From positions 3,782,001 to 3,846,000 of the forward strand of contig NZ_JAJFZL010000001.1 of the NCBI RefSeq assembly GCF_020733635.1: a stretch of DNA of 64,000 bases. Reading direction: 5' to 3'. Shown in pieces: positions 1-64,000 of this stretch (position 1 is its first letter; each line of letters opens with the position of its first letter). Below the pieces are notes generated by a model, which saw nothing but the letters and a program-made list of their open reading frames with translations, ran no database searches and was not told the DNA's origin. The position numbers were made by a program, and so were the translations under genes. Source of the stretch: Nocardia spumae (lineage in GTDB: Bacteria; Actinomycetota; Actinomycetes; Mycobacteriales; Mycobacteriaceae).

Positions 1-222
1 GAATGCTTCACCCTCGGCGAGGTACCCGGCCTCACCCGGCTCGAATCAATCGTCGACACCGCCCGCGCCCGCAGCGCCCTTCCCGACGGCACCGTCCCGG
101 TGATCGTGGTGGCCAGATTCGGCCACGACATCCGGATCGTCGCCGACGTCTTCTCCCCGCGCTCGGACATGATCGCCGAATTCGACTCCGCCGGTGAGTT
201 TCTCCGGATCCGGCAGGTGTGA
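1..222 (+). CDS. C-terminal part of an unrecognised protein (truncated by window edge)
   Basis: Frame 1 is open from the first base to TGA at 220-222 and gives 73 residues with strong G/C third-position bias, so it is probably the end of a real gene. The tail alternates hydrophobic strand-like segments (VPVIVVARF, IRIVADVF) with charged residues, like a small alpha/beta domain. I do not recognise a family. The next gene starts 3 nt after the stop, which suggests co-transcription with that small membrane protein. Confidence 0.5.
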   Translation, partial: ECFTLGEVPGLTRLESIVDTARARSALPDGTVPVIVVARFGHDIRIVADVFSPRSDMIAEFDSAGEFLRIRQV

Positions 223-225
223 CCG

Positions 226-594
226 ATGGCCAGACCACTCACCTCCGCGCTCGCCACCGGTGTCGGCGCCGGAACACTCGTCAGCTTCGTATCGCCGCTG
301 GCGATCTGGCCCGGCGAGGCCCGCCTCACCGCGCCGCTGTTCTGTTCGCCCGCCCATCCGGACCCGATGGTGGTGTCGGACACCTTCCACGATTCCGACG
401 GAACGTCGGTGAACTACACGCTTTACTGCGTGAGCGCACGCGGCGCGCTCACCGACGAAGGATTCGTCCTGCCGTTCCTGGTGATGTTCGCGGCGCATAT
501 CGTCGTGATCACCACCGTGGTGTACCTCTCGTTACTGTGGGCGCGCCGCCGGTCCGCCCCCGCGGAGGCCGAGACCGACGTCGTGGAGTACTGA
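226..594 (+). CDS. Small two-helix membrane protein, function unknown
   Basis: A 122-residue protein with a hydrophobic N-terminal segment (about residues 5-28), an extracytoplasmic-looking stretch with two Cys (in FCSP and LYCV) and a second membrane helix around residues 82-106, ending in a basic then acidic tail. It follows the preceding frame by 3 nt and probably shares its transcript. The two Cys could form a disulfide outside the membrane, which is inference. No family recognised. Confidence 0.6.
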   Translation: MARPLTSALATGVGAGTLVSFVSPLAIWPGEARLTAPLFCSPAHPDPMVVSDTFHDSDGTSVNYTLYCVSARGALTDEGFVLPFLVMFAAHIVVITTVVYLSLLWARRRSAPAEAETDVVEY

Positions 595-626
595 CACCGG
601 CCGTGTACGGCAGGCCCGCCGACGTC

Positions 627-1529
627 TCACCGGGGCGTGGCGACAGCGCTGGTCAGGCCGGACGTCTGTCCGGTGGGCGCCTTGCGGTCCTCTCGCCATC
701 CGGGCGGCCCGAAGATATAGCCCAGCCGCCCGCGCCAGGTGCGAGCGTCGCGCACATCGCGCAGCATGGCCGCGAACTCGTGGTAGTTCACCTTCACGGG
801 ATTGCGGGTGTCGATGTTGTGGGTCAAGCCGTAGCGAATCGGCTCGGATTCGGCGGCGAAACTGCCGAACAGCCGATCCCAGACGATCAGCACACCGCCG
901 TAGTTGGTGTCGATATAGGGCTGATTGGCACCGTGGTGCACCCGGTGGTGAGCGGGGGTGTTGAACACGAATTCCACCGGGCCCCACAGCGTCCCGACCC
1001 GCTGCGTGTGAATCGGGAACTGGTACAGCAGGCCCAGGCTGATGAGCAGGAAGATCATCCACGCCGGCAGGCCCAGCAGCGCCGCCGGAACCCATGCCAG
1101 CCCGCGCACGGTCGAGGCGATCGGGTTCAACCACGGCAACCGGATCGCTGTCGTCAGATTGAAGTAGGTGCTCGAATGATGCACCGAATGCGCCGTCCAC
1201 AACAACCGCACCCGGTGATCGGCGCGATGCGCCCAGTAATAGCAGAAATCGGTGACCACCAGGCCGAGGACCCACACCCACCAGTCCCCCGGTGACAACT
1301 GCCACGGTGTCACCGCGGCCGCGACGACGACCGCGGAGAACGGCAGCGCGTACTGCAGCAGCGGTTTGGTGACCTGCCCCAAGACGTAGGTGGCCCAGTT
1401 GGTGGCCACCTCACGGTCGTAGCGACCGGTGGGCACGCGGTCGGGGTCGCGGCGCGCGGCCCACCACTCCACGAGCATCAACACCACGAAAGCGGGCACC
1501 GCATACATCGCCAGGTGCGCGTTGTTCAT
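627..1529 (-). CDS. Fatty acid hydroxylase / sterol desaturase family membrane protein
   Basis: A 300-residue integral membrane protein with the di-iron histidine boxes of the fatty acid hydroxylase superfamily: HRADH, HSVHHSS and HHRVHHG, placed between hydrophobic helices. Members insert oxygen or a double bond at C-H bonds of lipids, using iron and O2 at the cytoplasmic membrane face. The ATG at 1529 opens directly into the first transmembrane helix, and the longer upstream frame looks non-coding. It is divergent from the histidine kinase gene, with about 60 bp between them that must hold both promoters. The lipid substrate cannot be told from sequence. Confidence 0.85.
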   Translation of the reverse strand: MNNAHLAMYAVPAFVVLMLVEWWAARRDPDRVPTGRYDREVATNWATYVLGQVTKPLLQYALPFSAVVVAAAVTPWQLSPGDWWVWVLGLVVTDFCYYWAHRADHRVRLLWTAHSVHHSSTYFNLTTAIRLPWLNPIASTVRGLAWVPAALLGLPAWMIFLLISLGLLYQFPIHTQRVGTLWGPVEFVFNTPAHHRVHHGANQPYIDTNYGGVLIVWDRLFGSFAAESEPIRYGLTHNIDTRNPVKVNYHEFAAMLRDVRDARTWRGRLGYIFGPPGWREDRKAPTGQTSGLTSAVATPR

Positions 1530-1590
1530 CCGAACTCCCTGTCCCGATCCGATCCGGCCCGCGCCACGATTACCTCCGGCCGGCCGGCCC

Positions 1591-3006
1591 ATGTCGACGG
1601 TAACGGCGGCGACCGGCGCGAACATCAGGCCGGCGAGGGACGAGTGGTCCCCCGCGCGAGGGACTCGCACGCCCCGCGACGCCGGTATCGTCGCCCAGGT
1701 GTTGGTGCGGCGGACAGTGAGCTCGACGCTGCGGCGGGGCACCTCCCTCGGCGACACGGCCACACCACATGCCGGGGAGCTGGTCGCGGTCCGGCGATCG
1801 CTGGTCCGCCAGTCGGTCGCGGTCGCGGTGGTCGCGGCGGCCGTGGACGCGGTCGTGTTCGCACTGTCGGGCATCTTCACCGTCGCCCCCGCATCGGCGA
1901 GCCTGGCGCTGGCCGCCATGATCGCCGTCGACCTCGCCTTCGCCGCACCGCCCAGTACCGCCGCGATCGTCGCCGTCGCCCAGGTCGCACTGCGCCTGAT
2001 CGTGTCCTGGCTGCTGCACCGGCACGGGCTGACATTCCGGATCGCCGACGTCGGATTCCTCGTCGCCGGCTATCGCGCGGGTGCGTGGATGTCCGGGCGC
2101 GCATCTCTGGTCACGGTGCCGATCCTGATGTCCGGCGCGGTCGGCGCACCGCTGATCTCGCGCGGCTCGGTGACCGGCGATTGGCGGCTGCTGCTCACCG
2201 CCGCGATCTCCGGCGGCCTGGTGCCCTGGCTGGTGGGCCGCTACACCGCCGGTCGCGGCGCCTATATCGCCGAACTGGAGCAGCGGGAGCGGCTGGCCCG
2301 CCAGCAGCAGCATGCCGCGCTCGAACGCGCCCTGACCGACGAACGCGCGGCCATCGCCCGTGACCTGCACGACGTCATCACCCACCATGTCAGCGCCATC
2401 GGAATACACGCCGGAGCGGCCCGCATGGCACTGGACGGCACGACCACCGGCGAGCATCCGGCCGCACGCTCGCTGTCCGCGGTGGAGTCGGAGAGCCGCG
2501 CGGCCATGGTGGATCTGCGCCGCCAGCTCGACCTGCTGCACGGCCGCGACGATCGCGGAGATCGTCAGCCCGGAATGGCCGATATCGACGATCTCGTGGA
2601 CCGGGTCCGCGCCGCCGGGCTCGAGGTATCGGTCGTGACCACCGAGACCGCACTGCCGCGTTCGCTCGACATCACGGTGTTCCGGATCGTGCAGGAACTG
2701 CTCACCAACGCACTGCGCCACGGCACCGGCACCGCCGAGCTGACCGTCGGCGCCGATACCGGCGGCGTCGTCGTCACCCAGTCCAATCCGGTTGCCTTAC
2801 AAGATATCCCGGACGTCGGATCGAATCCCGGCACCAGTGCGGCCGGACACGTGGACGACGCACCACAGCGCCCGCCCGCCGCTGTGCCGCGAGGACTCGA
2901 CGGCATCCGGCGGCGCGCGGAATTGTTCGGCGGAACCGTGTCATGGGGCCGCACCGCCGCCGAGCGCTGGGAGGTCACGGTGCGCCTGCCGGGGACATCG
3001 TCGTGA
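1591..3006 (+). CDS. NarL-type sensor histidine kinase
   Basis: About 471 residues from ATG 1591; GTG 1699 or 1705 are possible alternative starts. Residues about 70-225 form a bundle of membrane helices, followed by a short coiled linker and a HisKA_3 dimerisation domain with ARDLHDVITHH, phospho-acceptor His near residue 260. The HATPase N box is ELLTNALRHG near 368 and the G-rich end is GLDGIRRRAELFGG. The canonical DxGxG between them is missing; an insert of about 40 residues rich in Pro, Gly and Ala lies there, so ATP binding may be unusual. The stop overlaps the response regulator start (GTGA), typical of a cognate pair. The signal is unknown. Confidence 0.85.
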   Translation: MSTVTAATGANIRPARDEWSPARGTRTPRDAGIVAQVLVRRTVSSTLRRGTSLGDTATPHAGELVAVRRSLVRQSVAVAVVAAAVDAVVFALSGIFTVAPASASLALAAMIAVDLAFAAPPSTAAIVAVAQVALRLIVSWLLHRHGLTFRIADVGFLVAGYRAGAWMSGRASLVTVPILMSGAVGAPLISRGSVTGDWRLLLTAAISGGLVPWLVGRYTAGRGAYIAELEQRERLARQQQHAALERALTDERAAIARDLHDVITHHVSAIGIHAGAARMALDGTTTGEHPAARSLSAVESESRAAMVDLRRQLDLLHGRDDRGDRQPGMADIDDLVDRVRAAGLEVSVVTTETALPRSLDITVFRIVQELLTNALRHGTGTAELTVGADTGGVVVTQSNPVALQDIPDVGSNPGTSAAGHVDDAPQRPPAAVPRGLDGIRRRAELFGGTVSWGRTAAERWEVTVRLPGTSS

Positions 3007-3662
3007 CCGGCCCGCTGCGGATCCTGATCGCCGATGATCACGCGGTGTTCCGGTCCGGCCTGCGCGCCGTCCTCGACGCCACCCCAGACCTGGACTGTGT
3101 CGGTGAGGTCGGTGACGGTCGCAGCGCGATCGGCGAAACCGCCCGGCTGCGCCCCGACGTCGCGATCCTCGACGTCCGGATGCCCAAACTCGACGGCCTG
3201 GCCGCCACCGAGGCCATCGTCGCCGCCGGTGGCACCCGGGTACTGGTGCTGACCACCTACGACAGCGAGGAGAGCCTGGCCCGGGCCCTGCAGGCCGGTG
3301 CCAGCGGATTCCTGTTGAAGACGTTGCCTCCGGAAGAGTTGATCGCCGCGATCCGGGTGGCGGTGCGTGGTGACGCGGTGATCGATCCGTCGATGACGCG
3401 CCGGCTCGCCCCGAAGTTCGCCGGCACCCTGGCCCCCGCGCCGCCCCCGGTCCACTCCCTCACCGCCCGCGAACAGCAGGTGCTGGCCTTGCTCGCCGAC
3501 GCCCGCAGCAACAGCGAAATCGCGGCTGCCCTCGGTGTCGGGGAGGAGACGGTCAAGACCCATGTCTCCCGGATTCTGGCGAAACTGCAGGTCCGCGACC
3601 GGATCCAGGCCGTCGTCCACGCATATCGCAGCGGGTTGGTCCGCCCGGATCAGGGCCGGTAG
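3003..3662 (+). CDS. NarL/FixJ family response regulator
   Basis: 219 residues. An N-terminal receiver domain has the acidic pair DD (11-12), phospho-acceptor Asp57 in LDVRMP, Thr in LTTYD and Lys in LLKTLPP. A C-terminal LuxR-type helix-turn-helix (about 150-210) has LTAREQQVLALLADARSNSEIA and GVGEETVKTHVSRILAKL. GTG 3003 is chosen because it overlaps the kinase stop by 4 nt and leads directly into the receiver fold. It is the DNA-binding partner of the upstream kinase; targets are unknown, though the divergent hydroxylase gene is an obvious candidate. Confidence 0.92.
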   Translation: MTGPLRILIADDHAVFRSGLRAVLDATPDLDCVGEVGDGRSAIGETARLRPDVAILDVRMPKLDGLAATEAIVAAGGTRVLVLTTYDSEESLARALQAGASGFLLKTLPPEELIAAIRVAVRGDAVIDPSMTRRLAPKFAGTLAPAPPPVHSLTAREQQVLALLADARSNSEIAAALGVGEETVKTHVSRILAKLQVRDRIQAVVHAYRSGLVRPDQGR

Positions 3663-3701
3663 CGCCGCGGCGACGCCTCCACCGGTGATCGAGGCCCCGG
3701 A

Positions 3702-4055
3702 TCACGGCGGATGCGGCAGTTGCTCGGCGCCGATGCGGTCCATGCGTGCCCGGCCCCAGGCACCCAGCGGGGCCAGCGCGGAATTCAGCTCCGCTCCGAA
3801 CGGAGTCAGCGAATACTCCACTCGCGGTGGCACTTCGGGGTAGACCTCGCGATGCACGATGGTGTCCTGTTCGAGTTCGCGGAGCTGCTGAATGAGCACC
3901 TTCTCCGACACTCCGGGCAGTCCCCGGCGCAATTCACCGAACCGGCGGGTGCCGTGGGTATCGAGATCCCAGAGGATCAGGGCCTTCCATTTGCCGCCGA
4001 CCACATCCATCGCCGCATCGATCCCGCACAGATACGGACCTCGCCGTTCGCTCAT
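3702..4055 (-). CDS. HxlR family winged-helix transcriptional regulator
   Basis: 117 residues with the HxlR/DUF24 pattern: an N-terminal Cys (C10, in YLCGIDAAMDVVGGKWK), then RFGELRRGLPGVSEKVLIQQLRELE as recognition region and VEYSLTPFG as wing. The conserved Cys often makes such proteins redox or electrophile sensors. It is transcribed away from the dehydrogenase at 4189, and the shared intergenic region holds a repeated GTAAGTACT box that is the likely operator. The expected role is control of that dehydrogenase and of itself. Confidence 0.9.
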   Translation of the reverse strand: MSERRGPYLCGIDAAMDVVGGKWKALILWDLDTHGTRRFGELRRGLPGVSEKVLIQQLRELEQDTIVHREVYPEVPPRVEYSLTPFGAELNSALAPLGAWGRARMDRIGAEQLPHPP

Positions 4056-4084
4056 ACGCCTTCCACCTGCTCACACACCCGCCG

Positions 4085-4112
4085 GTAAGTACTGCACAAA
4101 TTAGTAAGTACT
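4085..4112. promoter_or_regulatory. Candidate HxlR operator: two GTAAGTACT boxes
   Basis: The 9-mer GTAAGTACT occurs at 4085-4093 and again at 4104-4112. The 19-bp period is close to two helical turns, so a dimeric regulator could contact both on one DNA face. AGTACT is itself a palindrome. The site lies between the divergent HxlR and dehydrogenase genes and is notably AT-rich for this genome. Binding by the HxlR protein is inference from position. Confidence 0.6.
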
Positions 4113-4188
4113 TGGCGCGCAGGACAATACGGGCCAGGATCAGCAGTGGCGCGCCACCCGATCCGAACATCCGAAGGAGTGACCCGAT

Positions 4189-5055
4189 ATGCCCGACCAG
4201 CGAACAGTCAGCGTACTCGGCCTGGGCGCGATGGGGCGGGCGCTGGCAGGCGCCGCACTGCGCGCCGGCCACCGCGTCCCGGTGTGGAACCGCACCGCCG
4301 GCAAGGACACCGATCTCGTCACCGCAGGCGCCCGTCACACGGCGACTCCGGCGGCGGCGATCAGCGGCAGCGACCTCGTCATCGTGTGCCTGCTGGACCA
4401 TGCCTCCGTGCACAGCGTGCTCGATCCGATCGCGGCCGAACTGTCGGACGTCGCGGTGGTCAACCTGACCAGCACCACCCCCGGGGAGTCACGGGAACTG
4501 GCGAGCTGGGCCCGCGCCCACGACATCGCCTTTCTCGACGGCGGCATCATGGCCGTCCCCGACATGATCGGCGGCCCCGCCGCCTCGATCCTCTACAGCG
4601 GCGACGCCGCGGCCTTCGACAGCGCACAGCAGGTCCTCGAGCTGTTCGGGTCCGCCGAATTCCTCGGCGCCGACCCCGGCCTGGCCGCGGCCCACGATTT
4701 CGCCCTGCTGGCGGCGATGTACGCCATGTTCGCGGGCTTCGCGCACGGCGCGGCGATGCTGCGCTCGGCGGGGGTCGGCGCCGCGGCATTCGCCGAACGC
4801 GCGGTTCCATGGCTGACGGCGATGACCGGCTCACTGCCGTGGCAAGCGCAGTTCATCGACAGCGGCGACTACCGCACCTCGGTGCAGAACCTGCACTTCA
4901 ACAAGGCCGCCCTCGATGCGATCGTGCGGGCCGGGCGCGAGGCCGGAATAGCCGTCGACGTGCTTCGGCCGGTCAAAGCCCTGATCGACGAGCAAGTCGC
5001 CGATGGTTACGGCGAGCAGGCCTTCGCCCGGATCGTGGAGGGCCTGCGGGGCTGA
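4189..5055 (+). CDS. NAD(P)-binding beta-hydroxyacid dehydrogenase / imine-reductase-like protein
   Basis: 288 residues. The N-terminal Rossmann fold has VLGLGAMGRALA and WNRTAGK, the NADP-type pattern of the 6-phosphogluconate/3-hydroxyisobutyrate dehydrogenase superfamily. The helical C-terminal half (about 165-285) carries the dimerisation helices. The segment LDGGIMAVPDMIG resembles the imine-reductase-like subgroup more than true hydroxyisobutyrate dehydrogenases. It is divergent from the HxlR regulator and probably controlled by it. The substrate (an imine, iminium or small hydroxyacid) is not predictable. Confidence 0.85.
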   Translation: MPDQRTVSVLGLGAMGRALAGAALRAGHRVPVWNRTAGKDTDLVTAGARHTATPAAAISGSDLVIVCLLDHASVHSVLDPIAAELSDVAVVNLTSTTPGESRELASWARAHDIAFLDGGIMAVPDMIGGPAASILYSGDAAAFDSAQQVLELFGSAEFLGADPGLAAAHDFALLAAMYAMFAGFAHGAAMLRSAGVGAAAFAERAVPWLTAMTGSLPWQAQFIDSGDYRTSVQNLHFNKAALDAIVRAGREAGIAVDVLRPVKALIDEQVADGYGEQAFARIVEGLRG

Positions 5056-5202
5056 TCCGGTGGACGCCCGCCCGCAGGGACCGATTCGAACCGACGACCG
5101 GCAGCCCGCACCGCTGCGACCGCACGGCAAATATCCCGCATCTGGGGTGCTCGAACCCTGACGCCACCGTCGAACCGGGATTATCCTCGCGGTGTGTCGA
5201 CC

Positions 5203-5224
5203 CATCACCGGGCCGCCGGTGATG
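5203..5224 (+). promoter_or_regulatory. Perfect 9-bp inverted repeat upstream of mihF
   Basis: CATCACCGG and CCGGTGATG are exact reverse complements separated by GCCG, ending 49 bp before the mIHF start codon. There is no U run, so this is unlikely to be a terminator. It could be a 5'-UTR hairpin or an operator for a dimeric regulator; I cannot tell which. Confidence 0.5.
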
Positions 5225-5273
5225 TTCAATCGGTGCCGTTGAGGTTCCAGCGAACGAGTGAAAGGTTAGAGAC

Positions 5274-5588
5274 ATGGCACTTCCCACCATGACCGCCGAG
5301 CAACGCTCCGAAGCGCTGGCCAAGGCGGCCGCGGTCCGAAAGGCGCGGTCGGAACTGATCGAGCAGATTCGCAAGGGCTCGGTCTCGTTGGCCCAGGTGC
5401 TCGAGCGTGCCGACAAGGAGGACCTGGTCAAGAAAACGAAGGTCGCCGCGGTCATCAAGGCCCTGCCCGGTATCGGCCCCGTCAAGGCCGCCAAGCTCAT
5501 GGACGAGGCCGATATTCCGGTCGATCGTCGTATCGGCGGCCTGGGTTCACGTCAGCGTGCCGCACTACTCGAGGCGTTGACGAACTAA
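5274..5588 (+). CDS. mihF: Integration host factor, actinobacterial type (mIHF)
   Basis: 104 residues with an N-terminal basic helix (MTAEQRSEALAKAAAVRKAR) and a C-terminal helix-two-turn-helix region with PGIGPVKAAKLMDEADI and RRIGGLGSRQRAALLEAL. This matches the essential mycobacterial nucleoid protein mIHF (Rv1388 type), which binds and bends DNA without sequence homology to E. coli IHF. Length and both DNA-binding regions are intact. It stands alone, with an inverted repeat in its upstream region and tRNA-Leu downstream. In mycobacteria the gene usually sits next to gmk; that neighbour is absent here. Confidence 0.92.
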   Translation: MALPTMTAEQRSEALAKAAAVRKARSELIEQIRKGSVSLAQVLERADKEDLVKKTKVAAVIKALPGIGPVKAAKLMDEADIPVDRRIGGLGSRQRAALLEALTN

Positions 5589-5684
5589 CCCTCCGGAAGG
5601 CGGCGCTCAGCAGCCCGGGACCTGCACGAACACCGGTGATTTGGACCTTGCGGATTGATCCGTTAACCTTGCTGAGCACCACCG

Positions 5685-5770
5685 GTCCGGGTGGCGGAAT
5701 GGCAGACGCGCTAGCTTGAGGTGCTAGTGCCCTATTAACGGGCGTGGGGGTTCAAGTCCCCCTCCGGACA
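5685..5770 (+). tRNA. tRNA-Leu (anticodon GAG)
   Basis: An 86-nt class II tRNA. The acceptor GTCCGGG (5685-5691) pairs with TCCGGAC (5763-5769), followed by discriminator A at 5770. The anticodon stem CTAGC/GCTAG flanks loop TTGAGGT with anticodon GAG at 5718-5720, reading CTC/CTT leucine codons. A long variable arm (around CCC...GGG) fits tRNA-Leu, and the T arm has GGTTCAAGTCC. CCA is not encoded. A hairpin follows immediately downstream. Confidence 0.95.
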
Positions 5771-5779
5771 CAGTTCGAA

Positions 5780-5810
5780 ACGAAAGCCGTTGCAACGCAA
5801 CGGCTTTCGT
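5780..5810 (+). terminator. Terminator-like hairpin after tRNA-Leu
   Basis: The arms ACGAAAGCCGTTGC and GCAACGGCTTTCGT are exact reverse complements around a 3-nt loop, starting 10 nt after the tRNA 3' end and followed by CATTTCT. The stem is strong and the U tract weak, as is common in actinobacteria. Confidence 0.75.
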
Positions 5811-7022
5811 CATTTCTCGGGTCGGCGCGGATTCGGCCCTTCCGCCGCGAAGCCCTGCGGGGGTCGGCGAACTCCACTGATGCTCCAGGGGGCCTCAGCG
5901 CCCTACCTCCGCGGTCGAATCGCGTACCGGACAGCCGCCACTCGCCCCGAAGCGCGGGCAGGTTCCCAGGGACCCCAGCGCGGGCCGCCCCGGCGCCTAC
6001 ACAGGTCATGGCGTCGGCGTCGTTGCGATGCGAGCCCTGGGTAGACGACCACAGCCGCGGACACCGAACGGCGATCGGCGGTTTCCGCCCGCGTGGGACG
6101 CGATGTTGCCGATTGGTCGACCAACCGGTGGACATAGCCGCGTCGGTCGCGTCGAGTGCGGTGCCCGAGCCCACGCGGCCCCTCGTCACCCGGTGACGAC
6201 CGTTCGATCAGCGCCCGCACCTGCCGGAGCTTCCGAGGACCGCGAGCGGCAGCAGGTATGGATTTCGCCCAGTGGTCCCTGAACAGATCTGCGCCGACTT
6301 CCGGATCCGGGCCTGCCTGCAGGGCACACGTCTGGATCCATCAGTGGAAACACACTGGCGCTGAACATGTTTCGCGAACAACCGATCCGACCCGCAAGGC
6401 GTCGCCACAATCCGGCGGGGAGCCTGCTCCGCACCGGATCGCGGTCCTGATCAGAAACGGCGGTTTCTCTCGGCTGTCGCAATACAACGAGGCCGTCGAA
6501 CAAGCCCGCACAACTCGAACACATAACAGCGTTCGTGATACATACGTGATCTGGAATACAGAATAGCCAACTGTGAGCAGCGACACAGTTTAAGAAAGAT
6601 GTGCCGGTCAGAGGTGCGAAAAGTCGGCACTAGACCGTTGGGGCAACCCCACCTCGAAGGCTCCATCGTTGCCGCCGTGATGCCCTAGCGTTATCGTATT
6701 GAAATATATTCGGCTTATCTGGTTCGAATATGTAATGCGAATCGCAATTCGTGTCTCCCAATTGAAACCGTCGCCATATTCGACCGCGCCTTCGGGCGTG
6801 AGAACCCGGTTGGCGGACTGATCGCGGCAGGACGCGCGCCCGACTCGGGTCGAGGCGCGGCACATCGCAGCGCCCGCAGCATCGCAGCAGTTCGGTCGTT
6901 CCGGGTCAAGTCATCCCCACAGCACACGGCGCAGAGGCGAGCTCGTTCCGATCCCGCCTGGCAGCGCGGTGCCGCTGCGTGCCCGAACACGGCCCAACAG
7001 TCGAGAACAGGAATCAGACCGC
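5811..7022. other. 1.2-kb region without a recognisable gene
   Basis: I find no frame with sustained codon bias or a recognisable domain on either strand. The part from about 6480 to 6790 is visibly AT-richer than the surroundings (for example TATTGAAATATATTCGG near 6700) and may hold the promoter of the GH19 gene or foreign DNA. Short frames here look random. The stretch begins right behind the tRNA-Leu 3' end, a common integration site. Confidence 0.5.
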
Positions 7023-7799
7023 ATGTCTTCAACACCCGCACGTCGCAAGTCGGTGACCTCGATCGCCCGCACCGCCGGCACCGTGACCCTGGCCGCCGCC
7101 GCGGTCGCGACCATCGTCACCACCGCAGGCGGTCGCGAGCCGTCTACCGCACAGGCGGCCGCGCTGGACGCGCTGTCGACTCCCGTCACCGCAACGGGCG
7201 CGCCTGGAGCAGGTCAGGCGCCCGCCCCAGCCCCCGCCCCGGCCCCGGCGCCGGCCCCCCAGCCTATTGCGGCACCAGCGGCGTTGCCCGGCGCCGATCA
7301 GGCGAATGTCACCGCATGGCTACCGCAGATCAACAGTGCGATGGCGTCAGCGGGTATCGACACACCGCAGCGCGCTGCCGCATTCCTCGCTCAGGTTGGG
7401 CAGGAAACAGCCGGTTTCGCCACCTTGACCGAGTACAGCGACGGCGACGACTACAACGGCCGGGCGGATCTCGGCAACACACAACCCGGTGACGGACCCA
7501 GATACAAGGGTCGAGGTGGACTCCAACTCACCGGCCGCCACAACTACGAGCGTGCGAGCCAGGCACTGGGTGTCGACTTCGTCAACCACCCGGAGCTGGT
7601 GGCGGATCCGAGATACGCGTTCGCCACGGCCGCGTGGTACTGGACCAGCCACAACCTCAACGCCGCCGCCGACAACGCCCACCCCCAGGACCCCGCGAGC
7701 ATCGACCCCGTCTCGCAGATCATCAACGGCGGTTCCAACGGGAAAACCGTCCGGCGCGACCACTTCATCCAGGTATGCCAAGTTCTGAAGTGCCCCTGA
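7023..7799 (+). CDS. Secreted glycoside hydrolase family 19 (chitinase/lysozyme-like) protein
   Basis: 258 residues. A signal peptide with an Ala-rich core (about 15-45) is followed by a Pro-Ala linker (APAPAPAP, about 64-80) and a GH19 catalytic domain to the end. The probable acid catalyst Glu128 lies in FLAQVGQETAGF, and the family signature YKGRGGLQLTGRHNY is intact. Small GH19 domains like this cleave chitin or peptidoglycan glycan strands; which one cannot be decided. ATG 7023 is chosen because residues before it lack signal-peptide character. A wall-acting role fits the neighbouring D,D-carboxypeptidase. Confidence 0.88.
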   Translation: MSSTPARRKSVTSIARTAGTVTLAAAAVATIVTTAGGREPSTAQAAALDALSTPVTATGAPGAGQAPAPAPAPAPAPAPQPIAAPAALPGADQANVTAWLPQINSAMASAGIDTPQRAAAFLAQVGQETAGFATLTEYSDGDDYNGRADLGNTQPGDGPRYKGRGGLQLTGRHNYERASQALGVDFVNHPELVADPRYAFATAAWYWTSHNLNAAADNAHPQDPASIDPVSQIINGGSNGKTVRRDHFIQVCQVLKCP

Positions 7800-8169
7800 A
7801 CCTACGCATCCTCACCCTGCCGTGCCGGTATTCGCACCGCGCCGGCCGGTGATCACAGTTGGTTCAACGGTGGAATCGAAGGGCGGCCTTCGGCCCCGGT
7901 CCGGCGCGTTCGAATCCGGTCGTACTGCGGCACGGCCCGAGAACGATGACGCCGCGGCGATGGTCGACCCCTCAACACCGGATCGCGAATAGCCCTGCAG
8001 CCCTGCAGATTTCGTCGATACCCGCCCCGGGATGCACGCCGATACCCGATCGGAAGGTGCTCTCGTGCCCGATACCGCTGCCACTGCGACCCCCGAGTAG
8101 TTCCGGGTGATCCCGCGCCTCGGGCCGCAAATCCCACAGTTCGATGTGTTCAGCCGACACAATGTGGCG
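7800..8169. other. 370-bp intergenic region
   Basis: No convincing gene. A 62-codon minus-strand frame (GTG 8160 to 7972) has acceptable third-position bias but no recognisable domain and no clear ribosome-binding site. The region probably holds the promoter of the downstream carboxypeptidase. Confidence 0.4.
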
Positions 8170-9084
8170 ATGCGACCCTATGCCCGCGTACTGCCGGCGG
8201 CCGTTGTCGGGCTACTGGCCGTATTCGCTCCCCTCGCCGCACCCGTGTCGGTCTCCGGCATCTCCCACGCTCAGCCTCCCTTTCCACTGAGTGCGCAACC
8301 GGACGGAGTGCGGGCGCCGACGGCGGCACTGGCCGAAGCCAACACCGGGGTGATCGTGTGGGCCCGACAGCCGGATGCCCGTGTCCCGATCGCCAGTATC
8401 ACCAAGGTCATGACCGCGATGGTCGTGCTCGAGTCCGGCGATCTCGAACGCCCGATCACGGTGCCCCAGGCGGCGGTCGACTATGCCGCCGCCAATGACG
8501 GGAGTAGCGCCGGCCTGGCTGCCGGCGAAGTGCTGACCACTCGCCAATTGCTGTACGCCATGATGCTTCCCTCCGGCTGCGACGCCGCCTATGCCCTGGC
8601 CGACGCCTACGGCCCCGGCCAGGATGGCTTCGTCGCCAAGATGAACGCCACCGCGCAGCGATTGGGACTTGTGAACACGCACTTCACCGACCCCAGCGGC
8701 CTGCCCGTCCCCGATGATTTCTCCACGTACTCCACGGCCGCGGACCTGTTGCGACTCGGCCGGAACGCGATGGGCCACCCGGTTTTCCGGGAAATCGTCA
8801 AATCACAGATCTATCACCAGCCCGCCGGTCCCGCGAACCGGGACCACGTCTGGGAAACCACCAACGGGCTGCTGCGTGAATATCCGGGCGCCACGGGAAT
8901 CAAAACCGGATCCACCGACGCCGCCGGCACCTGCCTGCTGTTCGAAGCCTCCCGGGGCGGACAGCGGCTGATCGGTGTGGTCTTGAACAGCTCACCCGAT
9001 GATCCCGCGGCCACGACAGCCGACGCCGAACGCATGATGGACTGGGGTTTCGTCCCGATCCTCAGCTCCCTGCCACTCGGATGA
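8170..9084 (+). CDS. D-alanyl-D-alanine carboxypeptidase (low-molecular-weight PBP, S11 family)
   Basis: 304 residues with an N-terminal export helix (about 8-32). The three penicillin-binding motifs are present: S76-x-x-K79 in ASITKVMTA, the second motif as S135-G-C137 (SGN in many homologues) in PSGCDAAYALA, and K245-T-G in GIKTGSTDAAG. The enzyme trims the terminal D-Ala from peptidoglycan pentapeptides outside the membrane. It is shorter than PBPs with a C-terminal beta domain and has no obvious C-terminal amphipathic anchor. ATG 8170 gives a normal signal peptide; the longer frame adds unrelated residues. Confidence 0.9.
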   Translation: MRPYARVLPAAVVGLLAVFAPLAAPVSVSGISHAQPPFPLSAQPDGVRAPTAALAEANTGVIVWARQPDARVPIASITKVMTAMVVLESGDLERPITVPQAAVDYAAANDGSSAGLAAGEVLTTRQLLYAMMLPSGCDAAYALADAYGPGQDGFVAKMNATAQRLGLVNTHFTDPSGLPVPDDFSTYSTAADLLRLGRNAMGHPVFREIVKSQIYHQPAGPANRDHVWETTNGLLREYPGATGIKTGSTDAAGTCLLFEASRGGQRLIGVVLNSSPDDPAATTADAERMMDWGFVPILSSLPLG

Positions 9085-9201
9085 GCGAGAACCCGCCGGG
9101 GTGCCGCGCGCGAAGAGGCGACCGAACAGTCCCGGCCTCGACCGGCCCCGAGCCGACATCGAGGATGCCCACCCGCGATGTTTTTCGCTCAGCGGGCGCG
9201 G

Positions 9202-9633
9202 TCAGAGATCACCCGAATAGTCCTGGCTGATCCAGCGGTCGGGGCGGATGGTGAACAGGACGGAGTCGTTGCCGTCCATCTTGTCGGCGAAGGCACGGCC
9301 GTCCTCGGGGCCCAGGTAGCGGGTAGCGATACTCACCCGCGCGTCCCGGGGCGAGGGGGTAGCGGCGTCGACAACGGTGCCCTCGACGATGACGTACTGA
9401 TAGGGCAGTTCTTCGCGCTGCACCGTCAGGGTTACCACGCCGGCCTCCCGGATCAGCCGGGCCTTGCGCCGCGTGGCGCCGGTATTGACGCGGATATCGC
9501 CGCCCGGTGTGTAGTCGTACCAGATCGGCGCGGTGGCGGGCGGACGCCCGTCGGTCGTGGCGACCGACAGAACGCCGATGTGCTTGCCTGCGAGGAACTC
9601 TTGACGCTCGGTTTCGGAGAAGGGTTTCGGCAT
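9202..9633 (-). CDS. Pyridoxamine-5'-phosphate-oxidase-fold (PPOX) flavin-binding protein
   Basis: 143 residues of the split-barrel FMN/F420-binding fold. HIGVLSVATTDGRPPATAPIWYDYTPGGDIRV and ATRRKARLIREAGVVTLTVQ are typical of the PPOX-class F420- or FMN-dependent reductases common in actinobacteria. The start at 9633 puts the first strand at the usual position; the longer upstream frame overlaps a decayed gene. Substrate unknown. It is monocistronic as far as can be seen. Confidence 0.82.
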   Translation of the reverse strand: MPKPFSETERQEFLAGKHIGVLSVATTDGRPPATAPIWYDYTPGGDIRVNTGATRRKARLIREAGVVTLTVQREELPYQYVIVEGTVVDAATPSPRDARVSIATRYLGPEDGRAFADKMDGNDSVLFTIRPDRWISQDYSGDL

Positions 9634-9661
9634 GTGACGTCGAACGATGGGGGCAGGGGTG

Positions 9662-9840
9662 TTATTCCGGTCGGTCTCCCCGGCCGGCGCAGGGCGAGGG
9701 CGTCCGGCGGGGTGCCGGACGAGTCGAATCCCACTGGGCAAGGGCGGTACGCAAGGTCGCCACGAGCGGAAGGGGCTGATCCATCATCGGATGGTGGCCG
9801 GCCTCGGCCAATTCGACAACCGTCGCGCGACGATCGATTC
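9662..9840 (-). pseudogene. Remnant of an alpha/beta hydrolase (C-terminal fragment)
   Basis: A minus-strand frame ending at TAA (9664-9662) reads ATVVELAEAGHHPMMDQPLP then LVATLRTALAQWD. This is the typical end of alpha/beta hydrolases: the catalytic His in GHH, then the last helix. Upstream sequence to about 10020 keeps weak coding bias but in another frame and has no start or nucleophile motif, so only a frameshifted tail survives. Identification rests on this short motif. Confidence 0.45.
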
Positions 9841-10098
9841 CTCCGGGTCGCGACGATGTCCGAAACGCCCAGTCGCCCTATGGATTCCACGCCGCTGCGG
9901 GCTCGTGCCCCGAGCCGGCCGAATCCCTCGGCTCGTGCGGCGCCGAGAACATCGGTCACGGAGTGCACACGGACATCCGGGTATCGGGCAACGGCCTGGA
10001 ATGTGGCGAGCATTGTACCTGGAATATTCAATGCCTGCTGAAGTTCAGCGGAACGCGTAGAATTTCACCAGGTCGGGACTGTTATCTGGAGCCCAATC

Positions 10099-10455
10099 AT
10101 GATCAAGAGAAGGAATTCACACACGAAGTTCACTCGGTTGGCAGCCGCCGCCGGTATAGCGGCAGCTGCCGCCGTTCCGGTCGTCGCCGCCGCGACCCAT
10201 GCGACTGCCGCGCCAACAACGACGTCCACGTCCGCAACCCAACGCGTAGACAGCCCCGGTTGGGGTCACGGCGGTGGTTGGGGCAATGGTGGTTGGGGCA
10301 ATGGCGGCTGGAGTCACGGCGGCTGGGGGAACGGCGGCTGGGGGAACGGTGGTTGGGGGAACGGTGGTTGGGGGAACGGTGGTTGGGGCAATGGTGGCTG
10401 GGGATGGAACCCCGGCTGGTGGAACCCATTCCTCGGCGGCTGGGGCAGCTTCTAG
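10099..10455 (+). CDS. Secreted glycine/tryptophan pentapeptide-repeat protein
   Basis: 118 residues. A basic N-terminus and Ala-rich hydrophobic core end in ATAAP, a plausible signal-peptidase site near residue 40. The mature part is a low-complexity array of eight GWxxG pentads (seven GWGNG, one GWSHG), then an aromatic tail WNPGWWNPF. At DNA level the array is a 15-bp tandem repeat (about 10275-10405). Cysteine is absent. No enzymatic domain is visible, so it is probably a structural, surface or aggregation-prone secreted protein. A strong hairpin follows, so it appears to be its own transcription unit. Confidence 0.75.
   Translation: MIKRRNSHTKFTRLAAAAGIAAAAAVPVVAAATHATAAPTTTSTSATQRVDSPGWGHGGGWGNGGWGNGGWSHGGWGNGGWGNGGWGNGGWGNGGWGNGGWGWNPGWWNPFLGGWGSF
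10275..10405 (+). repeat. 15-bp tandem coding repeat (GWGNG pentads)
   Basis: About eight near-identical 15-bp units, variants of GGTTGGGGCAATGGT, encode the GWGNG pentads of the secreted protein. Unit number could vary between strains by slippage. Confidence 0.8.
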
Positions 10456-10463
10456 TGCCGACG

Positions 10464-10500
10464 ACCGAGCCCGGACACGCACGGCGTGCCGGGCTCGGTT
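10464..10500 (+). terminator. Rho-independent-like terminator after the Gly/Trp repeat gene
   Basis: CCGAGCCCGG (10465-10474) pairs exactly with CCGGGCTCGG (10489-10498) around a 14-nt loop, 9 nt after the stop codon and followed by TT. Confidence 0.75.
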
Positions 10501-10561
10501 GCCTCGAGTGCCGATCACGTGAAGCCGGGTTCGACCGACCCGGGCCGGAGCGGGTGACCAG

Positions 10562-11803
10562 ATGAAGATCGTGTGTATCGGTGGCGGACCGGCCGGGTTG
10601 TATTTCGCCATTTCGATGAAGCGGCGCGACCCGGCCCACGACATCACGGTGATCGACCACCATCCGGCCGGGTCCACCTATGGCTGGGGCGTCGTGTACT
10701 GGGACGACCTGCTCGACATTCTGTATCGCAACGACCCCGACAGCGCCCAGGCGCTGCGTGCCGGTTCGGTCGTATGGCGAGAACAGGCAATCCATGTGCG
10801 AGACAGCCAGACCGCGTATTTCGGGGGCTACGGGTTCAGCATGGGCCGCGCGGCACTGCTCGACGTACTCTCCCGGCGGGCAAGCGATCTGGGCGTCGAT
10901 ATCCTGCACGGGCGCGAGGTCCACGATCTGTCCGGATTCGACGACGCCGACCTCATCGTCGCCTCAGACGGTGCGAACAGCCGGCTACGGCAGCTGGGCA
11001 GTCACTGTTTCGGCACATCCGTCACACTCGGCGAGAATCGATATATCTGGCTCGGCACCGACAAGGTCTTCACCCGATTCACTTTCGCCTTCGAACACAC
11101 TTCGGCCGGTTGGATCTGGTTCCACGCCTACCCGTCGGTCGCCGACAGAATCAGCACCTGCATCGTCGAGTGCCAACCACGGACGTGGCACGGACTGGGA
11201 TTCGATTCCCTGGACAACCTCGAGAACTTGCGGGTTCTGGAGAACATCTTCACCCACCCTCTCGGCGGTCACTCGTTGATCAGCAAGACACGAGGCGAGT
11301 TCGCAACGTGGAGCCGCTTTCCCGAGGTAACCAACAAACGTTGGTATCACGACAATGTGGTGCTGCTCGGCGACGCCGCGCACACGACGCACTTCACCAT
11401 CGGTTCGGGCACCCGGCTGGCAATCGTCGACGCCGTCGTGCTCGCACAGAACCTGTACGAGCACGACCAGCTCGCCGACGCGCTGGAGAACTACGACGCG
11501 CAGCGGCGTGCCGCAATGCGCCCGATACAGGCCTCCGCCCGTACCAGCATGGTCTGGTTCGAACACGCCGACCGGTATCTCGACCGCGACGCCGTGCAGT
11601 TCGCCTATGCGATGGCGGCCCGCCACGGGATGCAAATGCCGTGGCGATATCAGCTGCACCTGCTCACGCAACTGCGCGCGGTGCGAAAGATCCGGCGTGC
11701 CATCAACTCCGGACAGCGGTGGTGGCGCGCCGCCAGACGAGGTGAACACGCGATGACACCGCGCTCGCCGCGACGTCCACTTCCCCTCCGGACACCGAGA
11801 TAG
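10562..11803 (+). CDS. FAD-dependent monooxygenase (salicylyl-CoA hydroxylase / VioD-like)
   Basis: 413 residues. The N-terminal FAD-binding motif is VCIGGGPAGLYFAISMKRR, the second nucleotide-contact motif is LIVASDGANSRLR, and the ribityl-binding motif is VVLLGDAAHTTHFTIGSGT. STYGWGVVYWDDLLD after the first motif is typical of the subgroup with the N-terminal half of salicylyl-CoA/anthraniloyl-CoA monooxygenases and VioD-type hydroxylases, rather than PHBH. It should hydroxylate an aromatic ring, perhaps as a CoA thioester, using NAD(P)H and O2. No pathway partners lie nearby. The last 20 residues are basic, proline-rich and probably disordered. Confidence 0.85.
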   Translation: MKIVCIGGGPAGLYFAISMKRRDPAHDITVIDHHPAGSTYGWGVVYWDDLLDILYRNDPDSAQALRAGSVVWREQAIHVRDSQTAYFGGYGFSMGRAALLDVLSRRASDLGVDILHGREVHDLSGFDDADLIVASDGANSRLRQLGSHCFGTSVTLGENRYIWLGTDKVFTRFTFAFEHTSAGWIWFHAYPSVADRISTCIVECQPRTWHGLGFDSLDNLENLRVLENIFTHPLGGHSLISKTRGEFATWSRFPEVTNKRWYHDNVVLLGDAAHTTHFTIGSGTRLAIVDAVVLAQNLYEHDQLADALENYDAQRRAAMRPIQASARTSMVWFEHADRYLDRDAVQFAYAMAARHGMQMPWRYQLHLLTQLRAVRKIRRAINSGQRWWRAARRGEHAMTPRSPRRPLPLRTPR

Positions 11804-11814
11804 ACGTAATCCCT

Positions 11815-11852
11815 TGCCACGCGCTGGATTACGTGCCACGCGCTGGATTACG
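11815..11852. repeat. Tandem 19-bp direct repeat
   Basis: TGCCACGCGCTGGATTACG occurs twice back to back (11815-11833 and 11834-11852), just after the monooxygenase stop. Only two units are present. It is followed by about 50 bp with weak coding bias before the BCCT gene end. Confidence 0.85.
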
Positions 11853-11903
11853 CCGTCGACTTCGAGCCTCGGCGCCGCGAGGCGTTCACCGTGCTCGACG
11901 GCG

Positions 11904-13565
11904 CTACCCAGGAGGATCCGATGCGCGGGCGCCACCCGCCCACGCGCGCGCACCCACCATGGTGGCCCGGCCGGACTCCACATCGGCACGCAACTCCCGC
12001 CCCAGCCCGACACACATCGCGACCAGCACCAGCACGAACGGGCACGCGACAATCATCGCCCCCCATTGCAGCGCGTCCAGCCCACCGATCACCAGCAGCG
12101 CCAACGCGACCGCGCCGACGAGCAGTCCCCACGCGACCACCAGCCACTTCTTCGGTTCATCGACACCCTTCGAGGAGAAGGTGCCGAGCACGATCGCACC
12201 CGCGTCGGCGCCACTGATGAAGAACACCCCGGCCAGAACGACCACCGCCGCACTGGTGACGGTGGACAGCGGAAACGCGTTCAGAACTTCGAAGAACGCC
12301 GCTTGGGCGCTCTGCGATGCCACCGACGCGATATCGCGCTTACCGGTCAACTGCAGATCCAACGTGGCGCCACCGAGAATGGCGAACCACACGATCGTGG
12401 CGAGACTCGGCGCGATCAACACTCCGAAGACGTACTCGCGAATCGTGCGGCCCCGGGAAATCTTCGCCAGAAAACTTCCGACATAGGGCGCCCACGAGAT
12501 CCCCCACGCCCACAAGAAGATGGTCCAGTCCTGCATCCACCGACCATCCGCGAAGGCCCCGGTCTGGAACGACATCGGCACGAAATTGAACAGGTAGCCG
12601 CCCAACGCTTCCGACAGCAGATCGAGAATGAACCGAAACGGCCCGATCACCAGGACGAACAGCGCGAGCGCGATGGCGATCAGAGTGTTCAGATCGGCCA
12701 GTCGCTTGATGCCCTTGTCCACACCCGCGACCGCCGACACGATGAATCCCGCGGTGAGCAACCCGACAACCACGGTCAGGACCAGCGTAGAACTGTGGAT
12801 GCTCGAAATGAATCCGAGCCCGGCGATGATCTGCAGCGTGCCGAGCCCGAGCGTCACCGCGTTACCGACGGTCGTGGTCATGACGACCCAGGTGTCGATG
12901 CCTCGCCCGATCGGCCCCTCCGAACGCCTACCCAGTAGTGGCCGCAACGTGGCGCTCACCAGTGAGGGCCGTCCTCTGCCGATCGTCGTATAGGCGAATG
13001 CGAGACCGGCGACACCGAAGAACGCCCACGGATGCAACGCCCAATGGAAGATCGAATACTGCATACCGACCACCGCCGCCTGATCGGTGCGAGGCGCGGG
13101 CCCGCCCGGTGGCGGCTGCGCCCACAACGTCACCGGTTCGTACGCACCGTAGAAGATCAGGCCGATACCCACGCCGAGTGCGAACATCATCGCGATCCAG
13201 GAGAACGTCGAGTAGGCCGGCTTCTCCTCGCGGCCACCGAGTTTCACCCGCCCGTATCTGCTGAACGCGAGATACAGGATGAAGAAAACGAAACCGGCCG
13301 TCGACAATACGAACACCCAGCCGAACTCTCTCGAGATATCCGCGTAGACCTGTTCGGCCACCATCTCCATCCGGTCCGGGAACACGACCCCGAGCACCAG
13401 GAACGCCAGCGTCACAGTGGCGGCGACCAGCGTGACCGGCATGTCGATTCCGGCGCGCCAACTCGTCTTTTCGTGATCCTTCGACCGCGGCGCCGGCAGC
13501 CCGGTCGGCGGCCGCTCCAACGGCTCCTCCGGCAATTCCTCTGAAGGTTCCTCAGCGGTCTTCAT
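11904..13565 (-). CDS. BCCT family betaine/carnitine/choline transporter
   Basis: 553 residues from ATG 13565; an upstream ATG at 13625 in the same frame is possible. A charged cytoplasmic N-terminus (PSEELPEEPLERPP) precedes about twelve membrane helices. Family features include GVGIGLIFYGAYEPV, FFILYLAFSRYGRVKLG, YSIFHWALHPWAFF and the substrate-binding helix with FLWAWGISWAPYVGSFLAKISRGRTIREYV. Members import compatible solutes such as glycine betaine with Na+ or H+ during osmotic stress. The C-terminal tail is short, unlike osmosensing BetP. No partner genes nearby. Confidence 0.93.
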   Translation of the reverse strand: MKTAEEPSEELPEEPLERPPTGLPAPRSKDHEKTSWRAGIDMPVTLVAATVTLAFLVLGVVFPDRMEMVAEQVYADISREFGWVFVLSTAGFVFFILYLAFSRYGRVKLGGREEKPAYSTFSWIAMMFALGVGIGLIFYGAYEPVTLWAQPPPGGPAPRTDQAAVVGMQYSIFHWALHPWAFFGVAGLAFAYTTIGRGRPSLVSATLRPLLGRRSEGPIGRGIDTWVVMTTTVGNAVTLGLGTLQIIAGLGFISSIHSSTLVLTVVVGLLTAGFIVSAVAGVDKGIKRLADLNTLIAIALALFVLVIGPFRFILDLLSEALGGYLFNFVPMSFQTGAFADGRWMQDWTIFLWAWGISWAPYVGSFLAKISRGRTIREYVFGVLIAPSLATIVWFAILGGATLDLQLTGKRDIASVASQSAQAAFFEVLNAFPLSTVTSAAVVVLAGVFFISGADAGAIVLGTFSSKGVDEPKKWLVVAWGLLVGAVALALLVIGGLDALQWGAMIVACPFVLVLVAMCVGLGRELRADVESGRATMVGARAWAGGARASDPPG

Positions 13566-13830
13566 GTCATCGCCGGAATCGGCCACCCCTGCTCCCCCTC
13601 CACCGACAACGTTGACACCCACCATGATCCACCCGGTGACGGCGGTTGTACGGGCATTCACACGATCACAACATAGGCACCGGGCGCAGATGGGCAATCG
13701 AGAACAGCCGCCGCTCCGGCGCGAGCCCCGGCCCGCATCGGATCACCACGCGTCACCCGAACCGCACCCGCGTCGAAATTACGTTGTCCACCACACGGTT
13801 CGGATTCCGCGACCGACCGACCGGCGCAGG

Positions 13831-14184
13831 TCAGGGCAGAACCTGAGGCACCACACCCGGGTTCGCCGCACCGACCAGAGCACCGATCGCGGCGCCGAGC
13901 AGTGAACCGGCGGAACCGGTCGCCGAGCCCGTCGCCACACCCACAGCCGAACCGACCGCCGAACCGACCGAAGCACCCGCGGACGAACCGTTCAGCACCG
14001 GGTCGGGAATCAGGGCATCAGGATTGGTGGCCGTGTCCTGACTTTGCAGCGGAATACCGGCGACCGGACCCGCCGCCGACCCGGGACCAGCGGCGGCGCC
14101 CCCGGCGAAAACGGCCGTCGCGGCCAGCGGCAGCGCCACAACCGCCACCACACGCCTCGTCGCCAACAGAATGTCTCGAGGCAT
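13831..14184 (-). CDS. Small secreted Ala/Gly/Ser-rich protein, unknown function
   Basis: 117 residues: a basic start, hydrophobic core RVVAVVALPLAATAVFAGGAAAGPG as signal peptide, and a mature part with short GSAVGSAVG/GSATGSAGS repeats. The C-terminal GAAIGALVGAANPG resembles a glycine-zipper hydrophobic segment, so membrane or wall association is possible. ATG 14184 is preceded by a GGCGGGGAA ribosome-binding site; the longer frame is unlikely. Similar short secreted proteins of unknown role are common in Nocardia. Confidence 0.65.
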   Translation of the reverse strand: MPRDILLATRRVVAVVALPLAATAVFAGGAAAGPGSAAGPVAGIPLQSQDTATNPDALIPDPVLNGSSAGASVGSAVGSAVGVATGSATGSAGSLLGAAIGALVGAANPGVVPQVLP

Positions 14185-14382
14185 TTCCCCGCCCTTTCCA
14201 CCCACCGGCACAACCGAAGCCACACCGAGCGGCGCCGCACCCCGCTGCGCAGGAGCACCGGACCTCAACGGCCACCGCGCTAGATCCAACGATACTGTGG
14301 GACAGTCGATCTCATCGCCCATCGACATAACATGTCGGCGTAGAGGAGATCACGGCGCGGCCACCACCAGGACAGCCACAGA

Positions 14383-15195
14383 TCAGCGAAGCCCGGCGAA
14401 CAGATCCGTTTCGCGCTCGGGCGCGCCCTGCACACGGTTGAAATGACGCACGAAGCTCTCGGTCCCGAAGATCATCTGCTGCAGATCGGCGGGCATCCGC
14501 AGAAACGGCACACTATCGCCCTGGCTGCCGTGCGCTTCGAGCGCCTTGACCTTGCGCTGGGCGAAACCCGCCACGTCCACCACCGTGGTGATCAACTCCA
14601 TCGGCGTACCGAAGTCCTGCGGAGGCTCGACATCGATCAGGCCCCGCTCCCGCAGCGCCGTGAACATCTCAGAGGAGCTTTCGCGCGGAATCGCCGTGTA
14701 GTACAGCTTGTCCGGAATATCGGTCGCGGCGGCCGCCGCCCGCGCCACCCGATTGGCCTGAATGTGGTCCGGATGGCCGTAGTTGCCGTTCTCGTCGTAG
14801 GTGACCACCACCTGGGGGCGGTAGCGCCGCATCAGCTCCGCCACTCGCGCGGCCGCCTGCTTGACGGGAATGTTGCGAAAGGCCTCCGGATCCTGGTTGC
14901 CATCCCAGCCGTCCATCCCCGAATCGCGATAACCGAGCAACTCGACATGCTCGATATCCAGCAGTGCCGCCGACTCCCGCAGTTCGGAGAGTCGTTGCGC
15001 CCGTACCGCACTCGCGTCGTGGCCGGGCCGGCCGGGCTTGATCCCGCCGGGCGCGTCACCCTGCTCGCCATTGGTGCAGGTCACCAGAACCGTCCGGATA
15101 CCGTCGGCGGCACACCGCGCGAGCACCCCACCGGTGCTGATGACCTCGTCGTCGGGATGGGCGTGTACCGCCATGATCGTCAGTTGCTCGGCCAT
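14383..15195 (-). CDS. PIG-L family N-acetylglucosaminyl deacetylase
   Basis: 270 residues of the LmbE/PIG-L zinc deacetylase family. The zinc and catalytic motif is VHAHPDDEVISTGG near residue 12, and the second metal site is YGHPDHIQANRVA. It belongs to the family of MshB and Mca of mycothiol metabolism, but the Mca-specific segments I would expect are absent and MshB assignment is not secure. The likely reaction is N-deacetylation of a GlcNAc-type or mycothiol-like substrate. It ends about 200 bp from the small secreted protein gene. Confidence 0.85.
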   Translation of the reverse strand: MAEQLTIMAVHAHPDDEVISTGGVLARCAADGIRTVLVTCTNGEQGDAPGGIKPGRPGHDASAVRAQRLSELRESAALLDIEHVELLGYRDSGMDGWDGNQDPEAFRNIPVKQAAARVAELMRRYRPQVVVTYDENGNYGHPDHIQANRVARAAAAATDIPDKLYYTAIPRESSSEMFTALRERGLIDVEPPQDFGTPMELITTVVDVAGFAQRKVKALEAHGSQGDSVPFLRMPADLQQMIFGTESFVRHFNRVQGAPERETDLFAGLR

Positions 15196-15316
15196 GAGTC
15201 CCTGTCTGTCTGCTCGGCGCTGCGTTGCTGCCACTCTACGAATCAACACCGACACCCGGACCGCTGATTCCACCCGCTCCCCCACCGACGTCCACACCAA
15301 CGGCCCCACACCGGAC

Positions 15317-17776
15317 TCAGCGCCCGGACTTCGACCGCTCACCACCGGCGTTGCGGGCCGTACCGCGGTGCGCGGGCACAGTGGTCGGATCCTCCGGCCA
15401 GGCGTGTTTCGGGTAACGACCGCGCAGATCGGCACGGACCCGCGCCCAGCCGGTACGCCAGAACGAAGCCAGATCCGCGGTCACCGCCACCGGACGCCGG
15501 GCGGGCGAGAGCAGGTGCAGCACGATCGGCACCCGACCGCCGGCCAGCCGCGGCGCCTCCGCCCACCCCAGCACCTCCTGCACCTTCACCGCGAGCACCG
15601 GCGAGTCGGCCGAATAATCGACACGCACCCGGCTACCGGAAGGAACCACGAGCCGTTCCGGCGCCAGATCGTCCATTGCGACCGCATCCGGCCACGGCAA
15701 CACCCGGCGCAACGCCTGCCCCGCATCGATACGTTCGACATCGGCGCGACGACGGGCAGCGTCGAGTTCGGGACCGAGCCAGGTGTCGGCGACGGCGAGC
15801 AGCGATTCGTCGTCGACCGGCGGCCACGGGGCACCGAGGCTGCGATGCAGGAAGTCCAGCCGCTGACGCAGACCGATCGCCTCCGCATCCCACGACAGCA
15901 GACCCAACCCCACTGAGGTCAGCCCGCGCCGGACCGCAGCCCCCAGCAGCCCGCGATCGGGATCTCGAATGGTCCGCTCCGCCAGGACGATCGCACCCAA
16001 CCGCTCGATCCGACGCGCGACCACGTCACCGTCGATCCAATCGACCTCCTCGGCGGTGCTCAGCAGGTTCGACGCGGCCCGGCGAGCCAGCTGCTCATCC
16101 GCGACCGCGGCCAACCGGACATACCCCTCGGAACGCCCCGGATCACGCGTCGCGACACCGACAGCCAGCCACTGCCCGTCACCGACTCCAAAACCGGGCG
16201 GCACCGTCACCGCGGTGCCGCCGGCCATCAGAAAGCTCGCCGAATCCCGGCCCCGCCGCCGCGCCAGCCGCTCCGGATGAGCCAGCGCGACAACGAAAGC
16301 CGGATCATCGACCCCCTCCGGCCCGTCGACCAACCGCGTCAGTCGCTCGACCTCCCGCAACCAGCGCGGCGGCCGCTCCCGCCGCAGCACCCGCAGACCC
16401 GCCACCAGATCGACCCCCGAGATATGAGAATCGTCGTCGAGGACGGTGACCACCTCCGCCGCCGCCCGCGCACCCACCACGACCGCACCGTCGAGCAACG
16501 CGCGTGCCAGCCGCGGATGCAGCCCGATCCGAGCCATCCGCCGGCCACGCTCGGTCACCACACCGTCCTCGTCCGTGGCACCCAACGCGCGCAACACATC
16601 CCGTCCCGCACGCAAACCACCCGGCGGCGGAGCATCCCACCAATTCAGGCCGTTCCCGTCCGCGGTGCCCCAACACGCCAGCTCCAACGCCAACCGGGTC
16701 AGATCCGCCGTCCGAATCTCCGGCTCCGGATACGCGGGCAGCGTGGCGTGCTCGTACTCCGGCCAGCATCGCCACACCCGTCCCGCGGCCTCACGCCCGG
16801 CCCGGCCGGCCCGTTGCTCGGCCACCGCGGCCGACACCCGCACCGTCGCCAGCCCCGACAATCCGCGCGCCCGATCGATACGCGGAACCCGCGCCAATCC
16901 CGAGTCCACCACCGCCCGCACACCCGGCACCGTCAGGCTGGACTCCGCCACCGCCGTGGACAACACCACCCGCCGATGGGCACCGGGCCGCAGCGCCGCA
17001 TCCTGCCGCGCGGCCGAGAGCCTGCCGTGCAACGCCACCACATCCACGCCGTCCAGGTCCGCCAGCAGAGCTGTCGTTCGCTGGATTTCGGCCACGCCCG
17101 GTAAGAACACGAGAACATCGCCCTCGCTGTCCGCGAGCGCCGCACGCGTCGCACGCGCGACCTGCGCTTCGATCCGCTCCCGCGGCAACGACGGCAGATA
17201 CGTCGCCTCCACCGGATAGCTCCGGCCCCGCACTCGCACCACCGGCGCCGGGCCGTCCCCGCCCAGCAACGCCGCCAGGCGGTCCGCCGCGACGGTCGCC
17301 GACGTGGCCAGTACCCGCAGATCCGGCCGCAACCCGGCCCGGGCGTCCAATAACAACGCCAGGAGCAGATCCGCGTCCAGATGCCGCTCGTGACATTCGT
17401 CCAACAGCACCACATCGACCCCCGCCAATTCGGGATCGTCCTGCAATCGCCGCACCAGCAGACCGGATGTCACGACCTCGACCCGCGTCCGCCGCCCCAC
17501 TCGCCGATCGCCCCGGACCGAATAACCGACCGTTTCGCCCACCTGCTCGCCCAGCAGTGCCGCCATCCGCCCCGCGGCGGCCCGAGCCGCCAGCCGGCGC
17601 GGCTCGGCCACCAGCACCCGACCCGAAAAACCGGCCGCGAGCGCCGGCGGCACCAGCGTCGTCTTCCCGGTTCCCGGCGGCGCGACCAGCACAGCGGTAC
17701 CGCTGTCGATCAGCGTGGCGACCAGGCGATCGAGAACGCCGCGAACCGGCAGATCGGGAAGTTCGGGAAGTTTCAT
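15317..17776 (-). CDS. hrpB: ATP-dependent helicase HrpB (DEAH/RHA family)
   Basis: 819 residues from ATG 17776 (MKLPELPDLPVR). Motif I GTGKTT at 35-40, motif II DECH at 126-129, motif III ATSAT, and motif VI EQRAGRAGR define a DEAH-like superfamily 2 helicase. The winged-helix/ratchet region and the long C-terminal HrpB domain follow, with PWPDAVAMDDLAPERL and the conserved end DLRGRYPKHAWPEDP. Length matches bacterial HrpB. A role in RNA processing or stress is assumed for the family, but the in vivo substrate is uncertain. Confidence 0.93.
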   Translation of the reverse strand: MKLPELPDLPVRGVLDRLVATLIDSGTAVLVAPPGTGKTTLVPPALAAGFSGRVLVAEPRRLAARAAAGRMAALLGEQVGETVGYSVRGDRRVGRRTRVEVVTSGLLVRRLQDDPELAGVDVVLLDECHERHLDADLLLALLLDARAGLRPDLRVLATSATVAADRLAALLGGDGPAPVVRVRGRSYPVEATYLPSLPRERIEAQVARATRAALADSEGDVLVFLPGVAEIQRTTALLADLDGVDVVALHGRLSAARQDAALRPGAHRRVVLSTAVAESSLTVPGVRAVVDSGLARVPRIDRARGLSGLATVRVSAAVAEQRAGRAGREAAGRVWRCWPEYEHATLPAYPEPEIRTADLTRLALELACWGTADGNGLNWWDAPPPGGLRAGRDVLRALGATDEDGVVTERGRRMARIGLHPRLARALLDGAVVVGARAAAEVVTVLDDDSHISGVDLVAGLRVLRRERPPRWLREVERLTRLVDGPEGVDDPAFVVALAHPERLARRRGRDSASFLMAGGTAVTVPPGFGVGDGQWLAVGVATRDPGRSEGYVRLAAVADEQLARRAASNLLSTAEEVDWIDGDVVARRIERLGAIVLAERTIRDPDRGLLGAAVRRGLTSVGLGLLSWDAEAIGLRQRLDFLHRSLGAPWPPVDDESLLAVADTWLGPELDAARRRADVERIDAGQALRRVLPWPDAVAMDDLAPERLVVPSGSRVRVDYSADSPVLAVKVQEVLGWAEAPRLAGGRVPIVLHLLSPARRPVAVTADLASFWRTGWARVRADLRGRYPKHAWPEDPTTVPAHRGTARNAGGERSKSGR

Positions 17777-17935
17777 CACCGACCAGTCTGAGGCCTCGAC
17801 GGCGACCGTCGACGCCGGGCTCGTCGATCCACCTCGAAACCGCGCGAACACCCACCGCGCACCCGCCGACCGAGTTTACCGAGACCCTGCCGTGGGGTAA
17901 TCGGCGCCGAAGCCCCCAGAGAGGAAACAATCGTC

Positions 17936-18373
17936 GTGCGAATGCTTCTGCGTCCGTTGGTTCTCGGCGCACTGACCGCATCGGCCCTGCTCCCGTTCGC
18001 GGTATCGGCCGGCGCCCAGACCGCCGGTGATTTCGAGGACACCCGGGTGGAGGTGTCGCCCGGATGCGCCGGCACGGTCCGGACCGAGGTATCCGTCGCC
18101 CCCCTGCCGACCAACGCCGAAGGCGTCGCGGTGGCGGTGATGTTCCGGGCCGATCGCCAGGACCCCGCCTGCGCGACGACCGCGACCATGACATGGCGAA
18201 ACGTCGATTCCGGAGCCACCGGATCCCAAGACGTCACCGTCTCCTCCGTGCCCGAATCGATCGGCCCCTTCCCCACCGACCACGGCTACAAGCGAGCCCT
18301 GGCCGACACCGGTCCCGGCACCGTGGTCGTCACCATCACCACCAACCCCGGCGAGATCAGCGTCACCGTCTGA
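17936..18373 (+). CDS. Small secreted protein, unknown function
   Basis: 145 residues from GTG 17936, with GAGGAA ribosome-binding site about 10 nt upstream. A signal peptide (residues 1-28, cleavage near AGAQ) precedes a beta-rich mature domain with two Cys (in SPGCAGTV and DPACATT) that could pair. The pattern of Val/Thr strands suggests an Ig-like or transport-associated beta fold. No family recognised. It is divergent from hrpB and convergent with the reductase downstream. Confidence 0.7.
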   Translation: MRMLLRPLVLGALTASALLPFAVSAGAQTAGDFEDTRVEVSPGCAGTVRTEVSVAPLPTNAEGVAVAVMFRADRQDPACATTATMTWRNVDSGATGSQDVTVSSVPESIGPFPTDHGYKRALADTGPGTVVVTITTNPGEISVTV

Positions 18374-18406
18374 CCCCGCCCACATGCCACGACAGGCGCC
18401 GCGACA

Positions 18407-19321
18407 TCAGCGCGAGGCCGAAACAACCACGTCGACAAGCTCTTTCACGGCCCGAACACAGTCGTCGCGAGCGAAACCCAACCGATCCACCACGTCGCCC
18501 CCCGGTTCGTAGGCCAGCGTGTTGCCGCGCCCCTGGATGATGGAGGCATCCGGTTGCAACGGGTGCGGCTCGTCACGTTCGCCGATGACACGCCCACCGC
18601 CCGCGGCGTCGACCAGCAACTGGAAGAACTGCCGATACGACAAGTTCTGATCCCCCACCAGATATGCCGCACCCGGTTCGCCATGGCGCAGCGCGCCGCC
18701 GATCGCCTGCGCCAACGATGCCGCGGACATGTAATTGGTGCCGCCGGGCGGAGCGAAATCGGGGATGTCCGGCTCGTTCCCGGCCGCCCATGACACCATT
18801 CGACGGTAACGGCGCGCCGACGCCCCCGGCACGGCACCGATGATCGACGGCGGATTCACCGTACACACGCTGAACGATTCGTCCGCGAGCGCCCGCGCGC
18901 CGTCGTCGGCCGCCTTGCGCGCCGCGATATAGGGATTGCGCTCGGCGAGGTCGGGTCGCAGCTGATGGTAATAGCTGCCGACCTGCACGAACCGGCCCAC
19001 ACCGGCCCGCTTGGCCAGCTCGGCGAGGCGGGGAACACCGAGGCTCTGGGTGTTCTCCCAGAACCGCTCGGCATCGTCCTCGGCCCGCTTGTGCCGCACG
19101 TCCTGCCCCGCGGCGAACACGATCCCGTCGAACGGCGCCAACTGCTCCGGGGTGAAGGTGGGAACAATGTAATCGCCCGTGAGCAGCGCGAAACCCGCGA
19201 CCGCGGAATCGTCGCCGACCGGACCACGGCCCGCGACGGTGACCTCGTCACCACAGTCGCGCAGATGCCGCGCGGCGTGCGCACCGATCATGCCGGTGCC
19301 GCCGATGATCAGGATCTTCAT
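18407..19321 (-). CDS. NAD(P)-binding epimerase/reductase (extended/atypical SDR)
   Basis: 304 residues. The N-terminal Rossmann motif is ILIIGGTGMIGAHAARHL, then VGSYYHQLRPD with a Tyr, and IAARKAADDGARAL. It resembles the NAD-dependent epimerase/dehydratase family. The C-terminal half has LVGDQNLSYRQFFQLLVDAAGG, as in sugar epimerases and lactone-type reductases. It is 23 bp downstream of an SDR gene on the same strand and probably co-transcribed with it. Substrate unknown. Confidence 0.83.
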   Translation of the reverse strand: MKILIIGGTGMIGAHAARHLRDCGDEVTVAGRGPVGDDSAVAGFALLTGDYIVPTFTPEQLAPFDGIVFAAGQDVRHKRAEDDAERFWENTQSLGVPRLAELAKRAGVGRFVQVGSYYHQLRPDLAERNPYIAARKAADDGARALADESFSVCTVNPPSIIGAVPGASARRYRRMVSWAAGNEPDIPDFAPPGGTNYMSAASLAQAIGGALRHGEPGAAYLVGDQNLSYRQFFQLLVDAAGGGRVIGERDEPHPLQPDASIIQGRGNTLAYEPGGDVVDRLGFARDDCVRAVKELVDVVVSASR

Positions 19322-19344
19322 GAACACATACCTTTCGACAGGAG

Positions 19345-20160
19345 TCAGGGATTGCGGGGACGGTTGGTCCAGCCGCCGGAGCGGCGCGCGACCCAGCCGC
19401 CGGCGATATGGGTGCCACCGTCGACATGAACAGTCCCGCCGGTCACGAAACGCGACAGGTCGGAGGCGAGAAACAGCGCGACCCCGGCAACATCGCGCGG
19501 CTGTCCGGGACCACCCAGCGGCGACCAGATCGGCCACAGCGACCGGTCCTGTTCGGGAACCAGTTGCGAGTAGGGCACCTGAACCGATTCGATGAGGTCG
19601 GGAGCGATCGCGTTGACCCGGATACCGCGGGGACCCACCTCCGCCGCCAGCGACCGGGTGAACCCTGTCAACGCCGCCTTGTACCCGGAATACACGGCGT
19701 GGCCGGGAATCGCCCGATGGGCCTCGACCGTCGTGAGATTGATGATCGACCCGGCACCCCGCTCGATCATCCCCTCGAGCAGCGCCCGCGTCACCCGCAG
19801 TACGTGCGCGAAGTTGATGTCGTGCAGTTCATCCCACAGCGACGGCGAATCGGTCGCGAAGGTGTGCGGTGCTCGCAAATGGTGGCCGACATTGTTGACC
19901 AGAATGTCCGGCCGGTGCTCCGCGAGTACGGACGGGCACGGCGTCGTGCGCACATCCCAGACGACATCGGTGAGGGAACCACCCGCGGCACCGTCGAACT
20001 CGAGCACGCCGACCGGTTCGATGTCGGCGACCAGAACGTGGGCGCCGTGCGCGGCGAACGCCCGCGCCACGGCGGCACCGATCCCCGCCGCGCCACCGGT
20101 GACCACCGCGCGCCGGCCCGCCAGCATCGGACCGGGACTGAATGGGCTGAAATCGGTCAT
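19345..20160 (-). CDS. Short-chain dehydrogenase/reductase (classical SDR)
   Basis: 271 residues. The cofactor motif is VVTGGAAGIGAAVARAF, followed by NNVGHHLRAPH (NNAG variant) and the catalytic YSGYKAAL (YxxxK). The usual catalytic Ser position reads Thr (INLTTVEAH), an unusual but tolerated change. The C-terminus FVTGGTVHVDGGTHIAGGW is standard. ATG 20160 removes a spurious extension. Together with the downstream epimerase-like gene it may catalyse consecutive steps on one lipid or terpenoid substrate, which is inference only. Confidence 0.88.
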   Translation of the reverse strand: MTDFSPFSPGPMLAGRRAVVTGGAAGIGAAVARAFAAHGAHVLVADIEPVGVLEFDGAAGGSLTDVVWDVRTTPCPSVLAEHRPDILVNNVGHHLRAPHTFATDSPSLWDELHDINFAHVLRVTRALLEGMIERGAGSIINLTTVEAHRAIPGHAVYSGYKAALTGFTRSLAAEVGPRGIRVNAIAPDLIESVQVPYSQLVPEQDRSLWPIWSPLGGPGQPRDVAGVALFLASDLSRFVTGGTVHVDGGTHIAGGWVARRSGGWTNRPRNP

Positions 20161-20343
20161 CGACGAATTACAGATCATCGGCGGCGCCGGCGACACCCAT
20201 CTTCCCGGCTGGCGGAAGAATTCGTCCCCGCACACCCGCCGGCCCCGCCCATCGCGCGAGACGGCGTCGAAGCGGCGGCCGCCTACCGCCAGAGAATCGG
20301 CGGACAGTTCATCCCGACATCCGATCGCGCGTCGGTCAGTGCC

Positions 20344-21306
20344 TCACCCGGTGCACCGGGCGGCCGCACGAGCGAGCGCACGGTCCCGGTGTTCCTCGAA
20401 TCGAGGAAGCCGCACATTTTCCAGGTCGTCGAGAAAATCGGCCAGACGTTCCCGGGCCTGCTCACCGTCAGGCCCGAAATCGTTGCGGTCGAACACGTTC
20501 CACTGACGGAGCACCGGCTGCAGGACCTCCTCCAGATGCTGGCGCAAATCGTAGATGCCGTGCTTGGCCATCAGCACGCCGTTGCGCCGGAAATTGGGCA
20601 TGCCGGTTCCGGGCATACGGAAATTGCGCACGATGAGATCGATGGCCGTGATCGCCTGATCGGGCGCCAGATCCAGTGCGGCCCCGCACAGGGTCCGATA
20701 GAAGATCATGTGCAGGTTCTCGTCGGCGGCGATGCGCTGCAGCATCCGGTCCGCGATCGGATCACCACACGCGTCGGCGGTGTTGCGGTGACTGATCCGG
20801 GTCGCCAGTTCTTGAAAGGACACGTACGCCACCGAATACAGAAACCCCGGCTCATCCGTGGCGCCGACGTCGCCGGTGGCATGAAACCCGTCCGTCATGT
20901 GCCGCATCCGGTCCCGCTCCAGCGCGACCGGGTCCACACCCCGGGTGACGACGAGGTAGTCCCGGATAGCGATACTGTGCCGGGCCTCTTCGGCCGTCCA
21001 CCGCCCCACCCATGTCCCCCACGCTCCGTCCTGCGCGAAATTCGCGCTGATCTCACGGTGGTAGGAAGGCAGATTGTCCTCGGTGAGCAGGTTCGTCACC
21101 AGCGCCGCTTTCGCTACCTCCGACAGCCGGGATTGCTCGGGGTCCCAATCGATTCCACCGAGCAGGGCGAAGTTCCGGCCCTCCGCCCACGGAATGTAGT
21201 CGTGCGGATGCCAGTCCTTGGCCAAACTCAGGTGCCGGTTCACTGCCGACTCGGCCACCGGTTCGAGCTCGGTGAGAATCTGCCGTTGGGTCAAGGGAAC
21301 GCTCAC
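20344..21306 (-). CDS. Acyl-ACP desaturase 1 (soluble di-iron, DesA type)
   Basis: 320 residues from GTG 21306, with an AGAAAGG ribosome-binding site 11 nt upstream. The carboxylate-bridged di-iron ligands are in WTAEEARHS and ADENLH, with the first Glu in LTEDNLPSY. It belongs to the plant-type stearoyl-ACP desaturase family that introduces a cis double bond in ACP-bound acyl chains using ferredoxin and O2. In mycolic-acid bacteria, DesA proteins may act on meromycolate or membrane fatty acids. A close paralogue of identical length lies at 50473-51435. It is upstream of, and on the same strand as, the two reductase genes. Confidence 0.9.
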   Translation of the reverse strand: MSVPLTQRQILTELEPVAESAVNRHLSLAKDWHPHDYIPWAEGRNFALLGGIDWDPEQSRLSEVAKAALVTNLLTEDNLPSYHREISANFAQDGAWGTWVGRWTAEEARHSIAIRDYLVVTRGVDPVALERDRMRHMTDGFHATGDVGATDEPGFLYSVAYVSFQELATRISHRNTADACGDPIADRMLQRIAADENLHMIFYRTLCGAALDLAPDQAITAIDLIVRNFRMPGTGMPNFRRNGVLMAKHGIYDLRQHLEEVLQPVLRQWNVFDRNDFGPDGEQARERLADFLDDLENVRLPRFEEHRDRALARAAARCTG

Positions 21307-21914
21307 TGCGGTGTTCACCTTTCTGCATCGTGGTCGGGGTGCCGAGGGCGAGGTCGCGATCGTGGCGGCGGTAACGCAGTTGCCCCGGCCGCTGTCGGAA
21401 TCGGTGAAGAACGCGAACGGCAGACCGTCTACACGCAGCCATGCCGCACCCTCCGTCACTGACAACCCGACAGTGCCAGTAACGCGAGCCCGCCTACAGG
21501 GCCGAAAGTCCCTCTTTCTCAACCGGTCTCAGCGGCGGCGACGCCCCCGGGCGTGCCCCGAAGAGCATCGCGTTCGATCCGGCCCCTCGGCGTCTGTGCT
21601 GTTTTCGACCGCGAGGTGTGCTGTGACCGCGAGATACGGTGATCGGTCACACATGCGTAGATGCGCATATCAACGTACCAATATTGAATGCAGATCGAAG
21701 ACGCGAGGCGTCGATCTGCGATGACCGAATGATGCGGGCGGCCGCATTCTCCGCCTGCGTATTTCGCTTCCTGTCTCCGGCCGGCACCCGCCGTTTCACG
21801 CACGCGCACTCCCCTGGGGGGTGACCCTCCTGCCGCATATACCCTCCCCCACCCACGGCACTGTCGGCATACACGCGCAAAGTTAGATTCATCGATGCGC
21901 ATATAACTATATGC
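21307..21914. other. 600-bp intergenic region with two dyads
   Basis: No gene seen. At 21690-21719 the arms GCAGATCG and CGATCTGC flank an inner ACGC/GCGT pair, forming a hairpin. The motif GATGCGCATAT occurs at 21660-21670 and again at 21894-21904, the second copy being part of an AT-rich dyad (GCGCATATA aac TATATGCG type). These may be operator or decayed transposon-end sequences near the Tn3 fragment. Confidence 0.5.
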
Positions 21915-22193
21915 GTGGTCCGTCACCACGCGGTGGCGGACGCTCTGCTGATCGAGCTGGACGAACGCACCGGCTACCTGGACTGCTTCGCCCATGCCGG
22001 TGACAAGCAAGCCCGCAGGCCGGTTGAAACGGAATCTGATCGCGGTCCTTTGGCCTACTCCACCAACCTCGGACTGACGAACATGGCCGAAGCGTCCGGT
22101 ATCTCCTATGACATCCTGACCTGGGCAGCGGAGTGGTATGTGCTACGACGATCTGCTGCGGTTGGCGTGGTCACTGAAGTCCGGGCACGCTAG
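21915..22193 (+). pseudogene. Fragment of a Tn3 family transposase
   Basis: The frame reads ALLIELDERTGYLDCFAHAG followed, after a shortened linker, by STNLGLTNMAEASGISYDIL and TWAAEWYVLR. These blocks are diagnostic of the central/C-terminal DDE domain of Tn3-type transposases, which are about 1000 residues. Only about 75 residues survive, with an internal deletion, and the rest of the gene and the 38-bp terminal repeats are absent. It is a decayed relic and cannot be active. Confidence 0.7.
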
Positions 22194-22244
22194 GGGACTA
22201 TCGGCGCACGATCCCCCGCCACCCGCGAATAAGGGCGAGTCCAT

Positions 22245-23678
22245 TCACGCGCGCGAACGCGATCGGACACCGGCCGCTGTCGGGTTGATCGGGGTCGGCA
22301 CTCCCAAGCGTTGCTCGATGGCGCTTGCCGCGGCCAGACAGAGGTCTTCCCTATACATTCGGCCGATGACCTGAACGCCCTGAGGTAGCCCGCCGATAAC
22401 ACCAGCCGGAACAGCTACCGCTGGAACTCCTACCAGGGTGGTGGCGGTGCACAACCGCAACGGGTTCATCATTCGCTGCTGTTCGTCTGCGTCGACCGGA
22501 ACCGATGGCGGTGGCGGCAATTCGGTGTAAACCGGTCCGAGCAGTAGCGGATACCGGTCGAGAAACTGCGTCCATACACGCTGCACACCCAGCCTCGCGG
22601 CGGTCAGCTGGATGTAGCGGGGCAGGTCTGATGGTGGTTGCCGACCCATCATCAGCTCCATGTGCAGGCGGCTGGTTTTGCTCAGCAGCGGCTGCAGTGT
22701 GGGCCAGACCAAAGAGAATTCGGTGCTGATCAATCCGGAATAGACCTCCAGCGCTTCGGCCAGCGCGGGTACCTGTACTTCTTCGATCCGGTAGCCGGCA
22801 TCGGTCAATGCGTCTGCCGCATCGGCCAATCCGGCGCGCACGTCGGGATGCATTCGGTCACCGTCGAGATCGGTCACAAGCCCGACTGTGACGGGACCGC
22901 TGAGCGGCGGACCGTCGGGCGGTGCCGGAACGGCCCGCGGATCCTGCGCGTCGGCACCGGACAGCACTTCGAATGCCAGGCGCAGATCCGCCACCGACCG
23001 GGCGAGTGGACCATCGACCGGGAACAGTTGCGACGCCAGTGTCGGTTCGCGACCACTGATTCGGTGGTCCGCGGCGAATCGGCCGTAGCTGGGCTTGAGT
23101 GCGGTGATCCCATTGAATGTCGCCGGATTGCGTAGGGAGCCACCAGAATCGTTGCCCAGTCCCAGTGGCGCCATGCCGGTGGCTACCGCTACACCGTCGC
23201 CACCACTTGTCCCACCCGGCGTCCGACCATGCGTATCCCACGGATTGCGCGTATCGCCGTACAGCGTGCTCGTTGTGTGCAGACCGGCAATCGTCAGATC
23301 AGGCAGGTTTGTTCGGCCGATAGCGATCGCCCCGGCTGCGCGCAACCGACGCACCGGTGGCGCATCGGCGGCGGCTACCAGGTTCCGCATGGCCGGCACA
23401 CCCATCGTCGTGGCCGAGCCCGCGACATGGATGTTCTCCTTCACCGTGAACGGGACTCCTGCCAGCGGACCCACGGCTTCGCCCGCCGCGCGCCGCCGGT
23501 CGATCGTGCGTGCGGTGTCGAGGGCGCCGTCGGCCAGCACGTTCGTTACCGCGTTCACTGCCGGGTTGACCGCATCGATCCTCGCCAGATGCGCTCTGAC
23601 CACCTCGACCGCGCTGATCTCGCCCGCGGCCACGGCTGCGGCGACCTGCACGGCGGTCGCCTCGTAAAGATGCTCCAC
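22245..23678 (-). CDS. Amidase-signature family hydrolase (atypical Thr in cis-Ser position)
   Basis: 477 residues of the amidase signature family. The general base Lys80 is in PFTVKENIH and nucleophile Ser181 is in NDSGGSLR. The cis-Ser position, 24 residues before the nucleophile, is Thr157 (PGGTSGG, normally GGSSGG). It hydrolyses a carboxamide; the substrate is unknown and it lacks GatA partners. It is divergent from a TetR gene 43 bp away, whose product probably controls it. Codon use is a little richer in A/T third positions than neighbours, and a Tn3 relic lies beside it, hinting at acquisition by transfer. Confidence 0.87.
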   Translation of the reverse strand: MEHLYEATAVQVAAAVAAGEISAVEVVRAHLARIDAVNPAVNAVTNVLADGALDTARTIDRRRAAGEAVGPLAGVPFTVKENIHVAGSATTMGVPAMRNLVAAADAPPVRRLRAAGAIAIGRTNLPDLTIAGLHTTSTLYGDTRNPWDTHGRTPGGTSGGDGVAVATGMAPLGLGNDSGGSLRNPATFNGITALKPSYGRFAADHRISGREPTLASQLFPVDGPLARSVADLRLAFEVLSGADAQDPRAVPAPPDGPPLSGPVTVGLVTDLDGDRMHPDVRAGLADAADALTDAGYRIEEVQVPALAEALEVYSGLISTEFSLVWPTLQPLLSKTSRLHMELMMGRQPPSDLPRYIQLTAARLGVQRVWTQFLDRYPLLLGPVYTELPPPPSVPVDADEQQRMMNPLRLCTATTLVGVPAVAVPAGVIGGLPQGVQVIGRMYREDLCLAAASAIEQRLGVPTPINPTAAGVRSRSRA

Positions 23679-23699
23679 AACGTAGAAATATACATAGCC

Positions 23700-23711
23700 G
23701 TATTCGGATAC
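23700..23711. promoter_or_regulatory. Candidate TetR operator between amidase and TetR genes
   Basis: GTATTCGGATAC is a near-palindrome (10 of 12 positions symmetric) in the 43-bp AT-rich gap between the divergent amidase and TetR genes. It is a plausible autoregulatory operator by position only. Confidence 0.35.
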
Positions 23712-23721
23712 ACTGTTGAAT

Positions 23722-24327
23722 ATGCATCAGCGTCTCAGCCGCGAGGAGAGCCGACGACAGACCCGGGACCGGCTGCTCGACGCCGCCGCGGAGTTGTTCG
23801 CCGAAAGGGGTGTCAACGGCACCTCGGTAGAGCAGATAGCCGAGCGCGCCGGATACTCCCGAGGAGCCTTCTACGGCAACTTCGCGGACAAGCATGAACT
23901 CACACTCGAACTCCTCACCCGACGAACGCAGCGCGAGCTCGATGAAGTCGCCGGACTCGACCACACCAGCCGGGAACCGTTGCGCGAGTTCAATCGCGCC
24001 CGTGCCCGTCACCTCGACGAATGGCTGGCGCTACGGCTCGAACTCGTACTCCATGTACTGCGTAACCCCCAACTGCGATCACGCCTAGCCGAACGCGAAC
24101 TCACCGCTCGCAACGCCATCGCCACCGGAATCACCCACGAATTACCGCATCCTCCTGCCGCCCCCGCTTTCCTGGCGCTGATAGTGCACGCCCTCGAAGA
24201 CGGCCTTCTGGTTCAGAAGCTACTGACCCCCAACGGGATCCCCGACGATATCGTCGTCGACGCCTACGATTTGTTGATCGCCGCGTGGGCGGCATTGGCC
24301 GAGAAGGAGTGCAAGTCAGCGCAATAA
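23722..24327 (+). CDS. TetR family transcriptional regulator
   Basis: 201 residues from ATG 23722. The N-terminal helix-turn-helix is RDRLLDAAAELFAERGVNGTSVEQIAERAGYSRGAFYGNF (residues about 12-52), the canonical TetR signature. The rest is a helical ligand-binding domain of normal length. It is divergent from the amidase gene, so the probable effector is the amidase substrate or a related amide. Confidence 0.92.
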   Translation: MHQRLSREESRRQTRDRLLDAAAELFAERGVNGTSVEQIAERAGYSRGAFYGNFADKHELTLELLTRRTQRELDEVAGLDHTSREPLREFNRARARHLDEWLALRLELVLHVLRNPQLRSRLAERELTARNAIATGITHELPHPPAAPAFLALIVHALEDGLLVQKLLTPNGIPDDIVVDAYDLLIAAWAALAEKECKSAQ

Positions 24328-24458
24328 CCCCAGCATTGAGCGGGATCGCGGTTCGGGCCGAAGACCATCGCCCAGGACTTTCCCCGCCAAGCAACTCATC
24401 GCGTTCTCACGGATGTCGGCGAACGCCACTGTTCTGCCGCATGCCGCCGTGGGCATGA

Positions 24459-24698
24459 TGGGTCAGAATCCTACTGCTGGACGCCGGTGCGCCGGATCTG
24501 ATCCGCTCGGCGGCACCGATACCCGATGTCGACCCGCCGGAACTGTTCGTCCGGACGCGATTCCGGGACACCCCGGATACGGCCTGCCTGCACAGCGCCG
24601 GCGGACGATTGATGGCGTCCTACAGTGTGCACGCGATGGTGCGGGGATTCCGGCCGGACGATCCCGCCGCGCGCGCACCCGCCGGCACCGTTCTCTGA
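24459..24698 (+). pseudogene. Probable 5'-truncated gene remnant, family not recognised
   Basis: An open frame of about 79 codons ending at TGA 24698 has strong G/C third-position bias and protein-like content (VRILLLDAGAPDLIRSAAP, ELFVRTRFRDTPDTACLHSA). It lacks any ATG or GTG in its first 50 codons and starts directly after an in-frame stop. It looks like the surviving end of a gene whose 5' part was lost. The DUF427 gene starts 30 bp downstream. Confidence 0.35.
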
Positions 24699-24728
24699 CG
24701 ACACCGGCCGAGACAACGGAGGAACAGC

Positions 24729-25157
24729 ATGCAACCGTCGGGATTCGCCGAATGGCCCGACTATCGCGTCGATGTGCAGCGCATCCGCAATCTGGTCCGG
24801 ATCACGGCCGGTGACCGGCTGCTCGCCGAGACGACCGCGAGCCTGCTGGTCGCCGAGCAGGATCACGGGATCGTGTTCTACGTGCCCACCGCCGACGTGC
24901 GCTTCGATCAGCTCGTGCCGGACGAGTACACCTCTCGGTGCCCGTTCAAGGGGCAGGCCCGGTACTGGCGACCGAGCGACGGGACCGAGCCCGTCGCCTG
25001 GGAGTATCACGACCCCTATCCGGAAGTCGCGCTGATGCGGGACCATATCGGCTTCTATCAGGACCGTGTCCGCCTCGAGGTCGGTGTGGCGACCCCGGCG
25101 GTCAGCGGCCGCACACAGCGCGCCCGGCCCAGCAAGGCCCCGGCCGCCGGCGACTAG
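24729..25157 (+). CDS. DUF427 domain protein
   Basis: 142 residues of the DUF427 beta-barrel family. The characteristic features are VRITAGDRLLAETTASLLVAEQ near the N-terminus, YVPTADVRFDQL, and the SRCPFKGQARYW motif, followed by AWEYHDPYPEV. The family is widespread in actinobacteria and fungi; function is not established. The ribosome-binding site is GGAGG. Its TAG stop overlaps the convergent cyclase stop by 4 nt, so no terminator can lie between them. Confidence 0.88.
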   Translation: MQPSGFAEWPDYRVDVQRIRNLVRITAGDRLLAETTASLLVAEQDHGIVFYVPTADVRFDQLVPDEYTSRCPFKGQARYWRPSDGTEPVAWEYHDPYPEVALMRDHIGFYQDRVRLEVGVATPAVSGRTQRARPSKAPAAGD

Positions 25158-26080
25158 AAGATCGCCACCGGCGCGACCGGGGTTCCGGTCGCACCCGCGA
25201 ACGGCTCGGGCATGGCCGAGAGCAGGAATTGGTAGCGACCGTCCTCGGCACAGACCCGGGAAAGATCCTCCAGGTTCCAGTTCTGTCCCTGCAGCATGCC
25301 CATCTCGACCAGATGCAGGGCATGGACCACCAGCCACAGACCGTCCACCTCGGGTGGGCAGATCTCGAAGGTGAGGGTGTCGGTCGCGACGGCGGCGACA
25401 TCGCGCGCGTGGAACCATTCCGGGCAGCGCATCGACAATCCCGGTGACGGGGTACCGTAACCGTCCCGGTCACCCTCCAGATACCGCCCCATCTGCCCGG
25501 TCCGCACCAGCACCACATCCCCGGCCCGCACCCTGACCTCCGCCATCGCCTCGGCGGCGTCGAGATCTTCCGGGGACACGGCGTGATCGCCGGGCAGCCG
25601 GTCCACCCCGCGTGCCCGTGCGACATCGAGCAGCACGCCGCGGGAGACGATATGGGCCACCTTGTCGATCCCGGCGAAACGCGCACCGCGATGTGCGGTG
25701 ATCGAATCGGCCGGGCGGCCGTTGTAGATGCGGCCGCTATGGGAGACATGCGGCAGGGCATCCCAGTGCGTGCCTGCCTGCAGCCCCATGGTGACCGAAT
25801 CATCGCTGGTCGCAACGAAACCGGGGCCGAACAGCTCCCAGTTCACGGCAACCATGGTGTGCAGCGGATTCACCCGCCCCGGCACCAGTCCGGTCTGGAC
25901 CCCACGCTGTGTCAACGGCAGGGCCAGCCCGACCCGCCGTCCCGTGCGCACCGTCGCCGCGGCGGCCCGGACCACCTCGTCGGTGATGAAATTGAGCGTC
26001 CCGATTTCGTCGTCGGCGCCCCAGCGCCCCCAGTTGTTCACACGGTCAGCGATGTCACGGAAGACAGACAGATCCGGCAT
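25154..26080 (-). CDS. Cyclase / kynurenine-formamidase-like metal hydrolase
   Basis: 308 residues of the cyclase family (pfam04199). The metal-binding signature GTHWDALPHVSH is near residue 103. MPDLSVFRDIADRVNNWGRWGADDEIGTLNFIT is typical of the larger actinobacterial cyclase-like proteins. Members hydrolyse formamides, lactones or related bonds with Mn or Zn; the substrate is unknown here. It is divergent from the glutamine-synthetase-like gene, with about 170 bp between, and could act on the same nitrogen compound. Confidence 0.87.
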   Translation of the reverse strand: MPDLSVFRDIADRVNNWGRWGADDEIGTLNFITDEVVRAAAATVRTGRRVGLALPLTQRGVQTGLVPGRVNPLHTMVAVNWELFGPGFVATSDDSVTMGLQAGTHWDALPHVSHSGRIYNGRPADSITAHRGARFAGIDKVAHIVSRGVLLDVARARGVDRLPGDHAVSPEDLDAAEAMAEVRVRAGDVVLVRTGQMGRYLEGDRDGYGTPSPGLSMRCPEWFHARDVAAVATDTLTFEICPPEVDGLWLVVHALHLVEMGMLQGQNWNLEDLSRVCAEDGRYQFLLSAMPEPFAGATGTPVAPVAIF

Positions 26081-26254
26081 ACCGGCAAGTTACCGACAGT
26101 TCCGGCGGCTGCCAATCCCGGTGTGCACCGAGCGGGATTCCGGATATCGATCCGGCTTTTCATCACATCGGCACTGCGGGCGCGCCGATACCGGAATAAT
26201 TGCAGTAGTCCCGGCCGGAACATCTCGCAAGCCTCTGATCATCGGGGAGCCGAT

Positions 26255-27649
26255 ATGGAAGGTTTGACCGCGAAAGAACGCCACGATCGGGCGATCCGGG
26301 CGGGTGCCCTCAGCGCGGACCTGAGCGCTCGCGACATCATCGCGGTGGCGGTGACCTGGATCGACACCAGCGGGATCGCACGTGTCAAAGCCGTACCGGT
26401 GCAACGGTTCTCGCATGCCGCGGCGTGGGGTGTGGGCGCCTCGCCGGTCTTCGACGCATTCCTGCTCGACGACTCGATCCTGACCGGGCATTTCGCCGGC
26501 GGTCCCACCGGTGATCTGCGGTTGTATCCCGATCTCGACCGCGTCACTCCGCTGGCCGCGCTACCGGGCTGGGCATGGGCTCCCGCCGACCGCTACACCC
26601 AGAGCGGCATGCCGCATCCGCGCGACGCACGGCTGCTGCTGCGCCGTCTCGTCGACGAATTCGGGGCCGACGGCGCGAGCCTGCGCACCGCGATCGAATT
26701 CGAATGGAATGTGGCGCGGCCCGATCCGCTCGATCCGGACCGGTTCCACCCGGCTACGACGGCACCCGCCTACGGGATGGCCCGGCTCAGCGAGCTGGCC
26801 GGTTATCTGCGCGATGTGCTGACCATGTTGCGAGACAGCGGTGTGGCCGTCGAGCAGATCCATCCGGAGTACGAGCTGAGCCAATTCGAACTGTCGGTCG
26901 CCGCGAGCGATCCGGTGAGTACCGCCGACACGGCCGTGCTGGTGCGGGAGGTGGTCCGGGCGACCGGGACGGCTCACGGCCTGCGCACCGTCTTCGGGCC
27001 GATGGCGACCGCCGACGCCGTAGGCAACGGCGGGCACGTGCACATGAGTGTGTGGCACCGGGGCGTCAACCAGATGTCCGGCGGCTCGGGACCGTTCGGC
27101 ATGTCCGCCGCGGGTGAGGGCTTCGCCGCCGGAATCCTGCAACATCTGCCGGGACTGCTCGCCCTGGGCTGCCCCTCGGTCGCGAGCTACCTGCGTTTGC
27201 GGCCCGGCCGCTGGGCGGGCGCCTACCGATGCTGGGGGCTGGAGAACCGCGAAGCGGCTCTGCGCTACATCAGCGGAAGCGAGGGCGAACACGCTCGCGC
27301 GGCCAACGTCGAGGTGAAGGCGTTCGACGCCGCCGCGAACCCCTACCTCGCACTGGCGGGCCTGATCGCGGCCGGGCGCTCGGGGGTGCGATCGGAGGCC
27401 ACGCTGCCCGACCCCGTCGCCGGCGATCCGGACCACCTGGACCCGCAGACCCGGTCGGCGCGGGGAATCGACCCGCTGCCCGGGACCCTGGCGGCGGCGG
27501 TGGCCGCCTTCGAATCCGACGACGTCCTGGCGGCCGCGTTCGGCGCCGAACTCGTCGACACCATCGCCAGCGTCCGGCGCGGTGAGATCGCGCTGTTCGC
27601 CGACGCCACCGCCGAACAGATCACCGCCGCGTCTCGCTGGCGGTATTGA
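26255..27649 (+). CDS. Glutamine-synthetase family protein (gamma-glutamylpolyamine synthetase-like)
   Basis: 464 residues. The catalytic barrel motifs are AIEFEWNVARP and NGGHVHMSVWHRG, with LRLRPGRWAGAYRCWGLENREAALR for ATP and metal binding. It is not GlnA: the beta-grasp domain is short and the Tyr adenylylation motif is missing. Such GS-like enzymes ligate glutamate to amines or polyamines. ATG 26255 has GGGGAG upstream. The 3' end overlaps the MerR gene by 29 bp in convergent orientation. Confidence 0.85.
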   Translation: MEGLTAKERHDRAIRAGALSADLSARDIIAVAVTWIDTSGIARVKAVPVQRFSHAAAWGVGASPVFDAFLLDDSILTGHFAGGPTGDLRLYPDLDRVTPLAALPGWAWAPADRYTQSGMPHPRDARLLLRRLVDEFGADGASLRTAIEFEWNVARPDPLDPDRFHPATTAPAYGMARLSELAGYLRDVLTMLRDSGVAVEQIHPEYELSQFELSVAASDPVSTADTAVLVREVVRATGTAHGLRTVFGPMATADAVGNGGHVHMSVWHRGVNQMSGGSGPFGMSAAGEGFAAGILQHLPGLLALGCPSVASYLRLRPGRWAGAYRCWGLENREAALRYISGSEGEHARAANVEVKAFDAAANPYLALAGLIAAGRSGVRSEATLPDPVAGDPDHLDPQTRSARGIDPLPGTLAAAVAAFESDDVLAAAFGAELVDTIASVRRGEIALFADATAEQITAASRWRY

Positions 27650-28370
27650 GCGCGGCGCGCCGCTGCGCCCGATGGGTGAGCGCGGCGACGATCCGGTGCC
27701 AAGCCGGTGTCTCCTCCGCTATCCGGGAGAAGACCATCGGCACATGACCGGACGGGACACCGTCTCGTTCGTGCCGGATCCGCCAGCCGTCCAGATCGTC
27801 GATCAGACGATCCAGCCGTGGATCGTGGGGATCCCAGTCGACCGCCCGATCGCACGCGAGGTACAGCCGCGTCGTCTCGGCATCGTCGAAGGCGGCGTTC
27901 TTCTCCCGGAGCCGCTGCGATACGAGGCCGGGTTCCAGTGCCCGCATGAGGATCCACGCGTCGCGTTCGAGGCCGACTCGCCGTTCGCTGACGCCCAGGT
28001 CGCGCATCCGGTCCAGGAGCGCGACCACCTCGGTCGGCAGCACGAGCCGTTCACCGCTGTCCAATTGCGCGATCCGGCGGCGGTACTCGCCGAGCCGGTC
28101 GATTCTGCGTTGTAGTTCGGTATCGATATCGGCCAGCGCGGCGGCGAACTCGCTCGGTTGCGCGTGCAGCAGGGCCTCGATCCGGGCCAGGGGAACACCG
28201 GCATCGGCGAGGGTCCTGATCCGGAGGAGGTCCACCACCGTTCGGGCGCTGTAGCGGCGATAGCCGGACTCGTCACGTTCGGGCTCGGGCAGCAGGCCGA
28301 CGTGATGGTAGTGGCGCACGGTGCGCACGGTGACGCCCGCCGCCGCGGCGAGCCGACCGATGGTGAGCAC
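27621..28370 (-). CDS. MerR family transcriptional regulator
   Basis: 249 residues from GTG 28370. The winged helix begins LTIGRLAAAAGVTVRTVRHYHHVGLLPEPERD, then GYRRYSARTV and a coiled coil (about 70-120). The C-terminal domain of about 125 residues is probably effector-binding and lacks Cys metal ligands, so this is a small-molecule type rather than a metal sensor. It lies 40 bp downstream of the alpha/beta hydrolase gene and is probably in the same operon; a MerR-like dyad precedes that hydrolase. Confidence 0.9.
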   Translation of the reverse strand: MLTIGRLAAAAGVTVRTVRHYHHVGLLPEPERDESGYRRYSARTVVDLLRIRTLADAGVPLARIEALLHAQPSEFAAALADIDTELQRRIDRLGEYRRRIAQLDSGERLVLPTEVVALLDRMRDLGVSERRVGLERDAWILMRALEPGLVSQRLREKNAAFDDAETTRLYLACDRAVDWDPHDPRLDRLIDDLDGWRIRHERDGVPSGHVPMVFSRIAEETPAWHRIVAALTHRAQRRAALNTASETRR

Positions 28371-28410
28371 CGTCCTCCTCGGTCGCCGCGACACCCGAAC
28401 TTCGACGATT

Positions 28411-29310
28411 CTAAACGGATGCGGCCCGGTCGAGAACATCACGGATCGCCCGGATCACGGCGTCGGGACGATCGAAGCAGAGCCGGTGGTGGACGGTGCC
28501 GGACACGATGCGCTGCTGCCCGCACGAGACCGAGCCGGCCAGAGCGGCATCCATCGCTCTTCTGCCCTCCTGGATCTCCCGCGAGATCCGGTTCCCATCG
28601 GGGTCCTCGCCCAGGACGGTGAGGGCGACCACCGGGACATCGGGGATATCCGGCCCGGACCGCAGTTCGGTGGCGAGTTCGACGAGCGCGCGGCGTTCGG
28701 CGAGCCCGGCGCGCAGCCAATCATCGCCGGCCTTGGCGTCGATCAGCGGCTGCCGGATGTGCTCCGGGTACCGCGCGTACAGCTCGGTGCTCATCGCGCG
28801 CACGGCCGCGCGCAGCTCGCGAAGCCGGTCCGGATCCGGTGTCATCCGCTCGGTCGCCGCCAGACTCGCCGCCGACGGCATGAACGAGTCCCAGTCGCGG
28901 TGCAGACCGTCGAGCCACACCAGCCCGGCCACCTCTCGCGGATACAACTGCGCGAACCGATGCGCGTACAAACCGCCGAGCGAGTGTGGGGCGAGCACGT
29001 ACGGTCCGGCGAGGCCCTCGGCGCGCAGGACGTCGCGCAGTTCGGTGGCGACCGCGGCGGCCGTCCGCGGCAGCGGGACCGGATCGCTGTACCCCGTGCC
29101 GCCGCGGTCGTACACCACGGCGGTGGTGAATTCCGAAACCCCTTGCTGGACAGTGAAATAATCGAGTCCGACAGCGCCCGCGCCCGGCAGGAACACGACC
29201 GCCGGTCCCCCGCTGCCCGCCCGATGGACGAAAATCCGTCTGCCGTCGATGTCCTGAAACCCCGCGACCGGCGGATCCAGCCGGGCCGCGGATGTGCTGT
29301 TGTTCGTCAT
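28411..29310 (-). CDS. Alpha/beta hydrolase
   Basis: 299 residues. The oxyanion loop is VVFLPGAGAVGLD, the nucleophile Ser lies in PHSLGGLYAHRFA, and the catalytic His is in SGTVHHRLCFDRPDAV near the C-terminus. ATG 29310 has GGAG upstream; the longer frame overlaps the putative operator. It is followed by the MerR gene and probably regulated by it. Substrate unknown. Confidence 0.88.
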   Translation of the reverse strand: MTNNSTSAARLDPPVAGFQDIDGRRIFVHRAGSGGPAVVFLPGAGAVGLDYFTVQQGVSEFTTAVVYDRGGTGYSDPVPLPRTAAAVATELRDVLRAEGLAGPYVLAPHSLGGLYAHRFAQLYPREVAGLVWLDGLHRDWDSFMPSAASLAATERMTPDPDRLRELRAAVRAMSTELYARYPEHIRQPLIDAKAGDDWLRAGLAERRALVELATELRSGPDIPDVPVVALTVLGEDPDGNRISREIQEGRRAMDAALAGSVSCGQQRIVSGTVHHRLCFDRPDAVIRAIRDVLDRAASV

Positions 29311-29325
29311 GGAAGCAGACTCCGA

Positions 29326-29348
29326 CCCTGACGCAGCGTCAAGGTCAA
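29326..29348 (-). promoter_or_regulatory. Candidate MerR operator/promoter of the hydrolase-merR operon
   Basis: On the minus strand, a -35-like TTGACC (29348-29343) runs into the dyad CCTTGACGCTGCGTCAGGG (29344-29326), whose arms are nearly perfect (CCTTGACGC / GCGTCAGGG). A dyad at the -35/-10 spacer is the classical MerR arrangement, and hydrolase-MerR pairs often autoregulate. The site ends 15 bp before the hydrolase start codon. Confidence 0.6.
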
Positions 29349-30109
29349 CTCCGCACCGGCTCACCGTCGAGCCGCGCGGCCAGCCGGCGGTTGGTGACCC
29401 TCAGCTGCCGCACGGTGGCCGCGGCGAGAGTGCGGAGCTGGGCGAGATCGAGCCGACCACAGATGTGGTCCCAGTGCAGTGCGACATGATCGCCGACGCC
29501 GATTCGCTCGAGGCCCGGCCACGCGGCACCGCCGGTGATATCAAGTGCGCGAACGGTATTCGGCGACAGACTCAGCCGGCGGCCGTCCCAGCGCAACTGC
29601 CGTGAGCGCACCGTCACCTCGCAGGAGTTTCGATCGCACACCCGCGCCCACGAGATCCGGCAGCCGTCCAGAACGCGCAACGGCTGCTCGGCCGGGCCGC
29701 GCCCCAGCAGCCACGACCACGGATAGACACCGAAGACGTGAAAGCTGTGGTTCGCGTTCGCCTCCGCGGCCAGCGCCGGGGTCAGGTGCCGCCAGTACCC
29801 CTGGGCCAGTGGACCGATGAGGGCCAGCAGGTGTGAGAGGAATGCGGCGGAGTCGAGCCGGGCGCCGAGTCCCCCACCGAGCCAATACGATTCGACCAGC
29901 CGCCGGTCCAATGGGTCGTCGACACCGGTCATCGAGGCCATGATCCGCAGGTACGGCCAGGCGCCGGAGAACTCCCGGGCGGCGTCCCGGATTTCGGATT
30001 CGGTGCCCGTGGCCAGTGCCGTGCTGTCCGTCGGCCCGCAATAGCCCAGCGCATTGGGTGCGTAGGCGTACCGGGCGAACATCTCGACCCCGTCGCTGCG
30101 CCGGTTCAC
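29345..30109 (-). CDS. DUF6390-like protein of hydrogenase clusters
   Basis: 254 residues from GTG 30109, which overlaps the nickel permease stop (GTGA); ATG 30082 is the alternative. It opens with MFARYAYAPNALGYCGPTD, followed by a helical domain (LRIMASMTGVDDPLDRRLVESYWLGGGLG) with HSFHVFGVYPWSWLLG and a terminal basic helix. From memory this corresponds to DUF6390, found next to actinobacterial hydrogenase genes; its biochemical role is unknown. No metal-binding Cys cluster is evident, though a Cys lies in GYCGP. It is the last gene of the hydrogenase cluster. Confidence 0.75.
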   Translation of the reverse strand: MNRRSDGVEMFARYAYAPNALGYCGPTDSTALATGTESEIRDAAREFSGAWPYLRIMASMTGVDDPLDRRLVESYWLGGGLGARLDSAAFLSHLLALIGPLAQGYWRHLTPALAAEANANHSFHVFGVYPWSWLLGRGPAEQPLRVLDGCRISWARVCDRNSCEVTVRSRQLRWDGRRLSLSPNTVRALDITGGAAWPGLERIGVGDHVALHWDHICGRLDLAQLRTLAAATVRQLRVTNRRLAARLDGEPVRS

Positions 30110-31239
30110 GGTGGCGCTTCCGAATTCGTTGCGGCCGAATGCAATCCCGCCCGCCAGCGGCGCTCCACATCGCCGTACCGCCACACCGCCACCGCGACCG
30201 CCCAGGTGCCCACGAACAACGCGACGATGATGAAACCCATCGCCCCCAGATCCAGATTGCCGATCCAGGCCAGCGGCCCCGCGGCGATATCGAGTTTGTC
30301 GGCGAGAATCGAGATGATCTCCTGCGCTCCGATCAGCAGGGCCACCGTCACCGACAGTCCGGTCACGACGACGTTGTAGTAGATCTTGCGCACCGGTTCG
30401 GCGAAGGCCCAGCCGTAGGCGTAGTTCATGTACGCGCCGTCGAGGGAGTCGAACAGCGACATCCCCGCCGAGAACAGCACCGGCAGCACGATGATCGCGT
30501 ACCAGGGCAGATCGGTGGCGGCGGCACCACCGGCCAGGACGAGCAGGCTGACCTCGGTGACGGTGTCGAAGCCCAGGCCGAACAGCAATCCGATCGGATA
30601 CATCTGCCACGGCGAGCGCACCGCCCGCAACAGCGGTCCCAGGAATCGGGTGAGGGCGCCCCGCGAATCCAGTTGCTGTTCCAGCGCGCGCTCATCGTAT
30701 TCACCCTGGCGCATCCGGCGCAGTACCCGCCAGATGCCGACCAGCGACACCAGATTGAGCAGACCGATGAGGATCAGGAAGGTCCCCGATACTCCCGTCC
30801 CGAAAACACCCGTCCAGCGTTGCAGACCCGAATCCGGGTTCTCGACCCCGGCAGCGAGCGCGCGGATCCCGATCGCGACCAAGGCCACGATCGCGAACAC
30901 GACGGTGGAATGTCCCAGCGAGAACCAGAATCCGACCGACATCGGTTTCTTCTTCTCCGCCACCAGTTTCCGCGTGGTGTTGTCGATCGCGGCGATATGG
31001 TCGGCATCGAACGCGTGTCGCATGCCCAGGGTGTAGGCGGTCGCGCCCAGACCGACGCCGAAGGCCGCGCCCTGCACGGTGTACCCGCCCGGCGCGACGA
31101 GCAGCACCAGCACACCCCAGCCGATCAGGTGCAGTGCCACGACGGCCGCGACCATCGACACCACGCTGCGGCGCTGGCCGCGATCCCACTCCGACCACGC
31201 GCGCCGGGCTCTCGCGGCGACCGTACCGATCCGCACCAT
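30106..31239 (-). CDS. NiCoT family nickel permease (HoxN/NixA type)
   Basis: 377 residues with about eight membrane helices. The nickel signature in helix II is RHAFDADHIAAIDNTTRK, with further family motifs LGFDTVTEV, LFSAGMSLFDSLDG and FWFSLGHSTVVF. NiCoT permeases import Ni2+ at picomolar to nanomolar affinity. It lies 71 bp downstream of hypE and overlaps the next gene, so its natural role is nickel supply for the hydrogenase of the same cluster. Confidence 0.93.
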   Translation of the reverse strand: MVRIGTVAARARRAWSEWDRGQRRSVVSMVAAVVALHLIGWGVLVLLVAPGGYTVQGAAFGVGLGATAYTLGMRHAFDADHIAAIDNTTRKLVAEKKKPMSVGFWFSLGHSTVVFAIVALVAIGIRALAAGVENPDSGLQRWTGVFGTGVSGTFLILIGLLNLVSLVGIWRVLRRMRQGEYDERALEQQLDSRGALTRFLGPLLRAVRSPWQMYPIGLLFGLGFDTVTEVSLLVLAGGAAATDLPWYAIIVLPVLFSAGMSLFDSLDGAYMNYAYGWAFAEPVRKIYYNVVVTGLSVTVALLIGAQEIISILADKLDIAAGPLAWIGNLDLGAMGFIIVALFVGTWAVAVAVWRYGDVERRWRAGLHSAATNSEAPP

Positions 31240-31310
31240 GGTCGATCCTCGTGGTCGGGCACCCGGCGGTCCCAGCGCCGATGTGCGTCCTCGGCGGATC
31301 CGCCTCGTGC

Positions 31311-32396
31311 TCAGCAGATCCGCGGCAGTTGCTCACCCGCCGGCAGATCCACCACACGGGTGCCGCCGAGGGCGGTGCGGGCCACCACCATGCCCGGATG
31401 ATCGGCGACACACACGCCGATGGCCTCCGCGTGCGCACCCAATGGGTGGGCCCGCATCGCCGCCAGCACCATGTCCGCGTCCTCCGGCGCGACGAAAGCC
31501 ACTGCCTTGCCCTCGTTCGCCACATACAGCGGGTCGAGCCCGAGCAGCCCGCAGGCGTCGCGCACGGCATCGGGGATGGGCAACTTCCGCTCGTCAACGG
31601 TAACACCGACTTTCGCGAGCCTCGCGATCTCGTTCAGTGTCGCCGCAACGCCACCGCGCGTGGGGTCGCGCAGGGCGTGGACATCGGCGCCGGTGGCCAG
31701 CATCGCCGCGACCAGACCGTTGAGCGGGGCGGTATCGCTGCGCACGGTGGTGCCGAATTCCAGGCCCGCCCGGCAACTCATCACGGCCACGCCGTGGACG
31801 CCGATATCACCGCTGATCAGAACCACGTCACCGGGCCGGGCGCGCTCCGGGCGGATGTCGACACCGTCGTCGAGGACGCCGATGCCGGCGGTGTTGATGA
31901 AGATCCCGTCCCCGTGCCCGGAATCGACCACCTTGGTATCACCGGTCACCAGCTTCACTCCCGCCGCCGTGGCGGCGGTGCCGACCGCCTGGGCCACCCG
32001 GGCGATCTCGGCGAGTTCGGTGCCCTCCTCCAGGATGAACGCGGTCGACAGCACCAACGGCCGGGCACCCGACATGGCGAGATCGTTCACGGTGCCGTTG
32101 ACGGCCAACTCCCCGATCGAGCCGCCGGGAAACACGATCGGCTTCACCACGAACGAGTCGGTCGAGAAGGCCAGCCGGGTCCCGCCGACACCGATCACCG
32201 CGGCGTCACCGAGACCGGCTTCGGCGGCGGCGCCGAATGCGGGCAGGAACAGATGCTCGATCAGTTCGCCCGACATCGCCCCGCCACCACCGTGGGCCAT
32301 CACGATGGTCGGCGAATCCCGCAGTGGCAGTGGGCAGACCCAGCCTTCCGGGTCGATAGTCGGCGCCACGGGCGAGGTTTCGGTGTCCTCAAGCAT
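31311..32396 (-). CDS. hypE: Hydrogenase maturation protein HypE (thiocarboxamide dehydratase)
   Basis: 361 residues. The PurM-like ATP-binding fold has [19 protein letters not shown] near the N-terminus and [13 protein letters not shown] centrally, and the protein ends in LPRIC. The C-terminal Cys receives the carbamoyl group from HypF and is dehydrated with ATP to a thiocyanate for the CN ligands; that residue is intact. The gene overlaps hypD by 8 nt. Confidence 0.96.
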
Positions 32397-33501
32397 GTGC
32401 CACCTCCGGCGGCAGCTCCAGCCGGCGATACAGGTAGTAGGCCGCGCAGGCGCCCTCGGAGGAGACCATGGTCGCGCCCAGCGGGTTGCGCGGTGTACAC
32501 CGGGTACCGAAGGCCTCGCATTCGTTGGGTTTGATCAGGCCCTGCAATACCTCGCCGGACCGGCAGATCGAGGATTCGGCCGTGTGCAGATCGCCCACCG
32601 AGAACCGGTATTCGGCATCGTAGTCGCGGTAGCGCTCCGAAAGCCGCCATCCGCTGCGCGGTATGACCCCGATCCCGCGCCAGCCGCGATCGGTCACGTC
32701 GAACACATCGTCGAGCATCGCCTTGGCGGCCGGATTGCCCGCCGCGGGAACCGCGCGCGGATAGGCGTTCTCGACCTCGTGGGCACCGCGCTCGAGCTGG
32801 CCGACCGCACGGCGGATGCCTTCCAGGATGTCGAGCGGTTCGAAGCCGGTGACCACCATCGGTACCCGGTACTTCTGTGCCAGCGGCGGATACTCGCTCG
32901 TGCCCATGACCGAGCACACGTGCCCGGCGGCCAGGAACGCCTGCACCCGGCAGTCCGGCGATTCCATGATCGCCGCGATCGCCGGCGGTACCAGCACGTG
33001 GGAGACCAGCAGGGAGAAGTTCCGGATGCCCAGGCGCTGGGCCTGGTAGACGGTCATCGCATTGGCGGGGGCGGTGGTCTCGAATCCGATGCCGAAGAAC
33101 ACCACCTGCTTGTCCGGGTTCTCCTTGGCGAGGTTGAGCGCGTCCAATGGCGAGTACACCACCCGCACGTCACCGCCCTCGCTCTTGACCCGGAACAGGT
33201 CCTTGTCACTGCCGGGCACGCGCAGCATGTCGCCGAACGAGCAGAAGATCACGCCGGGGCGGGCGGCGATCTCGAGCGCCTTGTCGATCACTTCCAGCGG
33301 GGTGACGCATACCGGGCAGCCGGGGCCGTGGATCATCTCGATCTGATCCGGCAGCAGCTGGTCGATGCCGTGGCGGATGATCGAATGTGTCTGGCCGCCA
33401 CAGACTTCCATGATCGCCCAGCGCCGGGTGGTGGTGGCGCGGATCCGGTCCAGCAGTAGCCGTGCCAGATCCGGATTGCTGAATTCGTCCAGATATTTCA
33501 T
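32389..33501 (-). CDS. hypD: Hydrogenase maturation protein HypD
   Basis: 370 residues. The active-site Cys is in [11 protein letters not shown], the [10 protein letters not shown] motif follows, and the C-terminal [4Fe-4S] ligands include [30 protein letters not shown]. HypD with HypC assembles the Fe(CN)2CO moiety. The start overlaps the hypC stop (ATGA), so the partners are translationally coupled. Confidence 0.97.
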
Positions 33502-33836
33502 CGCTGCACCTCGCTGTCGTCGGCGGGCGCGACACCCGCGCCGTGTGCGGTGGGATCGGGCAACCCGGATTGACGGGCGGCGATGGCGAAGCCGTCACCG
33601 AACTCCTCGTTCAGCACTCCGAGATGTTCGAATTCGGCCAGTGTGCGCAAGGCCGATTCCTCGTCGAGCCGCTGAATGGCGAAACCGACGTGGACAACCA
33701 CGTAGTCGCCGACCGCCGCGTCCGGAATGTATTGCAGGCAGACGTCTTTGTGGACGCCGCCGAAATCCACGACCGACATCAGGGTGCCGTCGCGTTCGTA
33801 GAGGTCGAGCACTTTCCCCGGTACCGCCAGGCACAT
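33498..33836 (-). CDS. hypC: Hydrogenase maturation chaperone HypC (HupF type, extended)
   Basis: 112 residues: [16 protein letters not shown] with the essential Cys2, then the small beta barrel ([38 protein letters not shown]). A 35-residue C-terminal extension makes it longer than the usual 75-90 residues. It carries the Fe(CN)2CO unit between HypD and the large subunit. It overlaps hypD. A second, shorter HypC is encoded at 36128-36370, so the two may serve different steps. Confidence 0.93.
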
Positions 33837-33848
33837 GGAATTCTCCTT

Positions 33849-36131
33849 TCATTCCGCCCCGGCAGCCAGCAGCTGCCCGAATGCCAGGCCGCCGTCGTTG
33901 GGCGGCAGCCGGTGATGGGTGATGACGTGGAAGCCGTTGTCTCGCAGCAACGTGCGCGCCGCCGAGAGCAACAACGCGTTCTGGAAGACACCGCCCGACA
34001 GCGCCACCGTGGTGTCCGGACCGGCGAAGCGACGGGCCAGTTCGAGGATCAGATTCGCCACCGCCCGGTGGAACCGAGCGCCGACCACGGCCGCATCGAG
34101 GCCGGCGGTGACATCGGAGACCACCGCGGCCAGCACACCCCCGGGATCGATCACCGTCGCCGCTTCGGCCGCACCGGGGCTGTCGGTGATCTCGAAGTGG
34201 TAGACCCGGTCGCCGGGGTCGGCGCCACGGGACAGCCCCTCCAGCTCGATGGCGGCCTGCGCCTCGAAGTCCACCACCTGCCGCACTCCCGCCAGCGAGG
34301 CGACGGCGTCGAACAGCCTGCCCATACTGGAGGTCGCGGCGCATCCGAGTCCGGTCTCGAATTGGTGGCGCAGCACCCCGCGCTCGATCTCCGGGCAGGC
34401 CGCCACCGACGGGATCGATTCCGGCCAGCCGATTCCGGCGGCGTGCAGATGTGCCAGCGCCATCCGGTAGGGCCGTCGCACGCTGGTGTCGCCACCGGCC
34501 AGCGGAACGTACTTCAGATGCGCGAGCCGCCGGAACCCCTTGTAGCCGGCCTCGAGCACCTCACCGCCCCAGATCGCGCCGTCGGGCCCGAATCCGGTGC
34601 CGTCGAAGGCGATTCCGGTGACGGTGGCGGTATCGGGCAGGCCGTGCTCTCCCATTACCGCCGCGATATGCGCGTGGTGGTGCTGAACCGTGCGCACCGG
34701 CCGTCCGGCCGCATTGCGGTGCGCCCACGCCGTCGACCGGTATCCCGGATGCGCGTCGGCGGCCAGCCGGACCGGCCGCACCCCGGTCAGTTGCTCGAGG
34801 TGGTGTTCGGCGGCGTCGAAGGCGCGCAGGGTCGCCACATCGTCCATATCTCCGATGTGCTGGCTCAGCCACGCGTACGCACCGTCGGCGACGGCGCAGG
34901 TGTTCTTCACATCGGCGCCGACGGCGACCGTGGCCGCGGCGGCGACCGGCATCGCAAGCGGCAGCGGCGCGTAGCCGCGCGAGCGCCGGATCGGCAGTTC
35001 GGCGCCGTCGACGAGGCGGACCACCGAATCGTCGCAGGGCACCAGGATTCGGCGGTCGTGCCAGAGCCTGCCGTCGGCCAGGTCGGCCAGGCGCCGGGCC
35101 GCGTCGTCGTCCTCGTAGCAGATCGGCTCGCCGCCCAGGTTCGCCGATGTCATCACCAGGGTGGCCGGGCCGGGCGGGTCACCCGGCAATCCGAACAGCA
35201 GCAGATGCAGCGGGGTGTAGGCCAGCAGCACACCGAGATCGGGATTGCCGGGGGCGACGGCGGCGGCCACCGCGCGCTGTCCGCGCGGCAACAGCACGAT
35301 GGGCCGCTGCGGTCCGCTCAGCAGTGCCGCTGCCGCGGTGTCGACGCGCGCGATCGCGCGCGCGGTGGCCAGATCCGGGACCATCACGGCGAACGGTTTG
35401 TCTCCGCGCCGCTTGCGGCGGCGCAATCGCGCGACCGCGATCTCGTCAGCGCCGTCGCAGGCCAGGTGATAGCCGCCGATCCCCTTGATCGCGAGAATCC
35501 CGCCCGCGCGCAACAGCTTTCGCGCGTCCGACAGCGGATCGCCGGAGCCCGGACCGGCGTAGCGCAGGGTCGGGCCACAGTCCGGGCAGGCGATCGGCTG
35601 CGCGTGGAAGCGCCGGTCGGCCGGATCTCGGTATTCGCGGGCGCACCGATCACACATCTCGAAATCGGCCATCGAGGTCTGCGCGCGGTCGTAGGGCAGG
35701 GCGGCGATGATGGTGAATCGCGGCCCGCAGTTGGTGCAGTTGACGAACGGGTGCCGATACCGCCGGTCGGCCGGATCACGCAGTTCCCGGACGCAATCGG
35801 CGCATACCGCCACATCCGGGGAGGCGAAGGTGCGTCCCGTGCCGCGGGTGGTGTCGGCGATGCGGAATCCGGTGCCGCCGCGCGGTGGTAGTTCGACGCG
35901 TTCGACGGATTCGATCACCGCCAGCGGCGGAGGACGCAGGCGCAGGCGGTCGGCGAATTCGGTCAGGGCCGCGGGCGTGCCCTCCACATCGATGGTGACC
36001 CCGGCACTGTCGTTGGCGACGCTGCCGGTGAGCGCCAGCTCGGCCGCGGTGGTGTAGACGAACGGCCGGAACCCGACGCCCTGCACGACACCGCGCACCA
36101 GCAGCCGGCACCGGCCACGGTCGCCGTTCAC
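33849..36131 (-). CDS. hypF: Carbamoyltransferase HypF
   Basis: 760 residues from GTG 36131, overlapping the upstream hypC stop. Domains in order: acylphosphatase (LLVRGVVQGVGFRPFVY), two zinc-finger blocks (CADC...CTNC and CDRC...CPDC), a YrdC-like ATP/carbamoyl domain (LIAIKGIGGYHLACDG type) and a Kae1-like C-terminal domain with HHHAHIAAVMGEHG and GTGFGPDGAIWGGEVL. It makes carbamoyl adenylate from carbamoyl phosphate and transfers it to HypE. The full domain set is intact. Confidence 0.96.
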   Translation of the reverse strand: MNGDRGRCRLLVRGVVQGVGFRPFVYTTAAELALTGSVANDSAGVTIDVEGTPAALTEFADRLRLRPPPLAVIESVERVELPPRGGTGFRIADTTRGTGRTFASPDVAVCADCVRELRDPADRRYRHPFVNCTNCGPRFTIIAALPYDRAQTSMADFEMCDRCAREYRDPADRRFHAQPIACPDCGPTLRYAGPGSGDPLSDARKLLRAGGILAIKGIGGYHLACDGADEIAVARLRRRKRRGDKPFAVMVPDLATARAIARVDTAAAALLSGPQRPIVLLPRGQRAVAAAVAPGNPDLGVLLAYTPLHLLLFGLPGDPPGPATLVMTSANLGGEPICYEDDDAARRLADLADGRLWHDRRILVPCDDSVVRLVDGAELPIRRSRGYAPLPLAMPVAAAATVAVGADVKNTCAVADGAYAWLSQHIGDMDDVATLRAFDAAEHHLEQLTGVRPVRLAADAHPGYRSTAWAHRNAAGRPVRTVQHHHAHIAAVMGEHGLPDTATVTGIAFDGTGFGPDGAIWGGEVLEAGYKGFRRLAHLKYVPLAGGDTSVRRPYRMALAHLHAAGIGWPESIPSVAACPEIERGVLRHQFETGLGCAATSSMGRLFDAVASLAGVRQVVDFEAQAAIELEGLSRGADPGDRVYHFEITDSPGAAEAATVIDPGGVLAAVVSDVTAGLDAAVVGARFHRAVANLILELARRFAGPDTTVALSGGVFQNALLLSAARTLLRDNGFHVITHHRLPPNDGGLAFGQLLAAGAE

Positions 36132-36370
36132 GGCCCCTCGCCTCGGCCCAGCAATCGCAGGCCCGCCATCGCCTGGGTGGCGCCGGCCTCGTCGGTGCGT
36201 TCGACGGCCAGACCCATGTGGATGATCACCCAGTCCCCCGACTGCACCGGATCCTCCTCCAGCAGGCCGATATTCACCTTTCGTTTCTCACCGGCGACGT
36301 CGACGAGGGCGAGCTGGCCGCCGTAGCCGTCCAGGATTTCGACGACTCGGCCGGGAATTCCCAGACACAT
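36128..36370 (-). CDS. hypC: Second HypC-type chaperone
   Basis: 80 residues: MCLGIPGRVVEILDGYGGQLALVDVAGEKRKVNIGLL, with the invariant Cys2. The size is typical of HypC/HybG. It sits between the maturation protease and hypF, 2 nt from the former and overlapping the latter. In organisms with two HypC proteins one can be dedicated to the large subunit and one to HypD; which is which here is not resolvable from sequence. Confidence 0.93.
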   Translation of the reverse strand: MCLGIPGRVVEILDGYGGQLALVDVAGEKRKVNIGLLEEDPVQSGDWVIIHMGLAVERTDEAGATQAMAGLRLLGRGEGP

Positions 36371-36372
36371 GT

Positions 36373-36849
36373 TCAGACCTCCGTCCGCTGTACCAGCAAT
36401 CCGGCGACGACCCGGCCGACCGCGTCCACCGCCGGTGCCACCGCCGCGGCGACGGGCTCCGACAGGCCGATCTCCTCCGCGGTCGAGGCCACCTGACAGC
36501 CGACGACCACCGTCGGCGGTGGTGTCGCCCCCAACGCCCGCACACCGGCGAACACCGCCGCCGGGTCCATCCCGTGCGCGTCCAGCGCGGCCGGGTGGTC
36601 CGGGTCCGGCTCGGCGCGCAGGATCTCCAGCCGGCCCGGTTGTCCCCGGTCCGGCAGCGCGTCGACCAGGACCAAGGCGTCCCAGGGCTCGAGCAGGTCG
36701 TAGGCCAGATGCATACCGCGGATGCCGTAGTCGACGATGCGCACGCGCGGATCGGGGCCCGGCGGCATCCGCCGCACCACCTCGGGGCCGAAGCCGTCGT
36801 CGCCGAGAAAGATGTTGCCGATTCCCGCGACGAGTACGCGCCCGGTCAT
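36373..36849 (-). CDS. Hydrogenase maturation protease (HyaD/HupD type)
   Basis: 158 residues of the M52 nickel-dependent endopeptidases. VLVAGIGNIFLGDDGFGPEVVRRM carries the first metal ligand, LVDALPD the second and DAHGMDP the His. It cleaves the C-terminal tail of the nickel-loaded large subunit after the His of DPCLPCGVH, removing 22 residues here. It lies in the same operon as its substrate, which fits specific pairing. Confidence 0.93.
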   Translation of the reverse strand: MTGRVLVAGIGNIFLGDDGFGPEVVRRMPPGPDPRVRIVDYGIRGMHLAYDLLEPWDALVLVDALPDRGQPGRLEILRAEPDPDHPAALDAHGMDPAAVFAGVRALGATPPPTVVVGCQVASTAEEIGLSEPVAAAVAPAVDAVGRVVAGLLVQRTEV

Positions 36850-36883
36850 CGCGGATCGCCGGGCCGTGTCGTGTCCCCGACGT

Positions 36884-37003
36884 TCACATCCGCCGGATTC
36901 GCAGATAGCGGCGCATATCCGGGATCGAGCGCAGGCCGACGACCGCCGCTACCGCCACTGCCACGGCGACGACCGCCAACGCAACCATTCCCACAATCTC
37001 CAT
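36884..37003 (-). CDS. 39-residue single-helix membrane peptide of the hydrogenase cluster (DUF6893-like)
   Basis: ATG 37003 is preceded by an AAAGGAGA ribosome-binding site, so this short frame is probably real. The product is a 24-residue Val/Ala helix after MEIVGMV followed by a basic tail, SIPDMRRYLRIRRM. The shape matches my memory of the small DUF6893 proteins annotated in actinobacterial hydrogenase clusters. The positive-inside rule puts the Arg-rich tail in the cytoplasm, so it could anchor the otherwise soluble hydrogenase; that is inference. It lies between the 439-residue protein and the protease gene. Confidence 0.7.
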   Translation of the reverse strand: MEIVGMVALAVVAVAVAVAAVVGLRSIPDMRRYLRIRRM

Positions 37004-37047
37004 GAGAGGTCTCTCCTTTCCCGCTGTGCTGTCGCGGATTTCGCTGT

Positions 37048-38367
37048 TCAGTTGTCCGGTCCGTCGAGCGGTTCGAGCTCATCGGGATCGAAATACAGGT
37101 AGCGCCCGTACGATTCGTGCAGATCGGCGCCGGGATCATCGGTGATGACGACGCCCACGTGGGTGCGGCCGTCGACATCGGCGTGCACCGAGGTGACGCG
37201 GGCTTCGCGGCCGTCGAAGAACATGTCGTGGATGTCGGCGCGCCGGGTCGGGCGCAGCCGCACCCGGCTGCCCTTGCGCACCAGGGTTCCGGCGATGGCC
37301 ACGGCATCGGAGTCCGGGCTGACCGCGCCGTCGGCCTCGGGATCCCACCAGTTCATCCCGAACGGGATCTCCGGAATCGGATGCGGCGCCTCGGCGTGCG
37401 GGTCGCGCAGTACGCCGTGCAGCCGGGCGAGATCCTCGGCGGTCATGGCGTCGCATCGGTCCACGATGCGGGCGGCGCGGGCATCGGTGGCGCGGGCGGC
37501 GGCCTTCTCCGCATCGGTCATGGTCATCACACGCAGGGACAGGATCTCGTCGATTTCGGTCGAATCGTAGAGCGGCTCCCGGCTCTGCTCCGCGATCTGC
37601 GGGTGGTCGTAGAGGATGATCGGCGAGAACAGCATCAGGCTGTGATCGCCGGGTGGTCCGGCCAGGACCGGGAAACACCGGTGGTGGGCGCACTGTTCGA
37701 CGGCGCGCTCGGCCCGCGCGGGCGGTTCGAGCAGCGACACGAATTGCGCGCCGGCGATCTCCGCGATCACATGGGCGCCGATCAGCGAGCGGGTGATGGC
37801 ATCGCGGGCATCGGTGGCCGGCGCTCCGGTGTTGCGTACCGTCACGGTCAGGCGCCGATATCCGCCGGCCTCGTCGAGGCCCAGTTCGACCTCGCCGCTC
37901 ACTGCGGCGCGGACGCGCACCACCGTCGCGGACGAGCCCAGGGGTTCGGTCTCGGTGGCCGCTGGAATGCGGAACGGCACAGTGGTCGCCCCGGGCGCCG
38001 CCGGGCCGATCGAAATCTCCTGTTCGACGGCTTCGTCCCAGGCCCGGAACGATTGCGGCCCGATCGTGAGTTCGTCGATTTCCGCTCCGGCGCCGTCGCG
38101 TAGTCCGCGATGTTGCAGCTGCAGGAAACGAACCGCGATCCGGAGCACGGCACCGGCGTCGGGGGTGATCAGCACCTGCCCCCGCAGACACGAGTCCTCA
38201 CCGGTTCCCGCCGCGGCGGCTCCCTCGGGGCCCAATACCCCGAACTGCCAGCGCGATCGGTTCTTCGCGGCATCGGCGCGATACGGATAGAGCAGGTAGC
38301 CCTCGTACAGCACGGCGTCGGCGACCGCCCGGGCGCGGGCCCGGCCGGCATCCTGTGCCGCGGTCAC
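37048..38367 (-). CDS. Uncharacterised 439-residue hydrogenase-cluster protein
   Basis: GTG 38367 is chosen because it overlaps the preceding stop (GTGA) like its neighbours; the longer frame upstream is a shadow. The N-terminal half has beta-rich segments (VLYEGYLLYPYRADAAKNRSRWQFGVLGP, then IAVRFLQLQHR). The centre has FVSLLEPPARAERAVEQCAHHRCFPVLAG and FSPIILYDHPQIAEQS. The C-terminal domain has RKGSRVRLRPTRRADIHDMFFDGREARV and DDPGADLHESYGRYLYFDPDE. No cofactor motif is recognised. Similar proteins accompany group 1h hydrogenases in actinobacteria, so an assembly or electron-transfer role is likely but unproven. Confidence 0.75.
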   Translation of the reverse strand: MTAAQDAGRARARAVADAVLYEGYLLYPYRADAAKNRSRWQFGVLGPEGAAAAGTGEDSCLRGQVLITPDAGAVLRIAVRFLQLQHRGLRDGAGAEIDELTIGPQSFRAWDEAVEQEISIGPAAPGATTVPFRIPAATETEPLGSSATVVRVRAAVSGEVELGLDEAGGYRRLTVTVRNTGAPATDARDAITRSLIGAHVIAEIAGAQFVSLLEPPARAERAVEQCAHHRCFPVLAGPPGDHSLMLFSPIILYDHPQIAEQSREPLYDSTEIDEILSLRVMTMTDAEKAAARATDARAARIVDRCDAMTAEDLARLHGVLRDPHAEAPHPIPEIPFGMNWWDPEADGAVSPDSDAVAIAGTLVRKGSRVRLRPTRRADIHDMFFDGREARVTSVHADVDGRTHVGVVITDDPGADLHESYGRYLYFDPDELEPLDGPDN

Positions 38368-39011
38368 GACCGCTCCTCGGCGGCCGCGAGCAGGCGGTCG
38401 ACGGCCTCGTCGAAGCCGAGCAGGCCGTGTCCCGATTTGAAGGCCGCCAACGCCGTCAGGGTCTCCTGGTTCAGTCGCACCCAGCCCATATGGGGAAAAT
38501 GCGCGCCCATCAGATCCCGCCACACCGACACCGGCATCCGGTAGGTGTCGTCGCGGTCCCACGGGATCTGCTGGATCGCGAAACCGTGACTGCCGCGGAT
38601 GAATACGGTGCCACTGAACAGGAATACCAGCGGCACCGTGCCGTCGCGCAGGGCGTGCAGATACTTCGAACCGGCGACCTCGAAGTCGTAGGTGCACGAC
38701 ATCGGCAGATCCACTTCGGCGCCACCGGTGAATCCGGGAATCGTGGTCGCGCAATGCATCCACAGAAACGATCGCTGGGTGTCGGCCCACCTCTCACGCG
38801 GGCCGAACAGATCCAGCAGGCCCGCGGCCTCCTCGTCGGAGTAGCCGCGGCGGTGCGGTTCGATGCGAACCTGCGCCCGCAGGGCGATCGCGTGCACCGG
38901 TTCGTCGCCGACCGACGCGATGCCGATCCGCGCGGACAGAATCGGGGTCACCGCATACGGCTCGGGCCGGATGTCGAGGACGGCGAAGGTCGTGGAGTAC
39001 GCGGGGCTCAT
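38364..39011 (-). CDS. DUF6084-like hydrogenase-cluster protein
   Basis: 215 residues. The N-terminal strand pairs are FAVLDIRPEPYAVTPILSARIGI, then VHAIALRAQVRIEPHRRGYSDEEAAGLLDLFG and TQRSFLWMHCATTIPGFTGGAEVDLPM. The C-terminal part has a helix WRDLMGAHFPHMGW. It matches, as I recall, DUF6084, which occurs almost only beside actinobacterial [NiFe]-hydrogenases. It overlaps both neighbours by 4 nt. Function unknown; presumably a maturation or scaffold factor. Confidence 0.75.
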   Translation of the reverse strand: MSPAYSTTFAVLDIRPEPYAVTPILSARIGIASVGDEPVHAIALRAQVRIEPHRRGYSDEEAAGLLDLFGPRERWADTQRSFLWMHCATTIPGFTGGAEVDLPMSCTYDFEVAGSKYLHALRDGTVPLVFLFSGTVFIRGSHGFAIQQIPWDRDDTYRMPVSVWRDLMGAHFPHMGWVRLNQETLTALAAFKSGHGLLGFDEAVDRLLAAAEERS

Positions 39012-39649
39012 CCGCCGGCTCCGCTCGCCATCCCCGCGCGCGCCGATACCGCGGCGAAGAATTCCTCGATGTAGTCGCGTACCTCACTTCCACCGTCGAA
39101 ACCGCGCCACAGCAGCCGGATTCGGCCCACGAACTCGTAGCACGCGTCGATCGGCAGGAGCAGACAGCTCGCCCCGGCGCCATCCCGATCGGGGACGCGC
39201 AGCAGCAGCGCCTCCACATCCTCGGCGAGGGTGTCCAGGGCAGGGTGCCGATCCAGGATGGACCGCCAGTTCTCCAGCGGCAGTTCCGATTCGATGGCCC
39301 CGGCCGGACCCGGGTAGAACGCGACCATCCGTCCCACCGCCGAACTGCGGAACAGGAAAACCAGGCCGACCGGGAACTCGAGACCGTCCCATTCCGCCTG
39401 GCTCATGGTGAAATCCGGAAACGCCGTATAGCGTTGCGGCACCGCGCGGTAGCGCAGCGCGGCCCGCTGATCGGTGAACAGGAGATAGCAGCCCCGGCAG
39501 ACGCACATCAATTGCCGGGCCTCGACGTCGACGACATGCTGATGCTGCTCGGCGATGGATTCCGCGCACATCTCACACCGCTCGCCGGGCGGCGCGGGCG
39601 GCGGGCGATCCGCCGCCAGGCGGCGCAGTGTGCGGGCGGTCCCGGTCAT
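39008..39649 (-). CDS. DUF5947-like zinc-finger-bearing hydrogenase-cluster protein
   Basis: 213 residues. The N-terminal Cys-rich region has CEMC (residues about 22-25) and later CVCRGC (about 50-55), a pattern able to bind one zinc or an iron-sulfur site. A hydrophobic beta region follows (FPVGLVFLFRSSAVGRMVAFYPGPAGAIESEL), and RVPDRDGAGASCLLLPIDACYEFVGRIRLLW near the end. It matches my memory of DUF5947 in group 1h clusters. It overlaps the NifU/Rieske gene and the DUF6084-like gene by 4 nt each. Role unknown; the metal site hints at redox or scaffold function. Confidence 0.75.
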   Translation of the reverse strand: MTGTARTLRRLAADRPPPAPPGERCEMCAESIAEQHQHVVDVEARQLMCVCRGCYLLFTDQRAALRYRAVPQRYTAFPDFTMSQAEWDGLEFPVGLVFLFRSSAVGRMVAFYPGPAGAIESELPLENWRSILDRHPALDTLAEDVEALLLRVPDRDGAGASCLLLPIDACYEFVGRIRLLWRGFDGGSEVRDYIEEFFAAVSARAGMASGAGG

Positions 39650-40542
39650 CCGCTCACCCCCACCGGCACGGCGACCGACAGTTGCCCGTCACGAACGAGC
39701 ACGGGCAGCGGTTCGAGATGCCCTTCACCGTCGAGGCGCGCTCCGGCATGCACGACGTCGTAATGGGCGCGGCACGCCGGGCACCGCAGCACCGGCTCGG
39801 CTCGGCCGGCTCCCCGATGCAGGACCGCGCCGGACAGTGATCGCGCGCACGCCGGACAGTGATCGCGGTAGACGTAGATCTCGTCGCCGACCCGGCAGGC
39901 CAGCACGGCAGATCCGGCCACCTCGAATCCGCCCACCTCACCCGCGGCGAGAGCGTCCAGTTCGGGTACCGCGACCCAGCTTCCGGCCGAACGAACATGT
40001 GCGAACAGCGAATCTGGTGCGATCACCGCGCCGTGGTCATCGGTCCGGGCCGTGACGACCTCGATGGCGTCGATCTCGGGCGCCGCGGCGCGCACCGCAT
40101 CCTCCACCGCCAGCTCCAGGGTCACCGCGGAGGAGGGGCAGCCGCGGCAACTGCCGGTGAGCTCCAAGTGCACCACGGCGCCGGTGACATCGAGTAATCG
40201 CACATCGCCGCCGTGCGATCCCAGATACGGCCGCACCGAATCCAGTGCGGTCGCCACCCGCGTGTCCACATCGTCGGGGTGCAGGCCGTGGACCAGCAGC
40301 AGACTGGCGATCAGATCGTCGTCGAGCAGGCGCCGCACGGTATCGCGGTCGAGCTGTTCGATGATCCGGCCGAGACCGGCACCGTAGAGATCGACGACCT
40401 CTCCGACAAGTTGTTCGGCACGGTCGCGTGCTGCCGCGCCACCGGTGGACATGGCATCGAGCAAGGTGTCTATTCGTTCGCCCGCGCCACGCCACCGCTG
40501 TTGGTCCACCGCGATGTGGCCGGTCTCGGAGTGTTCGGGCAC
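39646..40542 (-). CDS. NifU C-terminal / Rieske-like fusion protein
   Basis: 298 residues. Residues about 90-160 form a NifU-like iron-sulfur scaffold domain with C132-x-x-C135 (SCRGCPSS). Residues about 180-290 form a Rieske-like beta fold. The usual CxH...CxxH cluster ligands are replaced by C229-P-A-C232 and C254-P-A-C257, which suits zinc or a rubredoxin-type iron rather than a Rieske [2Fe-2S]. The gene lies 56 bp after the large subunit gene. It may deliver Fe-S clusters to the small subunit or carry electrons from it; both are inference. Confidence 0.85.
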   Translation of the reverse strand: MPEHSETGHIAVDQQRWRGAGERIDTLLDAMSTGGAAARDRAEQLVGEVVDLYGAGLGRIIEQLDRDTVRRLLDDDLIASLLLVHGLHPDDVDTRVATALDSVRPYLGSHGGDVRLLDVTGAVVHLELTGSCRGCPSSAVTLELAVEDAVRAAAPEIDAIEVVTARTDDHGAVIAPDSLFAHVRSAGSWVAVPELDALAAGEVGGFEVAGSAVLACRVGDEIYVYRDHCPACARSLSGAVLHRGAGRAEPVLRCPACRAHYDVVHAGARLDGEGHLEPLPVLVRDGQLSVAVPVGVSG

Positions 40543-40598
40543 CGCGTCTACCGCCTCCTCTTCGCGTTCCGGGCCCGCCGGTCGGGCGGGCCCGTTGC

Positions 40599-42395
40599 CT
40601 ATTCGGCGGTCAACGTCTGGGTCGGTGAATGCACCGTCTCGAGGGTTTTGCCCTTACCGAGGTACATGTGCACGCCGCACGGCAGGCACGGATCGAAACT
40701 GCGCACCGTGCGCATGATGTCGATGCCCTTGAAATGTTCGCGATCGTTCTCCTCGAAGATCGGCTGCCCCTGCACCGCGTCCTCGTACGGGCCCGGCGTG
40801 CCGAAGCTGTCGCGCGGATTCGCGTTCCACGGGGTCGGTGGATAGGGGTGGTAGTTGGCGATCTTCCCGTCGCGGATCACCATGTGGTGCGACAGCACGC
40901 CGCGCACCGCTTCGGTGAATCCGCAGCCGATTCCGCTGTCGGGCACCTCGAACTTCTCCCAGGTCTTCGTGCGACCGGCCCGGATCTCGGCGAGCGCCTG
41001 TTCGGCGAAATGCAGGGCACAGGCCGCGGCATAGGCCTGGAAGTAGGTGCGCGCGCGATCCCGCTCGATGGTGTTGCTGCCGTGAACGGGAATTTTCCAT
41101 TCCAGCTCCACCGGCGGTTTCAGGGCGGTCTTGGGCAGATTGATCTGCACACTGTGCCCGGTCGCCTTCACGTAGCCGATATCGACGAGTCCGGCCAGGG
41201 CCGTGGACCACAATCGGGCCAGCGGACCGCCGCCGGTATCGAGCGCCAGATGGTTCTCGCCGTCGAACCAGCGCGGTGACATCACCCAGCTGTACTTGTC
41301 GTCCATATCCCGCTTCTGCGGTTTCGGGTTGGTGTGCTGATTCCAGGGATGGCGTCGATCCACCGGATTGCCCAGCGGATCCTGGGTGACGAACATCTCC
41401 TGATCGGTCCAGTCCTCGTAATACGAACTGCCCAGCAGGATTCGGATGCCGAGATTGATATCCACCAGCGAGGTAGTCAGGAGTTTCCCATCGACCACGA
41501 CGCCGGGCGTCACGAACATCGCGCGACCCCACTGCTCCATATCCTTGTAGTCGAAATTGCAGACCTCGGGATCCTGGAAGGAACCCCAGCAGCCGAGCAG
41601 GGTCCGGCGCAGGCCGACCTTCTCGTAGCCGGGAACGGCCTCGTAGAAGAAATCGAACAGATCGTCGTGCATCGGCACGACCTTCTTCATGAATTCCACA
41701 TAGCGCATCAGCCGGCTGGTGTAATCGGTCATCAGCTGCACTGTCGCGACCGTGCCGATCCCGCCGGGATACAGCGTCGACGGATGGACGTGGCGCCCTT
41801 CCATCAGGCAGAACATCTCGCGGGTGTACCGGCTCACCTGCAGGGCCTCGCGGTAGAACTCGCCGGTGAACGGGTTGAGCGCGCGCATGATGTCGGCAAT
41901 GGTGCGATAGCCGTGCGCGTCGGCGTGCGGTGCGGAGGTCTTCTCCGCCTGCGCCAGGACGCCCGGATTGGTCTCCGACACCATCTTCTCGCAGAAATCC
42001 ACGCCGACCAGATTCTCCTGGAAGATGTTGTGGTCGAACATGTATTCCGCGGCTTCGCCGAGATTCACCAGCCACTCGCCCAGATGGGGTGGCTTGACCC
42101 CGTAGGCCATGTTCTGCGTGTAGCACGAGCAGGTGGCGTGGTTGTCACCGCAGATGCCGCAGATCCGGCTGGTGATGAAATGCGCGTCGCGCGGATCCTT
42201 GCCGCGCATGAATATCGAGTAGCCGCGGAAGATGGACGACGTGCTGTGACATTCGACCACTTCGCGATTCTCGAAGTCGATCTTGGTGTATATGCCGAGG
42301 CTGCCGACGATCCGGGTGATCGGGTCCCACGCCATTTCGACGAGCGAATCCGGGTCGATCTTCTTGTGTGACGGCTCCGGGATGATCTGTGTCAT
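40599..42395 (-). CDS. hhyL: [NiFe]-hydrogenase large subunit, group 1h (HhyL)
   Basis: 598 residues. The nickel ligands are in the L1 motif RICGICGDNHATC near residue 75 and the L2 motif DPCLPCGVH near the end; the 22 residues after that His form the tail removed by the protease. Long conserved blocks (VGSLGIHTKI-like start, FRGYSIFMRGKDPRDAHFIT, YGVKPPHLGEW, MSPRWFDGENHLALDTGGGP) match actinobacterial group 1h (formerly group 5) enzymes, which oxidise H2 down to atmospheric levels during starvation and feed electrons to the respiratory chain. The gene follows the small subunit by 12 nt. No signal peptide, consistent with a cytoplasmic face location. Confidence 0.96.
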   Translation of the reverse strand: MTQIIPEPSHKKIDPDSLVEMAWDPITRIVGSLGIYTKIDFENREVVECHSTSSIFRGYSIFMRGKDPRDAHFITSRICGICGDNHATCSCYTQNMAYGVKPPHLGEWLVNLGEAAEYMFDHNIFQENLVGVDFCEKMVSETNPGVLAQAEKTSAPHADAHGYRTIADIMRALNPFTGEFYREALQVSRYTREMFCLMEGRHVHPSTLYPGGIGTVATVQLMTDYTSRLMRYVEFMKKVVPMHDDLFDFFYEAVPGYEKVGLRRTLLGCWGSFQDPEVCNFDYKDMEQWGRAMFVTPGVVVDGKLLTTSLVDINLGIRILLGSSYYEDWTDQEMFVTQDPLGNPVDRRHPWNQHTNPKPQKRDMDDKYSWVMSPRWFDGENHLALDTGGGPLARLWSTALAGLVDIGYVKATGHSVQINLPKTALKPPVELEWKIPVHGSNTIERDRARTYFQAYAAACALHFAEQALAEIRAGRTKTWEKFEVPDSGIGCGFTEAVRGVLSHHMVIRDGKIANYHPYPPTPWNANPRDSFGTPGPYEDAVQGQPIFEENDREHFKGIDIMRTVRSFDPCLPCGVHMYLGKGKTLETVHSPTQTLTAE

Positions 42396-42407
42396 CGAGC
42401 GACCCTC

Positions 42408-43463
42408 CTACCAGGTGCGTGTCGCGCCCGTATCCAATGTCGCGCTCTTGTGCCGCCAGTGCGGCTCCTTGTCCACGGTGCGGCCGGTGATGTGGCGCAG
42501 GCTGCGAATCACCGAGCCGTACAGTCCCGACGCCGTCGAGGACAGCTTTCCCCCGGGCGGCTCGTCCATGAACGGCATGAATTTGTCCGGGAATCCCGGC
42601 ATGGTGCATCCGATGCAGATACCGCCCACATTCGGGCACCCACCCACGCCGTTGATCCAACCGCGTTTGGGCACATTGCATTTCACCACCGGACCCCAGC
42701 AGCCCAGTTTCACGATGCATTTGGGTGAACCGTATTCGTCGGCGAAGTCACCCTGCTCGTAATAGCCCGCGCGATCGCAGCCCTCGTGCACGGTCGCGCC
42801 GAAGAGCCATTTGGGACGCAGGACCTCGTCGAGCGGGATCATCGGCGCCTGACCGGTCGCCATGTAGAGCAGATAGGTCAGCGTTTCCGACAGATTGTCC
42901 GGCTGGATCGGGCATCCGGGAACGCAGACGATGGGAATGTCGGCCTTGGATTTCCAGTCCCAGCCCAGATAGTCCGGGACTCCCATCGCCCCGGTCGGAT
43001 TACCGGCCATCGCGTGGATACCGCCGTAGGTGGCGCAGGTGCCCACCGCGACGACCGCGGTCGCTTTCGGCGCCAGCCGGTCCAGCCATTCACTGGTGGT
43101 CATCGGCTGATCGGTGTCCGGGTTGTTGCCGAATCCGCACCAGTATCCCTCGGTGTGCAACTTCTCGTTCGGTATCGATCCTTCGACGACCAGGACGAAC
43201 GGCTCGAGTTCGCCGCGATCGGCCTTGAAGAACCATTCGAGGAAGTCGTCGGCTCCCCCGGTCGGGCCGCACTCGAAATCGATGAGCGGCCAATGTACGG
43301 CGATCTTGGGTAGACCGGGCAGGGCGCCCAGTGCGATTTCTTCGACACTGGGCTGGGTGGCGGCAGTCAGCGCCACCGAATCGCCGTCACAACTGAGGCC
43401 GGCGTTGATCCACAAGACGTGTATCAGCGTTTCCTCGGCCCGAACTGCTTCCTTCGTGGGCAT
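42408..43463 (-). CDS. hhyS: [NiFe]-hydrogenase small subunit, group 1h (HhyS)
   Basis: 351 residues. There is no twin-arginine signal: the protein starts MPTKEAVRAEETLIHVLWIN and goes straight into the flavodoxin-like domain. The proximal cluster region reads LSCDGDSVAL, with Asp where standard small subunits have a further Cys, as reported for the Ralstonia group 1h enzyme. Later Cys are in GTCATYGG, VPGCPIQPD, HEGCDRAG, KLGCWGPVVKCNVPKRGW, GGCPNVGGICIGCTMPGF. Database records often misname such proteins HypE. It carries electrons from the NiFe site to the acceptor. A CRP-like palindrome lies 63 bp upstream of the start. Confidence 0.95.
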   Translation of the reverse strand: MPTKEAVRAEETLIHVLWINAGLSCDGDSVALTAATQPSVEEIALGALPGLPKIAVHWPLIDFECGPTGGADDFLEWFFKADRGELEPFVLVVEGSIPNEKLHTEGYWCGFGNNPDTDQPMTTSEWLDRLAPKATAVVAVGTCATYGGIHAMAGNPTGAMGVPDYLGWDWKSKADIPIVCVPGCPIQPDNLSETLTYLLYMATGQAPMIPLDEVLRPKWLFGATVHEGCDRAGYYEQGDFADEYGSPKCIVKLGCWGPVVKCNVPKRGWINGVGGCPNVGGICIGCTMPGFPDKFMPFMDEPPGGKLSSTASGLYGSVIRSLRHITGRTVDKEPHWRHKSATLDTGATRTW

Positions 43464-43504
43464 GAGTTTGCCGCCTTCCCGAACCGGGCGGGGGCTGGCC
43501 GATC

Positions 43505-43517
43505 CGGCTCGAAGCCG
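43505..43517. promoter_or_regulatory. 13-bp dyad upstream of hhyS
   Basis: CGGCTTCGAGCCG on the minus strand is a perfect 5-bp inverted repeat around TCG, about 42 bp upstream of the hhyS start codon and just downstream of the CRP-like site. It could be a leader hairpin or an operator half-site; no protein is assigned. Confidence 0.35.
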
Positions 43518-43525
43518 TCACGATC

Positions 43526-43541
43526 TGTGATACAGACCACA
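43526..43541 (-). promoter_or_regulatory. CRP/GlxR-type binding site upstream of hhySL
   Basis: TGTGGTCTGTATCACA on the minus strand fits the TGTG-N8-CACA consensus of CRP-family regulators; actinobacterial GlxR/Cmr prefers TGTGA-N6-TCACA, and one arm matches fully. It lies in the 83-bp gap between hypB and hhyS, 63 bp before the start codon, a normal place for an activator or repressor. Group 1h hydrogenases are induced by carbon limitation, so cAMP-linked control would make sense, but this is inference. Confidence 0.6.
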
Positions 43542-43546
43542 TCAGT

Positions 43547-44392
43547 TTAGGCCGGTCGGTTTGTTGCGACAACAGCTGTTGACGCTTCATTCGATCGGTA
43601 CTGCTCGCGCAGCCACCGGTACCAGTCCGACATTCCTGTTCCCGTCGCGGCCGAGACCGGCAGGATCGTCACATCGGGATTGACCGAACGCGCGTACTCC
43701 GAGCACCGATCCAGATCGAAATCGACATAGGGCAGCAGATCCACCTTGTTGATCAGAACCAGGCCCGCCGCGGCGAACATGTGCGGATACTTCAGCGGTT
43801 TGTCGGTTCCCTCGGTAACAGAGACGATGACCACTTTGGCCCGCTCACCGAGATCGAACAGAGCCGGGCACACCAGATTTCCGACGTTCTCGATGAAGAC
43901 GACCGATCCCGCGGGCGGATCCAGCGTATCGAGCGCCTGCCGCACCATCTGCGCGTCCAGGTGGCATCCCGCGCCGGTATTGATCTGCACCACCCGGCAA
44001 CCGGTGGCCCGGATCCGGTCCGCGTCGAGCAGGGTCTCCTGATCACCCTCTATCACCGCGATCGGGATATCGGCGCAATCGCGCACGGTCCGCTCCAGCA
44101 GGGTGGTCTTCCCCGCCCCGGGCGAGCTGGTCATATTGAGCGCCACGATGTTCTGCGCGGCCAGCCACTGCCGATTTCGCTGTGCCAGTTCATCGTTCTT
44201 GGCCAGCACCTTCTCCTCGAGGGTGACGGTCTCGGTCACCGGAAGGTGGATATGTTCATCGCCGCCGGCGTGGCTGTGACCGCCCGGCCCGTGGTCGTGC
44301 ACATGGCCGACTTCGTGGTCGTGGTCGTGGTCGTGGTCGTGCGGGACGGTGATCACGGCAGTGTCGTCTCCGCATCCGCAGGTTGCGCACAT
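43547..44392 (-). CDS. hypB: Hydrogenase nickel incorporation GTPase HypB
   Basis: 281 residues. N-terminal [10 protein letters not shown] is a Cys-rich nickel site; a His/Asp-rich stretch (about 18-50, with four HD repeats and [11 protein letters not shown]) stores metal. The SIMIBI GTPase core has [15 protein letters not shown] (P loop), [19 protein letters not shown] and INKVDLLPY. It inserts nickel into the large subunit together with HypA, driven by GTP. The hypA gene overlaps its 5' end by 40 nt. The repeated histidine codons form a (GTGGTC)n run on the plus strand around 44316-44340. Confidence 0.95.
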
Positions 44393-44724
44393 GGATCACT
44401 CACCTCCATCGAACGGATTCGCAGTTCGCGGCCCGCGACGAGTTCGACGTCGGCGCTGCCGCATCCACACAGCAGGATCGGGTCGCGCAGGGTGAAATCG
44501 GCGCCGCAGCGTCGGCAGCGCGCCCGGCCCGGTACCGGCTCGATCGACAGCCGCGCGCCCTCGGCCACCGTGCCCTCGGCGGCCAGGTCGAAGCAGAATC
44601 GCAGCGCATCGGGGACGACCGCGCACAGATCCCCCACCGCGACGGTCACGCTGTGAACTCGCCGTCCCGCCGCGTTGCGCTCTATTCCGCCGATGATCGC
44701 CTCGGCGATCGCCAACTCGTGCAT
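44353..44724 (-). CDS. hypA: Hydrogenase nickel insertion protein HypA
   Basis: 123 residues: [13 protein letters not shown] with the nickel-binding His2, and a zinc site made by [10 protein letters not shown] and [10 protein letters not shown] near the C-terminus. The second half of the zinc site is CGCG instead of the common CPxC. It supplies Ni to HypB. It is the first gene of the hydrogenase transcript, with an AT-rich dyad 45 bp upstream. Confidence 0.95.
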
Positions 44725-44768
44725 GCGATATCTCGATTCCTCCGTCAGCCGGGATCGTCGATCGCCAC

Positions 44769-44785
44769 GTAGTGATCAACATTAC
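44769..44785. promoter_or_regulatory. Imperfect dyad upstream of hypA
   Basis: GTAGT and ATTAC (near-complementary arms, one mismatch) flank GATCAAC in an AT-rich patch 45 bp before the hypA start. It contains a half-site TTGAT on the minus strand, as in FNR/CRP-type regulators, but a full FNR box is not present. Possible promoter/operator of the hydrogenase operon. Confidence 0.3.
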
Positions 44786-45024
44786 TCGCGCACCGGGCGG
44801 CTGATCGGTTTACTCGGAATTCGCTGAACTCTGCCGGGAGCGTCGTCTGCGGCCGCTCGCCGCGGAGGGCGAACCGCAGATCACCGAGCTGCCGGGTCGG
44901 AGCGGGCAGATCTCGGACTCCCGGAAAAGTCGCCGTCGGCGGGCGACGGTACGGACCCACCGGCCCGGCGAGCGCGGCTAACCGGCGCGCCCCGGACCGC
45001 GCCCGCCGCGCTTACCATGATGGA

Positions 45025-46056
45025 ATGAGTTCTCGTGCAGTGCATTTCGTCGGCAGCTTCCCCGCCGACGGCACGGAAACCGCTATGCGCGCGATGCTGG
45101 ACGGTAGCGCTGGTCGGCTCCGGACCCTGCCGACCGGTGAAACTCGGCGCTACGAACTCTATGTCGTGCCCATTCTGGACGATCTGGTGACGCAGGGAAA
45201 GCTGGAGGTCGTACGCCCGGGTCAGTGGCGCTCGCTCATCGACCGGACGGTCTACCGGGTCCCGCGCGGTGTCGAATTCCGTGGTGACGACATCGATCTC
45301 GGCTATCTGCGCGAGGCCGAGGAGGCCTGGCCGATCTTCGAGCGGTTGCGAGCGGAGTACGACCGGCCCGATCTGGCGCTCCAACTCGGGATGCCCACCG
45401 CTCTCACGCTCGCGGCCATCGCGCTGGGACCGAAGGGCGCGATATCGCGTCGGCAGGCGTTTCTGGAGGCGACGGTGCGGGATGTGGCCGCGATTCGCGA
45501 GCTGGCCGGCGACGATGTCGTCATCCAGTTGGAGGCCACCGCCGAACTCGTGCTCACCGCCCGCGGCGGCCCGCTGAGCCGCTCGGTGGAACGGGCGTTG
45601 CGCCTCGGCGCCGGTATCGCCGAGCTGGCCGCCGCGACGCCCGCGGGCACCCGGATCGGCGTCCATCTGTGCCTGGGGAGTCTGCGCAACAAAGCAGCCG
45701 CCGCCGCACACGCCCGGCCGGTCGTGGAACTGGCCAATTCGCTGGTCCGGCACTGGCCCGAGAACCGAACGCTGGAGTACGTGCACGCACCGTTCGCCGC
45801 GGGCGACCACGCACCGCCGACCGGCGCCCGGTTCTACCGGCGGCTGGCCGATCTGTCGCTGCCGGTGGGCACCCGGTTCTACCCGGGTCTGGTGCACGAT
45901 GCGCCCACGGTCGCGCAGCAACAGGCGACGCTGGCCGATATCGAGGCCGCGCTGGGCGCACCCGTCGACGGCGTCGCCGCTCCGTGTGGACTCGGCAGGC
46001 GGTCCCGGCCGGTAGCCGAGGACCTCATTGCCCGCGCCGCCCGACTCGCCGACTGA
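45025..46056 (+). CDS. MetE/UROD-like (cobalamin-independent methionine synthase fold) protein
   Basis: 343 residues. The motif VHFVGSFPADGTETAMRAML at the start, GMPTALTLAAIALG in the middle, VVIQLEATAELV and the C-terminal AAPCGLGRRS fit the TIM-barrel UROD/MetE-like superfamily. MetE itself is much longer and has HxCx26C zinc ligands, which are not clearly complete here; a Cys in AAPCGLG is the best match to the second ligand. It may be a methyltransferase for a sulfur compound. It is divergent from hypA by 300 bp and is probably unrelated to the hydrogenase. Confidence 0.7.
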   Translation: MSSRAVHFVGSFPADGTETAMRAMLDGSAGRLRTLPTGETRRYELYVVPILDDLVTQGKLEVVRPGQWRSLIDRTVYRVPRGVEFRGDDIDLGYLREAEEAWPIFERLRAEYDRPDLALQLGMPTALTLAAIALGPKGAISRRQAFLEATVRDVAAIRELAGDDVVIQLEATAELVLTARGGPLSRSVERALRLGAGIAELAAATPAGTRIGVHLCLGSLRNKAAAAAHARPVVELANSLVRHWPENRTLEYVHAPFAAGDHAPPTGARFYRRLADLSLPVGTRFYPGLVHDAPTVAQQQATLADIEAALGAPVDGVAAPCGLGRRSRPVAEDLIARAARLAD

Positions 46057-46131
46057 CCGAAGACCGGGCGATACGGTGCGGCGGACCGTCCCGCGGAAGC
46101 GCAATCGCGGCCGCCGGCACCCCGCAGTGGC

Positions 46132-46782
46132 CTACCCGGTGCCGATCTCGTCCCCGTGCGGCTGCTGCCGTAGGGCGAGAGCGAGTTCGACATGCCCGTT
46201 GTCTAGCAGAAATCCCAGGAACAGTGCCCGGAAGGCCGCGTGCACGGACTCGGCCGGCAGTGCGCCCGGCACGGCCAGTTCGTGGAGCGCCAGCCCGTGC
46301 GCCAACGCGGTGAAAGCCGGTGCCGCGGTGTCGGGTTCGGGCCCGCCTGCCGCCCGCACACCCGCGGCGGCCACCCGCCGGGCGGCGGTCAGAGCGCGGG
46401 CGGCGGCATCGCCGAACTCCGGATGACGCGCGGCGTGCAGGTACGCCTCGAACAGGGCGAGCGTTTCCGGAGTGCGCGGCGCGGCGGTGGCGGCCAGGGC
46501 CGCCGCGACCTCGTCGGGCGTGCTCCGCGCCATGGCGAGGGTCTCCGCGAGGGCGACCTGGGCATCGGCATCGGCTTCGGTGTGCACGCGCAACGCTTCC
46601 TCGGTGAGCGCGTCGATCGAGTCGAAGAAATAGCCGACGGTGGTCAGTGGCAGACCGGCCTGCTCGGTCACCGCGCGATGGGTCACCCCGGAGGCGCCGA
46701 CGGCAGCGGCCACTTCGACGGCGGCCTTCAGCAGGGCTTCGCGCCGAGCCATGGCGCTCGGACGGTGGCGGCGCGTGGTCAC
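46132..46782 (-). CDS. TetR family transcriptional regulator
   Basis: 216 residues from GTG 46782. The N-terminal helix-turn-helix is REALLKAAVEVAAAVGASGVTHRAVTEQAGLPLTTVGYFFDS. The C-terminal helices are long and Ala-rich. It is divergent from the amidase gene, with a perfect inverted repeat between. Residues in the upstream frame before 46782 are not TetR-like. The effector is unknown, plausibly the substrate of the divergent amidase. Confidence 0.9.
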   Translation of the reverse strand: MTTRRHRPSAMARREALLKAAVEVAAAVGASGVTHRAVTEQAGLPLTTVGYFFDSIDALTEEALRVHTEADADAQVALAETLAMARSTPDEVAAALAATAAPRTPETLALFEAYLHAARHPEFGDAAARALTAARRVAAAGVRAAGGPEPDTAAPAFTALAHGLALHELAVPGALPAESVHAAFRALFLGFLLDNGHVELALALRQQPHGDEIGTG

Positions 46783-46812
46783 GCCGACCACCCTAGAGCA
46801 GATCTGGAAACT

Positions 46813-46844
46813 CTTACAGAATCGCTCTGGGCAAAGTCTGTAAG
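46813..46844. promoter_or_regulatory. TetR operator dyad between tetR and amidase
   Basis: CTTACAGA (46813-46820) and TCTGTAAG (46837-46844) are perfect reverse complements separated by 16 bp, centred between the divergent genes. The half-sites are AT-rich for this genome. The arrangement fits a pair of TetR dimers or one large operator controlling both promoters. Confidence 0.65.
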
Positions 46845-46864
46845 TTCTTCTAGTCTTGACCGGC

Positions 46865-48283
46865 ATGACGTCCATCCACGCCTTCCGCGACGACGCACTC
46901 GGCGAGCACGATGCGGTCGCCCTCGCCGAACTGGTTCGCGACGGCGCGGTGAGTCCCCGGGAACTCGCCGCCGCCGCTATCGACCGGGCCCGCCTGGTCG
47001 ACGCCCGGTTGCACGCGGTCGCGCACCCGGCTTTCGACGCTCCCCGCTACGGCGCCCGGTCCGAGGCCGCCCTCCACGGCGTACCGACGTTCATCAAGGA
47101 CAACACCGATGTCGCGGGCATGCCGACCAACCACGGCAGCGAGGCCTTCCGCGCCCGGCCCGCCGGCAAGGACGGCGCCTACACCGCACAGTTTCTCGGC
47201 ACCGGCCTCACCCTCATCGGCAAATCCCGCCTGCCGGAGTTCGGTTTCAACGCCACCACCGAGTTCATGACCGAACCGCCGACGCGAAACCCGTGGAATC
47301 CGGATCATTCGATCGGCGCGTCCTCGGGCGGATCGGCTGCACTCGTCGCGGCGGGTGTCGTCCCGATCGCCCATGCCAACGACGGTGGTGGGTCGATCCG
47401 CATCCCGGCCGCCTGCGGCGGGCTCGTCGGACTCAAACCGAGTCGCGGCCGCCACATCGATGGTGAACAAGTCGCCCACGTGCCGATTCACATGATCTCC
47501 GAGGGCGTGCTCACCCGCACCGTCCGCGACACAGCCGCCTTCGTCGCCGCGGCCGAGAACTATTGGCGCAACCCGAAACTCGCGCCCATCGGCGACGTGT
47601 GCGGGCCCGCCCGCCGCCGCCTGCGGGTGGGACTGGTGATGGACAGCGTGACCGGCGCCCGGGTCGACGACCCCACCCGCGCCGCGGTCGAGCGCACCGC
47701 GGCGCTACTGGAGCAGGCCGGGCATATCGTCGAGCCGATCGCGCTACCGGTGACCGGGCAGTTCGCCACCGACTTCGTCCAGTACTGGGCGTTGCTGGCC
47801 GAACTCGCGGTCAGCACCGGCAAACTCATCCTCGACCGATCCTTCCGGGCCGCCGCCACCGACGGCCTGACCCAGGGCCTGCGCGCCCATCACCGCCGCA
47901 CCTGGCAGCGCACCCCGGGTGCGCTGCGCCGGCTGCGCCGCATCCCCGACACCTATGCGCGTATGTTCGCACGGCACGAAGTCGTTGTCTCGCCGGTACT
48001 TTCGCACTCGGCTCCGAAACTCGGCTTCATCGCGCCGACCGTGCCGTTCCCCGAGTTGATCGACCGGCTCACCAACTACGTGGCCTATACGCCACTGAAC
48101 AACATCGCCGGTACCCCGGCGGTCTCGCTGCCGATGGGCCGCACCGACGACGGACTGCCGGTCGGTGTGCAGCTGTCCGGCGCGTACGGAGATGAACGCA
48201 CACTGATCGAACTGGCGTATCTGCTCGAGGCCGAACATCCCTTCCCGCGGATCGAGCGGTCCAGTAGCGCGGCGCTCACCTAA
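46865..48283 (+). CDS. Amidase-signature family hydrolase
   Basis: 472 residues from ATG 46865. The catalytic triad is complete: Lys78 in TFIKDN, cis-Ser153 in GASSGGSAA, and nucleophile Ser177 in NDGGGSIRI. It is divergent from a TetR gene with a shared dyad. Its stop overlaps the convergent sigma factor stop. It differs from the amidase at 22245-23678, which has Thr in place of the cis-Ser. Substrate unknown; no Gat operon partners. Confidence 0.9.
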
Positions 48284-49170
48284 CGGCTGATTCGCCGCGG
48301 CACCGCCACGGTGAGCAGTTTGTCGGGATTGCGGATGGCGTAGAGGGTGGCGATCTTCCCATCCGCGATCTCGATCAGGTAGACCCCGGCCGGACGGCCC
48401 TCGCGATAGACCGCCAGGGCCGGCGCATGGTTGCAGTTGACCATCTCGATCCGCAGGTCCGGCGTCGACTTGCGGAACAGATCCAGCAGGTACCGGGCTA
48501 CCCGCTCGGCGCCGACCACCGGCCGGCGCGCGGCGAGGGCCTTGCCGCCGCTGTCGGCGATGAACATGGCGTCCGGCGCCAGCATCGAGAGCAGGCCGTC
48601 CACATCGCCGGTGGTCGTCGCCGCCATGAACTGTTCGGTGATCCGCGTGATCGCGCCGGCGTCGACCGGTTCGAAGCGCCGGCGCCGCGCCTGTACGTGC
48701 CCGCGGGCACGGTGCGCCACCTGCCGCACCGTCGTCACCGATTTGCCGACGGCCGCGGCGATCTCGTCGTAGTCGAATCCGAACACCTCGCGCAGGACGA
48801 ACACCACGCGTTCGTCGGGGCCGAGGGTTTCCAGCACGACGAGCATCGCCATCGACACCGATTCGGCCAGCACCATATCCGCCGATGCGTCCTGCTCGTC
48901 GATCAGCAGCGGCTCCGGCAGCCAGGGGCCGATGTAGTCCTCACGGCGGCGAGCTCCGGCCCGCAGGGTGTTGAGCGCCTGGCGCGTCACCAGCCGCGCC
49001 AGATAGGACCTGGTGTCGCGCACGGTCGTCAGGTCGACCGTCGACCACCGCAGGTAGCTCTCCTGCAGCACATCGTCGGATTCGGTTGCCGAGCCGAGGA
49101 TTTCGTAGACGATGGTGAACAGCAGCGGCCGCAGCAGCGTGAACCGCGCGGCATGCTCGTCGGCCGTCAC
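48280..49170 (-). CDS. ECF sigma factor, ECF41 type (SigJ-like) with C-terminal SnoaL domain
   Basis: 296 residues from GTG 49170, overlapping the upstream flavoprotein stop (GTGA). Region 2 is FTIVYEILGSATESDDVLQESYLRWSTVD, region 4 is LREVFGFDYDEIAAAVGKSVTTVRQVAHRAR. After it, residues about 185-290 form a SnoaL/NTF2-like domain (ITEQFMAATTTGDVDGLLSMLAPDAMFIADSGGK), the hallmark of ECF41 sigma factors, which have no anti-sigma partner but use this fused domain. ECF41 genes are normally next to a redox or epimerase gene they control; here a flavoprotein precedes it. Confidence 0.9.
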   Translation of the reverse strand: MTADEHAARFTLLRPLLFTIVYEILGSATESDDVLQESYLRWSTVDLTTVRDTRSYLARLVTRQALNTLRAGARRREDYIGPWLPEPLLIDEQDASADMVLAESVSMAMLVVLETLGPDERVVFVLREVFGFDYDEIAAAVGKSVTTVRQVAHRARGHVQARRRRFEPVDAGAITRITEQFMAATTTGDVDGLLSMLAPDAMFIADSGGKALAARRPVVGAERVARYLLDLFRKSTPDLRIEMVNCNHAPALAVYREGRPAGVYLIEIADGKIATLYAIRNPDKLLTVAVPRRISR

Positions 49171-50348
49171 GAGGGTGCGCCCGCCGATGCGGGCGCCGCC
49201 TGCGCGGGCCGCGGGCCGCCCTTCGGCCAGAACATCGAACCGGGTTTGCGGGCCTCCCTGCGGATCTTCCCCACACCGAACGTGCAGGTCATCTCCTTGA
49301 TCCTGGCACCCATGCGGCCGCCGATGTAGAGGTTGACGGCGGTGTCGTCCTTGCGGGCGAGCTGCCGGATACCGGCACGACGGCCGAGACTGACACATGT
49401 TCCGACGAGGGCCTGATCGATCACCGCGGGCTGGGTCCCCGCGATCCGGCTCAGCACGGTGTCGGCGGCCTGTGCCCCGAGTGCGCCCGCGGCCTGTGAG
49501 CACATCCGCAACGGCTGCCCCGACGGCGCCGCGGCGTCGCCGGTCGCGACGACTCGGCTGTCGTCGATACTGGTCAGGGTCTCGTCGGTCAGCAGCCGGC
49601 CCACGGCATCGGTGCGCAATCCGCTCGCCGCCGCCAACCTCGGCACGCCGAAACCGGTCGTCCAGATGGTGAGCGCGCTGGGACACACCGCACCCCCGCC
49701 GAGGACCACCGCATCCGGCCGGACCTCGGTCACCACATCGCCCTCGAGCACCGTGACATTGTGCCGCGAAAGCCATTTCGCGACATAGCGACGGCCCGCC
49801 GGACTCAGCGACGGCATCAGCGTCGAGCCGCAGACCAAGGTCACCGACCGTCCCTGTTCGGTCAGTTCCGCGGCGGTCTCGATACCGGTCGGCCCCCCGC
49901 CGACCACGGTGATCGGCGCATCGGGGGAAAGCTCTTCCAAGCGGGAGCGGATTGTCCGGGCGTTCTCGAATTCGGCGAGGGCGACAGCGAATTCGGCCGC
50001 CCCCGGCACCGACGGTATCGCGGCGGTGCTGCCGACCGCGTAGACGACATGGTCGTAATCGAGTACGCGGCCCGATTCGAGCCGCACGGTGCGGGCCGCG
50101 GTATCGATCCGGGAGGCCGTATCGACGATCAGCCGGATGCCCTCGCCGAGCAGAGTGCCGTAGTCGAGGGTCGCCTCCCCGGTGCCCGCGACGAGCTGAT
50201 GCAGCCGGACCCTGTCCACGAAATGCGGACGGGGGTTGACCACCGCGATGTCGATATCCGGTCGCATTCGCAGGTGGTTGGCCGCGACCGTTCCGGCGTA
50301 GCCGCCGCCGATGACGAGGACCCTGTGGTGTGTGTGCTGTTCGCTCAT
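49167..50348 (-). CDS. FAD-dependent NAD(P)H oxidoreductase (NDH-2/AIF-like), ECF41 partner
   Basis: 393 residues from ATG 50348. Two dinucleotide-binding folds: VLVIGGGYAGTVAANHLR at the start and ITVVGGGPTGIETAAELTEQGRSV centrally, with VVATGDAAAPSGQPLR near the flavin pyrophosphate. The type-II-dehydrogenase-like fold lacks a clear C-terminal membrane anchor. It is co-transcribed with, and overlaps, the ECF41 sigma gene, matching the known ECF41 genomic context with an oxidoreductase. Electron acceptor unknown. Confidence 0.87.
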   Translation of the reverse strand: MSEQHTHHRVLVIGGGYAGTVAANHLRMRPDIDIAVVNPRPHFVDRVRLHQLVAGTGEATLDYGTLLGEGIRLIVDTASRIDTAARTVRLESGRVLDYDHVVYAVGSTAAIPSVPGAAEFAVALAEFENARTIRSRLEELSPDAPITVVGGGPTGIETAAELTEQGRSVTLVCGSTLMPSLSPAGRRYVAKWLSRHNVTVLEGDVVTEVRPDAVVLGGGAVCPSALTIWTTGFGVPRLAAASGLRTDAVGRLLTDETLTSIDDSRVVATGDAAAPSGQPLRMCSQAAGALGAQAADTVLSRIAGTQPAVIDQALVGTCVSLGRRAGIRQLARKDDTAVNLYIGGRMGARIKEMTCTFGVGKIRREARKPGSMFWPKGGPRPAQAAPASAGAPS

Positions 50349-50356
50349 GCCCCCAA

Positions 50357-50383
50357 GACACCGCGCGCGGCCGAAATATGACA
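50357..50383 (-). promoter_or_regulatory. Candidate ECF41-type promoter
   Basis: On the minus strand, TGTCATA (50383-50377) and TGTC (50360-50357) are 16 nt apart, 9 bp before the flavoprotein start. ECF41 promoters are described as TGTCACA then CGTC, so both boxes match with one change each. A second similar box, CGTCACA, lies at 50398-50392. Autoregulation is expected for ECF41 loci but is inferred here. Confidence 0.4.
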
Positions 50384-50472
50384 TGCCAGGATGTGACGCG
50401 CGCCACGGTTCAGTGGTGTGTGCGGACCGCCGCGACCCGGCCGCCCGCACACCCCTCCTCCGATCGCGCCGG

Positions 50473-51435
50473 CTACACCTCGACCGGGTCCCGGCCTTCG
50501 GCCTTGGCGGCCTCGCGGGCCAGGATGCGCGCGCGCTGCTCCTCGAAACGGACGACATCGCGGCCCAGCTTCTCGAGATACTCGGCGAGTTCCTCGCGAG
50601 CCCGCTCACCACGCGCGGTGAAATCGTTGCGGTCGAAGACATTCCAGGTCCGCAGCACCGGATTGAGTACCTCGTCGAGATGCTGGCGCAGATCGTAGAT
50701 CCCGTGCTTGACCATCAGCACACCGTTGCGCCGCCAGTTCGGCATCCCGGTTCCCGGCATGGCGAAATTCCGGACCACCGTGGTGACCGACTCCATCGTC
50801 TGATCAGGCGCCAGATCGAATGCCGCCGCGGTGAGTGTCCGATAGAAGATCATGTGCAGGTTCTCGTCGGCCGCGATCCGCGCGAGCATCTTGTCGGCGA
50901 TCGGGTCACCGCAGACCCGGCCGGTGGAGCGATGGCTGATGCGGGTCGCCAGTTCCTGGAACGTCACGTAGGCGACCTGGTCGAGGACGCCACCGAAATC
51001 ATCGGGTGCGTGGACGCCGCGGGTCATGTGCACCATCCGGTCGTGTTCCAGGGCCACCGGATCCACCCCGCGCGTGACGACGAGATAGTCGCGCATCGCG
51101 ATGGCGTGGCGGTTCTCCTCGGCCGTCCAGCGGCCGACCCAGGTGCCCCAGGCGCCATCGCTGGAGAAGTTCTCGGAGATGGTCCGATGATAGGACGGCA
51201 GATTGTCCTCGGTGAGCAGGTTCGTGATCATGGCGACCTTCGCCACTTCGGACAAGCGGGACTGTTCGGGCTCCCAGTCGACCCCGCCCATCGCGGCGAA
51301 GTTGCGCCCCTCATCCCACGGCACATAGTCGTGCGGGTTCCACTCCTTCGCCGTGGCGAGGTGCCGGTCCAGGGTCGTGGCGACCACCGGCTCCAGTTCG
51401 GTGAGCAACTGCAACTGCGTCAAATCCCTTGGCAT
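50473..51435 (-). CDS. Acyl-ACP desaturase 2 (soluble di-iron, DesA type)
   Basis: 320 residues, the same length as the desaturase at 20344-21306 and alike along its whole length. Di-iron ligands are in LTEDNLPSY, WTAEENRHA and ADENLHMIFYRTL. ATG 51435 opens MPRDLTQLQLLTELEPV, which aligns with the other copy. It should introduce a cis double bond into an ACP-bound fatty acid. The two copies may differ in chain length or in regulation. A hairpin lies 55 bp upstream. Confidence 0.9.
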   Translation of the reverse strand: MPRDLTQLQLLTELEPVVATTLDRHLATAKEWNPHDYVPWDEGRNFAAMGGVDWEPEQSRLSEVAKVAMITNLLTEDNLPSYHRTISENFSSDGAWGTWVGRWTAEENRHAIAMRDYLVVTRGVDPVALEHDRMVHMTRGVHAPDDFGGVLDQVAYVTFQELATRISHRSTGRVCGDPIADKMLARIAADENLHMIFYRTLTAAAFDLAPDQTMESVTTVVRNFAMPGTGMPNWRRNGVLMVKHGIYDLRQHLDEVLNPVLRTWNVFDRNDFTARGERAREELAEYLEKLGRDVVRFEEQRARILAREAAKAEGRDPVEV

Positions 51436-51489
51436 ACAATCCCTTTCGAAATGATGAACCATCGGCACTCGCGACACACCAGAGTTGTT

Positions 51490-51523
51490 CCGGTAGCGGT
51501 GTTGCGGGGCGACACGCTACCCG
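51490..51523. repeat. Long inverted repeat upstream of desaturase 2
   Basis: CCGGTAGCG and CGCTACCCGG form a stem with inner GTGT/ACAC pairs around a GC-rich loop, about 55-90 bp upstream of the desaturase start. It could be a leader structure or an operator. It has no U tract. Confidence 0.45.
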
Positions 51524-51707
51524 GTGGACCGATGGCCACGGCCGCTTTCGAGCCGGAGTCCTCGCCCACCTCGCACGGCGCCGGCCGCCTGTCGCACGGC
51601 TCGACACCCCTTTCGAACGTCATCGATCGGATCGATGCTACGACGCACTCGGCGCCATCCCGGAGTGTCGACCCCGATCCGGCGCCGCAACGGCTCCATT
51701 GCCCGGC

Positions 51708-51945
51708 GTGCCTGATCTGCGCCGGGACGGGTCCGTATTCATTGCGCATCTCGGCGACCGAGGTGAGCGTGACACCGAAAATCGCTTCCATCCGGAGTGG
51801 ATCGCGACGCTGCACGCGATCATCGACGAGCTCTCGCCTCGGACGGGCCCGCCGCGCCGGTGTGGCGCTGACCGAGTCGATCGCCGGCTACAACAATCAC
51901 TCGATGGTGTCCGGCCCGGGAACGACCGGGCTCCGGTCGGCGTGA
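51708..51945 (+). pseudogene. Decayed enoyl-CoA hydratase/isomerase gene
   Basis: From GTG 51708 the frame reads PDLRRDGSVFIAHLGDRGERDTENRFHPEWIATLHAIIDEL, the usual N-terminal strand pair of crotonase-fold enoyl-CoA hydratase/isomerases. After about 45 codons coding bias shifts to another frame (GVALTESIAGYNNHSMVSGP), ending at TGA 51945. The oxyanion-hole loops and the rest of a family length of about 230-260 residues are missing. It is a remnant with an internal deletion or frameshift. Confidence 0.6.
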
Positions 51946-52019
51946 GCCACCCGAGTTTCGGCCGGTTCCGGCAATCGGTATAGTGAACGCATCACATACT
52001 CGGGTGGGACAATGTAGGT

Positions 52020-52034
52020 GTAACTTCGAGTTAC
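52020..52034. promoter_or_regulatory. Perfect 15-bp palindrome
   Basis: GTAACTTCGAGTTAC is a 6-bp inverted repeat around TCG, with the half-site repeated partly right after it (AGTAACTT). It lies 21 bp from the SulP stop and downstream of the hydratase remnant. It may be an orphan TetR-type operator left over from the decayed gene. Confidence 0.4.
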
Positions 52035-52054
52035 AGTAACTTCTGGGCAGCGGC

Positions 52055-53794
52055 TCACGATGTCTGCGCTCCCCCGCTACCGCCCTCGTTCGAGGTCCCG
52101 TCCTCCGCCGCGGCACCGTTGTCGGGCAGATCCGCCACCGCCGCGGTGACGGTTGGGTACAACCCCACCGGTGTCGCCCCCCGCTCCGCGGTTCCCAGCT
52201 CGTCCCCGAACTGACCGATCGAGCGAGCGATGCGGAAGTCGATTCTCCTGCGGCCCAACTCGTTTCGCAGATCCGCCAGCATCGCCGCGGCCGTCACATC
52301 GATACTCGGCGAGGTCTCGGCGTCGAGCACCACCAACCGGGTGCGATCGGTGCACAACCGCTCGATGCGCTCGCGCACGTAATCCGCGTTGACGAAGAAC
52401 AAGCCCGACTCCACCCGCACCACCACCAGATCCGGACGCTGCCGCAGATCCGGATGCCGGTCCACGTCCAGCCACAGGGTGCCGGACCGGACCACCTGTG
52501 CCACATGCGGCCGCGAGGTGCGATACACCAGCAACAGCATGGAGATGCCGATCCCGATCAGCAGGCCCGGAAGCGTATCGAAGAACAGCACGCCCAGCAT
52601 CGCGGCCATCGCCGCGGCGAAATCGGCCCGGGCCGCTTTGCCGTAGATGCCGCCCAGCCGCTCGGTCCAGACTCGATACAACCGGCGCAGCGCGGCGACG
52701 TCGACCAGCTCGATCACCGCCGCGATCACCACACCCGCCAGGGTCGCCTCCGGCAGCTTCTCGAACAGCCCCGTCAGGAACAGCAGGGTCAGTACGGTCA
52801 GCACCGCGACCACCAAACCGCTGGCCTGCGATTTGGCACCCGCCGAGCCGTTGACCGCCGTCTTGGACAGACTTCCGTTGACCACCATCCCCGAGGCCAG
52901 CCCCGCGCCGACATTGGCGGCGCCCAAACCCAGGAGTTCACGGTTGGCGTCGACCTGGTAACCCGCCTTGGCCGCATAGGTTTTCGCCGCGCCCAGCCCC
53001 TCGGCGAAGCCGATCAGCAGCACTCCGACCGCGGGTCCGAGCAGATCGATGTAATCGGAGAAATCCACGCCAGCGGGCAACCCGAGCACCGGGAGCCCGG
53101 AATCGATGTGGCCGACGATCGCGACCCCCTTGTCGTCCAGATCGAATACCGCCACCGCCACGATGCCGACCAGCACCGCCAGCAGCGACCCCGGCACCAG
53201 TGGCAGCCAGCGCTTGACCACCAGCACGATCGCCAGGCTCAGCACACCGACGACCAGTGTGCGCCACTGGGTGTCGCCCAGGTGACTCAGCACGCCCCAC
53301 GCCTGCTCGAAGAAATCGCCCTCGTGTTTGTCGATGCCGAACAGTTTGGGCACCTGGCCGATGATGATGGTCAGCGCCAGGCCGATGATGAATCCCTTGA
53401 GCACCGGTTCGGAAATGAACGCCGCGACGAATCCCAGCCGGATCACCCCGGCTATCAACCCCGCCACCCCCGTCACGATCGCCAGGGCCACCGACAATCC
53501 GATGTAGCGGCCACCGTCGGCGCCGGCCAGCGGCGTCACGATCGCCGCCGACAAGGCGGCGGTGGCCGACATCGGCCCCACCACCAGATGCCGGGAACTA
53601 CCCGCGAGCGCGTAGAGAACCAGCGCCGGCACCGCCGCGTAGAGCCCGACCACCGGCGGCACTCCGGCGATCGAAGCGTAGGCCAGCGCCTCGGGCACCA
53701 GTACCGCCCAGACCGTCAGCCCGGCGACGACATCGGCACGCAGCCATTGCGGGCGATATCCCGCGAAGGATTCGAACACCCAGCGTGCCGCCAC
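52055..53794 (-). CDS. SulP family anion transporter with STAS domain
   Basis: 579 residues. The N-terminal sulfate-transporter motif (FAGYRPQWLRADVVAGLTVWAVLVPEALAYASIAGVPPVVGLYAAV) is followed by about twelve helices. QASGLVVAVLTVLTLLFLTGLFEKLPEATLAGVVIAAV and the cytoplasmic STAS domain (about 430-545; VVLDAETSPSIDVTAAAMLADL) complete it. SulP proteins carry sulfate, bicarbonate or other anions. No adjacent carbonic anhydrase or assimilation gene, so the substrate is open. The terminal 35 residues are Gly/Glu-rich and probably disordered. Confidence 0.92.
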   Translation of the reverse strand: MAARWVFESFAGYRPQWLRADVVAGLTVWAVLVPEALAYASIAGVPPVVGLYAAVPALVLYALAGSSRHLVVGPMSATAALSAAIVTPLAGADGGRYIGLSVALAIVTGVAGLIAGVIRLGFVAAFISEPVLKGFIIGLALTIIIGQVPKLFGIDKHEGDFFEQAWGVLSHLGDTQWRTLVVGVLSLAIVLVVKRWLPLVPGSLLAVLVGIVAVAVFDLDDKGVAIVGHIDSGLPVLGLPAGVDFSDYIDLLGPAVGVLLIGFAEGLGAAKTYAAKAGYQVDANRELLGLGAANVGAGLASGMVVNGSLSKTAVNGSAGAKSQASGLVVAVLTVLTLLFLTGLFEKLPEATLAGVVIAAVIELVDVAALRRLYRVWTERLGGIYGKAARADFAAAMAAMLGVLFFDTLPGLLIGIGISMLLLVYRTSRPHVAQVVRSGTLWLDVDRHPDLRQRPDLVVVRVESGLFFVNADYVRERIERLCTDRTRLVVLDAETSPSIDVTAAAMLADLRNELGRRRIDFRIARSIGQFGDELGTAERGATPVGLYPTVTAAVADLPDNGAAAEDGTSNEGGSGGAQTS

Positions 53795-53986
53795 TGTGCC
53801 CTCCTGCCGGGATCGGTCGCGGCCCGCCGCCGCCGGACGAGCCCGTTGCCCGCACGGTAACCAGTGGCGGTCCCACTACTCGTCACACGTTCCGGGTGAA
53901 ATCCGCTTCGGCCGGCGGCCATCGCGTCGGCGAGACGGGATCGGCGCGGGGATTCGATTGGATCCGCGGCGGCTCCGGTGAGCTGA

Positions 53987-54265
53987 TCAGCGGAGCGGGC
54001 CGCCCACGGCGTCGTCGGGAGGTGCCGATCCGGAATCCGCCGCGGGAGTGATGCGCGGGTCGGCGAAGACCTCCGCGGTGCCGGAGGCGGCGGCCGCGAT
54101 CCGATCGGCGGCAGTATCGGTCACCCGCAGGGCGTAGAGATCCTGTGCCGGATCCACCGCGACGAGGCCGAAATCGTGATCGACCTCGTCGTCGGCGAGA
54201 TGCAACTGACTGCGCGCCGCGGCCAGCGTGGCATCGGCGCGCAGCCGGATGGTCAGCAGCGGCAT
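53987..54265 (-). CDS. Stand-alone relative of the subtilase N-terminal domain
   Basis: 92 residues. It starts LLTIRLRADATLAAARSQL and ends in EVFADPRITPA. The neighbouring peptidase has a similar opening (ALIQLRPSADLIAAVADP) and the same FADPRI block at residues 90-95, so this protein looks like a free copy of that N-terminal domain. It follows the peptidase by 9 nt in the same operon. It has no signal peptide. By analogy with free-standing I9-type propeptides it could inhibit or help fold the protease, which is inference. Confidence 0.65.
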   Translation of the reverse strand: MPLLTIRLRADATLAAARSQLHLADDEVDHDFGLVAVDPAQDLYALRVTDTAADRIAAAASGTAEVFADPRITPAADSGSAPPDDAVGGPLR

Positions 54266-54274
54266 GGTTCCACG

Positions 54275-55582
54275 CTACGCGCGGACTTCGGTGTTCTTCA
54301 GCTCCGCGAGGACCGCGGCGGCGTCGACGACACCGTAGCCGTAGTCGTAGTTGTAGCCACCGGGCTGCGCCGTCGCCGTTCGCTGTAGTACCCCGCGCAG
54401 CTGCGCGGGGGACACCTTGCTCGCCGGATACACGGTGCGGATCGCGGCGACGAGCCCCGCCGCGACCGGGCAGGCCGCCGACGTCCCGCTGTCGGGGTCG
54501 TTGGCGCCGAACACCTTCGAGCCGAGGAAATGCGTGTAGCTGCAGATATCGGGTTTGCGATCGGCCAGCCGGCCCGGCCCCTGCGAGGAGTAGCCGACCC
54601 GCTGCCCCTTGGTGTCCACGCCGCCGATACTCAGCACGCTGGGATGCGAGTTGGCGCCGCCGATCGGATGATCCTTGTAGGCGCAGCGCGAATCCGGGCA
54701 ATCGCGGCCGCAATTGCCCGCGGCGAACAGAATGTCGGCGCCGGCGGCCTCCAGCGAGCCGACGATCAGATTGAACGGATGCGACGGGTTGTCGGAGTAG
54801 TTACCGGGTTGCCCCACCGGGAAATCCCAATCCGGCGAGAACGCACCCCAACTGTTGCTGACCACCAGCGCGCGGGTGGCCTCGGGCTGATCGGTGAGCA
54901 CGGTGCGCAGATGCGCGTAGGCGGCCAGCGCGTCCGACAGCAATCCGTCCATCTGGCTGCCGCCCTGAGTTTTGCTCTGCAGCACCGGGATATCGAGCAG
55001 TGTGGCCTGCGGTGCGCCCAGCAGGACGTCGAAAGCGCACATCGATCCGTGTGCGACCGGGAACTGGCCCGGGGCACCGGACACCCGCGGCGGATTCCAG
55101 CTGCGCTTGGCATCGATGGTCACCTGACCGCCGCGCACTTGCTGAACCCGCGCGACGTTGATACCGGTGTCGACGATCGCGAGCGCGACCGCGCGACCGT
55201 CCATGCCGGCGCTCGCCAGATCACCGGCGTGCAGCAGATTCGCCACATCGGCGGCGGTACCCACGGCCGGATCGCCACCGCAGGTGAGCGTGGTCTCGAT
55301 TCTCGGATCGGCGAAAACACCTGTGACGGAACCACTTCGGGTCAGCTGGGCCACGGTGGCGTCGAGTTCGGCATCGGCGATCTCACCACGGACCACCACG
55401 GTGTCCGCGGCGACAACTCCCTGGGCGGTACTCGCCTCGGGAATCGACAGCGGCGCATACGAATGGTCGAGATCGAAGCCGGGAAGCTCCCCGGCGACAT
55501 CGGAGGCGGCCACCGAGACGCTCGGATCGGCAACTGCGGCAATCAGATCGGCGGAGGGGCGGAGTTGAATCAGTGCACGCAT
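54275..55582 (-). CDS. S8 family serine peptidase (subtilase), apparently cytoplasmic
   Basis: 435 residues. The triad is Asp138 (IVDTG), His178 (AHGSMCAF) and Ser368 (SGTSAACPVAAG), with oxyanion Asn290 (FAAGNCG). Residues 1-95 are a separate N-terminal domain like the small neighbour protein. There is no signal peptide or membrane anchor, unlike the secreted mycosins. Many Cys (CGRDCPDSRC, DICSY, AACP) could bind metal or form disulfides. The cluster of peptidase plus partner suggests a regulated intracellular protease. Confidence 0.87.
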   Translation of the reverse strand: MRALIQLRPSADLIAAVADPSVSVAASDVAGELPGFDLDHSYAPLSIPEASTAQGVVAADTVVVRGEIADAELDATVAQLTRSGSVTGVFADPRIETTLTCGGDPAVGTAADVANLLHAGDLASAGMDGRAVALAIVDTGINVARVQQVRGGQVTIDAKRSWNPPRVSGAPGQFPVAHGSMCAFDVLLGAPQATLLDIPVLQSKTQGGSQMDGLLSDALAAYAHLRTVLTDQPEATRALVVSNSWGAFSPDWDFPVGQPGNYSDNPSHPFNLIVGSLEAAGADILFAAGNCGRDCPDSRCAYKDHPIGGANSHPSVLSIGGVDTKGQRVGYSSQGPGRLADRKPDICSYTHFLGSKVFGANDPDSGTSAACPVAAGLVAAIRTVYPASKVSPAQLRGVLQRTATAQPGGYNYDYGYGVVDAAAVLAELKNTEVRA

Positions 55583-55638
55583 ACGGTCATCCTGCCGTCA
55601 TCGGGCCCAAATTTCCCACCTATCCAGCGAACAGCCTG

Positions 55639-55927
55639 CTAGCGATGGCGCCGGTGCGGCCCGGTGTGTATCACCGCGCCCACCGACAACACCGGGCACA
55701 GCGCCGCCACGATGTACCGGGTGATCCGCCAGGCCCAGCCGAAGGCTATCGACCCACCGGCGGCCCTGACCCGGCTCCGCGATTCCGGCGGCTATCCGGC
55801 CGATATCGACGACGGCGAGAGCCGGGCCGACGGCACACGCCGCCCACGCCACCGCGAATACCGCTGCGGCCGAGCGCACCTCGCGGAACTCGTGGGTACC
55901 CGGACCCGATGTGAGGTCCGGCCGCAC
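55639..55927 (-). pseudogene. Frameshifted small membrane protein
   Basis: From GTG 55927, 4 bp after the lipoprotein stop, the first frame gives VRPDLTSGPGTHEF then a helix AAAVFAVAWAACAVGPALAVV with strong codon bias to about 55785. Further on, coding bias moves to another frame, reading IAFGWAWRITRYIVAAL then CPVLSVGAVIH to TAG 55639. Together they would make a two-helix membrane protein of about 97 residues. A single frameshift near 55785-55800 (real or sequencing error) explains the pattern. Confidence 0.45.
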
Positions 55928-55930
55928 GGA

Positions 55931-56371
55931 TCAGTGCGCGTCCTCGGTCTCTCGCAGTGTGACCGTGCGGTCGGCGGTCGCGAGGGTGAGGGTCTCGCCG
56001 TCGAGTTTCCAGGACGGATTCGCCTGCAACAGTGCCGTCGCCCAGTCGTCGGCGCCGGCGCGGTCGCCCGCGCACGCCATCCGGGTGCCGGCCAGCGGGC
56101 CCGTGCGCAGGGTGTGATCGGCCAGATCGGCCGTTCCCATCAGGGTGTTGCACCCGGCGTTCGCGCTCAGGCGGCCGGCATCGGCGAAGGTCAGGCGTAA
56201 TGGGCCGTCGCCTGGAATGTGCGAACCTTCGACGGTGGTCGAGATATAGGCCCGGCCTGCCGGGGATTCCGGACCGGAATTCGTCGGCGCGGCATCGGTT
56301 CCCCCGGAACAGGCGACTCCCCCGGCGAGCAACGCCAGCACCGGAAAGATTCGCAGAAAGTTCGCCACCAT
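55931..56371 (-). CDS. META-domain (HslJ-like) lipoprotein
   Basis: 146 residues. The lipobox LLAGGVAC puts lipidated Cys at residue 21. The mature part has the META signature RLSANAGCNTLMGTADLADHTLRTGPLAGTRMACAGD, with the conserved Cys pair. Such proteins sit on the outer face of the cytoplasmic membrane; HslJ relatives are linked to stress or antibiotic resistance but function is not settled. It lies 26 bp downstream of the L,D-transpeptidase gene on the same strand and is probably co-transcribed. Confidence 0.85.
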   Translation of the reverse strand: MVANFLRIFPVLALLAGGVACSGGTDAAPTNSGPESPAGRAYISTTVEGSHIPGDGPLRLTFADAGRLSANAGCNTLMGTADLADHTLRTGPLAGTRMACAGDRAGADDWATALLQANPSWKLDGETLTLATADRTVTLRETEDAH

Positions 56372-56397
56372 ACGTCGATGCTAGCGAGCGGCGCGAA

Positions 56398-57600
56398 TCA
56401 ACTGCTCGCGTTACCCGCCTGCCACACATCCCAGGGGACCTCCCAGTCCCCGTAGGTGTCCCATACCGGCAGCGTCGGCCCGCCGGAATTGGTGATCTCC
56501 ACGACGTCACCGACACCGAAATGGTCGAAGAACCACTGCGCGTTGTCCGGTGCGAGATTCACACAGCCGTGCGAGACGTTGCTCGACCCCTGCTGTCCCA
56601 CCGACCAGGGCGCGGAATGCACGAATTCGCCGTCGTTGGAGATACGTTCGTCCAGATCGACCTTCTCCCGGTAATAACCGGCCTGCCCCTGGCATACCCC
56701 GTAGGTGCAGGAGTCCATGACGATCGAGGGCGACTTCTCCGAAATCACATGCGGCCCTTCGTGAGACGGAAAGCCGGGGGAGCCCAGGCTCATCGGCATC
56801 TGATTCACCTGCGCGCCGTTGCGGAAGATCGTCAACTGCTCGGTGTTGCCGTCGGCCTTGGCGACCCACGCGTCGTGGACGGTGTAGTCGGCGCTGTTGT
56901 TCTCCGCCCCGAAGACGCCGTCCCCGAAGTCGACCCCGAACACATCGGCCTCGATATGAATCTTGGTGCCCGGCTGCCAGTACTGGGCCGCGCGATAGTG
57001 GACGTCCTTGTCGTCGACCCAGTACCAGGCGCCGGGCTGGGGCGGGCTGACGGTGATCTTCAGATGATTCTGTACCTCGGCCTTGTTCGCGACGGGCGCG
57101 GTGAACTGGAAGACCATGGGCTGTCCGACCCCGATACCGGATTCGGCCACCAGATCCGGCGCCGGCACGACATTGGCGTACGCCTTGTGCGCGGCGTCGA
57201 TCGTGGTGACCGTCGCGGTCTTGGTCGTGGCCACCTGCGCCAGATTCACCGCCTGGACCTGCACCCGATAGGTGGCCCCGTATCCCAGCGGATCCTTGGA
57301 GGTCCAGCTGTGCCGGTCCGCGGCGAAGGTGCCGGCGACGGGTTTGCCGTCCCCGTCGGTGACGGTCACCGCGGTCAACATGCCGTCGGCGGAGTTCACC
57401 ACGATCGGAGTCGAGGGATTGAGCGGACCGTGATCGGCCGCCGGCACATCGACGGCGGCCGGCGCCGTGATTTCGGGAGCCTTCGACGGCGGCGCCGCCG
57501 AGGTCGCGCCGTGGGAACCACAGCCTCCGGTCAAGGCGACGATCGCCGTCAACATCGCCGACACCACCAGTAGAGATCGACGCCCGCGCACGTCCCTCAC
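56398..57600 (-). CDS. L,D-transpeptidase lipoprotein (LdtB-like, Ig + YkuD domains)
   Basis: 400 residues from GTG 57600, with GGAGG just upstream. Lipobox VALTGGC gives a lipoprotein. Two Ig-like domains (about 40-250) precede the YkuD catalytic domain, with HSAPWSVGQQGSSNVSHGCVNLAP carrying the catalytic His and Cys346. It builds 3-3 cross-links in peptidoglycan and resists most beta-lactams other than carbapenems, as for mycobacterial LdtB/LdtMt2. The C-terminal tail is Trp-rich as in that subgroup. Confidence 0.92.
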   Translation of the reverse strand: MRDVRGRRSLLVVSAMLTAIVALTGGCGSHGATSAAPPSKAPEITAPAAVDVPAADHGPLNPSTPIVVNSADGMLTAVTVTDGDGKPVAGTFAADRHSWTSKDPLGYGATYRVQVQAVNLAQVATTKTATVTTIDAAHKAYANVVPAPDLVAESGIGVGQPMVFQFTAPVANKAEVQNHLKITVSPPQPGAWYWVDDKDVHYRAAQYWQPGTKIHIEADVFGVDFGDGVFGAENNSADYTVHDAWVAKADGNTEQLTIFRNGAQVNQMPMSLGSPGFPSHEGPHVISEKSPSIVMDSCTYGVCQGQAGYYREKVDLDERISNDGEFVHSAPWSVGQQGSSNVSHGCVNLAPDNAQWFFDHFGVGDVVEITNSGGPTLPVWDTYGDWEVPWDVWQAGNASS

Positions 57601-57876
57601 CGCCTCCGCTCGCACCCTCGCATACACAACGTCCACCGGACCGCCGGGGGAACACAGCACCCTCCAGTGGACACCATGAATCCGGTATCGCGCTGCAGCA
57701 GCAGAGTACGTGTCGGCACGGATTCGCGCGCGATCGGCACCCGTTCACCAGGCGTTTTGCCGTATTAGCGGCATTTGCCGCGTGTCGGTTGTTCTCACCC
57801 GCCATGGGTGATTCCGGCCCCGCCCGCCGGAGCCGATAGTGGAGCGGTGGGTACGCACCGTCGAGGAAGGTGACCG

Positions 57877-58563
57877 ATGCCGAGCCGAGGCACCGCCCGC
57901 TGGACGTCCGTGCCGAGCGCGGTCGGAACCTATATCCGGCGTGCCCCGGGCACCTACATGTGGCTGGCGATCCTGCTGGTCTCCACCCTCGTGGTGCGTC
58001 ATCTGACCCCGCAACAGGCCGACATCGTGCTGGGCAATCGCTCGACCAACCTGCATCACCTGCGGGAGGATCCGGTTCGAGTCCTGATCTCGAGCGCCTT
58101 CTGGCTCGCCGGCGGCGGCTGGCTGGGTTACGCCGTGTCCTACACCGTCTTCCACGCCCAGGCCGAGCGCTGGCTGGGCACCCTGCGCTGGCTGATCGTC
58201 GTGCTGATCGCCCATGTCGGCGCCACCTACATCAGCGAGGGCGTGCTCTACTGGGCGATCCACCACGACTACGCGCCGGAGTCGGCGGTGAACACTCTCG
58301 ACTACGGGGTCAGCTACGCGCTGGCGGGCGTGGTCGCGGTCCTCGTTTATCGCATCGCCACACCGTGGCGCTACCTCTATCTCGTCGGAGTGATCATTTT
58401 CTACACTGTGCCGGTCTTCGCCGGCCGAACCTTCACCGACATCGGTCATTTCAGTGCGATGACCCTCGGTTTCGCCTGCTATCCGCTGACCCGGGGGCGG
58501 CCGGGACCGTGGGATCCGGTCGCCGCGACACGGGCCCGATTCGGATCTTCGGCACGGGGGTGA
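57877..58563 (+). CDS. Rhomboid-like membrane protein
   Basis: 228 residues with about six membrane helices: GTYMWLAILLVSTLVV, LISSAFWLAGGGWLGYAVSYTVF, WLIVVLIAHVGATYISEG, SYALAGVVAVLVYRIA, YLVGVIIFYTVPVFAG and IGHFSAMTLGFACYPL. The rhomboid-like fold is suggested by the order of helices and the terminal HFSAMTLG (His on the last helix). The active-site Ser is not in a clear GxSG motif; the central motif reads DYGVSYALAG, where Ser could serve. It may be an active protease or a pseudo-enzyme. Confidence 0.8.
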   Translation: MPSRGTARWTSVPSAVGTYIRRAPGTYMWLAILLVSTLVVRHLTPQQADIVLGNRSTNLHHLREDPVRVLISSAFWLAGGGWLGYAVSYTVFHAQAERWLGTLRWLIVVLIAHVGATYISEGVLYWAIHHDYAPESAVNTLDYGVSYALAGVVAVLVYRIATPWRYLYLVGVIIFYTVPVFAGRTFTDIGHFSAMTLGFACYPLTRGRPGPWDPVAATRARFGSSARG

Positions 58564-58651
58564 TGACACCGCCGATCCGCCCGCGCGGCAAGGATTGGAT
58601 TCACCGCGATCGGGAGTGCTGACGGCACACCGGAATTCCCCTAGCGTTCCC

Positions 58652-58745
58652 CTCACCCATCCAGAGCGACCGAGAGATCCGGCTCCACGACGTCGCAGCA
58701 ACCCCCCGACCGGGTGTTGGGTGCTACCGCCGGAACCGATGGAGG
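58652..58745 (+). ncRNA. SAM riboswitch (S-box/SAM-I type)
   Basis: The block from CCATCCAGAGCGACCGAGAG through GGCTCCACGACGTCGCAGCA to GGGTGCTACCGCCGGAACC matches the S-box core (CAGAG, GAGAGA, GCAACC, GGTGCTA). P1 is CCATC (58657-58661) with GATGG (58738-58742). The 3' P1 strand overlaps the ribosome-binding site GGAGGA (58741-58746) of the GNAT gene, so SAM binding could block translation without a terminator. I assign SAM-I by motif order; SAM-IV is possible. Confidence 0.75.
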
Positions 58746-58752
58746 AATGATC

Positions 58753-59337
58753 ATGGTGCGCAGTGTCTTTCATATCGGCCAACACGATCCGATGGCCGCG
58801 CCACTGCTGGCCGAACTGGCGATCGAATACAGCAGCCGCTACGGCGGCAGCGTCGGTGCGATACACGCGGATCTGGTGAACCACCCGGCCGCGGATTTCG
58901 CGGCGCCGCACGGCGATCTGCTGGTGGTGGTCGAGGACGGTGAACCGGTCGCCGGAGGGGCTTTCCGCCGCCACGACGCGCGGACCGCCGAATTGAAACG
59001 GATCTGGACGGCGCGCGAACATCGCCGCCGCGGTCTGGCCACCTTCGTCCTCGACGAACTCGAGACCGAGATCGTGCGCCGAGGCTATCGGCGCATCGTC
59101 GCGGCCACCGGTCCGCGCCAGCCCGAAGCCGTGGCGCTGTATCTGTCGGCGGGCTACACCGCGGCCGACAGCACGTTCGCCCACCGCGGCGGCCCGCCCG
59201 CGCACTCGTTCGAGCGGTTTCCGACCCGGACGCCCGCGATATCCCAGCGCCGCAACCGTTTCGGGCGCGACAGTGGCTACCGGCCGGTGCGCGGTTACCG
59301 GCAGATCCGGGACGAGGCCGGTGTCGTGCGCATATGA
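58753..59337 (+). CDS. GNAT family N-acetyltransferase (first gene of SAM-riboswitch operon)
   Basis: 194 residues from ATG 58753, 6 nt after GGAGGA; an ATG at 58747 is too close. The acetyl-CoA motif A is IWTAREHRRRGLATFVLDELE, followed by AVALYLSAGYTAA. The C-terminus SGYRPVRGYRQIRDEAG extends past the GNAT core. It shares a riboswitch-controlled transcript with an oligopeptide-type importer, so it may acetylate an imported sulfur-containing amine or amino acid, perhaps detoxifying or trapping it. That role is inference. Confidence 0.85.
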   Translation: MVRSVFHIGQHDPMAAPLLAELAIEYSSRYGGSVGAIHADLVNHPAADFAAPHGDLLVVVEDGEPVAGGAFRRHDARTAELKRIWTAREHRRRGLATFVLDELETEIVRRGYRRIVAATGPRQPEAVALYLSAGYTAADSTFAHRGGPPAHSFERFPTRTPAISQRRNRFGRDSGYRPVRGYRQIRDEAGVVRI

Positions 59338-59449
59338 CGTTCCGCCTGCTGCCGTACCGGGCCGACATCGCGCCGTCACCACGGCACACCGTCCGCCGCC
59401 CGGCACTGGGCACCGACCGCTACCGAATCGATCCACCCGGAGCCACCGC

Positions 59450-61057
59450 ATGAAACGAATCATCGCGCCGGCGCTCGCACTCACCGCGACGGTGGCCATC
59501 GCCGCCTGTGCGAACACCTCCGGCACCGGCGGCGACGCCGGGCCGCCGCAACCGGGCGGCACCCTGCGTTACGGTTTGTCGCAGGCGCCGACCTGCTCGG
59601 ACCCCGCCCAGGCCGGCACCAACCAGACCCTGTACGTGACCCGGCAGATCGTCGATTCGCTCACCGACCAGGATCCCGCCAGTGGCGAGATCAAGCCCTG
59701 GCTGGCGACGTCCTGGCAGGTGAGCCCGGACGCGAAGACCTTCACCTTCCACCTGCGGCCCGATGTCACCTTCAGTGACGGCACCCCGCTGACCGCCACC
59801 TCGGTGCAGAAGAACTTCGACGCCGTGGTGCACACCCTCACGGCGGCGAAGGCGCCACTGGGGGCGAGCTACCTGTCCGGATACGCGGGTACGACCGTGG
59901 TCGCTCCGCTGACCGCCGAAGTTCACTTCGACGCGCCGAACGCCCAATTCCTGCAGGCGTCCTCGACACCGCAGCTGGGTATCCTCGCCGACGCGACCAC
60001 CGCGAAACCGGCCGAACAGCGCTGCCTCGGCGACGATATCGGCAGCGGCCCGTTCGTCTATGCCGGCTACCGGCAGGACGTATCGGCGGCCCTGGTGAAA
60101 CGGACCGGATACCGGTGGGGATCAGCGGTCTTCGCGCACCCCGGCGAAGCGTATCTGGATCGCATCGAATTCACGGTGGTGCCCGAGGCCGGGGTGCGGA
60201 CCGGGAGCCTGTCGTCGAACCAGCTCGACGCCGTCAGTGACGCCCTGCCACAGGATGTTCCGCAGCTCGAGGCCACCGGCGCGAAGGTACAGTTCGCCTC
60301 GAATCCGGGCGTGCCGTTCGGTCTGCAACCGAATCTGAGCCGGGCGCCACTGTCGGACCCCGCGGTGCGTCAGGCGCTCCTGCACGGGATCGACCGCAGA
60401 CAGCTCGTGGATACCGTCCTGGGGCCGCAGTTCCGTGCGGCGACCGGTTCCCTGGCCTCGAAAACACCCGCCTACGTCGACCTTTCCGCGCAGCTCGGCT
60501 ACGACCCCGGCCAGGCGCGCCGGATCCTGGATCAGGCCGGATGGGTGCCCGGCGGTGACGGTATCCGGGTCAAGGACGGGCGCCGCCTGTCGTTCGGGGT
60601 GCTGTTCAGCACCGCGTTCGCCGGCAATCAGGCCACCGTGGAGCTGGTGCAACAGCAACTGCGCGCGATCGGGGTCGATCTGCGGCTCGAACTCGCGGCC
60701 GCCGGCGACTACACCGCCCGGCAGAACGCCGGAGATTTCGACGCCACCTACTACAACACCACTCGTGCCGACGGCGACATCCTGCGTACCACCTTCGGCC
60801 GTGGCCAGCGAAACCTCAACCAGCGCGGGCCGATTCCGGCGTTGGACGGTGCACTGGCCGAGCAGCTGTCGACCACCGACCCGGCCGCGCGGGCCGCGGT
60901 CATCGGGCAGGCGCAGCGGGCGGTGATCGACAACGGCCTGTGGTTGCCGACCATCGAACTGTCGCAGGCGATCGGCGTGTCCGGCGCGGTGCACGACCTG
61001 ACCTTCGAGGCCTCGGCGCGGCTGCAGTTCCACGACACCTGGTTGAGCACACGATGA
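59450..61057 (+). CDS. Oligopeptide/dipeptide-type ABC transporter substrate-binding lipoprotein (TIGR04028-like)
   Basis: 535 residues with lipobox AIAAC (Cys20). Family 5 solute-binding features: GGTLRYGLSQAPTCSDPAQAG, WLATSWQVSPDAKTFTFHLRPDVTFSDGTPLTA, GSGPFVYAGY and AVRQALLHGIDRRQLV. From memory it matches TIGR04028 (KPN_01854 family), whose loci also contain luciferase-like monooxygenases and peroxidases in other bacteria, suggesting uptake of an organosulfur or related compound. It overlaps the permease gene by ATGA. Confidence 0.88.
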   Translation: MKRIIAPALALTATVAIAACANTSGTGGDAGPPQPGGTLRYGLSQAPTCSDPAQAGTNQTLYVTRQIVDSLTDQDPASGEIKPWLATSWQVSPDAKTFTFHLRPDVTFSDGTPLTATSVQKNFDAVVHTLTAAKAPLGASYLSGYAGTTVVAPLTAEVHFDAPNAQFLQASSTPQLGILADATTAKPAEQRCLGDDIGSGPFVYAGYRQDVSAALVKRTGYRWGSAVFAHPGEAYLDRIEFTVVPEAGVRTGSLSSNQLDAVSDALPQDVPQLEATGAKVQFASNPGVPFGLQPNLSRAPLSDPAVRQALLHGIDRRQLVDTVLGPQFRAATGSLASKTPAYVDLSAQLGYDPGQARRILDQAGWVPGGDGIRVKDGRRLSFGVLFSTAFAGNQATVELVQQQLRAIGVDLRLELAAAGDYTARQNAGDFDATYYNTTRADGDILRTTFGRGQRNLNQRGPIPALDGALAEQLSTTDPAARAAVIGQAQRAVIDNGLWLPTIELSQAIGVSGAVHDLTFEASARLQFHDTWLSTR

Positions 61058-62019
61058 GTCCGCTGACGCGCTATGCGATCGTCCGTGTGCTGCAGGCGAT
61101 CGGCGTGTTGTGGGCCGCGTTCACGATCTCGTTCGCGGTGCTGTTCCTGCTGCCCTCGGATCCGGTGCAGCTCGCCGTCGACGCCGATCCGGGCGCGGCC
61201 CCCGACCCGGCCGCGATCGCGGAACTGAAGGCCAGGTACGGATTGGACCGTTCGGTGCCGGAACAGTATTGGACCGCCCTCACCCATGCTGTGCGCGGTG
61301 ACCTGGGACGCTCCCTGAACACCGGGCAATCCGTCACCGGCGCGCTGGCGCAGTCGATTCCCTCCACCCTGGCGCTGGCCGGGTTCGCGCTGATTCTGGC
61401 GATCGTCTTCGGGGCCGCGCTGGCGGTGGCCGCGGCCTACACCCGGCGGCGGTGGCTGCGGAATCTGCTGACGGCGTTGCCACCGATCGGTGCGGCGATG
61501 CCCACCTTCTGGGTGGGATTGATACTGCTGCAACTGTTCTCGTTCCGCTTGCGGCTCGTCCCGGCATTCGGCGGGACGGGATTCCAGGGCACGATCCTGC
61601 CCGCGATCACACTCGCCGTTCCCGTCGGCGCGGTCATCGCGCAGGTGTTCTACAGCGGCCTGGCGGCCACCTGGCGGCAGCCGTTCGTCGATGTGGCCTT
61701 CGCCAAGGGGGCGTCGCGGCTGTGGGTGCAGTGGCGGCATGTGCTGCGGGCCGCGGCGGGACCGGCGCTCACCGTCGCGGGACTGTGGGTGGGCACGGTG
61801 CTGGCGGGTTCGGTGGTGGTCGAAACGGTGTTCTCGCGTGACGGTCTGGGCCGGCTGACGCAGAGCGCGGTACTGCATCAAGATATTCCGGTCGTGCAGG
61901 GCATCGTGCTGGTCGCCGCACTCGCCTTCGTGGTGGTCAATCTGGCGGTGGACCTGCTCTATCCCCTGCTGGACCCCCGCGTCGCCGGTGCCGGCGAGAA
62001 AGTGCGCGCTCATGTCTGA
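61054..62019 (+). CDS. ABC transporter permease (OppB/DppB type)
   Basis: 321 residues. Six membrane helices; the EAA-like loop is FAKGASRLWVQWRHVLRAAAGPALT. The start VRVLQAIGVLWAAFTISFAVLFLLPSDPVQ and ELKARYGLDRSVPEQYW are typical of the DppB type. ATG 61054 overlaps the previous stop, and the next gene overlaps by 8 nt. With the following permease it forms the membrane channel of the importer. Confidence 0.93.
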   Translation: MSPLTRYAIVRVLQAIGVLWAAFTISFAVLFLLPSDPVQLAVDADPGAAPDPAAIAELKARYGLDRSVPEQYWTALTHAVRGDLGRSLNTGQSVTGALAQSIPSTLALAGFALILAIVFGAALAVAAAYTRRRWLRNLLTALPPIGAAMPTFWVGLILLQLFSFRLRLVPAFGGTGFQGTILPAITLAVPVGAVIAQVFYSGLAATWRQPFVDVAFAKGASRLWVQWRHVLRAAAGPALTVAGLWVGTVLAGSVVVETVFSRDGLGRLTQSAVLHQDIPVVQGIVLVAALAFVVVNLAVDLLYPLLDPRVAGAGEKVRAHV

Positions 62020-62881
62020 CACGCTGATCATCGCCCATCCCGCCCGCGTCGCGGACCTGCGCCGGGCGCTGGCGCCCGCACGCCTGCGCGCCCGCGCCGG
62101 GCTGGCGGTGTCGGTGCTCGTGCTGGTCGTGGTCCTCGGCTGGGCGGTGGCGCCGTCGCTGCTGGCCGGCGGCGATCCGCGCGCCGGGGTACCGGCGGAG
62201 AAGTTCCGCGGCCCGAGCCCGCAGCACTGGTTCGGCACCGACAATCTCGGCCGCGATCTGTACACCCGGGTGGCGCACGGGGCGGCGCTGACACTCTCGG
62301 CGACGGTATGCGCCGTGCTGCTGGGGCTGGTCGTGGGCTCGGCGATCGGTCTCGTGTCCGGAACTCTGGGCGGGACCCTCGACTCGCTCGTCATGCGCGG
62401 TGTCGATGTGCTGCTGGCGATTCCGGAGCTGCTGTCGGCACTGGTCCTCATCACGGTGCTCGGACTGGGTACCCGGAATGTGGCCATCGCGGTCGGGGTG
62501 GCGCTCATCGCGCGGTTCGCGCGGGTGATGCGCGCGGAAGTGCTGCGGGTGCGGCGCGCACCCTATGTGGAGGCGGCGTTCGCCTCGGGCGTGCGCTGGC
62601 ACACGGTCCTGCTGCGCCACATCCTGCGCACCGCGTACGCACCCGTCGCCGCGCTCGCGGCAGTCGAATTCGGTGTCGCGGTACTGGCGATCTCGTCGCT
62701 GAGCTTCCTCGGCTACGGCGCCGCGCCGCCGACGCCGGAATGGGGATCGTTGATCTCGGAGGGCCGCAACTACCTCGTCCTCGCCTGGTGGATGACCGCC
62801 CTGCCCGGCTCGGTGATCGTCGCGGTGGTGCTCGCCGCCCAGCGCGTCGGACGCGCGATCGGGAACCAGGAGGACCGATGA
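62012..62881 (+). CDS. ABC transporter permease (OppC/DppC type)
   Basis: 289 residues. The N-terminal part has GPSPQHWFGTDNLGRDLYTRVAHGA, the DppC signature, and the EAA loop is EAAFASGVRWHTVLLRHILRTAYAP. Its stop codon TGA (62879-62881) is inside ATGA, the start of the repeat-derived ORF. In the ancestral arrangement the same ATGA overlap probably began the ATPase gene directly. Confidence 0.93.
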   Translation: MSDTLIIAHPARVADLRRALAPARLRARAGLAVSVLVLVVVLGWAVAPSLLAGGDPRAGVPAEKFRGPSPQHWFGTDNLGRDLYTRVAHGAALTLSATVCAVLLGLVVGSAIGLVSGTLGGTLDSLVMRGVDVLLAIPELLSALVLITVLGLGTRNVAIAVGVALIARFARVMRAEVLRVRRAPYVEAAFASGVRWHTVLLRHILRTAYAPVAALAAVEFGVAVLAISSLSFLGYGAAPPTPEWGSLISEGRNYLVLAWWMTALPGSVIVAVVLAAQRVGRAIGNQEDR

Positions 62882-63021
62882 GACACACTCGCGCAGCCGC
62901 TCACCGGTCCGACCGGGTGCGGGTGTCCCGCAAGACTCGAGGACCCATGAGACACACTCGCGCAGCCGCTCACCGGTCCCACCGGGTGCGGGTGTCCCGC
63001 AGTGCACAGGAGGACCGATGA
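62867..63021 (+). repeat. Two-copy 69-bp direct repeat flanked by a 15-bp duplication
   Basis: Repeat bodies 62871-62932 and 62940-63001 are 62 bp each, 69 bp apart and differ at only two bases. The outer flanks are the identical 15-mer CAGGAGGACCGATGA at 62867-62881 and 63007-63021, so the insert is framed like a target duplication. Each copy contains the short hairpin GCGGGTGTCCCGC. The repeat lies exactly between the permease and ATPase genes. Confidence 0.9.
62878..63021 (+). CDS. Repeat-derived 47-residue basic micro-ORF
   Basis: ATG 62878 overlaps the permease stop (ATGA) and its own TGA overlaps the ATPase ATG (ATGA at 63018-63021), so ribosomes could translate it between the two genes. 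It consists of MRHTRAAAHRSDRVRVSR, a short link KTRGP, then nearly the same 18 residues again (one Asp-to-His change), and SAQEDR. It is highly basic (many Arg and His) and has no known domain. Whether it is a real peptide or only a coupling device is open. Confidence 0.5.
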   Translation: MRHTRAAAHRSDRVRVSRKTRGPMRHTRAAAHRSHRVRVSRSAQEDR

Positions 63022-64000
63022 CGGATCGAATCCTGTTGCGGGTCGATGATCTGCGCGTTCGGTACCCCGGCACGCACGCCGAGGCGGTGGCCGGTGCGAC
63101 GCTCGAGGTCGCGCGCGGGGAGACCCTCGCGTTGGTCGGTGAATCCGGTTCGGGCAAATCCACTCTCGCCCATGCCGTGATCGGACTGCTGCCGGAGTCG
63201 GCGACGGTGTCCGGTGGCGGAATCGTCTTCGACGGTGACCGGCTCGACACCGCGTCCGAACGCACCCTGCGCGGTTTCCGGGGCGCGCGAATCGGGCTGG
63301 TGCCCCAGGATCCGGGAACATCGCTGAATCCGGTGCAGCGCATCGGCGATCAGGTCGCCGAAGTGCTGCGTATTCATCGTCGCGCCGACCGCCGCACCGC
63401 GCGGGTGGAGGCGGTGCGGCTGCTCACCGAGGCCGGCCTGGACCGGCCGCAGGTGCGGGCCCGGCAGTATCCGCAGGACCTGTCCGGCGGTCAGCGCCAG
63501 CGGGTGCTGATCGCGATCGCGCTGGCGTGCGAGCCGGAACTGGTGATCGCCGACGAACCGACCAGCGCACTCGATGTCACCGTCGCGCGCCGGATCCTCG
63601 ACCACCTCGCCGAGCGCACCGCACAGCTCGGCACCGCCGTGCTGCTGATCACCCACGACCTCGCCGTGGCCGCCGACCGCGCCGACCGGATCGCGGTGAT
63701 GCGGGGCGGGCGGATCGTCGAATCCGGAACCACCGCAGCCGTTCTCACCGACCCGAAGCACGAATACACCGCCCGGTTGCTGGCCGCCGCGCCGCGCCTC
63801 GACGCACCGGTGCGCCGCGGCCGCCCGCGCGCCGAACGTCCCCTGCTGGTGGCGACGGGACTGCGGAAGAGTTTCCGCGTCGCGCGAGGCGTGCGCACCG
63901 ACGCGGTCGACGAGGTGTCGCTGGAGCTCGATCGCGGCGAAACACTCGCCCTGGTGGGCGAATCGGGTTCCGGCAAGACCACCGCCGCCCGCATCATCAC
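63018..64000 (+). CDS. Dual-domain ABC transporter ATP-binding protein (DppD-DppF fusion), 3' truncated
   Basis: The open frame runs from ATG 63018 past the window end (at least 327 residues). The first ATPase has Walker [11 protein letters not shown]-loop [11 protein letters not shown], signature LSGGQRQRV, Walker [13 protein letters not shown] and the H-loop Thr-His-Asp ([17 protein letters not shown]). A second ATPase begins near residue 265 with [16 protein letters not shown] and Walker [10 protein letters not shown]. Fused NBDs like this power dipeptide/nickel-type importers with the upstream permeases and lipoprotein. Confidence 0.93.

Follow-up and report, generated by a model that had tools for sequence, protein, structure and literature searches.

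Mycobacterial interspersed repetitive units (MIRUs) were described in 1997, reportedly in work by Supply et al. from 1997 and 2000, and have found use in typing. Short dispersed hairpin repeats outside genes are also known as REP elements, which are associated with RAYT transposases. According to the available text of one account, MIRUs are tandem repeats of 46–101 bp at 41 loci, 12 of which are variable (PMC3914561). The available portion of another describes their insertion at start codons, with the ORF coupled at −4 nt, and sets out translational coupling as an arrangement in which a short upstream ORF delivers ribosomes to the next start (PMC12548453). Enterobacterial RU sequences of 127, 168, and 103 bp are presented, in the accessible part of their description, as small mobile intergenic sequences which are able to carry ORFs and are similar to MITEs (PMC2759123).

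Like MIRUs, the repeat family described here is short, dispersed, and often tandem (spacings of 68–77 bp, n = 45), its units sit between co-directional genes with overlapping stop and start, and they vary in copy number between related genomes. An earlier note on this DNA had called a mobile repeat which preserves translational coupling unusual; this holds only in part, as MIRUs are described as doing likewise in the available text of PMC12548453. Unlike in REP/RAYT systems, the hairpin of the present family is in coding phase and includes both a ribosome site and a start codon, and the source genome is without a Y1 transposase. The family shares with RU, as far as the available description goes, small size, mobility, and the ability to carry reading frames, whereas start/stop coupling goes unmentioned in the opening of the RU abstract (PMC2759123). 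Coupling by a short upstream ORF, as given in the available text of PMC12548453, is a fixed gene arrangement, whereas here a dispersed repeat installs the coupling. The locus described below is probably one site of a dispersed, non-autonomous family of MIRU-like coupling cassettes.

A repeat pair between permease and ATPase genes

In the window, the whole 64,000-nucleotide stretch of Nocardia spumae DNA analysed here, an ABC transporter permease gene (62012–62881, + strand; PF00528 at 62012–62878, E 1.5e-21) is the upstream host gene and an ABC transporter ATPase gene, which runs off the window, the downstream one (63018–64000, +; PF00005 at 63018–63998, E 5.8e-36). Between them lie two repeat units in direct orientation, unit 1 at 62870–62932 (+; match to the covariance model R1 of 87.6 bits, E 2.3e-17) and unit 2 at 62939–63001 (+; 73 bits, E 7.5e-14), with a spacing of 69 bp. 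The two near-identical 62-bp bodies claimed in the earlier note are present, but the units are alike over 63 nt, at 97% identity, and not 62. Within the 64-kb window this pair accounts for all R1 matches.

The 15-mer CAGGAGGACCGATGA, which had been noted on both borders, is present there in identical copies. The left copy (62867–62881, +) contains a ribosome site and an ATGA in which the permease stop TGA (62879–62881, +) overlaps the ATG of a micro-ORF at 62878; the last codons of the permease and its stop fall inside this copy. The right copy (63007–63021, +) contains a ribosome site and a second ATGA, where the micro-ORF stop TGA (63019–63021) overlaps the ATPase ATG at 63018. A degenerate copy (80%) of the same 15-mer is found at 62936. 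Coordinates and translation agree with the earlier description of an insert that keeps the ATGA overlap at both ends and opens a 47-codon frame, the micro-ORF (62878–63021, +), in which both units are fused. The locus has one phase-0 spacing (69, from 62878 to 62947; 0 mod 3) and one phase-2 spacing (71, from 62947 to 63018; 2 mod 3).

Each unit contains two stems, all on the + strand. The 5' arm of stem 1 in unit 1, GGACCGATGAG, holds the start codon (62872–62882) and faces the 3' arm CTCACCGGTCC (62900–62910), both arms being supported by fold and by covariation over 51 units. In unit 2 the 5' arm GGACCCATGAG (62941–62951) is placed by its register with unit 1 and the 3' arm (62969–62979) by fold. 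Stem 2, GCGGGTGTCCCGC, was correctly reported for each copy and lies at 62919–62931 in unit 1 (from sequence, fold, and covariation) and at 62988–63000 in unit 2 (from sequence and fold). A search for inverted pairs (seed 9, at least 12 nt) in 62600–63300 found none, although the mismatched arms of stem 1 escape such a search. Terminal inverted repeats, a trait of MITEs, are absent and the stem 1 arms are not terminal.

Copies in the source genome and its relatives

BLAST finds 27 places in the source genome at E up to 1e-3, the window locus included. The covariance model R1, built from 51 units, matches 45 units there at E <1e-3 (150 of 19198 candidates scored), at 32 loci by our own grouping. 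The window repeat is therefore not a chance resemblance. In the genus sample, at least 63 of 98 genomes contain a match at E up to 1e-3; with 8 candidates scored per genome, these counts are lower bounds. The earlier note had proposed searching the genome and its relatives, and would have counted absence of the repeat elsewhere against its proposal; the repeat is indeed present at many further places and in many further genomes, single-contig ones included.

Beyond the genus the distribution is patchier at the thresholds used. Of 151 genomes in the family sample, 36 have a match at E up to 0.01 and only six at 1e-6, namely G000, G003, G073, and G225 (same genus), G116, and G122. Weak matches in 28 family-sample genomes (E 6e-4 to 1e-2) were taken as chance after 12 of the 28 had been inspected, in none of which a ribosome site, RTGA, and the core occur together. 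Two of the weak matches, L073 and L074, contain ATGGATGA. Stricter filters were applied to the order and phylum samples. At 1e-5, 19 of 249 genomes match in the order sample: three belong to the genus of the source genome and 16 to family f14, which appears to be Pseudonocardiaceae. The phylum sample has matches in 2 of 246 genomes, both again from that genus.

Exact matches to GACCGGGTGCGGGTGTCCCGC occur in at least 120 stretches, and among the 80 matches listed are Nocardia, Amycolatopsis, Saccharopolyspora, Prauserella, Streptoalloteichus, Skermania, Myceligenerans, and Antribacter. Its presence in Myceligenerans and Antribacter means that the phylum sample gives an incomplete picture of the distribution. 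A taxonomy lookup assigns Amycolatopsis to Pseudonocardiaceae, Antribacter to Promicromonosporaceae, and Skermania to Gordoniaceae, and members of the family are found in Nocardia, Skermania, Pseudonocardiaceae, and Promicromonosporaceae. A literature search returned no description of the family in Nocardia or Pseudonocardiaceae, a weak result as most subscription papers lay outside its reach.

Two loci have unusual arrangements. At L009, a diverged single copy (1155–1219, −) lies ~0.8 kb from a three-unit array in the opposite orientation (2007–2205, +). The Pseudonocardiaceae MAG Dino_bin21 (L318) shows seven core-like matches near 4447 at exactly 24 bp spacing; this is possibly an unrelated coding repeat and was excluded from the array counts.

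Filled and empty junctions

Thirty window-junction loci were examined among the 76 genomes carrying the window permease. Six are filled with one or two units and 24 are empty, so the comparison of this operon among relatives, as the earlier note had suggested, yields both states. Two units are found in the source genome, G037, and G056, and one in G002, G035, and G078, with a retained fragment beside the single unit in G002 and G035; copy number at this locus thus varies between 1 and 2 in six related genomes. The permease stop overlaps an RTG start in 23 of the 24 empty junctions, which bears out the expectation that without the unit the permease stop would overlap the ATPase start directly. 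In 13 of these 23 the start opens directly into an ORF of 336–495 codons. Nine unit-free relatives (L119, L120, L123, L124, L126, L128, L134, L135, and L136) have a different short ORF in the junction slot, of 61–77 codons, which starts at the permease stop overlap.

A survey of 14 further loci of the source genome, with 100 junctions of relatives examined (of 101 regions), gave filled and empty states that can be compared directly. L016 is empty in G078, which reads GAAGGAGGCACGATGAGTATT, and filled in G035, where GAAGGAGGCACGATGA flanks both sides and the 16-bp empty-site sequence stands on each side of the insert. L013 is likewise empty in G078 (ACAGGAGGTGTCGTGACATC) and filled in G002 (ACAGGAGGCGTCGTGA flanking both sides), and L021 is empty in G078 (GAGGCGGCGCGATGAGG) and filled in G000 (GAGGCGGCGCGATGAG flanking both sides). 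At all three loci the host ribosome site and start are duplicated around the insert. At the L021 locus of G002 and G035 (L209 and L212), a unit has undergone internal deletion, and only some twelve bases from its end and the spacer remain between the two direct repeats.

Arrays were also compared as a set, from which those close to the end of a locus, those with units spaced <50 apart, and those beyond the core match limit were left out. Of 146 arrays, 119 remained after reduction by flank likeness, and 99 of these had no unit remnants on their right side. The longest identical stretch shared by left and right sides ranges from 4 to 20 nt over the 99 arrays, reaching at least 14 nt in 28 and 10–13 in 8 and being shorter in 63, a spread which later mutation could explain. 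At L018, L027, and partly L019, the left arm is shared with other loci and is unlike the empty site or the right side. It is either a decayed duplicate or a start brought by the element.

Orientation, coupling, and phase

The units are strongly oriented with respect to their host genes. On the sense strand, 92 of 119 arrays have a long ORF that ends at the entry of the unit; on the antisense strand this is so for 14 of 119. Among the 105 units with a recognisable start, the upstream stop overlaps it by exactly four bases (RTGA) in 52, lies within −12 to +10 in 23 and within 40 in 11 others, and is missing in 19. At the other end, the micro-ORFs of the 119 arrays reach a downstream RTGA in 31 cases, end within 12 nt in 17, and run in frame into the downstream gene in 8; the rest stop early (26), overrun (7), have no recognised downstream ORF (16), or have no start (14).

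Spacing shows a phase bias. The 45 tandem spacings fall into classes 0, 1, and 2 modulo 3 in the proportion 18/3/24, a shortage of phase 1 (p 2.4e-5). The distance from unit start to downstream start is in phase 2 in 49 of 89 cases (p 2e-5); the other cases divide into 18 of phase 0 and 22 of phase 1 (p 0.05). By the arithmetic of the frame, phase 2 would give overlap and phase 0 fusion, while phase 1 would break a relay of ribosomes. The Skermania genome has a period of 68 bp in four of six multi-unit arrays and of 70 in one; as 68 is three bases below the commonest period of 71, phase is preserved in these four. Each of the three frames is open in most units (100/95/97 of 105), so openness itself is uninformative. 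Taken together, these comparisons indicate that the family has been mobile in evolutionary time, directed at stop/start junctions in the sense orientation and with phase kept.

Structure and covariation of the unit

In each unit the ribosome site and start, AGGAGGNNNNRTGA, are followed by a loop that includes GCGCAGC, by the 3' arm, and finally by GACCGGGTGCGGGTGTCCCGC. In predicted folds, the region from the ribosome site through the start codon pairs with the 3' arm as stem 1, and stem 2 is formed by GCGGG-TGT-CCCGC. Covariation was measured on A1, a MAFFT alignment of 51 of the 67 distinct units. Over stems 1 and 2, 87.3% of cells pair versus 78.6% in shuffles, 93 cells are changed on both sides versus 38.3, and covariation is 0.280 versus 0.133 (0/500 in each case), while slid registers give at most 52.5% paired and covariation of at most 0.071. 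Changes on both sides affect 10 of the 14 stem 1 pairs and none in stem 2, as stem 2 hardly varies. In A1 neither the number of pairs with such changes (68/500) nor the further pair types (37/500) stand clearly above shuffles, and RNAalifold retains stem 2 but only six of the pairs in stem 1.

As common ancestry may give the appearance of covariation, stem 1 was recounted within the source genome. With whole arms exchanged among its 25 A1 units, the true arms are 86.6% paired versus a mean of 73.3% (0/1000). Over the 99 arrays the arm duplex energy is −18.42 versus −12.29 kcal/mol with arms exchanged (0/2000), and ungapped arm comparisons point in the same direction. The aligned units indicate that the stem around the ribosome site and start codon stays paired through changes in both arms. 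Neither this covariation nor the possibility that the functional product is something other than the peptide was raised in the earlier note.

For the window array (62855–63040), the predicted fold is no more stable than those of shuffles (z −0.98), and some of its pairing is between units. Unit 1 alone gives z −1.60 in the sense versus −2.58 in the antisense orientation, and sense folds of four other units give z −3.12, −3.51, −2.82, and −1.32. In a fold of 62933–63025 the 5' arm of unit 2, which carries an arm change, is unpaired with its own 3' arm, and that 3' arm pairs with the ribosome site and start of the ATPase. The longer fold of 62855–63040 has it pairing with the 5' arm of unit 1 instead. 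In the window copy the lock on the start may have decayed in part, or the ATPase may be what it acts on.

Proposed mechanism and alternatives

As a MIRU-like coupling cassette, an element would enter the stop/start junction between two co-directional genes, leaving a ribosome site and start codon on each side. The upstream stop would then overlap the micro-ORF start, and the micro-ORF stop would overlap the downstream start, or the ORF run into it. Stem 1 would enclose the micro-ORF start in the mRNA so that entry is mainly by a ribosome from upstream, which on ending the upstream gene would melt the stem, restart, cross the micro-ORF, and reach the next start. The arms of stem 1 would change together after insertion, arrays would grow by recombination between direct repeats, and mobility would be supplied in trans by an enzyme encoded elsewhere. 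We infer from this arrangement that the micro-ORF is translated, that the stem gates entry, that arrays grow by recombination, and that the mobilising enzyme acts in trans, and likewise that the repeat affects expression. The earlier proposal of a mobile repeat which preserves translational coupling draws support from the dispersed copies, the filled and empty sites, and the direct junction repeats. The 26 of 119 micro-ORFs which stop early, the 7 which overrun, and the 19 of 105 units without a long upstream ORF ending there count against a relay.

The source of the matched arms and of the mobility was also considered. The idea that the 3' arm is matched to its target beforehand was rejected, as the resident arm matches no better than the 119 arms of the set at the 11 loci for which a relative has the empty site (Fisher p 0.23), with L013 alone standing out (0.025). 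There is thus no support for an arm that is copied from its target or that selects it, and compensation after insertion is favoured because this idea failed at the 11 loci. As to a mobiliser, the source genome (G000) has no match to the Y1 transposase (PF01797) and none to a reverse transcriptase. PF01797 matches 14 of the 98 genus genomes. Among the 11 genomes with at least eight BLAST repeat matches, Y1 occurs in one (G087) and a reverse transcriptase in four, and no association of repeat abundance with either enzyme is seen in these repeat-rich genomes.

It is somewhat unlikely that the stems matter in DNA instead, as single-strand hairpins recognised by a transposase, with coupling merely tolerated by selection. 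Such a role would suit the near-invariance of stem 2 and the preceding sequence at the nucleotide level, and the better antisense fold of window unit 1. A-C mismatches are also not rare, at 40 cells versus 55 for G-U, and the G-U excess is a weak sign of sense-strand RNA. However, the stem 1 arms differ by locus and yet stay matched, also in copies common to several species, which counts against this explanation because a one-time transposition signal would not need maintained matching. The start codon also sits in the arm, and a search limited to Y1 found no such transposase in G000, G002, G010, G035, G037, G056, or G078. A regulatory switch appears unlikely. Here the 3' arm would pair with either the micro-ORF start or the downstream start, the latter opening only to ribosomes which cross the micro-ORF. 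The pairing of the unit 2 3' arm with the ATPase ribosome site and start is what such a switch predicts, and where the direct repeats are identical over at least 14 nt, the 3' arm pairs with the right copy better than exchanged arms both in 11 single units (−15.25 vs −12.06, 2/2000) and in 17 multi-unit arrays (−16.74 vs −12.43, 0/2000). Pairing with the right-hand repeat is positive only in this class, however, and is weak or absent with shorter repeats (328/2000 for 8 arrays and 43/2000 for 63). In addition, among folds of 62 single-unit arrays the 3' arm pairs to the left in 38, to the right in 10, and to neither side in 14, the longer window fold gives the unit 2 arm a different partner, and Rfam families have no match up to E 1 in 60000–64000.

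For the peptide, the coupling-cassette reading implies that the length and phase of the micro-ORF would matter more than its product, which is probably a by-product because the core is conserved at the nucleotide level and the stem region alters residues. That the micro-ORF encodes a functional basic peptide, making the family a spreading small gene, is very unlikely. The frame phase is kept and the window peptide is rich in R and H, but the peptide has no Pfam match, the core is near-invariant even at third codon positions (by eye), which marks a nucleotide constraint, and the encoded residues of the stem region change from locus to locus. Tandem fusions and in-frame extensions of downstream genes also occur. 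The near-identity of tandem copies within one locus is often seen and would be expected of a local tandem duplication or assembly artefact without mobility, an explanation which is refuted by the dispersed copies (the 45 units at 32 loci among the 150 of 19198 candidates scored, and the matches in at least 63 of 98 genus genomes, single-contig ones among them) and is practically impossible. A bolder extension of the coupling-cassette reading, which we regard as quite unlikely in full, is that tiny mobile elements, widespread as a class in Nocardia and Pseudonocardiaceae, spread by setting up a self-contained coupling lock. A hairpin would lie over the start codon, and its 3' arm could shut off the micro-ORF or, alternatively, the downstream gene, making the host operon dependent on an unbroken ribosome relay; insertion would duplicate the host ribosome site and start (up to ~20 bp), so that the stem is partly host-built at each site.

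Relationship to MIRUs

A MIRU core was scanned with up to 2 mismatches over 401 genomes of 31 genera and matches 149 genomes and 21 genera. The genomes with five or more such places all belong to genus g29, where the number reaches 31 in G228, and g29 is presumably Mycobacterium, an assignment based on this core. The places are abundant in some g29 genomes (G228 with 17 + 14, G349, G322, and G374) and absent in others. At 20 of them in five g29 genomes, RTGA stands on either side in 11, at a distance of 53 or 77 bp (each 2 mod 3), and a GAGGAG-like site precedes the second RTGA in many. Tandem spacings of 51, 52, 53, and 74 bp are present at five of the 20.

The sequences themselves differ from MIRUs. 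With filters off, R1 reaches a best E of 0.02 away from the core and 0.17 over it at the 20 MIRU-core loci. It has no match among the 14 g29 genomes listed in the order sample, and none of the 19 matching genomes there is g29. MIRU folds, judged by eye, show no common start-codon hairpin, unlike the present units. On the best reading, the family would work like MIRUs without being MIRU by descent, as far as tested, and what is new here is a repeat family of a known MIRU-like kind without visible sequence relationship to MIRUs. The same architecture without sequence kinship is an argument that mobile DNA has repeatedly found a niche at start/stop junctions. The filled and empty pairs, the phase bias, and the covarying start-codon stem make MIRU-type mobility and coupling-driven spread testable in actinomycetes kept in the laboratory.

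Units of this family could serve as variable-number typing loci in Nocardia. They also call for caution in annotation, as they can pass as spurious small genes or as N-terminal extensions, such as that of the ATPase in G002 and G035. In the window operon of these genomes (L116 and L115, respectively), the unit that is left shares one reading frame with the ATPase, in an ORF of 495 codons from the junction ATG, and is now an N-terminal extension of the protein.
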